27,607 bases of DNA. Source: a virus. Positions 1 through 27,607 of this stretch are shown here, piece after piece. Position numbers and translations under genes: made by a program. Under the pieces are notes generated by a model, which was not told the DNA's origin, did not search any database, and saw only the letters and a list, made by a program, of their open reading frames with translations. The stretch is taken from the IMG/VR virus record IMGVR_UViG_3300046006_003605, positions 1 through 27,607 of that record; one strand, given 5' to 3'. The stretch's first letter is position 1. Each line of letters opens with the position of its first letter.

Positions 1-15
1 TGAGGACTTATTTGC

Positions 16-435
16 ATGAATTTTGCTAGTTCAATTATTAATACATCTGACATAATTATGAAACAAACAAGTTATATTTGGGTAACATTTCAAAAAGAGG
101 GTATCCACAAATATCCTGCTGCGGCAACGGATCCGAAATTGGCAACAGGCGATTGGCTTGATGTTAGTTTCTTAAGTACACCGCATCGGCATATATTTCA
201 TTTTAGAGTTGAGATGCAGGTATTTCATGATGATCGAGATGTAGAATTTATACAAGCAAAGCGAATAATGGAACGATGGTATTCTGATGGCACATTACAG
301 TTAGATTATAAATCTTGCGAAATGATGGCTAGAGAGCTGTATGGACGCCTAAATACTATGTGGCCTAATAGAAATTATGTTATTGAAGTATCTGAAGATA
401 ACGAAAACGGTTGTAAACTATATTTTGGGGAGTAA
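16..435 (+). CDS. Conserved phage protein, possibly T-fold-like
   Basis: 139 aa, function not recognised. The start at 16 follows a GAGG at 2-5; the in-frame ATG at 58 has no ribosome-binding site, although the better-patterned part of the protein begins there. The middle carries TPHRHIFHF, then HDDRDVEFIQAKR, then KSCEMMAREL and, near the end, EVSEDNENG. This order (His-rich strand, acidic DRDxEF segment, helix with a conserved Glu, final strand with E.xxNG) loosely recalls the T-fold of pterin synthase and QueD proteins, and a QueD-like gene lies 2 kb downstream. That likeness is inference from pattern only. The stop is 6 nt before the next start, so it is probably co-transcribed with the glycosyltransferase that follows. 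A TGA at 1-3 may end an upstream gene. Confidence 0.75.
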   Translation: MNFASSIINTSDIIMKQTSYIWVTFQKEGIHKYPAAATDPKLATGDWLDVSFLSTPHRHIFHFRVEMQVFHDDRDVEFIQAKRIMERWYSDGTLQLDYKSCEMMARELYGRLNTMWPNRNYVIEVSEDNENGCKLYFGE

Positions 436-441
436 ATACTG

Positions 442-1614
442 ATGCGTAAATTGATATACTGTGGACTTGAGCCATATGAAGGCCGTTATACTTTGCAGCT
501 TCAGCAATGGAACGAAGCGGCATTTAAACGTAGAGGCATCAATTATGAAATTATCCACGGTGATACTTTGGATAATTCTAAGTCAATTGTAACCGGACAA
601 GTATTAGATGCGCATGGTCGTAGTTATTATTCTTTGACACAGATGGCAAAACTTGTTGCAAAGATGAAAGCTGGAGAAATTCAGTATGATGACATAATTT
701 TCTTCGAAGATATGTTTACTCCTGGAATGGAAGTATTGCCTTATATTATGGATCAATGTGGTTGGGAACATCAGCCTAGAGTATTTGTTAGGTGTTTAGC
801 TCAGACAATTGATCCTGACGACTTCTTACATGTCTGGGATATGCAAGGCTGGATGGCACACTATGAGAAGATGGTTAATACTTGGGTGAGTGGAGTATTA
901 GCATCAAATGAAGAGATGGTTGCTCATATGAAAATTGCAGGTTGGCAAGTGCCAATGTATAATATCTCAGGATTAGCATTTGATCAAAATGAAGTTCGTA
1001 GTCGTGTAAAGAATATTAAACAATTCTCAGAACGTAAGAATCGAGTAGTATTCTCTGCAAGATTCGATCAGGAAAAGCAGCCGGGATTCTTTATGGATAT
1101 TATAGAACATTTTGGGTCTAAATCGGATATTGAATTTGCGGTATTGTCGGGTGGTCCTTTACGTAGTAATGACGACTCCTATATAGACCGAGCAGTTGAA
1201 TTAACTAAGACGCATCCCAATTTTAAGATATACGAAAATCTTAAGAAGGATGAATATTACGAATTGCTTGCAGATTCTAAAGTATTATTTAATTGTGCCC
1301 TGCAAGATTGGGTAAGTAACACTGCATCAGAAGCAGACGCATTAGGAACAAATTGTTTGTTCCCAGCCTACAGATCATTTCCTGAAACATTCGCAAATGA
1401 TCCCGAATGTTTATATATTCCTTGGTCTAAAGAAGATGCCACAAATAAATTAGAGTGCTTATTAGAAACTCCTAGAAACGGTATTGGTAAATTGGCTAAC
1501 TGGACCTCAGGAACTATTGACAGATGCCTCGATATTATGTTAGGATTAGATAACGGTAAGTGGAATAGAAACCAATCTAATTATAGAAATCATACATCTG
1601 AGACCAAGTATTAA
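442..1614 (+). CDS. Glycosyltransferase, GT-B fold, GT4-like
   Basis: 390 aa, a cytoplasmic sugar transferase of GT-B type. The C-terminal half shows the GT4 pattern: a strand NRVVFSARFDQEKQPGFF at about residues 200-217, a nucleotide-sugar region with FAVLSGGP, then YYELLADSKVLFNCALQDW and SNTASEADALGTNCLFP. In GT4 enzymes the last part holds the acidic residue that contacts the donor sugar. The N-terminal half (acceptor side) is specific to phage-like relatives. GGGGAG at 427-432 gives a good ribosome-binding site 9 nt before the ATG. The stop codon abuts the GalE-like gene. Donor and acceptor cannot be read from the sequence. Possible roles are glycosylation of virion proteins, DNA or host surface glycans. 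The GT4 family call is fairly sure, the substrate unknown. Confidence 0.8.
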   Translation: MRKLIYCGLEPYEGRYTLQLQQWNEAAFKRRGINYEIIHGDTLDNSKSIVTGQVLDAHGRSYYSLTQMAKLVAKMKAGEIQYDDIIFFEDMFTPGMEVLPYIMDQCGWEHQPRVFVRCLAQTIDPDDFLHVWDMQGWMAHYEKMVNTWVSGVLASNEEMVAHMKIAGWQVPMYNISGLAFDQNEVRSRVKNIKQFSERKNRVVFSARFDQEKQPGFFMDIIEHFGSKSDIEFAVLSGGPLRSNDDSYIDRAVELTKTHPNFKIYENLKKDEYYELLADSKVLFNCALQDWVSNTASEADALGTNCLFPAYRSFPETFANDPECLYIPWSKEDATNKLECLLETPRNGIGKLANWTSGTIDRCLDIMLGLDNGKWNRNQSNYRNHTSETKY

Positions 1615-2589
1615 ATGACTAAGACTGTTATAGTTACAGGCGCCGCCGGTTATATCGGTGGCGCTATTTGCATAGAACTTATTACCAAAGGGTATTATGT
1701 AATTGGTATTGATCGCCGAGCATTACCTTCACATTTGGAAATATACTGCGATGAATTTATCCAATCCGATTTTATTGGGTATGGATCATTAATGCAAGTA
1801 GAAAAACAACCATGTGCAATTATACATTGTGCGGGTACAAGTTTAGTTGGACCTAGTATACAAAACCCTGAAGAATATTATGAAAACAATATTCAGAAAA
1901 CTTTAGCATTTCTTAAATATATTCGTAGGCGTTCCCCGAATTCCAAATTTATCTTTAGCAGTAGCGCATCTGTTTATGGCAATCCTGATACCGATAAACC
2001 AATAACAGAAGAACAACCTACCAATCCTATTTCGCCGTATGGTGAATCTAAGTTGATGATTGATAAGGCTTTGCATTCGTTTAATATTGCGTATGGCATG
2101 AAATATGTAGCATTTAGATATTTCAATGCGTGTGGCGCAATACAAAATGGAATACACGGACAAGAAGCAAATGCGACCCATATTTTTCCTAAGGTGTTTG
2201 ACGCAATTTTAGAAAATCAACCTTTTATATTAAATGGATCCGATTATAATACTAAAGACGGCACTTGTGTTAGAGATTATATTCACATAGCGGATATTGC
2301 TAATGCTCACGTAATGGCAATAGAAAAAAATATGCAAGGGATATATAATATAGGATCAGTTAGAGGATATTCTAATTTAGAAATTCTTAAAGAAGTGTCA
2401 AAATGCTTAGGTAAAAATGTATCTATTGAAGTAGCAGAAAAACGTATAGGTGATCCTGCGTATTTAATCGCCGATTCCGATAAATTATTTTCAGAGACGG
2501 GCTGGACAGCACGAAAAGATCTACGCACTATAATTAAAGATTTACATGATTGGTACTTCCCAGAGGCCTTAGGCGCTCATCCCTCTTAA
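1615..2589 (+). CDS. galE: UDP-glucose 4-epimerase-like extended SDR (GalE family)
   Basis: 324 aa NAD-dependent sugar-nucleotide epimerase or dehydratase. The Rossmann motif TGAAGYIGG lies at residues 8-16, a catalytic Ser cluster SSSASVYG at 115-122, and the YxxxK pair at Y142/K146 (PYGESK). The C-terminal half has FRYFNACGA, the sugar-nucleotide region RDYIHIADIANAH and NIGSVRGYSNLEIL, all typical of GalE. GalE normally interconverts UDP-glucose and UDP-galactose; UDP-GlcNAc/GalNAc or UDP-pentose epimerases look alike at this level. The ATG starts directly after the stop of the GT4 gene with no clear ribosome-binding site, so translational coupling is likely. The pair suggests that the phage makes the donor sugar for its own transferase. 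The family is secure; the exact substrate is not. Confidence 0.85.
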   Translation: MTKTVIVTGAAGYIGGAICIELITKGYYVIGIDRRALPSHLEIYCDEFIQSDFIGYGSLMQVEKQPCAIIHCAGTSLVGPSIQNPEEYYENNIQKTLAFLKYIRRRSPNSKFIFSSSASVYGNPDTDKPITEEQPTNPISPYGESKLMIDKALHSFNIAYGMKYVAFRYFNACGAIQNGIHGQEANATHIFPKVFDAILENQPFILNGSDYNTKDGTCVRDYIHIADIANAHVMAIEKNMQGIYNIGSVRGYSNLEILKEVSKCLGKNVSIEVAEKRIGDPAYLIADSDKLFSETGWTARKDLRTIIKDLHDWYFPEALGAHPS

Positions 2590-2630
2590 AATATTCTGCG
2601 TGTCTTCTTTTAAACACGGAGACAAATAAA

Positions 2631-3113
2631 ATGACAAACAAAAAATTCTTTTCTACAAAAACATACAGACAAATCGGACCAGTTGCTTATCGGCAATGGC
2701 GCGCCGATTCCCATTGCAATTTAATTCATGGTTATGCAATGAGTTTTCACTTTGAATTTGAAGCAGATACTTTAGATGCTCGCAATTGGGTTACTGACTT
2801 CGGAGGACTGAGACCACTTAAGGATAGTCTAGAAGAGTGGTTCGATCATACTTTACTTGTTGCTGAAGATGACCCTATGCGAGACGAACTACTACACTTA
2901 GGCAAAATTGGTCTGGCTAAAATTACAGAAGTAGAACGAACAGGGTGCGAAGGCATTGCTGATTTTCTATATGAATATATCAACACTATCTTTTTACCAA
3001 ATTGCGGTGCAGAAGAAGCAAAAAGAGTTTGGTGTTGCCGTGTAGAAGTTCGAGAAACAGATTCTAATATGGCAGGTCGAAATGGACATCGTGAAGATAA
3101 TGAATTCATCTAA
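2631..3113 (+). CDS. QueD/6-pyruvoyl-tetrahydropterin synthase-like protein
   Basis: 160 aa T-fold protein. QueD makes 6-carboxy-tetrahydropterin in the queuosine/7-deazaguanine pathway; PTPS acts in biopterin synthesis. Visible family motifs are SHCNLIHGY (Cys plus two zinc-type His), NWVTDFGGLRPLK (the DF..LK motif) and WFDHTLLVAEDDP (the catalytic DH motif). The third zinc-ligand position is Tyr (HGY) where the usual motif is HGH, so activity is uncertain. The start at 2631 is chosen because CGGAG (2617-2621) sits 9 nt upstream; an earlier in-frame start at 2550 would run into galE. No other queuosine or 7-deazaguanine gene is visible in the window, so it may feed a pathway completed elsewhere in the genome or by the host. 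Confidence 0.75.
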   Translation: MTNKKFFSTKTYRQIGPVAYRQWRADSHCNLIHGYAMSFHFEFEADTLDARNWVTDFGGLRPLKDSLEEWFDHTLLVAEDDPMRDELLHLGKIGLAKITEVERTGCEGIADFLYEYINTIFLPNCGAEEAKRVWCCRVEVRETDSNMAGRNGHREDNEFI

Positions 3114-3115
3114 AA

Positions 3116-3619
3116 ATGAAAAAAACAAATATCGCAAAAGGTGCTCAAAGTAAAGATGAGTATGTAGGCGATTTAACTATTGCATTTATAAATCATAATA
3201 CATCAGAATATCCGGTTACGGTGGGTGCAGTAAAATTTGCACCTGTTCCTGTAACTAAGCAAAAAGATTTGATGTTAAATGTTGCAAGATTGCATGCACA
3301 ACAAGAATATGATAGAATTATGGAATTAGTTACTGTGCTACAAAAACAAGCACGTGGAATTAAGCATAGACTAGACTTCACGGATCAAGTACACGCCGCA
3401 GAATATTCGTTTCAATTATATCATGGACAAACCTATTGGTTGGCATTTGATAAAAAATTACAAAAAACAATTTTAATAATTAATGGGCCGAATGATTGGT
3501 CTACAGGTGCGCCAGCGCACTATGACTATATTACACGAGCTAAATGGTTAGGTGATCATACCTGGTTAGAAGTTGATGAAGAAGGAAATCCTGTAAATGA
3601 AAATAGCGTTAATTACTGA
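3116..3619 (+). CDS. DUF2452 family protein
   Basis: 167 aa, function unknown. The pattern fits DUF2452: a GAVKFAPVP segment at about residues 37-45, a helical stretch LHAQQEYDRIMELVTVLQKQA with QAR.I..R, then HAAEYSFQLYHGQTYWLAF, the NGPNDW motif and the closing AKWLGDHTWLEVD. This family occurs in bacteria and in T4-like phages without a known role. The ATG lies 2 nt after the QueD-like stop and no clear ribosome-binding site is seen, so it is probably coupled to it. Its 3' end overlaps the gp47 gene by 23 nt. The position next to recombination genes is not enough to assign a role in DNA metabolism. Confidence 0.7.
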   Translation: MKKTNIAKGAQSKDEYVGDLTIAFINHNTSEYPVTVGAVKFAPVPVTKQKDLMLNVARLHAQQEYDRIMELVTVLQKQARGIKHRLDFTDQVHAAEYSFQLYHGQTYWLAFDKKLQKTILIINGPNDWSTGAPAHYDYITRAKWLGDHTWLEVDEEGNPVNENSVNY

Positions 3620-4661
3620 TACGCACTTTGGGGCAAGGTCTGATTCGCAACCCTTTGATGCATACTTTAAAAGATTTTATCAAGAATCATTTTTCCCAGA
3701 ATTACAAAAACGCAACATTAAAAATATTATTCATCTAGGTGATTGTTTTGATCGTCGGAAATATATTAATTTTAATTCTTTAAAATCTTGCCGAGAATAT
3801 TTCTTTGATCAAACAAAGTACCTTGGCATTACCATGGATATGATCATTGGTAACCATGATACATTCTTTAAGAATACCAACAATGTAAATTCCCCTGATC
3901 TATTACTTACTGAATATGCAAATATCAATGCATATAAAGATGCGACAGAAGTAGACTTTGGTGATTGTTCTATATTAATGATGCCTTGGTTGTGTGCTGA
4001 TAATTACGAAGAATCGATGGCGCTAGTTAAAAAAACTAAAGCTACGGTATGCTTTGGGCATTTGGAATTAGCAGGATTTGTAATGTACAAAGGGCAAAAT
4101 ACGCAGGAGTCGCATGGCGGATTAGATTCTAAATTATTTAGCAAATTCGATTTAGTATGTTCTGGACATTTTCATCATAAGCATAGTGGCGGCAATATCC
4201 ATTATTTGGGTAATCCATACCAAATGTTCTGGAATGATTTTGAGGATCCTAGAGGATTTCATATCTTTGATACTGTTACTTTAGAATTAGAATTTATTGA
4301 AAATCCTTTTACGATATTTGAAAAATATTATTATGATGACGATAAAGAAGATGTATCTACGATAGATATTACTAAATTTGCAAGTAAACTAATAAAATTG
4401 ATAGTTGTAAATAAAAAAGATTTTATTAAATTTGATACGTTTATTGAAAATATATACAATCAAAATCCAATTGAATTAAAAATTATTGAGGACTTCTCAG
4501 AGTTTGAGGCAGAAGCCTTAGATGAGACAATTGACTTAGAAGATACCATGACTTTATTATCCAACTATGTTGATAGTATAGAAACAGATGCGGATAAAGA
4601 CCGTATTAAAACTTTGATGAAATCGTTATACGTAGAAGCTCAAAATTATGAGGAAGCATGA
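3597..4661 (+). CDS. 47: gp47-like recombination endonuclease subunit (SbcD/Mre11 type)
   Basis: 354 aa metallophosphoesterase. With gp46 it forms the phage Mre11-Rad50 complex, which resects double-strand ends for recombination-dependent replication and helps degrade host DNA. The Mn-binding motifs are all present: DTH at residues 8-10, GDCFDRR from 48, GNHD at 85-88, GHLE at 154-157 and GHFHH at 190-194. Length is close to T4 gp47 (about 340 aa). The C-terminal part after residue 240 is acidic and helical, as expected for the gp46-binding region. The gene overlaps the end of the DUF2452 gene by 23 nt and the gp46 start by 4 nt (ATGA), the usual tight coupling of the pair. All catalytic residues appear intact. 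Confidence 0.95.
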   Translation: MKIALITDTHFGARSDSQPFDAYFKRFYQESFFPELQKRNIKNIIHLGDCFDRRKYINFNSLKSCREYFFDQTKYLGITMDMIIGNHDTFFKNTNNVNSPDLLLTEYANINAYKDATEVDFGDCSILMMPWLCADNYEESMALVKKTKATVCFGHLELAGFVMYKGQNTQESHGGLDSKLFSKFDLVCSGHFHHKHSGGNIHYLGNPYQMFWNDFEDPRGFHIFDTVTLELEFIENPFTIFEKYYYDDDKEDVSTIDITKFASKLIKLIVVNKKDFIKFDTFIENIYNQNPIELKIIEDFSEFEAEALDETIDLEDTMTLLSNYVDSIETDADKDRIKTLMKSLYVEAQNYEEA

Positions 4662-6376
4662 TAAAATTTAAGACTATACGTTGGAAAAACTTCTTATCAA
4701 CAGGAGCACAATTCACAGAAGTTGGATTAGATAAATCAACTACCACATTAGTTGTTGGTGAAAATGGTGCCGGTAAAAGCACCATTCTTGACGCATTGTG
4801 TTTTGTTTTATTCAATAAGCCATTTCGTAGTATCAATAAGCCTCAATTGCTTAATACGATCAATGCTAAAAATTTACTAGTAGAGTTAGAATTTAATATT
4901 GGTCCCAAAGAATACAAAATTGTTCGGGGTATTAAACCCGGTATATTTGAAATTCATGTGCAGAACGTGTTATTGAATCAGGATGCCGCAGCGAAAGATT
5001 ACCAAAAATATTTAGAAGATACTATTCTAAAATTAAATTATAAATCATTTACGCAGATTGTAATTTTAGGTAGTGCATCCTTTACCCCCTTTATGCAATT
5101 GCCGTTGGGTCATCGAAGAGAAATTATTGAGGATATTTTAGATATCCAAATATTTACAGTAATGAATTCGGTATTGAAGAATAAACAAACTGAAATAAAA
5201 AATTCAATTTTGGATATAGATTCTAAAGTAGAATTTGGTAAAAGCAAAGTTAAATTACAACAAGACTACATTAAAACTCTTGAAGATGATATACAAAAAC
5301 GGGCAAAGGATACTACAGTATTAATTGAGACTGCAAATATTGCAATTAACGGTTTTACTACAGAGATAAACACATTAAAATCGCAAGTGGATGGATTAAA
5401 ACTTACAATTTTAGATGATGATGAAACAAAGAAAAAAGAAAAACAAATACTTAAAGTATTAGACAAACTTAAAGAGAAGTCAAAGAAAGTAAATTCTGAC
5501 ATCACATTCTATCTTAACCACGATGATTGCCCTACATGCAATCAAAATTTAAGTGAGGACTTTAAGGATAAAACGATTACGGAACATAAGCATAAATCGT
5601 CTGAGGTTGCTGATGCAATACATGATTTAGAAAATCAAATAACCGATGTTAATTTGCGATTAGAAAAAATAGATGTAGTTAAAACTAAGATTGCAGAATT
5701 GAATGAATCTATTATTGAATTTAGCTCTAGTTTAATTGCCGAACAAAATTATATTAAAAAATTAGCAAAAGAGATTCAGGATAGTGCTACTAATACTACC
5801 AACATAGATGAGGAAAAAACTAAATTAAAGGCATTGGCTAAAGATGTTATTCTTTTGTCTGAAGAAAAAGGTAAGCAAACAGAAGAAAAACACTATTTTG
5901 AGATTGCGGGTATACTTTTAAAAGATACCGGAATTAAAACTAAAATTATTAGACAATATTTGCCAATCATTAATAAATTAGTAAACAAGTATTTAGTGGC
6001 AATGGATTTCTTTTGTCATTTTGAATTGGATGAAACATTCAATGAAACAATAAAGTCTAGGCATCGAGATGAATTTTCTTATGCATCATTTAGTGAAGGC
6101 GAAAAACAGCGTATTGATTTGGCGCTATTATTTACTTGGCGAACAATTGCAAAAATGAAAAATTGCGCTAGCACAAATTTGCTATTACTTGATGAGGTTT
6201 TCGATTCATCTTTAGATGCAAATGGTACAGATTATGTGATGAACCTTATAAATACTTTAGGTGACGAGACTAATGTATTTGTAATTAGTCACAAGGGAGA
6301 TCTTCTATTTGATAAATTTAGAAGTGTTATAAAATTTGAGAAACACCAAAATTTCTCTAGAATACAAGGAAGTTAA
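4658..6376 (+). CDS. 46: gp46-like recombination endonuclease subunit (SbcC/Rad50 type)
   Basis: 572 aa SMC-like ATPase, partner of gp47. Walker A is GENGAGKST at residues 34-42, the Q-loop follows in the N-lobe, long coiled coils run from about 170 to 440, and the zinc hook CPTCNQ sits at 291-296 in the middle of them. The C-lobe holds the ABC signature FSEGEKQR at 478-485, Walker B LLLLDEVFD ending near D512, and the D-loop SSLDANG, with the switch His in VISHKGD. Length matches T4 gp46 (about 560 aa). The start overlaps the gp47 stop by 4 nt. The coiled coil is short as in other phage members. Nothing appears damaged. Confidence 0.95.
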   Translation: MIKFKTIRWKNFLSTGAQFTEVGLDKSTTTLVVGENGAGKSTILDALCFVLFNKPFRSINKPQLLNTINAKNLLVELEFNIGPKEYKIVRGIKPGIFEIHVQNVLLNQDAAAKDYQKYLEDTILKLNYKSFTQIVILGSASFTPFMQLPLGHRREIIEDILDIQIFTVMNSVLKNKQTEIKNSILDIDSKVEFGKSKVKLQQDYIKTLEDDIQKRAKDTTVLIETANIAINGFTTEINTLKSQVDGLKLTILDDDETKKKEKQILKVLDKLKEKSKKVNSDITFYLNHDDCPTCNQNLSEDFKDKTITEHKHKSSEVADAIHDLENQITDVNLRLEKIDVVKTKIAELNESIIEFSSSLIAEQNYIKKLAKEIQDSATNTTNIDEEKTKLKALAKDVILLSEEKGKQTEEKHYFEIAGILLKDTGIKTKIIRQYLPIINKLVNKYLVAMDFFCHFELDETFNETIKSRHRDEFSYASFSEGEKQRIDLALLFTWRTIAKMKNCASTNLLLLDEVFDSSLDANGTDYVMNLINTLGDETNVFVISHKGDLLFDKFRSVIKFEKHQNFSRIQGS

Positions 6377-6377
6377 T

Positions 6378-6974
6378 ATGGCAAATGATACTTGGCAGCT
6401 ACAAACGCATACGGTAAATACCTACTGTTATTACACAGGAATATTTGATGATGAAATGCTTGACGACATTGTTACGTTGGGCGATTCTCTTTTATTAAAA
6501 AATGCAGAGGTTGGTGGAAATTTTGACACGCCGGGAGGCGAAAACGCAGATATTCGAAAAACAACTATTGGTTGGATTCCTACAAACGACCAAAATGCTT
6601 GGCTTTACAGAAAATTAACAGACAGCGTCTTTCAGGCAAATTCAAAATGGTTTAATTATGATCTTAACCATATTGAATCGCTACAATTTTCAGTATATAA
6701 AGAAGGTGATTTTTATGATGCGCACGTTGACCATCATTATCAAGGCGCGGGACAATACCCTAGAAAATTAAGTTTTACTATGCAATTATCGGATCCTTCG
6801 GATTATGAGGGTGGCGATGTAAATCTAATTACGTCCCACAACCCATTTGCAATCCCAAAAGAGCGCGGAACAATCACATTTTTTCCTTCGTATACCTTGC
6901 ATGAAGTTAAACCCGTTACCAAAGGAATCCGAAAAGCATTAGTTGGTTGGATCCATGGACCCAATTGGAAATAA
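6378..6974 (+). CDS. 2OG-Fe(II) oxygenase (prolyl-hydroxylase-like)
   Basis: 198 aa. Members of this family use 2-oxoglutarate, O2 and Fe(II) to hydroxylate proteins or small molecules. The iron triad is HVD (H116, D118) and distal H175 in YTLHEVKPV; R185 in KGIRKALVGW should bind the 2OG carboxylate. The core strands RKLSFTMQLSDP and YEGGDVNL are also typical. The start at 6378 follows AAGGAAG (6367-6373), and the gp46 stop lies one base before it; a longer reading from 6336 would overlap gp46 without a ribosome-binding site. Such oxygenases are very common in marine T4-like phages, where the target is mostly unknown. The family is secure, the substrate is not. Confidence 0.9.
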   Translation: MANDTWQLQTHTVNTYCYYTGIFDDEMLDDIVTLGDSLLLKNAEVGGNFDTPGGENADIRKTTIGWIPTNDQNAWLYRKLTDSVFQANSKWFNYDLNHIESLQFSVYKEGDFYDAHVDHHYQGAGQYPRKLSFTMQLSDPSDYEGGDVNLITSHNPFAIPKERGTITFFPSYTLHEVKPVTKGIRKALVGWIHGPNWK

Positions 6975-6977
6975 AAA

Positions 6978-7253
6978 ATGGCTAACAAAATTCCTTTAGA
7001 GTATCTAGAATTAGATAACGATTTTGGTTTCACCGCAGTAAATGAAAAAGATGTTACTGAACCAATATTGGCAGAAGCCAAAACATCTGTAGATAGCGAA
7101 ACCAAATTGAAGTTGCAGACTTTGGAAAAAATGGTTATGCCCCTTTTGGTTAATTTGATGAAGAATCCCGAAAAAGAATACATACATTGGCCAAATCGGG
7201 TTCCGCTCATAGAGAAACAAATTGAACGAATTTTAGCTATAACTAGGGCTTGA
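6978..7253 (+). CDS. Conserved small phage protein
   Basis: 91 aa, not recognised by function. The N-terminus IPLEYLELDNDFGF is followed by an acidic linker, and the C-terminal 45 residues are helical with LEKMVMPLLVNLMKNPEK and then YIHWPNR, a pattern I associate with hypothetical proteins of marine T4-like phages. No signal peptide or membrane helix. It starts 3 nt after the oxygenase stop. Its TGA stop is embedded in the -35 box (TTGACA, 7250-7255) of the promoter for the next gene, so this gene closes the gp47-gp46-oxygenase transcription unit. Size and helical make-up would suit a small DNA-binding or mediator protein, but I see nothing that shows this. Confidence 0.75.
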   Translation: MANKIPLEYLELDNDFGFTAVNEKDVTEPILAEAKTSVDSETKLKLQTLEKMVMPLLVNLMKNPEKEYIHWPNRVPLIEKQIERILAITRA

Positions 7254-7278
7254 CAACTGCTCCTTTAGGTGTTATAAT
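7250..7278 (+). promoter_or_regulatory. Sigma70-type promoter for the VWA gene
   Basis: A perfect TTGACA (7250-7255) and a perfect TATAAT (7273-7278) are separated by 17 nt, the consensus for host vegetative RNA polymerase. The predicted start of transcription is about 7285, and GAGGAG (7292-7297) precedes the ATG at 7304. The -35 box contains the stop codon of the upstream gene. The block around the -10 box (TAGGTGTTATAATAT) is repeated exactly at 9526-9540. Confidence 0.85.
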
Positions 7279-7303
7279 ATAGAAAAGCCCAGAGGAGACC
7301 CAT

Positions 7304-9514
7304 ATGATAGCCGATTCGAAATCTATATTAGCAAAGCTTCTAGCATCCGAAAACATTCAAGTAGAACACAAGAAAGTTTCTACCGCATACTTTGATACTA
7401 AAAATCGAGTTATGGTCATCCCTATTTGGAAGTCCATGACTCCGTTTTTATATGATTTGCTTCTAGGTCATGAGGTTGGTCATGCATTGTTTACTCCACC
7501 TGAAGGTTGGCATGACCAAGTATTAGATGGGTCTAAGAAAGGCTTCAAAACATATTTAAATGTTGTCGAAGACGCTCGCATTGAAAAATGTATTCAAGAA
7601 AAGTTTCCGGGGTTGAAGGTATCCTTTAAAAAGGGATATGCTGAACTAATGCAAAAAGACTTTTTCGGAATTGAGAAAAATGAATGGGACATCAACACGC
7701 TACCTTTAATTGATCGTATCAATTTACACTATAAGGTCGGTTCATATTTAAACGTGCAATTCAAAGATGATGAACAATATTTCTTAAAACGAATTGATGG
7801 TATTAAAACGTGGGATGACGTTGTTTCTGTATCTAACGAATTGTATGAATATGGTAAAACAGAACCAAAATTGCAAAATTTTGATGATGTCGATTATGTT
7901 GAGGATATGGATGATGATTTTGATTCGGAAGATGATACTTGGGAAGAAGAGGAATCTGATTCCGAGTTCGATAAAAAGAGCAGAAAAACAAAAAATAGAC
8001 GAGGATCGGATATTGGCGAGTTTGATCCAGAGTCAGTAACTGATAAATTTTTTCGGCAAATGGAAAATCAACTTGTCGACGATTCAGTAAAGCCATACCT
8101 TTATGTCAATATGCCTGAGGTTGATATTAGTAAAGTCATTGTACCGTATAAAACAATTCAGAAATTCTACACAAAATTTCGGTATCAAGATTATACACTT
8201 AATGTTGATACTTTAGATGCATTAGCAATTACACAATCAGAAAAAGCAAAAGAACATTTGTATAAAAAGTTCTTAGAATCGAATAAGAAATATATAGGTT
8301 ATTTGGTTAAAGAATTTGAGCTTAAAAAGAATGCTAAACAATATGCAAGGGCATCTATTGCTAAAACTGGCAAATTGGATATGAAAAAAATTCATTCTTA
8401 TAAGACTAATGATGATCTGTTTAAACGAATGACAATTGTCCCAGACGGTAAATCTCATGGGTTATTGATGTTCGTGGATTATTCTGGGTCTATGGGTGAA
8501 AGTATTCAAGCAACAATTGAGCAAACCTTAGTTTTGGTAATGTTCTGCAGAAAAGTAAATATTCCATTTCGTGTATATGCATTCACCGATCTACAGAATG
8601 ATTCAATTAATATTGAACTAGGTATGGAAACTCCAAATACAGAGGACCCGGCTACATATTTTAGAGCTCGTAGTGTGAATGGATTGGGTAGATTTTCAAA
8701 ACGAGTAAATGATTTGCATGTTGATGATGTTGCATTCAGATTGCGCGAATATGTATCAAGCGAAATGAATTCAAATGATTTTAAAGATGCAGTTAAATAT
8801 TGGTTGCTTGTGGGAGAATTGATGACTTCTCGGTATAACCATAGGGGTAGCAGAAATCCTGGGGTCAGTGAATTTTTGAGAAATTCGGAATTTGAACAAT
8901 TGAATGGCACTCCTTTGAATGAAGCAATTATTTCTGCAATCGATATTACGGAAGCTTTTAGAAAACAGTATAAATTAGATGTCGTCAATACAGTATTTTT
9001 AACCGACGGCGATTCAAACGATACGGGGGCAGTATATAAAGAAAATGATAAATATCTCAATTACTACGATAAGTATGGGAATAATTGTAATGTCATTATT
9101 CGGCACACTAAGACTATGCTGGAAGGTAAGAAAATTCCTAACGCGGAATTAACTACTGGATTGCTCGATTTACTGAAAAAAGTATCCGGTGCAAATACAA
9201 TTGGGTTTTTTATTGCTCCTAGATTTGGAAGGAACGTTGTTATGAACAGAATTAGTAAAACAGGTAAATACGTTCATAATTTTGATCAGCAATATAAAAC
9301 GGCAAAACAACAAAAATTCTTTATGTTAAATGATGTTGGGTATGATGATTTCTATATTATTCCTGGTGGAAAAGATTTGGAAATCACTGAAGATAATTTG
9401 GTTGTTTCGGCAGGAGCCAAAAAGACAGAGATTAAAAACGCATTTATGAAAATGCAAAAAAGCAAATCTATTAATCGAGTTCTTTTGAGTAGATTCGTTA
9501 GTAAAATTGCTTGA
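7304..9514 (+). CDS. VWA-domain protein with HEXXH peptidase-like N-terminus (CobT-like)
   Basis: 736 aa. Three parts can be seen. Residues 1-110 carry HEVGH (56-60), followed by NVVEDARIE (86-94), the layout of a zinc metallopeptidase with an acidic third ligand. Residues about 195-245 are a highly acidic, low-complexity linker (DDVDYVEDMDDDFDSEDD). The C-terminal half is a von Willebrand A domain: MIDAS DYSGSMG from residue 392 and a later TDGDSND near 567. CobT of cobaltochelatase has a similar acidic-linker-plus-VWA layout, and the next gene is CobS-like, as in MoxR/VWA pairs. The HEVGH motif and the absence of CobN argue against true cobalt insertion. A likelier role is a AAA+-driven maturation or remodelling step. 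It has its own promoter and a strong ribosome-binding site, which suggests separate expression. The VWA domain is secure, peptidase activity is inferred. Confidence 0.85.
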   Translation: MIADSKSILAKLLASENIQVEHKKVSTAYFDTKNRVMVIPIWKSMTPFLYDLLLGHEVGHALFTPPEGWHDQVLDGSKKGFKTYLNVVEDARIEKCIQEKFPGLKVSFKKGYAELMQKDFFGIEKNEWDINTLPLIDRINLHYKVGSYLNVQFKDDEQYFLKRIDGIKTWDDVVSVSNELYEYGKTEPKLQNFDDVDYVEDMDDDFDSEDDTWEEEESDSEFDKKSRKTKNRRGSDIGEFDPESVTDKFFRQMENQLVDDSVKPYLYVNMPEVDISKVIVPYKTIQKFYTKFRYQDYTLNVDTLDALAITQSEKAKEHLYKKFLESNKKYIGYLVKEFELKKNAKQYARASIAKTGKLDMKKIHSYKTNDDLFKRMTIVPDGKSHGLLMFVDYSGSMGESIQATIEQTLVLVMFCRKVNIPFRVYAFTDLQNDSINIELGMETPNTEDPATYFRARSVNGLGRFSKRVNDLHVDDVAFRLREYVSSEMNSNDFKDAVKYWLLVGELMTSRYNHRGSRNPGVSEFLRNSEFEQLNGTPLNEAIISAIDITEAFRKQYKLDVVNTVFLTDGDSNDTGAVYKENDKYLNYYDKYGNNCNVIIRHTKTMLEGKKIPNAELTTGLLDLLKKVSGANTIGFFIAPRFGRNVVMNRISKTGKYVHNFDQQYKTAKQQKFFMLNDVGYDDFYIIPGGKDLEITEDNLVVSAGAKKTEIKNAFMKMQKSKSINRVLLSRFVSKIA

Positions 9515-9539
9515 CACAAATTGCAATAGGTGTTATAAT
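9511..9539 (+). promoter_or_regulatory. Sigma70-type promoter for the CobS-like gene
   Basis: A second perfect TTGACA (9511-9516) and TATAAT (9534-9539) with a 17-nt spacer. The stop codon of the VWA gene (TGA, 9512-9514) lies inside the -35 box, exactly as in the promoter at 7250. Both promoters share GCTTGACA and the 15-nt block TAGGTGTTATAATAT. The predicted start is about 9546; GAGGA at 9561-9565 is the ribosome-binding site for the ATG at 9573. Confidence 0.85.
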
Positions 9540-9572
9540 ATGATGTAGCTTTTAACTTTTGAGGATTATATT

Positions 9573-10760
9573 ATGTCTAGAACGCATTACAGTGAGCAGC
9601 AACGTACCGAATTAGTTATTAAATTAGAAGAAGAATATGGTAGCAAAGTATCTAAAGATCAAATTTTAGAATTTTGCGATATGCGAAATTTGCCGAATCC
9701 GCATTTTTTAGTTTCTCGAAAAGATATCAAGGTCAATAAAGTATATGACCTTAGTCTATTAAATTCTTCGACTATTAGCGATCCTTATATGAATGATACT
9801 CCGATTGTAGCGCCCACCCCATCCGCACAAATTCTGCCTTTGAAGCAACGTAAAATGGTTTCAGAGATTGATAACTCTGTGCCAGCAAAAGATAATACGT
9901 ATGTACCGTTTGGCTTTTTTAAGCAACTGGAACAAATTTTAAAATCAAGAACATTTTATCCGGTCTTTATTACTGGTCTATCGGGCAATGGCAAAACTAC
10001 AATGGTCGAACAAGTGTGCGCAAAACTTGGGCGAGATTGTATTCGGGTAAATGTTAGTATTGAAACAGATGAAGAAGATCTAATCGGCGGTAATACATTG
10101 CTAGATGGCAATGTCGTTTATCGTGAAGGGCCTGTACTAATGGCTATGCGCCGAGGCGCAGTTCTTTTGATCGATGAAATTGATCGAGGTTCAAATAAAC
10201 TAATGTGTATGCAAAGTATTCTTGAGGGCAAGCCATTGTTCAATAAGAAAACTGGTGAAATGATTTATCCTACCGAAGGATTTACTGTAGTTGCTACTGC
10301 AAATACTAAGGGTCGAGGTACAGATGACGGCCGCTTTATTGCAGCACAAATTTTGGACGAGGCATTTCTTGAACGCTTCCCTATTACGGTAGAACAAGAG
10401 TATCCGTCGACTACTGTTGAACGAAAAATTCTGCAAAATAAAATGGAATTTTTTGGTAAAGTTGATTCTGAATTTTCTGAGAAACTTATTACGTGGGCAG
10501 ACATTATTCGTAAGACTTTTCTTGAGGGCGGCGTAGATGAAATTATCAGCACTCGCCGATTGGTAAATATCGTGCAGGCGTACTCAATTTTTAACAATCA
10601 AGAAGATGCGATTCAATATTGCATTAATCGATTCGACGATGATACTAAGTCCGCATTTATGGATTTGTATCAAAAAATGAGCAATCCGTTGCGTCAGGAA
10701 ACTACTTCGGAAACAGTATACGATGACGGCGAACCTCTTATTAGTAGTCCACAAATTTAA
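9573..10760 (+). CDS. cobS: CobS-like MoxR-type AAA+ ATPase
   Basis: 395 aa AAA+ ATPase. Walker A is GLSGNGKT at residues 135-142, Walker B is VLLIDEID at 197-204, sensor 1 lies in VVATANTKG, and the arginine-finger region is DEAFLERFP. The N-terminal 100 residues are a phage-type domain (THYSEQQRTELVIKLEEEYG). Phage copies are usually annotated cobS after the cobaltochelatase subunit, and cyanophage cobS has been discussed as an auxiliary metabolic gene. Here it stands with a VWA protein, which is the standard layout of MoxR ATPases and their VWA partners. The ATPase would drive conformational change in a complex with that partner. It has its own promoter within 35 nt of its start. The fold is certain; a role in cobalamin is doubtful. 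Confidence 0.9.
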   Translation: MSRTHYSEQQRTELVIKLEEEYGSKVSKDQILEFCDMRNLPNPHFLVSRKDIKVNKVYDLSLLNSSTISDPYMNDTPIVAPTPSAQILPLKQRKMVSEIDNSVPAKDNTYVPFGFFKQLEQILKSRTFYPVFITGLSGNGKTTMVEQVCAKLGRDCIRVNVSIETDEEDLIGGNTLLDGNVVYREGPVLMAMRRGAVLLIDEIDRGSNKLMCMQSILEGKPLFNKKTGEMIYPTEGFTVVATANTKGRGTDDGRFIAAQILDEAFLERFPITVEQEYPSTTVERKILQNKMEFFGKVDSEFSEKLITWADIIRKTFLEGGVDEIISTRRLVNIVQAYSIFNNQEDAIQYCINRFDDDTKSAFMDLYQKMSNPLRQETTSETVYDDGEPLISSPQI

Positions 10761-10769
10761 TTGATACAG

Positions 10770-10793
10770 TATAGCGTACGCAAGTACGCTATA
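10770..10793 (+). other. Intercistronic RNA hairpin with GCAA tetraloop
   Basis: Perfect 10-bp inverted repeat: TATAGCGTAC at 10770-10779 pairs with 10784-10793 around a GCAA loop (10780-10783), a GNRA tetraloop. It starts 9 nt after the CobS-like stop and ends 9 nt before the ATG at 10803. No T-run follows, so it is not a classic intrinsic terminator. Possible roles are mRNA end protection, a processing site, or control of translation of the fucosyltransferase-like gene. As DNA it is also a palindrome that a dimeric protein could bind. Confidence 0.6.
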
Positions 10794-10802
10794 CCTACGT
10801 AT

Positions 10803-11636
10803 ATGCACACTAATGAAAATACTTATGATACGTTTATTCCTAGATGGTTTGGCCGTTTAGGTAACAACATACAACAAATATCTAACGGAATTTATTTCTG
10901 CAGAGATAACAAAATACATTTTACATCTCCAGATCACCCGATGATCGAAGCCATTGATTTGAATTTTGGCGACAATAAATTTGCCATACCGCCAAATTCT
11001 CACAATTGGTTTTACTTTTTCAATGGTTCAGATGCCGACTTTAGTACAGACGTCGATGCTTTAAATTTTCATCGCAAACATATCTGCGAAGAATATATAT
11101 TACCTAAACTTAAAATTAATCATAAAGAACTAGATGAACCATTGCCCGACGATGTATTGGTGATACATATTAGAAGCGGCGACATATACACTCATTGGCC
11201 ATCTTCTCACCCACAAAACCCCTTTGCGTACTATGTAAAACTATTCAATATGTATTACGGTAAAGTTATTTTTCTTGTAGAAGATCTGCGTAATCCGATT
11301 GTAGATTATTTTTCTAAAATTACAACCGATACAAGAGTGTGTTCTATTGAAGATTCCTACTCTCTTTTGCTAAGAGCAAAAAATATTGCGTCGTCGGGGG
11401 CAGGTTCTTTTGTTATTGGTGCCGCTCTTTGTTCTAAAAATATTAACAAATTTTATTGCACTGATCTTTGGCTACCGAATAGCATAAATCCTACTATGCT
11501 AAAAGATCATCTTGAGGTATACTGCGCACACCTAACAGGTGATAAATATATAAAAATTGGTGAATGGCATTCCTCCGCTGAAACCATTGATAAGATTTTA
11601 AATTATAACGAAGATATATTATTTGGGAGATTATAA
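10803..11636 (+). CDS. Fucosyltransferase-like protein (GT11-like)
   Basis: 277 aa from the ATG at 10803. Family clues are [10 protein letters not shown] at residues 16-25, which matches the G-x-LGN motif near the N-terminus of GT11 alpha-1,2-fucosyltransferases, and [10 protein letters not shown] at 120-129, the HxRxGD motif that contacts GDP-fucose in GT11, GT23 and related families. A later block [25 protein letters not shown] fits the third conserved region. An upstream TTG at 10761 is in frame but would place the hairpin inside the coding sequence and has no ribosome-binding site; the ATG also lacks a clear one, so the start is uncertain. The gene opens the glycan island, next to GMD and the GMER/ColC-like gene that could supply its GDP-sugar. 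Linkage and acceptor are unknown. Confidence 0.75.
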
Positions 11637-11637
11637 C

Positions 11638-12651
11638 ATGAATAAAAAAATTGCCTTAATCACAGGCATTACCGGTCAAGACGGGTCTTATCTTGCAGAG
11701 TTACTACTAGAAAAAGGATATGAGGTACATGGCGTAGTTCGTCGTAGCTCGTCTAGAAATACTGGTAGAATAGACCATATCTATAGTAATCCAAATTTAC
11801 ATTTGCATTATGGCGACATAACGGATTCGTTAACCATAATGAATATTCTTAAGAAACACAATCCATCTGAAATTTATAATTTAGCAGCACAGAGTCACGT
11901 AATGGTTTCCTTTGAGACTCCTGAATATACTGCAAGTGTGGACGGCTTAGGTACTCTAAAATTACTTGAGTCTGTTAGAATTTTAAATATGGATAAAACA
12001 ACTAAAATTTATCAAGCATCAACATCGGAATTATATGGATTGGTGCAAGAAACTCCGCAAAAAGAAACAACCCCATTTTATCCTAGATCGCCGTATGGTG
12101 TAGCTAAGTTATATGCATATTGGATAGTTAAAAATTATCGAGAATCATATAATATGTTTGCGTGTTCAGGAATTCTATTCAATCACGAATCGCCTCGGCG
12201 CGGATTTAATTTTGTGACTAAAAAAATTGTAGATGGGCTTGTTAATATTAGCGGTGGCTACCAAGATTGTTTATACATGGGCAACTTAAATGCTATGCGA
12301 GATTGGGGACACGCGAAGGATTATGTTCGAGCAATGTGGATGATGCTGCAACAAGATAAGCCGGATGATTTTGTTATTGCGACGGGCGAACAATATTCAG
12401 TCAAAACATTCATCGAAAAATGTGCACCTTATTATGGTATGTCTATTCGTTGGGAAGGCGCCGGCGTAGATGAAGTGGGTATTGATAATAATTCAGGAAA
12501 AACTATTATTCGTGTAGATCCTAAATATTTTAGACCTGCGGAAGTAGAGACTCTACTAGGAGATTCGACTAAAGCTAGAACTATTCTTGGATGGTCGCCG
12601 GAATATACATTTGATATGTTAGTAAAAGAAATGTGTATGGAGTTTAACTAA
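11638..12651 (+). CDS. gmd: GDP-mannose 4,6-dehydratase
   Basis: 337 aa. It converts GDP-D-mannose to GDP-4-keto-6-deoxy-D-mannose, the common precursor of GDP-fucose, GDP-colitose, GDP-perosamine and GDP-rhamnose. The NADP Rossmann motif is [10 protein letters not shown] at residues 10-19. The RR and R residues of [14 protein letters not shown] are the family's NADP-binding and tetramer segment. The active site shows STSELYG (128-134) and Y153xxxK157 (PYGVAK). FNHESPRRG is also diagnostic. Length is a little shorter than bacterial GMD (about 370 aa). The start at 11638 is chosen over a TTG at 11623 because GGGAG (11624-11628) is correctly spaced. The stop overlaps the next ATG by one base. 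Call is very secure. Confidence 0.95.
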
Positions 12652-13286
12652 TGTTCCCTCCTTCATATCGAAATATCAATAAAATAATTACGGAAAAATA
12701 TTTAAATTATGATTTTGGATTTTTTATTGAAGTAGGCGGGGCAGATGGATATACTCAAAGTAATACTTGGTATCTTGAAAAATACAAAAATTGGACAGGA
12801 GTTTTAGTTGAACCAAATTCGGATTCTGCAGAAATGTGTCGAAATAACAGACCAGATTCTAGCGTATTTAATTATGCATTAGTTGATCGGGAGTATCCAG
12901 ATTCGGAAATAACAATGGTACGTAGAGTGGTGTATCAAGGCGATCCCGGACTTATGACTGCGGCTAAAGATTCTCCGTTAAGAAATAATTCCGATTGGAT
13001 GCAACCGACAACAAGCATAGATAAAACTGAAGAATTTACTATACGTACTACCACACTTGATGAAATATTAGAATCTTTAGATATTAAAACTGTTGATTTC
13101 TTTTCTTTGGATGTTGAAGGTTATGAAGTACAAGTATTAAAAGGATTCAATTTGGAAAAATATTTGCCAAAGGTTATACTAATAGAATGGCATGACGATA
13201 TACAAACTATTTCCGATGTCTTATCTAATACCCATAAGTTAGCAGAACAACTATCTAAACATGATTATGTTTTTATTTTAAAATAG
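12651..13286 (+). CDS. FkbM-family methyltransferase
   Basis: 211 aa, SAM-dependent O-methyltransferase fold. Motif I is FFIEVGGADGYTQSN at about residues 24-38, the acidic residue binding the SAM ribose is in GVLVEPN, and VDFFSLDVEGYEVQVLKGF near 148-166 is the hallmark of the FkbM/Methyltransf_21 family. The C-terminus keeps VILIEWHDD. FkbM enzymes often methylate sugars of surface glycans or natural products, and the position between GMD and the GMER/ColC-like gene suggests methylation of the deoxyhexose or of the glycan that carries it. The ATG overlaps the GMD stop (TAATG), so the two are translationally coupled. Family secure, acceptor unknown. Confidence 0.85.
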   Translation: MFPPSYRNINKIITEKYLNYDFGFFIEVGGADGYTQSNTWYLEKYKNWTGVLVEPNSDSAEMCRNNRPDSSVFNYALVDREYPDSEITMVRRVVYQGDPGLMTAAKDSPLRNNSDWMQPTTSIDKTEEFTIRTTTLDEILESLDIKTVDFFSLDVEGYEVQVLKGFNLEKYLPKVILIEWHDDIQTISDVLSNTHKLAEQLSKHDYVFILK

Positions 13287-13295
13287 GATAGTAAA

Positions 13296-14237
13296 ATGGA
13301 AATGTATAAAAGTAGTAAAATATTTGTTGCTGGTCATAAGGGATTAGTTGGTTCAGCAATAGTAAATAAGTTGCGAAGCGAAGGATTTAATAATCTTGTT
13401 TTGCGAGATAAGGAATCTCTTGATCTTAGAAATCAATTGGAGGTTAAAGAATTCTTTAAAGCGGAAAAACCAGAATTTATATTTCTTGCTGCAGCAAAAG
13501 TCGGAGGAATAAATTGGAATTATACTCATCCCGCCGACTTTATCTATGACAATCTTCTAATACAATCAAATGTTATAGATTCTGCATATAGAAATGGAGC
13601 TAAGAAATTATTGTTTTTAGGATCGGCTTGCATCTATCCTAAGGTGACCCCCCAGCCAATTAAAGAAGAATATTTGTTGACTGCGCCATTAGAACCAACT
13701 AATGAGGGTTATGCTTTAGCAAAAATTACTGGTCTAAGAATGTGCGAATATTATAGACGGCAGTATGGTTTCAATGCGATTAGTTGTATGCCTGCAAATT
13801 TATATGGACCCAATGATAATTTTATACCGGAACACGGGCACGTTATTCCTGGCATTATTACAAAGTTAAGAAATGCCATCATTAACAATGATGACACGAT
13901 TGAATGCTGGGGTGACGGTACTCCTACACGAGAGTTTTTATATGTAGATGATCTTGCAGACGCATGCGTCTTTCTAATGCAAACTTATAATGAGGCACAG
14001 TTCATTAACGTGGGTAGTAATGAGGAATTAACAATTAAAGATTTAGCAGAAAATCTTAAATCCGCAATGGGGTTCACCGGAGAAATAGTTTGGAATACAG
14101 ATAAACCGAACGGTACACCTAGACGTAAAATGGATAATAGTAAATTGAATGCACTTGGTTGGAATGCCAAAGTAGATTTTAACGAAGGGCTAAAACGTAC
14201 AATAGAATGGTATAAAAAAGAAAAGGGGATGCTATGA
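13296..14237 (+). CDS. fcl: GDP-L-fucose synthase or ColC-type epimerase/reductase
   Basis: 313 aa extended SDR. GDP-fucose synthase (GMER) epimerises C3 and C5 of GDP-4-keto-6-deoxymannose and reduces C4. Visible features are the Rossmann motif AGHKGLVGSA (residues 12-21), AAAKVGGI (66-72), the catalytic LGSACIYPK with S110 and C112, Y139xxxK143 (YALAK) and the epimerase His in EHGHVIPGII. These fit GMER closely. ColC, which makes GDP-L-colitose from the 3-deoxy intermediate, belongs to the same family, and a ColD-type gene follows with a 4-nt overlap. The product could therefore be GDP-L-fucose, GDP-L-colitose or both; sequence reading alone cannot separate them. The spacing after the FkbM gene is 9 nt. 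Confidence 0.85.
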   Translation: MEMYKSSKIFVAGHKGLVGSAIVNKLRSEGFNNLVLRDKESLDLRNQLEVKEFFKAEKPEFIFLAAAKVGGINWNYTHPADFIYDNLLIQSNVIDSAYRNGAKKLLFLGSACIYPKVTPQPIKEEYLLTAPLEPTNEGYALAKITGLRMCEYYRRQYGFNAISCMPANLYGPNDNFIPEHGHVIPGIITKLRNAIINNDDTIECWGDGTPTREFLYVDDLADACVFLMQTYNEAQFINVGSNEELTIKDLAENLKSAMGFTGEIVWNTDKPNGTPRRKMDNSKLNALGWNAKVDFNEGLKRTIEWYKKEKGML

Positions 14238-15403
14238 GATGGCCGTTGATGGGTGAAACAATTACATTCACCGATAGATTAAAAATGGCATATTTTGCCA
14301 TGACTGCTGATAAATTCACTAACGGTGAACGAGTAAAGCAGTTTGAAAAGGAATGGAGTACTTGGTTAGGCGCAAAACATTCTTTATATGTATCCTCAGG
14401 TAGTACAGCAAACTTTTTACTGATTGCCGCCGCAAAAGAATTATACAATTTAAAACCTGGCGACAAGGTATTAGTGCCGGCATGTACATGGATGACAAAT
14501 GTTGCCCCTATTATACAGTTAGGATTAACTCCTATCTTCTGCGATGTTAATCTATCAAACTTTAGTTTTGATCTAACTGATGCTATTAAGATATCTAAAA
14601 AGCATGATATTAAAATGGTATTTGTTACGCACCTATTAGGATTTTCTGCAGATAACGAAGTACTAAAACGCATATTTACAAACGCAATTATTTTAGATGA
14701 CGTATGCGAATCGCATGGGTGTACAGACATTGCCGGAATTAAACGAGGCGCAAATAGTATGGGAGCTACCTTTAGCTTTTACTTCGGGCATCATATGTCT
14801 ACAATTGAAGGTGGCATGATATCTACAAACAACGATGATCTTTATGATTTAATGAAGATGAAACGCAGTCATGGTTTTGCTAGAGAGTCCACTCGGTTTG
14901 CCGAATATGCAGAAACATATAAGGATATAGACAAACAATTTTTATTCATAACAGACGGATATAATTTTAGAAACCATGAAATTTGCGCCGTGCTTGGTTC
15001 ATCTCAACTAAAGCGATTAGATGAGATGATAACTATTCGGAATAAAAATCATGAAATATTCTGTAAAATTATTGACAAATATCCGCATCTGTTTTATAAT
15101 ATTAAAAACTCTATAGGTAATAGTAGTTTCTGTTTGCCGTTTATCTGCAAGTCGCCAGAAATAATGAGGGCAATGAAAGATACGTTTACAAAAAATGGTA
15201 TAGAATATCGACCGGTAGTATCAGGTAATTTATTGCGTCAACCGTTTTTAGCAGAATATAGTATTGACACCGATAAAGAAATAACAAACGCAGATATTAT
15301 TCAGACACAGGGTGTGTATATTGGCAACAATCACTTTGTTACTTTGGAAGATATGAGATTTTTAGATAAAGTTGTAGGAGAAATATATGTCAACATTGGG
15401 TGA
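14234..15403 (+). CDS. colD: ColD-type GDP-4-keto-6-deoxymannose 3-dehydratase (DegT/AHBA fold)
   Basis: 389 aa PLP enzyme of the DegT/DnrJ/EryC1/StrS fold. Most members are sugar aminotransferases with a Lys that holds PLP. Here the segment SFYFGHHMSTIEGGM (residues 181-195) has His at the Lys position (H186, next to H187). In ColD of E. coli a His (H188) replaces the Lys and the enzyme removes the C3 hydroxyl in colitose synthesis; E1 of the ascarylose pathway has the same change. Other shared features are VSSGSTANFL near 53-62, LDDVCESHG at 154-162, and the C-terminal GIEYRPVVSGNLL and YIGNNH blocks, which resemble ColD as I remember it. Length also agrees (about 388 aa). With GMD and the GMER/ColC-like gene just upstream, a GDP-3,6-dideoxyhexose pathway is likely. 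Confidence 0.8.
   Translation: MRWPLMGETITFTDRLKMAYFAMTADKFTNGERVKQFEKEWSTWLGAKHSLYVSSGSTANFLLIAAAKELYNLKPGDKVLVPACTWMTNVAPIIQLGLTPIFCDVNLSNFSFDLTDAIKISKKHDIKMVFVTHLLGFSADNEVLKRIFTNAIILDDVCESHGCTDIAGIKRGANSMGATFSFYFGHHMSTIEGGMISTNNDDLYDLMKMKRSHGFARESTRFAEYAETYKDIDKQFLFITDGYNFRNHEICAVLGSSQLKRLDEMITIRNKNHEIFCKIIDKYPHLFYNIKNSIGNSSFCLPFICKSPEIMRAMKDTFTKNGIEYRPVVSGNLLRQPFLAEYSIDTDKEITNADIIQTQGVYIGNNHFVTLEDMRFLDKVVGEIYVNIG
15072..15100 (+). promoter_or_regulatory. Consensus sigma70-type promoter inside colD-like gene (possible)
   Basis: TTGACA at 15072-15077 and TATAAT at 15095-15100 are both perfect and 17 nt apart, followed by AT, so TTATAATAT recurs as in the promoters at 7250 and 9511. It lies inside the coding sequence (IDKYPHLFYN), so codon content explains the bases equally well. 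If active, it would drive the downstream glycosyltransferase genes from about 15107. Confidence 0.35.
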
Positions 15404-15734
15404 AAGTATAGAAGCAATTATTAAAAATACAGTCGATCGGGTATGTCAAGAAGATATGCCGGATTCGGAATATATCGCAACAGATAATCTAGGCGAGATT
15501 ATTGAGAAATTAGCAATTATTCATATTCGTATGTGGATGTTAGAAGATGCGATGCAAGCAGCAAAAACAGATGCAGAACTTGCAGAATTGAAACGCAAGG
15601 TTGATATTTGCTTTAAGGTTAAGCGTCCTAAATACGTACAAGCAATTAACACTATGGTGGATGACGCAATTCGAACGAACAAATCGTTAAAAGAAGATTC
15701 AGTAAAATTATATAAAGGTGTAGATAATGGCTAA
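15387..15734 (+). CDS. Small helical protein, DUF4254-like
   Basis: 115 aa, all helical by eye, no signal peptide. The central segment NLGEIIEKLAIIHIRMWMLEDA resembles the E-I-x-x-KL-x-I-x-x-I-x-x-W-x-L-E-x-A pattern of small proteins such as DUF4254 that sit beside glycosyltransferases in polysaccharide loci. The rest is Lys- and Asp-rich. It overlaps the colD-like gene by 17 nt and the next gene by 8 nt, so it is part of the same transcript. GGAGAA just before the ATG serves as ribosome-binding site. Function unknown; an accessory or assembly role with the glycan island is a guess from context. Confidence 0.65.
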   Translation: MSTLGESIEAIIKNTVDRVCQEDMPDSEYIATDNLGEIIEKLAIIHIRMWMLEDAMQAAKTDAELAELKRKVDICFKVKRPKYVQAINTMVDDAIRTNKSLKEDSVKLYKGVDNG

Positions 15735-16701
15735 AATTGTATTCTTTAATCATTACCATAGAGGCGATTTGTTGACGCATAAAGAATATGTTCGTCAATT
15801 AAAACGAGAATTGCCTGATTTAGAATTTGAGTATATGCATTTTAATCATTCTAAATTAACTAGGGATTTAGATATTCCGAAGGTAGGACAACCTACCGAT
15901 TTAGATGCAAAGACTCCGTTCTATCAGGAAGAAGATACTCTGTATATTAATACTTGGATAGGATGTTTCTGGGATATATTCTGTGAGCATGGCGGAATTA
16001 ATATGGATTCGCTTTGGCATCAATGGCAGAAAATTTTTGAAACCATTAATGCGGCATTTAGTGTGGAGTTAAAACTAAACACAGAAAAAGAATTTTATTT
16101 GCCATCTATAGATTTTAGTAGATTTGACACTACTACTATTGATGAGTATTTAAGTGAATCTATTGGTATTAAGAAAATTCTAATCTGCAATGGTGCGCCA
16201 CAATCAGGACAATCATTCTCATATAATATGTCTGATTTTATTCATAGCACTGCTAAAGAAAATTCTGACGTACATTTTATTTGTACTTCAAAATTTGATA
16301 CTGAAGAAACAAATATTCTATTTACTGATGATATCATTAAAGACACAGAACTCGAAGATGAAAAACGTGCACCATGGGAAGATAAAGGATTTTGCGACCT
16401 TCAAGAAATTTCATATTTGAGCGAACACGTAGATGGTATTGTTGGTAAGAATTCTGGTCCTTTTGTATTTTGCGAAACAAAAACAAATTATATGAATTCA
16501 ACCAAGAAGTTTTTATCGTATAATGTTAGTTGGGGAGAAGCATTCCATACCGGTGCGAAAAAACCAACAGAAACAATGTCGAATAATATGAATCTTAAAT
16601 GCGATTATAAAATTGTTCCTATTTCAGATATTCATAATTTAACAGATGCTGATGCAACTAATATTAAAAACTCTTTAAACGAACTAGCGAATAGCCTATG
16701 A
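15727..16701 (+). CDS. Putative glycosyltransferase-like protein of unknown family
   Basis: 324 aa, not firmly recognised. The first strand MAKIVFFNHYHRGDLLTHKEYVRQL looks like the start of a GT-B domain of GT9-like proteins, which often begin with a short strand and a G-D pair before an acceptor-binding helix. The second half has ILICNGAPQSGQSFSYNMSDFI and then ISYLSEHVDGIVGKNSGPFVFCET, where NSGP-type loops contact the nucleotide sugar in GT9-like folds. Trp- and Phe-rich segments (INTWIGCFWDIFCEHGG) are unusual. It overlaps the small helical gene by 8 nt and the GT10 gene by 4 nt. The genomic setting makes a sugar-transfer role likely, but this is inference. Confidence 0.6.
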   Translation: MAKIVFFNHYHRGDLLTHKEYVRQLKRELPDLEFEYMHFNHSKLTRDLDIPKVGQPTDLDAKTPFYQEEDTLYINTWIGCFWDIFCEHGGINMDSLWHQWQKIFETINAAFSVELKLNTEKEFYLPSIDFSRFDTTTIDEYLSESIGIKKILICNGAPQSGQSFSYNMSDFIHSTAKENSDVHFICTSKFDTEETNILFTDDIIKDTELEDEKRAPWEDKGFCDLQEISYLSEHVDGIVGKNSGPFVFCETKTNYMNSTKKFLSYNVSWGEAFHTGAKKPTETMSNNMNLKCDYKIVPISDIHNLTDADATNIKNSLNELANSL

Positions 16702-17576
16702 AAAAATTAAAATTGGGTTTTACCGATACACATGAACATTTATCTACATTCTTTGCTAGTCTGTTAGCTAATAGATTTGATGTAGAAATTGATAACGAAA
16801 ATCCCGATTATTTAATTTTTGGCGATGATAATTTCGGAACAAACAATACTAAATTCGATAAGAAGGATGTAGTTAAGATTTTCTATACTGGAGAAAATCG
16901 TCGTCCAGAGGATTATGATTGTCATTATGCAATATCCTTCGATCACAATTACAGCAATTGGCATTATCGTTTACCGTTATTTGTAATCTATATGTGGTCG
17001 TTAGATCAAATTCATAATACTGGTTATGACTATTATCACATTCTTCAGGATAATCTACCTAAGGAAAAAACAGATTTTTGTTCTTTTGTTGTAGGAAATC
17101 CTAAATGCGAAATACGTAATGACTTCTTTCGACGTTTAGGTAAGTACAAAAAAGTTGACAGTGGCGGCACACTATATAATAACATTAATGCTAGTCTTGA
17201 CGGGGAACAAGCAAAGATTGATTTTCTATCCTCAAGAAAATTTAATATTTGTTTTGAGTCGAGTGCGAATCCGGGTTATGTGACAGAGAAAATTCTACAT
17301 GCATATTATGCAAAGACTATCCCTATTTACTGGGGTAGCCCAACAATAACTGCAGATTTTAATCCGCTATCCTTTATCAATGTAAATAATTTCTATGATT
17401 TAGATGCAGTAGTAGATTATGTTAAGATGATTGATAACGACGATGACCTATATAATAGAATCCTAGCAGCAAGTCCTTTTGCTGGAAATATACCTAGAGA
17501 TTATGTTATGCTAAATAATTTCTTAAATTGGTTTGAATCGGTAGTTTATAATAAAATTGACATGAGAGAAGAATGA
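16698..17576 (+). CDS. Alpha-1,3/1,4-fucosyltransferase (GT10)
   Basis: 292 aa. GT10 enzymes move L-fucose from GDP-fucose to GlcNAc or glucose units. The family signature is complete: IFYTGENRRPEDYDCHYAISFD at about residues 61-82 (the conserved start of the donor domain is IFYTGEN), FCSFVVGNPKCEIRNDFF at 127-144, and FESSANPGYVTEK (186-198) followed by IPIYWGSP (208-215), which form the GDP-fucose pocket. Length is at the short end for bacterial GT10. Signal peptide and membrane segments are absent, so it acts in the cytoplasm. The start overlaps the preceding stop by 4 nt and the stop overlaps the next start by 4 nt. A GDP-colitose donor is possible given the ColD-type gene nearby. Confidence 0.9.
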   Translation: MKKLKLGFTDTHEHLSTFFASLLANRFDVEIDNENPDYLIFGDDNFGTNNTKFDKKDVVKIFYTGENRRPEDYDCHYAISFDHNYSNWHYRLPLFVIYMWSLDQIHNTGYDYYHILQDNLPKEKTDFCSFVVGNPKCEIRNDFFRRLGKYKKVDSGGTLYNNINASLDGEQAKIDFLSSRKFNICFESSANPGYVTEKILHAYYAKTIPIYWGSPTITADFNPLSFINVNNFYDLDAVVDYVKMIDNDDDLYNRILAASPFAGNIPRDYVMLNNFLNWFESVVYNKIDMREE

Positions 17577-18292
17577 AAATACAAACCTTCATTTTTAATT
17601 GGGTAGGCCAATACGACAATACGTATAACAAAGAACTACAATTAAAAGATTTCAATCCTGTTATTATTAACAGCGACGAAATCTACAACGATATTCCTGA
17701 ATGGCATCACATTGGGAATGATGCTTATTTTGGTGCGCAATTTGCCAAAGCAGTTGAATTATTTTTAGAGACCGACAATGAAGTATTATTTCATATACAA
17801 GGTGATGCATCATATAATGACTGGCCTAAACTATATGACGATGCAAACAAATATTTTGAGATGTCAGATTGGGGCATTTATGCACCTAATGTAGATTATA
17901 CATGGTATGACTCTAGCAGAACAGATATTAATAGTTTATATTTTCCGATTGACGGATTAAAAATTGTAGCAAACACAGATTGCACTTGTTGGTTCATCCA
18001 TAGAGATATTTTAAAACTCTACAAAGAACGTAATCTAAATCTTGAACAATATAAGATGGGTTGGTCTTGGGATATTATATTACCTAGCCTATGTTTTATT
18101 AATCAGCGACCTGTAATACGAGACTACAATCATACAATTCAGCATCCGCTAGGTACAGGATATGATACTAACCAAGCAGAAAAAGAAATGCAACAGTTAT
18201 ATGATACTTTGCCCGAGGATCTTCAAGAAGCGTTTCGATACATCAAAGGTGATCGGGAAAATTTAACCAAATATTATCAGACGCCGGCATGA
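17573..18292 (+). CDS. Putative GT-A glycosyltransferase-like protein
   Basis: 239 aa. The sequence reads like a GT-A domain without a clear CAZy family. The first strand IQTFIFNWVGQYDNTYNKELQL is followed by NEVLFHIQGDASYNDWPKL at about residues 73-91, where QGDA takes the place of the metal-binding DxD motif. Further on come WGIYAPNVDYTWYDS and a CTCWFIHRDIL block, and GWSWDIILPSLCFINQ near 163-178 fits the acceptor-side helix with an acidic residue. The protein is soluble. Its start and stop each overlap neighbouring genes by 4 nt, showing tight coupling in the island. Sugar transfer is inferred from fold pattern and context. Confidence 0.6.
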   Translation: MKIQTFIFNWVGQYDNTYNKELQLKDFNPVIINSDEIYNDIPEWHHIGNDAYFGAQFAKAVELFLETDNEVLFHIQGDASYNDWPKLYDDANKYFEMSDWGIYAPNVDYTWYDSSRTDINSLYFPIDGLKIVANTDCTCWFIHRDILKLYKERNLNLEQYKMGWSWDIILPSLCFINQRPVIRDYNHTIQHPLGTGYDTNQAEKEMQQLYDTLPEDLQEAFRYIKGDRENLTKYYQTPA

Positions 18293-18924
18293 AAAAAATT
18301 ATAGCGTTTAGTCTTTGGGGTAATAATCCTAAATATTGTGCCGGAGCAATACGCAATGCACAATTAGCTAAAACAATTTTTCCAGAATGGATATGTATTT
18401 TTTATTATAATGATACCGTACCTTCAACCTACATTAAAATTTTAAACGAATTTAATAATGTAGAATTAGTACGAATTGCCGATGGATCATTTGGAGCATT
18501 TTGGCGATTTTTTGATATGCTCGAAGATACAATTGTTATATCTAGAGATTGTGATTCTCGGTTATCGGAAAGAGAAAAACGCATTGTAGATGATTGGTTA
18601 CTTAGTAAAGAAAAAATGTGCGTAATACGAGATCATATTAATCACTACGAGTTTCCAATGCTGGCAGGTATGTGGGGTATTAAAAATGGACTTCATATAA
18701 ATTTGCATAAACCTATGGAACAATATTGGTATACGCATTCTTATTTGGTGGATCAATTTTATTTGCGAGATGTTGTATGGCCGGTGTTAAAAGATAATTG
18801 TAAAATTTATGGTATCAAGGAAACTGCTTGGATGCGAGAAACATATGAAAGTATTGGTATGGACTTTATTGGTCAAACATATTCAGAAGATGAATCTCCA
18901 GTATATCCCGGCGCTTTAGTATAG
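18289..18924 (+). CDS. Putative GT-A glycosyltransferase-like protein with DCDS motif
   Basis: 211 aa. A first strand IIAFSLWGNNPKYCAGAIRNA is followed by the metal-binding-type motif ISRDCDSRLSEREK at about residues 84-97 (DCDS as DxD). FPEWICIFYYNDTVP and SFGAFWRFFDMLED lie between them. The segment VIRDHINHYEFPMLAGMWGIKNG near 122-144 and DQFYLRDVVWP further on look like the acceptor region of small GT-A enzymes seen in marine bacteria and phages. No signal peptide. The gene overlaps the preceding one by 4 nt and ends 7 nt before the next. The DCDS motif and layout make a transferase likely; donor and acceptor unknown. Confidence 0.65.
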   Translation: MKKIIAFSLWGNNPKYCAGAIRNAQLAKTIFPEWICIFYYNDTVPSTYIKILNEFNNVELVRIADGSFGAFWRFFDMLEDTIVISRDCDSRLSEREKRIVDDWLLSKEKMCVIRDHINHYEFPMLAGMWGIKNGLHINLHKPMEQYWYTHSYLVDQFYLRDVVWPVLKDNCKIYGIKETAWMRETYESIGMDFIGQTYSEDESPVYPGALV

Positions 18925-18931
18925 GGTTAAA

Positions 18932-19624
18932 ATGGGTATCGCATTATTACATCATACAGGGTTAGGTGACCATTTCATGTGCAATGGTCTTGTTCATCAA
19001 TTAGCTGATAAGTATGGGGAAGTGGATTTGTTCTGCAAAGAGCATTTGTATAAAACTATCAATCACTTATACATGGATTTTCCTAACATAAAAATTATCC
19101 CGATTAAAAATGATTCAGAAGATCCATATCGGTATGCCGCAAATACACAAAAAGATCTAGTACGTGTTGGGTTTGAGCATACCGATTTCAATAGATTTGA
19201 GGAATCTTTCTATGAACAAGTAGGATTAGATGTTGATGATGAATTTGCATACTTTCAATTTCCCTCGGATTTATCTGGATCAAAAAAATTATATGAGCAA
19301 GTTGTTGCGGCAAAGGGAAAAGATTATATTTTTGTGCATAATGTGAGCTCTTATAAAGCATTTGATTTAAAGATAGAATCAACCTTACCTAGATTTGTGG
19401 TTAATAAAACAGATACAGATGACGTATTAGATTATATTGATACTATCTGTAACGCCAAAGAAGTACATATAATAAACAGCGGGTTACATAATTTAGTTTT
19501 CCAATTACTATGCCATGGAAAAGTAAATTCTGATAACGTATTTTTTCATGATGCAAGAAAACCAAAAGACGGTGGAATTGCTATTAGAATTCCTAGTGAT
19601 GTAAAGGTTATACAATATGACTAA
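18932..19624 (+). CDS. Putative GT-B (GT9-like) glycosyltransferase
   Basis: 230 aa. The N-terminus ALLHHTGLGDHFMCNGLVHQLA with G-LGD and then VDLFCKEHLYKTINHLYMDFPNIKIIPI is the acceptor-domain start of GT9-like proteins. The C-terminal half has DYIFVHNVSSYKAFDLK, then a strand and helix around EVHIINSGLHNLVFQLLCHGKV, with NSGLHN taking the place of the donor-binding loop. It is shorter than full GT9 enzymes (about 320-350 aa), so the donor domain seems reduced. It overlaps the next gene by 8 nt. No membrane segment. Assignment rests on pattern and context. Confidence 0.6.
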   Translation: MGIALLHHTGLGDHFMCNGLVHQLADKYGEVDLFCKEHLYKTINHLYMDFPNIKIIPIKNDSEDPYRYAANTQKDLVRVGFEHTDFNRFEESFYEQVGLDVDDEFAYFQFPSDLSGSKKLYEQVVAAKGKDYIFVHNVSSYKAFDLKIESTLPRFVVNKTDTDDVLDYIDTICNAKEVHIINSGLHNLVFQLLCHGKVNSDNVFFHDARKPKDGGIAIRIPSDVKVIQYD

Positions 19625-20357
19625 ACGAGTTACAATAATTACACCTACAACCGGTACAGATTACTTAGAACAATGTTTGCAATCAGTTAAGAAACAAACA
19701 TATAAAAACATCAATCACTTCGTTGTTATAGATGGGCAACAGTATGCGGAAAAAGCAAACAAAATTTTAGCAATTAATCCGAACGAAGAAAGAACAGTTT
19801 TATGTCTTCCGGAAAATACTGGGGCGGATGGGTATAATGGGCATAGGATTTATGGTTCTATTCCTTATCTATGTAATACTGATTATATAATGTACTTAGA
19901 TGAAGATAATTGGATTGACTCATCTCACGTCCAAAGTTTAATTGATACAATAGATGAGGGCAATGATTGGGCCTTTTCTTTAAGGAAAATTTATGGTAGC
20001 AATGGTGATTTTATTTGTACTGATGATTGCGAAAATCTTGGGCTGTGGCCGACTTGCATCAACGAAGAAGAACTCTTTGTAGATGTTGGTGCGTATTTCT
20101 TACCTACCGCAATTGCTATTCAAATTTCTCCTTTATGGTATAGACGAGCAAGACATCCTGAGGAACAGCCAGAAGTCGATAGACTTATTATGCAAATTCT
20201 GATAGAATATAATTTTAAATATAACACCAACGGTAGATATACGTTAAATTATAGAGTAGGAAACAGGCAAGATTCGGTACAAAAGGAATTCTTTTTGTGG
20301 GGAAATGCTAAGATGGAGCAAAAATATGGAGATTATTATCCGTGGCGCAAGAAATAG
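19617..20357 (+). CDS. Glycosyltransferase family 2-like
   Basis: 246 aa, GT-A fold. The first strand VTIITPTTGTDYLEQCLQSV, with SVKKQTYKNINHFVVIDG (residues about 23-40), is the classic GT2 opening; LPENTGADGYNG is the loop that meets the nucleotide, and YIMYLDEDNWID near 90-101 contains the metal-binding DED motif. A C-terminal block EEQPEVDRLIMQILIEYN is a likely acceptor or base region. The gene closes the glycan island and its 3' end overlaps the GTG start of the DUF3310 gene by 16 nt, so it is translated together with the replication genes that follow. Family secure; sugar and acceptor unknown. Confidence 0.85.
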   Translation: MTKRVTIITPTTGTDYLEQCLQSVKKQTYKNINHFVVIDGQQYAEKANKILAINPNEERTVLCLPENTGADGYNGHRIYGSIPYLCNTDYIMYLDEDNWIDSSHVQSLIDTIDEGNDWAFSLRKIYGSNGDFICTDDCENLGLWPTCINEEELFVDVGAYFLPTAIAIQISPLWYRRARHPEEQPEVDRLIMQILIEYNFKYNTNGRYTLNYRVGNRQDSVQKEFFLWGNAKMEQKYGDYYPWRKK

Positions 20358-20629
20358 AATATAAGTTTAATGAGGGTGATCTGTTGAAAGATTTTCAGGC
20401 ATATGTTGATGCGACATACAATCAACACTACGCCCTAAACAAATATCAAGCAACAGAATTTATTATTGATAACGGACATGGCGTAGGATTTACTGCGGGC
20501 AATGTAATGAAATATGTCCAAAGGTACGGAAAAAAAGCAGGAAGGAATAGACAAGACTTGCTAAAGGTGTTACACTATGCATTGATGCTGTTATATGTGC
20601 ATGACATTGAAACTAAGGAGACTAAATAA
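20342..20629 (+). CDS. DUF3310-like protein (gp1.7 nucleotide-kinase family)
   Basis: 95 aa starting with GTG at 20342, chosen because GGAG lies at 20328-20331, 10 nt upstream. The second half GVGFTAGNVMKYVQRYGKKAGRNRQDLLKVLHYA matches the DUF3310 pattern (G-x-F-x-x-GN-x-x-KY-x-x-R, then DL-K-x-x-YA). In T7 the related gp1.7 is a nucleotide kinase. The family as a whole is common in phages and is usually found beside replication genes, as here. Activity of this short form is not shown by its sequence. It overlaps the GT2-like gene by 16 nt and gp45 by one base (TAATG). Confidence 0.8.
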   Translation: MAQEIEYKFNEGDLLKDFQAYVDATYNQHYALNKYQATEFIIDNGHGVGFTAGNVMKYVQRYGKKAGRNRQDLLKVLHYALMLLYVHDIETKETK

Positions 20630-21285
20630 TGCAAATAAGTAAAGAAACAATTGATATTCTAAAGAACTTCGCTTCTATTAATTCCAATCTAATGATTCGA
20701 AAAGGTAAAACGCTTTCGACTATTAGTACCGGTAAAAATATTTTTAGTAAGGCAGATGTAACTGAAGAATTTCCTCTCGAAGTAGCAATTTATGATTTGA
20801 ACTCATTGCTTGCGCTTTTAACTGTTATGGAAAATCAAGAAGTCAATTTTGGTGAAAAGAGTTTGACTATCTCTAAGGGCAATGGTAAATTTGAGTATTT
20901 CTATGCTAGCCCAAGCGTCATTGTTGCTGCACCAGAAAAGAGCATTGAGTTAGATTCGCATTACGAATTTACACTTTCCGCAGATGATGTACAGATGATT
21001 ATGAAGGCTGCTGCAATTACAGGCGCGCCAACTATCACAATTTCCGGCAAAGAAGGTAAAGTAACACTTAATATTGGCGATAAGAAAAACGACACAGCAA
21101 ATACGTATAAAAAATCAATCGGAGATAGTGAACATACTTTTGAATGCCATATGGCAGTTGAGAATTTTAAAATTATTCCCGACGCATATAATGTTACTAT
21201 CTCTAAAAAGAAAGCATTCCAATTTAAACATGCTACTAAAGCAATTGAATATTTTATTGCAATGGAACCCGACTCGGTAGTTTAA
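20629..21285 (+). CDS. 45: Sliding clamp (gp45)
   Basis: 218 aa DNA polymerase processivity clamp, a trimeric ring loaded by gp44/gp62. In T4 it also helps to activate late transcription. T4 gp45 is 228 aa. Clamp-like features are the first segment ISKETIDILKNFASINSNL, the central strand EFPLEVAIYDLNSLLALLTVM, SLTISKGNGKFEYFYASPSVI and SADDVQMIMKAAAITGAPTI at the start of the second domain. It ends in IEYFIAMEPDSVV, the usual end of the family. The start overlaps the DUF3310 stop (TAATG). The clamp loader genes follow as in T4-like phages, which makes the call firm. Confidence 0.93.
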   Translation: MQISKETIDILKNFASINSNLMIRKGKTLSTISTGKNIFSKADVTEEFPLEVAIYDLNSLLALLTVMENQEVNFGEKSLTISKGNGKFEYFYASPSVIVAAPEKSIELDSHYEFTLSADDVQMIMKAAAITGAPTITISGKEGKVTLNIGDKKNDTANTYKKSIGDSEHTFECHMAVENFKIIPDAYNVTISKKKAFQFKHATKAIEYFIAMEPDSVV

Positions 21286-21319
21286 TGTTGCTGTACGCCT
21301 ATTATAATATGGAGTTGTT

Positions 21320-22261
21320 ATGGATTATCGTGAAAATGAATTTCTTTGGGTTGAGAAATATCGCCCGAGGAAATTAGAAGATTGTATTCTTCCTGCTAGT
21401 CAGAAAACTATTTTTCTGGAAATGCTAGCAAAAGGAGAGATACAAAATATGTTATTATGCGGCGGCGCAGGCATGGGCAAAACGACAGTTGCCCGTGCTT
21501 TGTGCGAAGAGCTACAAACAGATTATATCATCATTAATGGATCAGAAGAATCGGGTATTGATGTTCTTCGTACAAAAATTAAACAATTTGCATCTACTGT
21601 TTCTTTTAGCGGTAAGCCAAAAGTTGTTATATTAGATGAAGCAGATTATTTAAATCCAAATTCTACACAACCTGCTCTCCGAGCATTTATGGAAGAATTT
21701 TCATCTAATTGTAGATTTATTCTTACTTGTAATTTTAAAAATAGAATCATTCCTCCTCTGCATTCTAGAGCAGCAGTCATTGAATTTAAATTACCGAAAG
21801 CAGATAAACCTAAAATTGCCTCAGCATTTTTTAAGCGAGTAAATGAAATTCTCAGCATTGAAAAAGTTGAGGCTGATGGCAAAGTTGTTGCAAAGGTAAT
21901 TGAAAAGCATTTTCCGGATTATCGCAGAGTTCTAAATGAACTTCAGCGTTATGGTGCATCTGGAAAAATTGATGAGGGTATCTTTGTAAGTTTAGGTGAG
22001 ACTAATCTTCAAGAGTTGATTGCATCTTTAAAAGATAAGGATTGGAAGAAGATGCGAACGTGGGTTGTTAATAATATCGACAATGATCCGCAAACTATTT
22101 TTAGAAAACTATATGATGTTTTATGCGATGAGGTTATACAAATACCTCAGTTAGTATTGCTGCTAGCAGATTATCAATATAAGTCCGCATTTTGTGCAGA
22201 CCAAGAAATTAATTTGGTAGCATGTTTAACTGAGATTATGGCAGCGGTAGAATTTAAATAA
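21320..22261 (+). CDS. 44: Clamp loader large subunit (gp44)
   Basis: 313 aa AAA+ ATPase. Four gp44 copies and one gp62 open and load the gp45 clamp. Motifs are WVEKYRPRKLEDCILP at residues 10-25, Walker A GGAGMGKTT at 49-57, Walker B VVILDEAD at about 96-103, sensor 1 ILTCNFKNRI near 135-144 and the SRAAVIEF arginine-finger region. T4 gp44 is 319 aa. GGAG at 21311-21314 precedes the ATG. The 34-nt gap after gp45 holds TATAAT at 21303-21308 without a matching -35 box. The stop overlaps the next start by one base. Confidence 0.95.
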   Translation: MDYRENEFLWVEKYRPRKLEDCILPASQKTIFLEMLAKGEIQNMLLCGGAGMGKTTVARALCEELQTDYIIINGSEESGIDVLRTKIKQFASTVSFSGKPKVVILDEADYLNPNSTQPALRAFMEEFSSNCRFILTCNFKNRIIPPLHSRAAVIEFKLPKADKPKIASAFFKRVNEILSIEKVEADGKVVAKVIEKHFPDYRRVLNELQRYGASGKIDEGIFVSLGETNLQELIASLKDKDWKKMRTWVVNNIDNDPQTIFRKLYDVLCDEVIQIPQLVLLLADYQYKSAFCADQEINLVACLTEIMAAVEFK

Positions 22262-22545
22262 TGATAAATCCCTTTGAAAATATATTCATTTGGATAAAAG
22301 AAGATTGGAAATCTCACCCTCTTCGTTTTAGTATTGAGCTACTTGCGTGGGCATTAAGTATCGGCTGTACTATGTGGATGGGGTATACTTTACCTAATCC
22401 TCCTTTCATATATCTTTATCCGTTGTTCATGATTCAATGTATGCTTTTTGCTTGGTCAGCTTGGACTAGGGGGTCAACAGGTATGATTGCAAATTACCTA
22501 TTGATAGTAACAATAGATGCAGTAGCATATGTGAGGATGTTATGA
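22261..22545 (+). CDS. Small membrane protein with three predicted helices
   Basis: 94 aa, function unknown. After an amphipathic start INPFENIFIWIKEDWKSHPLRF come three hydrophobic segments at about residues 25-42, 51-67 and 76-92. The loops contain the well-marked TLPNPPF and AWTRGSTGMIANY. The protein looks like a conserved family in marine T4-like phages, set between the two clamp-loader genes. Why a membrane protein sits there is unclear; tight coupling (1-nt overlap with gp44, 4-nt overlap with gp62) suggests that it is made at the same time as the replisome. Possible links to membrane anchoring of replication are speculation. Confidence 0.8.
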   Translation: MINPFENIFIWIKEDWKSHPLRFSIELLAWALSIGCTMWMGYTLPNPPFIYLYPLFMIQCMLFAWSAWTRGSTGMIANYLLIVTIDAVAYVRML

Positions 22546-22985
22546 GTTTATTCGGTAAGCCCGTTGAAAAAATTGAGGAAGTTCCGTATAAATCTCCCGC
22601 AATTTCTCCCTTTGATTTTATTAATTCTATACATCATTCTAAGCAAGATTTGATCGTAGATGAATGGTCCGAAAAACAATACAATCCCTTTATTATAAAC
22701 AAGGGATTATCATATGGACACGATACCGTTATACCCGCAAATGAGATGAATTCCCGCCCTCATTTGGATAAAATTCTTCAATTTCACTTTCTCATAAATA
22801 TTGTTAGACCTAGAAAAAGATTCAATAAATGGATAAAGGTCGATAAAATCGATGAATTGGAAGTAGTAAAAGAATACTATGGCTATAGCACAGAAAAAGC
22901 CAAACAAGTACTCCCCCTTCTAAATGAGTCGGTTCTTGATAAAATGAAGAAAAGCTTAACAAGGGGCGGTAAGAATGAGTACTGA
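22542..22985 (+). CDS. 62: Clamp loader small subunit (gp62)
   Basis: 147 aa partner of gp44 in the clamp loader. The pattern SPFDFINSIHHSKQDLIVDE at residues 21-40, then YNPFIINKGLSYGHDTVIPANEMN and RPRKRFNKWIKVDK, is the diagnostic series for T4-type gp62. The C-terminus YYGYSTEKAKQVLPLL is also typical. It is shorter than T4 gp62 (187 aa), as in marine relatives. It overlaps the membrane protein gene by 4 nt and the regA start by 11 nt. Gene order gp45-gp44-gp62-regA is that of T4, which supports the call. Confidence 0.9.
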   Translation: MSLFGKPVEKIEEVPYKSPAISPFDFINSIHHSKQDLIVDEWSEKQYNPFIINKGLSYGHDTVIPANEMNSRPHLDKILQFHFLINIVRPRKRFNKWIKVDKIDELEVVKEYYGYSTEKAKQVLPLLNESVLDKMKKSLTRGGKNEY

Positions 22986-23409
22986 CATCATTTCAATAAA
23001 TTTTCCGGGATACAATCCGTTAGAAGTAATTTTAACAGAGCCCGATGATTTTCTTAAGGTAAGAGAAACCTTAACTCGTATAGGAGTAGCTTCAAGAAAA
23101 GATAAAACACTATACCAATCATGCCACATATTGCATAAGCAAGGTAGATATTTCATTGTACATTTTAAAGAACTATTCGCATTAGATGGAAAAATTGCAG
23201 ATCTTTCTGAAAATGATTTACAACGACGAAATACCATTGCTAAATTGTTAGTGGATTGGGGATTAGTAGAAATTAATAATCCTCACAATTTTGTAAATTA
23301 CGCCCCTCTTTCTCAGATAAAAGTTATTTCGCATAAAGAGAAAGATGATTGGACACTAGAAACAAAGTATAACATTGGCAAGAAAAAGATGCCAATGGGA
23401 TATAAATAA
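22975..23409 (+). CDS. regA: Translational repressor RegA
   Basis: 144 aa RNA-binding repressor. RegA of T4 binds start regions of early mRNAs, including those of gp44, gp45 and its own, and lowers their translation. The core is almost T4-like: PDDFLKVRETLTRIGVASRK, then KTLYQSCHILHKQGRYFIVHFKEL (residues about 43-66) and RRNTIAKLLVDWGLVEI. T4 RegA is 122 aa; the extra length is N-terminal (TDIISINFPGYNPLE). The start at 22975 overlaps gp62 by 11 nt. In T4 the DNA polymerase gene gp43 follows regA; here it does not, and the next 333 nt hold pqqA and a GC-rich segment instead. Confidence 0.93.
   Translation: MSTDIISINFPGYNPLEVILTEPDDFLKVRETLTRIGVASRKDKTLYQSCHILHKQGRYFIVHFKELFALDGKIADLSENDLQRRNTIAKLLVDWGLVEINNPHNFVNYAPLSQIKVISHKEKDDWTLETKYNIGKKKMPMGYK
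23401..23408 (+). promoter_or_regulatory. Possible T4-type late promoter upstream of pqqA
   Basis: TATAAATA at 23401-23408 equals the T4 late promoter -10 element read by gp55. It overlaps the last codons of regA. A start near 23414 would give a leader of about 90 nt before the pqqA ATG, including an imperfect stem TTGAA/TTCAA with an inner TGC-TGCA-GCA hairpin (about 23431-23455). The motif is AT-only and could occur by chance; gp55 is not in the window. Confidence 0.3.
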
Positions 23410-23505
23410 TATATTACACATTGATCTCACGTTGAATCTTGCTGCAGCATCTTCAATAACCTGATCTTCATTAGCAGTACTTTTTATAAATATTAGGAGA
23501 ACAAT

Positions 23506-23577
23506 ATGTGGACAACACCATCGGCAATCGATTTGCGTTTCGGGTTCGAAATCACAATGTACATTGCAAATAGGTAA
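23506..23577 (+). CDS. pqqA: PqqA, precursor peptide of pyrroloquinoline quinone
   Basis: A 23-codon gene. The peptide begins MWTTP, continues with IDLRFGFEITMY and ends ANR. PqqA is the ribosomally made substrate for PQQ: PqqE, with the PqqD chaperone, joins the side chains of a Glu and a Tyr in an ExxxY motif. Here these are E15 and Y19, the same positions as in the 23-residue Klebsiella PqqA as I recall it, with which I count 14 identical residues. AGGAGA at 23495-23500 is a strong ribosome-binding site 5 nt before the ATG. G+C is 30 of 72 bases, above the AT-rich neighbours, which suggests acquisition from a bacterium. No pqqB-E genes are visible, so the phage would supply only the consumable peptide and the host the enzymes. 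Recognition is confident although the gene is short. Confidence 0.9.
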   Translation: MWTTPSAIDLRFGFEITMYIANR

Positions 23578-23735
23578 TACCGCTTTCCTCGGGATGGGAA
23601 CGTAAAGACTTCACCTTAGGACCGCTTTGGTACGGAGCGTGAATTAAGCTGGCACAACGATAGGGTGTCCCTGTATTCAGTAAGCAGGATAGCTATGCCT
23701 TCGGGGTAGCACTTTCTTTAACTCGCTTAATAGGA
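23578..23735 (+). ncRNA. GC-rich, probably structured RNA segment downstream of pqqA
   Basis: No start-to-stop gene fits this stretch, yet it is very unlike its surroundings: in 23578-23710 I count 69 G+C of 133 bases (52%) against an AT-rich background. A clear hairpin sits at 23692-23710: GCTATGCC and GGGTAGC pair with one bulged G around a TTCG loop, i.e. the very stable cUUCGg tetraloop. ATAGGG/CCCTGT around TGT (about 23660-23674) and UUCAC/GUGAA (about 23610 and 23639) are further candidate stems. It ends just before the ribosome-binding site (AGGAG, 23732-23736) of the next gene. It could be a riboswitch, a regulatory RNA, a tail of the pqqA message or a remnant of transferred host DNA. 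I know no RNA family that it matches. Confidence 0.5.
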
Positions 23736-23741
23736 GCACTT

Positions 23742-24038
23742 ATGATTACAGCCGATATTTTTATCGACACAGTTCAAAACGGCAAACGCCAATTCATTTC
23801 TAAATATGTAACAGACAAAGACCTTGCAAAACCACTCAACGATTTTGTGGATGCGCAGACTGTATTTTCGCACGCAGTAGTTACATCAGTGAAAGAATCT
23901 TTTGGTCATCTAAATAAAAAAATAACTCAAAGTAAAATTGAAGAAGTAATTAATCCATTTAATATTGATTGGGTTCAAGCAGGTATGAAAGCTTGGTTAG
24001 ATCAACCGGCAACTAAAACTAAACCATATAAGGAGTAA
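23742..24038 (+). CDS. Conserved small phage protein
   Basis: 98 aa, function unknown. It begins ITADIFIDTVQNGKRQFISKYV, with a helix, then LAKPLNDFVDAQTVFSHAVVTS, and ends with FNIDWVQAGMKAWLDQ and a Lys-rich tail. The pattern of a short helical N-terminus plus the LNDFVDAQT segment is one I associate with hypothetical proteins near gp45/regA in marine T4-like phages. Neither signal peptide nor membrane helix. AGGAG at 23732-23736 is well placed before the ATG. It ends 3 nt before hsp20, so the two are co-transcribed. Confidence 0.75.
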   Translation: MITADIFIDTVQNGKRQFISKYVTDKDLAKPLNDFVDAQTVFSHAVVTSVKESFGHLNKKITQSKIEEVINPFNIDWVQAGMKAWLDQPATKTKPYKE

Positions 24039-24041
24039 CAT

Positions 24042-24563
24042 ATGACGACTCCTGCTTTTAGTAATTTCATTTTTGGCCCAGCATATAAAGATGTTGAGAA
24101 GTTTTTTGTTGGTTATGATCAACAGTTTAATCGCATGGCAAAGTTTCACGATGACCTGGCGAAAAATGTACCAAATTATCCTCCATATAATATTAAGAAA
24201 ACCGGTGAGAATACTTATGCTATTGAATTAGCGGTTGCCGGTTTTGGTAAACAGGATATTGAGATTGAATTCGCAGATGATGTACTTATTGTCAAAGGAA
24301 ATACCTCTGAAGATAATAACGATTATTTGTTTAAAGGAATCGCTGCACGCAACTTTACTCGTACATTCGCATTGAATGAACAAATTGAAATTAAAGATGC
24401 AGAACTTTTTAATGGTATGCTTAAGATTGTACTAGAACGTATTATCCCCGAGCATAAGAAACCTAAAAAGATTGAAGTTAAAGATGCAAATGAACCTACA
24501 TCTTCTAACGGAAAAAAGTCTAAGAAAGAATTGTTATTGGAGGATACTAATGCAATTGATTAA
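24042..24563 (+). CDS. hsp20: Small heat-shock protein Hsp20 (IbpA-like)
   Basis: 173 aa ATP-independent holdase chaperone that binds unfolding proteins. The alpha-crystallin domain runs from about residue 46 to 140: YPPYNIKKTGENTYAIELAV (46-65), the GFGKQDIEIEF strand, then YLFKGIAARNFTRTF (around 95-109), which is the bacterial class A mark, and FNGMLKIVLERIIPE with the G-x-L motif. The C-terminal tail is Lys- and Ser-rich and lacks a clear IxI motif. Hsp20 genes are part of the extended core of cyanophages and other marine T4-like phages and may help virion or replisome protein folding. It follows the preceding gene by 3 nt and overlaps the next by 14 nt. Confidence 0.93.
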   Translation: MTTPAFSNFIFGPAYKDVEKFFVGYDQQFNRMAKFHDDLAKNVPNYPPYNIKKTGENTYAIELAVAGFGKQDIEIEFADDVLIVKGNTSEDNNDYLFKGIAARNFTRTFALNEQIEIKDAELFNGMLKIVLERIIPEHKKPKKIEVKDANEPTSSNGKKSKKELLLEDTNAID

Positions 24564-24708
24564 AAAAGTTTGTAATCTTTTTTCATTGAAGCATCGGTAT
24601 AATTCAGATTTAGAAAACTTTATTCTTAGTAATAATCCAAAAGATGTTTCGGATGTAGAGCGGTTAGCGAAGCAATATGATATGGCTCGCAAAAATAGTT
24701 TTTATTAA
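24550..24708 (+). CDS. 52-aa small protein, DUF3563-like
   Basis: 52 aa. The ATG at 24550 is chosen because GGAGG (24539-24543) sits 6 nt upstream, inside the hsp20 gene; longer readings in the frame lack such a site. The sequence starts QLIKKVCNLFSLKHRYNSD and continues DLENFILSNNPKDVSDVERL and AKQYDMARKNSFY. The layout, a basic amphipathic start followed by L-x-x-x-I/L-x-x-x-NP-x-D-x-x-D-V-E-R, resembles DUF3563 and related 50-aa proteins of proteobacteria and phages. Function unknown. It overlaps hsp20 by 14 nt, and the GNRA hairpin follows its stop within 6 nt. Confidence 0.7.
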   Translation: MQLIKKVCNLFSLKHRYNSDLENFILSNNPKDVSDVERLAKQYDMARKNSFY

Positions 24709-24713
24709 ATACA

Positions 24714-24733
24714 TGCGGGGGGAAACCCCCGCA
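24714..24733 (+). other. Intercistronic RNA hairpin with GAAA tetraloop
   Basis: TGCGGGGG (24714-24721) pairs perfectly with CCCCCGCA (24726-24733) around GAAA (24722-24725), again a GNRA tetraloop on a GC-rich 8-bp stem. No T-run follows. It lies 6 nt before the ribosome-binding site (AAGGA, 24739-24743) of the LSm-like gene. Probable roles are protection of the upstream message end, an attenuation or processing signal, or binding of a protein. It is GC-rich in an AT-rich setting, so chance is unlikely. Confidence 0.65.
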
Positions 24734-24747
24734 ACTGAAAGGATATT

Positions 24748-25086
24748 ATGATTAGATTACTTAAGTTAATAACGAGTGAAGAAATTGTGGGTGAATGTAC
24801 TAAGCGAGGATCTAAAATTTTTGTAAAAAGACCTTGTGCGATTATGCTTATTCAATCTAAATCTACACCCGATCAGCATTCAATGGCATTAATCCCCTAT
24901 GCTGGATATACCAAAGGTCACGAAGTACAAATTGAATCTAAACATATAGTTTGGGAAGCTGAGTTGGATGAAGATGTATTGAATCAATATACATCTCTAT
25001 TTGGTTCTGCAATTCAAATTGTAACCTCGGCTGCAGATAAGGCAACGATACCAAATACATCTACTTTAAATATAGTAAAAAATTAA
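24748..25086 (+). CDS. LSm/Hfq-like small phage protein
   Basis: 112 aa. The N-terminus IRLLKLITSEEIVGECTKRG is like an Sm1 motif (a strand, then G-E-x-x-x-x), KIFVKRPCAIMLI continues the small beta barrel, and ALIPYAGYTKGHEVQIESKHIVW forms later strands. The C-terminal half ends with LNQYTSLFGSAIQI, which marks a family common in cyanophages and other T4-like marine phages. LSm proteins bind RNA as rings. In this window it stands near RegA, so RNA-level control is a reasonable guess, but its RNA target is unknown. AAGGA precedes the ATG, and a bidirectional terminator follows its stop. Confidence 0.8.
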   Translation: MIRLLKLITSEEIVGECTKRGSKIFVKRPCAIMLIQSKSTPDQHSMALIPYAGYTKGHEVQIESKHIVWEAELDEDVLNQYTSLFGSAIQIVTSAADKATIPNTSTLNIVKN

Positions 25087-25092
25087 ACTAAG

Positions 25093-25115
25093 AACTAGGG
25101 CACCGCCCTAGTTTT
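25093..25115. terminator. Bidirectional intrinsic terminator
   Basis: AACTAGGGC (25093-25101) pairs with GCCCTAGTT (25105-25113) around an ACC loop, followed by TT and, on the other strand, by a short T-containing run (TTCTTAGTTT). It sits between the convergent LSm-like gene (+) and the secreted-protein gene (-), where it can end both transcripts. Confidence 0.85.
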
Positions 25116-25119
25116 AGTA

Positions 25120-25581
25120 TCAAATAACTTCTTTACCGCATACTGTGATAAAGACTTGCTCGCGGGGCGTATTAGGTATATCTAAATTTGTTACATACTC
25201 CCCCATTTGATGCCGTTGTATCCATACTATTTTATTGTCTGCATCTGTAAAGAAATCTGTTATTAGATATAACTTAGCAGAATCACATTCAACTAAACCA
25301 AAACTATAAATTTTCTTAATTGGTACGGGAATCTGTTCGTATTTTACCTCATTGTTAAATACAATCATACTATGCATCTTAAGCATTTCATCGGACTTAG
25401 CAAATCCGCCCTTATTTAAATATAACTGATAAGTGGATTCTTTTGCAACAAATTCCCAATCCAAATTAGTATATGCTATAGTGTAATCACCGTTCTCTTC
25501 AATAAAATGAAATTTAAATTCATTTGCTGCGAATGTAATTGTTGCGAACGCTAATAGAATAATTGCTAATAGTTTTTTCAT
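25120..25581 (-). CDS. Secreted protein with signal peptide, surface-adhesin E-like
   Basis: 153 aa. A signal peptide is clear: KK at the start, hydrophobic LLAIILLAFATITFA to about residue 18, then ANEF, so cleavage after an AxA-type site (TFA) is likely. The mature part is a mostly beta protein with two Cys near residues 100 and 148 (VECDSAKL, ITVCGKEV), a layout like the surface-adhesin protein E domain: short strands, a CDSAKLYLITDFF strand and a closing C near the end. It is the last gene of the - strand operon. AAGGA lies 5 nt before its ATG. It should go to the periplasm or surface. The adhesin-E likeness is moderate. Confidence 0.65.
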   Translation of the reverse strand: MKKLLAIILLAFATITFAANEFKFHFIEENGDYTIAYTNLDWEFVAKESTYQLYLNKGGFAKSDEMLKMHSMIVFNNEVKYEQIPVPIKKIYSFGLVECDSAKLYLITDFFTDADNKIVWIQRHQMGEYVTNLDIPNTPREQVFITVCGKEVI

Positions 25582-25601
25582 GACAATCCTTCATTATGAG
25601 C

Positions 25602-25892
25602 CTAATCTTGATTAAAGAATTTTTTCTTAGGCTTAGGTGGTGCTACAGGTGGCGGTGGAGGTTCGGGTTCCTTCTTAGTATGTATATGATCTTTTTTCAA
25701 CATATCTTTAAAAAGTTTTACAGTTTTTAGAAGTTCTCTATCTGCAACCATTTTTATGGCTAATAGTTTACTGTCATAACTATTAGCTCCCTCTAATAAA
25801 TCCCTAGATACGGACATCTTCTTTTTTGGTTTTAATGCTTGGAGTTGTTTCTTAAACTCTTCTGATTCTGGTGTCTTTTCTTCTTCGCTCAT
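25602..25892 (-). CDS. Small charged protein with Pro-rich C-terminus
   Basis: 96 aa, function unknown. The N-terminus is acidic then basic (EEEKTPESEEFKKQLQALKPKKK), the middle is helical (LLEGANSYDSKLLAIKMVADREL), and the C-terminus carries PEPPPPPVAPPKPKKKFF, a Pro run likely to be extended and exposed. No membrane helix or signal peptide. AGGAAAA precedes the ATG. It lies between two envelope-type genes of the operon, so it may bridge a membrane protein and another partner. Nothing identifies it further. Confidence 0.65.
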   Translation of the reverse strand: MSEEEKTPESEEFKKQLQALKPKKKMSVSRDLLEGANSYDSKLLAIKMVADRELLKTVKLFKDMLKKDHIHTKKEPEPPPPPVAPPKPKKKFFNQD

Positions 25893-25899
25893 TTTTTTC

Positions 25900-26550
25900 C
25901 TAGGTGCAATCTACCCATCGTAAAGTTGAATACCAATCATACGTTGGACTACCTTTAGGTATAAAGCAAGTGCCTAATTCTGGATTTTGCTGTATCCTAT
26001 CCTGTACGATCAAATACATACAACCCACGTACAAAACTATTGCAAGTAATATTGTTGCAACCCATGAACTATCATTAAGTAATGCTTGTAATTTTCTTCT
26101 TCGTCTAGCAGCTTTAGCCATAGCTGCAGCTCGCGCTTCTTTTTGTTCTTTTTCTGCTCGGTCTCGTTTTTCTTCTATAAGGTCAGACAATCGCTGTCTT
26201 TCCGCACTAAATCTACTCCATATATCACCCAATCCAGGTGTTTGATAAATCAACATTTCTCGCAATTCTACTTCGGCTTGCTCAAGTTGCATCTGCATCA
26301 TAACATTATTCAACGCTTGAGAATTAACCTTAGACGGGTCATCGCTGTCTTCACTTTCCTTTTTTGCTTGAGCAGCGGCTTCTTGTACTACTCCTTTGGC
26401 ATCTAGAAACTTTCCAATATTTCCGGACACCTCCATTGTAATTTCTGATACATCTGCCGCTGCTGCTTGACATTCTTTATAGAACTCCACACCTGATCTT
26501 ATTGCTTTTAATGCCCCTTGCGCCATCGCAAAGGCGGTGATTGGATCCAC
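25900..26550 (-). CDS. Coiled-coil membrane-anchored protein
   Basis: 216 aa, start GTG at 26550 with AAGGA 5 nt upstream on the - strand. Residues 1-80 are helical and Ala-rich (PITAFAMAQGALKAIRSGVEF), and a long charged coiled coil follows (IEEKRDRAEKEQKEARAAAM, RRRRK) to about residue 155. A single hydrophobic segment VATILLAIVLYVGCMYLIV spans about 162-181, and the last 30 residues (ELGTCFIPKGSPTYDWYST) are likely on the far side with two Cys. The layout suggests a cytoplasmic coiled coil tethered to the inner membrane. It sits between the two-helix membrane protein and the Pro-rich gene. Similar proteins occur in marine phages; function unknown. Confidence 0.7.
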   Translation of the reverse strand: MDPITAFAMAQGALKAIRSGVEFYKECQAAAADVSEITMEVSGNIGKFLDAKGVVQEAAAQAKKESEDSDDPSKVNSQALNNVMMQMQLEQAEVELREMLIYQTPGLGDIWSRFSAERQRLSDLIEEKRDRAEKEQKEARAAAMAKAARRRRKLQALLNDSSWVATILLAIVLYVGCMYLIVQDRIQQNPELGTCFIPKGSPTYDWYSTLRWVDCT

Positions 26551-26567
26551 GACATTCCTTTTTCTTT

Positions 26568-26942
26568 TTAGCTTTTTAGTTCCTCCGCAGCTTCTTCTTC
26601 TGCTTCGGCCCGATTATTAATTTCTGCTTGAAATGCAGATCTTTGCATTTCTGCACCTGCCATTGCTGCTTCTCTACCTGTACCTGCAAGCATAATACCG
26701 CTTAATGTTCCGCATAAAAATGTTGCCACGGGAATAATAAGTTCAAAAAATTTACTATCAATGGGACTTATTGCATCTAGCGGCTGAGTAACAAAAATAA
26801 TACTATATAACACTACAAAAATAATGCCAATTAACGTAAATGCTAAACAAGCACCAATAAACACTTTAAGTCTAACCATTAACTCCGATTCAGTATATCT
26901 CTCACCGGGCTTAGATACTTTTGATTTTTCGCTATTTTTCAT
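26568..26942 (-). CDS. Two-helix membrane protein, holin-like in layout
   Basis: 124 aa. A charged start (KNSEKSKVSKPGERYTESEL) precedes helix 1 at about residues 25-50 (FIGACLAFTLIGIIFVVLYS), a short loop, then helix 2 at about 66-87 (LIIPVATFLCGTLSGIMLAG). The tail is acidic and helical (RAEAEEEAAEEL). Two helices with charged ends and this size fit class II holins, but many membrane proteins look like this, so lysis is only a possibility. It starts at 26942, overlapping the lipoprotein stop by 4 nt (ATGA), so the two are translationally coupled. It is followed by the GTG-start coiled-coil gene after 17 nt. Confidence 0.7.
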   Translation of the reverse strand: MKNSEKSKVSKPGERYTESELMVRLKVFIGACLAFTLIGIIFVVLYSIIFVTQPLDAISPIDSKFFELIIPVATFLCGTLSGIMLAGTGREAAMAGAEMQRSAFQAEINNRAEAEEEAAEELKS

Positions 26943-27115
26943 CTTTTCAAATCCTTATTAAAAATTAGTTCAGGGCAATCTCGATTCACTTCACATATTG
27001 GTTTTTTGCATTGTGGGGTATTCCAATTCCCCGGATCTTGGCATGGGTATCTAAATGCTTGATTGCATCCTGCCAGTAGTAAAATTATAAAAATACAATA
27101 TTTTATATACATCAT
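26939..27115 (-). CDS. Small lipoprotein (58 aa)
   Basis: 58 aa, easily missed because it is short. The start is the ATG at 27115, one base after the stop of the upstream gene (TAA-C-ATG). A hydrophobic N-terminus (YIKYCIFIILLLAGC) ends in a lipobox LLLAGC with Cys 17, so signal peptidase II cleavage and lipid attachment are expected. The mature part is about 42 residues with four further Cys and several Pro (YPCQDPGNW, CKKPICEV, RDCPEL). The stop overlaps the next start by 4 nt. Short lipoproteins next to holin-like genes are sometimes outer-membrane spanins (Rz1 type), but the Cys content is unusual for that. Its function is otherwise unknown. Confidence 0.8.
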   Translation of the reverse strand: MMYIKYCIFIILLLAGCNQAFRYPCQDPGNWNTPQCKKPICEVNRDCPELIFNKDLKR

Positions 27116-27116
27116 G

Positions 27117-27392
27117 TTATCCTCGTCTTGTCCATGAACTTATGCCAACGTATGCGCCCACTACGCCACCTAATGCAATCCAGTACAATTCCAATGCAGA
27201 ACTGATTCGTTCAATCCTTGATTCTGGGACAACAAACATAATAGAAAATGCTGTGACAATGAGTGAAATTAACGCTACCCATGCCATTCTTCTTCTATTT
27301 TTTGCTCGTTGTTCGTAGATAGTATATTCCTTTTTATCTAAAATTCCATCATGGTTTATATCAATAGATTCTAGATTTTCTTCAGTAGCCAT
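27117..27392 (-). CDS. Two-helix membrane protein with EF-hand loop
   Basis: 91 aa. Residues 11-22, DINHDGILDKKE, form a canonical EF-hand loop: D at 1, N at 3, D at 5, G at 6, a hydrophobic residue at 8, D at 9 and E at 12, so Ca2+ binding is likely. A basic patch (RAKNRRRMAW) follows, then helices at about residues 37-55 (VALISLIVTAFSIMFVV) and 67-84 (LELYWIALGGVVGAYVG). GAGAGG 5 nt before the ATG is a good ribosome-binding site. It is the first gene of the - strand operon, and its stop is one base from the lipoprotein start. A Ca2+-sensing step in membrane function or lysis is possible but unproven. Confidence 0.75.
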   Translation of the reverse strand: MATEENLESIDINHDGILDKKEYTIYEQRAKNRRRMAWVALISLIVTAFSIMFVVPESRIERISSALELYWIALGGVVGAYVGISSWTRRG

Positions 27393-27498
27393 TTACACCT
27401 CTCATGTTATGCCGTAAATCTATACGTTAGTATTTCTACGAGTTTGCGTATGAAGGTAATGCTATTATAGGTGTGGGGGGTAGTGCTCGAATCAGATG

Positions 27499-27515
27499 CG
27501 GTTTAATTTAAACCG
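27499..27515. repeat. Perfect palindrome, operator-like
   Basis: CGGTTTAA (27499-27506) is the exact reverse complement of TTAAACCG (27508-27515) around a single T. An 8-bp perfect dyad about 30 nt upstream of the - strand TATAAT is a good candidate binding site for a dimeric regulator. Confidence 0.55.
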
Positions 27516-27568
27516 AAGACAATGTCATTACGAAGTGCCACTTTGCACGGGCCTTCATATTTTTAATC

Positions 27569-27592
27569 CATTTTATTTGGACATTTTATTTG
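27569..27592 (+). repeat. 11-bp direct repeat
   Basis: CATTTTATTTG occurs at 27569-27579 and again at 27582-27592, a spacing of 13 bp. It is AT-rich, so chance is possible. It sits at the end of the window, upstream of whatever lies beyond 27607. Confidence 0.5.
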
Positions 27593-27607
27593 TAAATAAT
27601 GGTTAAT

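Follow-up and report, generated by a model that had tools for sequence, protein, structure and literature searches.

We found that a 72-nt open reading frame in a T4-like phage genome encodes PqqA, the precursor peptide of the cofactor PQQ. The whole stretch of DNA analyzed, hereafter the window, is a linear IMG/VR record of 27.6 kb. We put the probability at about three in four that this frame is a functional pqqA which was acquired by the phage and supplies precursor to the PqqB-E enzymes of its host. The source of the gene was probably a Burkholderiales host, judging from the type of the peptide. Direct support comes from the identity of the gene, its intact frame, its solitary occurrence, its recurrence in unrelated phage lineages, its association with PQQ-making hosts and the strong constraint on its peptide.

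A pqqA gene in the replication cluster of a T4-like phage

The gene and its neighbors are as follows.
21320..22261, + strand: gp44-type clamp loader; closest isolate Methylophilales phage Melnitz, 61.6%
22542..22985, + strand: gp62-type clamp loader subunit; PF16790, 43.4 bits
22975..23409, + strand: regA, translational repressor, directly 5' of pqqA; PF01818, 154.7 bits
23495..23499, + strand: Shine-Dalgarno AGGAG, predicted from sequence, 6 nt ahead of the pqqA ATG
23506..23577, + strand: pqqA, 23 codons; ATG at 23506, TAA ending at 23577; peptide MWTTPSAIDLRFGFEITMYIANR
23742..24038, + strand: 98-aa ORF; no Pfam or PHROG match
24042..24563, + strand: Hsp20 small heat-shock protein; PF00011, 60.8 bits; phrog_432, 142.4 bits

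The peptide MWTTPSAIDLRFGFEITMYIANR scored far above the cut-offs of both curated models of the PqqA family, with 40.8 bits for Pfam PF08042 (cut-off 21.1, E 2e-10) and 38.8 bits for the NCBIfam equivalog TIGR02107 (cut-off 20, E 5.5e-10). It shares with the family its length and the residues W2, P5, R11, G13, E15, T17 and Y19, and its Glu and Tyr, three residues apart (E15 and Y19), are the pair joined by PqqE. The PqqA motif was found in none of 300 shuffled windows. A sequence-only reading of this DNA had claimed a complete 23-codon gene with a ribosome-binding site, its PqqA identity and the placement of Glu15 and Tyr19, and had proposed a search against PqqA models as a check. The coordinates, frame, stop and sequence match, AGGAG is present, both residues are in position and the model scores bear out the identity. 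The frame is also kept in the nearest relative, contig L249. Since the peptide there is identical and the DNA is 97% identical, the two differ by synonymous changes only. The stretch 23506-23577 is therefore a genuine PqqA-family gene inside a viral genome. It departs from the family in being encoded alone, without pqqBCDE.

The window belongs to a T4-like phage, in which the core genes gp44, gp62, regA, sliding clamp and gp46/gp47 are present. The order in its replication cluster is gp46/gp47, sliding clamp, gp44, gp62, regA, pqqA, 98-aa ORF and hsp20, so that the lone pqqA claimed earlier for a T4-like phage does lie between gp44/gp62/regA and hsp20. The closest isolate for gp46 is also Methylophilales phage Melnitz (51.1%).

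Recurrence in related T4-like phages

Together with T4-like core genes, pqqA was found in 27 loci (L476 being the same record as L249). The order regA-pqqA-hsp20, for which the sequence-only reading had suggested a search, occurs in the near-identical L249 and, apart from it, in no fewer than 11 divergent T4-like contigs (L043, L053, L060, L085, L119, L384, L389, L391, L392, L439 and L450). In L380 and L449, pqqA lies farther from regA and still ahead of hsp20, and in the remaining T4-like loci it follows hsp20 or lies between hsp20 and gp44. Among the 80 closest relatives by regA, pqqA was present in one, the near-identical L249, within the flanks examined; relatives with 85-88% identical regA have no pqqA at this site. 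A search of the whole records of 26 of these relatives detected it in 2. The gene is thus dispensable in the window's lineage. As judged from these fragments, the distribution looks like repeated gain and loss of pqqA in one genomic neighborhood.

Extent of pqqA in phages

A tblastn search of 50,697 phage records returned 12 matches. Nine of these are cultured Methylophilales/Methylophilaceae phages (P19250A, Venkman, MEP301, MEP401, MEP402 and four Melnitz) representing several unrelated lineages, and the others are one uncultured podovirus and two contigs named Acinetobacter phage MD-2021a. The one of these two contigs that was inspected (L006) consists of bacterial DNA, including an entire pqqABCDE operon and a polyphosphate kinase. 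Neither Roseobacter phages CRP-4/5, which are kin of MEP401/402, nor Pelagibacter phages akin to Melnitz were among the 12 matches. None of the records inspected has pqqA annotated. At 72 nt the gene is too short for gene callers with their usual minimum of 90 nt, and PHROGs has no family matching the window peptide. Phage pqqA has probably been overlooked for these two reasons, the second as judged by the window peptide.

In IMG/VR, a degenerate DNA pattern detected at least 120 contigs, and all 120 among the matches listed carry intact short PqqA frames. A stricter pattern, satisfied by 10 of the first 120 contigs, added at least 110 further distinct contigs (111 matched places), all with intact PqqA frames, which brings the total to at least 230. 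Scaled by 120/10, IMG/VR would contain at least some 1,400 pqqA contigs if the first 120 are representative. When the contig DNA examined was searched by tblastn with Acinetobacter proteins as queries, pqqB, C, D or E was found beside pqqA in 0 of the 230 contigs listed; as a control, the same search found pqqB-E at 39-62 of 119 bacterial pqqA loci. A methanol dehydrogenase partner for pqqA was considered and dropped, being detected in only 1 of 50 records searched. A viral contig of 72 kb (loci L329 and L330, in the L063 record) carries, in addition to pqqA, a full-length PQQ-dependent methanol/ethanol dehydrogenase, like Baikal VP_266 discussed below, and a viral record of 356 kb (L045) carries a solitary pqqA. 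We lean towards the view that pqqA is a common and systematically overlooked auxiliary gene in phages of PQQ-making bacteria, which unrelated lineages have acquired repeatedly and which tracks the host, not the phage lineage.

What is new is how widespread pqqA is in aquatic phages, cultured ones included; one case of phage pqqA was already published. PqqA and methanol dehydrogenase were reported in the T4-like Lake Baikal population VP_266, with a predicted Methylophilaceae host (Coutinho et al. 2020, PMC7678222), which refutes the earlier statement that pqqA had not been described in a T4-like phage. The same role for phage PqqA, as an auxiliary metabolic gene, was already proposed in that work (PMC7678222). 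VP_266 and the window are alike in being T4-like phages with pqqA; however, the VP_266 representative encodes a methanol dehydrogenase and is assigned to Methylophilaceae, whereas in the window the peptide is of the Burkholderiales type and the 27.6 kb include no dehydrogenase. A 2026 paper also lists pqqA among virus-encoded genes from reservoir sediment (PMC13188868). In the open literature, no mention of phage pqqA was found in the papers on MEP301, MEP401/402, Venkman and Melnitz.

Selection on the peptide

Among phage pqqA copies diverging by up to about 20%, pN/pS was 0.04-0.14. These values, together with the purely synonymous differences between the window and L249, indicate that phage pqqA is maintained by purifying selection. 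The invariance of W2, P5, G13, E15, T17 and Y19 is by construction since these residues were fixed in the fetch pattern, and variants of Glu15 and Tyr19 were therefore searched for separately. No Glu15 variants were found with patterns covering codons starting with A, C or T and half of those starting with G, and no Tyr19 variants with patterns covering all codons not starting with T as well as T followed by C, G or T. In a geometry control with Glu and Tyr kept, the variant-search pattern fits 99 of 120 and 100 of 110 loci. R11, which the fetch pattern left free, is invariant in 119 of 119 distinct sequences.

Peptide type and host

PqqA type was assigned by nearest peptide, a sequence of 23 residues being too short to give a supported tree. 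All 68 Methylophilaceae copies of PqqA have EMRFGFEVTMYV[MC]N, and EITMYIANR occurs in 27 of 48 Burkholderiales PqqA and in no Methylophilaceae. The window peptide is 21/22 identical to that of a Burkholderiaceae MAG, at best 15/22 identical to Methylophilaceae, and up to 90.9% identical to plasmid-borne Burkholderia PqqA. Since the peptide is of the Burkholderiales type, the host of the window is probably a member of the Burkholderiales from freshwater or an estuary, on a 22-residue argument that assumes the gene came from the lineage of the present host; a methylotroph, as suggested earlier, is not what these values point to. The MAG with the closest peptide encodes PqqE (543.6 bits), and in its genus pqqE and a strong PqqA occur in the same four genomes. 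Models for methanol/ethanol and membrane glucose PQQ-dehydrogenases (TIGR03075 and TIGR03074) found no match in this genus. For the 230 IMG/VR contigs listed, the nearest peptides are from Methylophilaceae in 149, Burkholderiales in 45 and others in 21, with 15 ties. Many phage PqqA peptides are identical to host ones.

Proposed role in precursor supply

We propose that the phage would produce extra PqqA peptide during infection, and that host PqqD and PqqE would bind this peptide and cross-link Glu15 to Tyr19, after which host PqqB, PqqC and protease would complete PQQ. With the added PQQ, periplasmic dehydrogenases that depend on this cofactor, and through them respiration, may stay supplied during shutdown of the host genome. 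Expression of pqqA, processing of the peptide by host enzymes, higher PQQ and a benefit to the phage are what we infer. As PqqA is spent one per PQQ and PqqB-E are reusable, a 72-nt pqqA would be the cheapest added PQQ capacity. Cyanophage psbA is a phage auxiliary gene that supplies a limiting, consumed component. It likewise contributes one component to a host-encoded pathway; the component here is a 23-aa precursor consumed one per cofactor.

The copy numbers of pqq genes in Methylophilaceae, the family of the hosts of the cultured pqqA phages, would agree with a supply of precursor only. We counted 4.3 pqqA copies on average (median 4, range 1-12), and PqqE is present in 76 of 80 genomes, as a single copy in nearly all of those; 3-12 pqqA copies versus one pqqBCDE set were reported previously (PMC4109929). 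The solitary extra pqqA genes of this family likewise lie apart from the single pqqBCDE operon, although they are chromosomal there and viral here (PMC4109929). Many pqqA versus one pqqE is the pattern expected if the consumed peptide, and not the enzymes, limits PQQ synthesis, and by this analogy a phage that supplies precursor only would fit the same logic. The pqqA transcripts of a methylotroph overproducer reach their maximum together with PQQ synthesis (PMC9851590). Overexpression of pqq genes gave limited PQQ gains only (PMC9851590), and the supply of precursor may therefore not always limit. Two further observations count against the proposed role: the closest-match genus has no TIGR03075 or TIGR03074 match, and pqqA is dispensable in the window's lineage.

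It is unlikely that the gene is a neutral passenger, a pqqA copy picked up from a host by recombination and lasting only a short time with no advantage to the phage. Its absence from the site in the relatives with 85-88% identical regA and its GC content, 41.7% versus 34.5% for the window and as expected of a fairly recent arrival, would agree with such an origin, as would the ease with which multicopy host genes are captured. However, pqqA is repeatedly present in unrelated phage lineages, recurs near regA/hsp20 in divergent phages, is under purifying selection among phage copies and shows no substitutions at the cross-linked Glu15 and Tyr19. That the additional PQQ acts chiefly as an antioxidant or is exported, and is not for dehydrogenases, is in our opinion quite improbable. 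In the closest host genus neither of the two PQQ-dehydrogenase families tested turned up, as this explanation would have it, but the 149 of 230 listed phage peptides nearest to Methylophilaceae argue otherwise, since methylotrophs use PQQ methanol dehydrogenases, and one pqqA phage record encodes a methanol dehydrogenase as well. We give still less credence to a decoy peptide that titrates PqqD/PqqE or blocks PQQ synthesis and so redirects host metabolism. A decoy could explain why the peptide is encoded without the enzymes, yet it need not retain both reactive residues, for which no variants were found, and many phage peptides equal those of hosts. The idea that the viral contig is mis-assembled or includes host DNA, as does the MD-2021a entry with its bacterial pqqABCDE, is already refuted for this window by the flanking regA and hsp20, by the same arrangement in the independent contig L249 and by pqqA in cultured phages.

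If precursor supply is the correct reading, phages that infect abundant aquatic methylotrophs and Burkholderiales feed a consumable peptide into a host cofactor pathway and thereby affect the oxidation of methanol and sugars at large scale. Routine phage annotation misses very short auxiliary genes of this kind. The role of phage pqqA is directly testable because cultured phage-host pairs exist (MEP301, MEP401/402, Venkman, Melnitz and P19250A).

Noncoding elements and other features of the window

Two noncoding features were considered around pqqA.
23485..23492, + strand: TATAAATA, match to the T4 late-promoter consensus just 5' of the ribosome-binding site; weak candidate, absent in L249
23587..23736, + strand: conserved noncoding element between pqqA and the 98-aa ORF; present also in relatives without pqqA

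Comparison of the upstream regions showed that TATAAATA is not conserved in L249; the candidate was dropped and no late promoter is claimed for pqqA. A leader hairpin was also rejected, as the upstream region of the window folds no better than shuffles; on average, pqqA upstream regions fold slightly better than shuffles (mean z of -1.1 for phage and -1.3 for bacterial ones). The 96-nt gap between regA and pqqA (23410-23505) is kept only in L249, and no origin was found for its sequence. The noncoding stretch 23578-23741 has no stable fold (z 0.39).

The element at 23587-23736 sits in the gap from regA to hsp20 in T4-like phages, both those that carry pqqA and those that lack it. Its 3' part resembles the ROSE_3 thermometer, with 18.9 bits in the window and 26.9 bits (E 4.6e-4) in L252 against a gathering score of 43. 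A ROSE-like 3' end would suit a leader ahead of hsp20, the match being weak and sub-gathering. In the short versions of the element (L085, L250 and L252), inspection by eye indicates a hairpin loop that pairs downstream, with changed yet complementary sequence, and a covarying 3' hairpin.

Elsewhere, the window encodes a 6-pyruvoyl tetrahydropterin synthase family protein (2628-3113; PF01242, 58.8 bits). About 10 kb of sugar genes lie within the replication region (10761-20357): a GDP-mannose dehydratase, an epimerase-type gene, a DegT aminotransferase, an FkbM methyltransferase, a GT10 fucosyltransferase and a GT2 glycosyltransferase.
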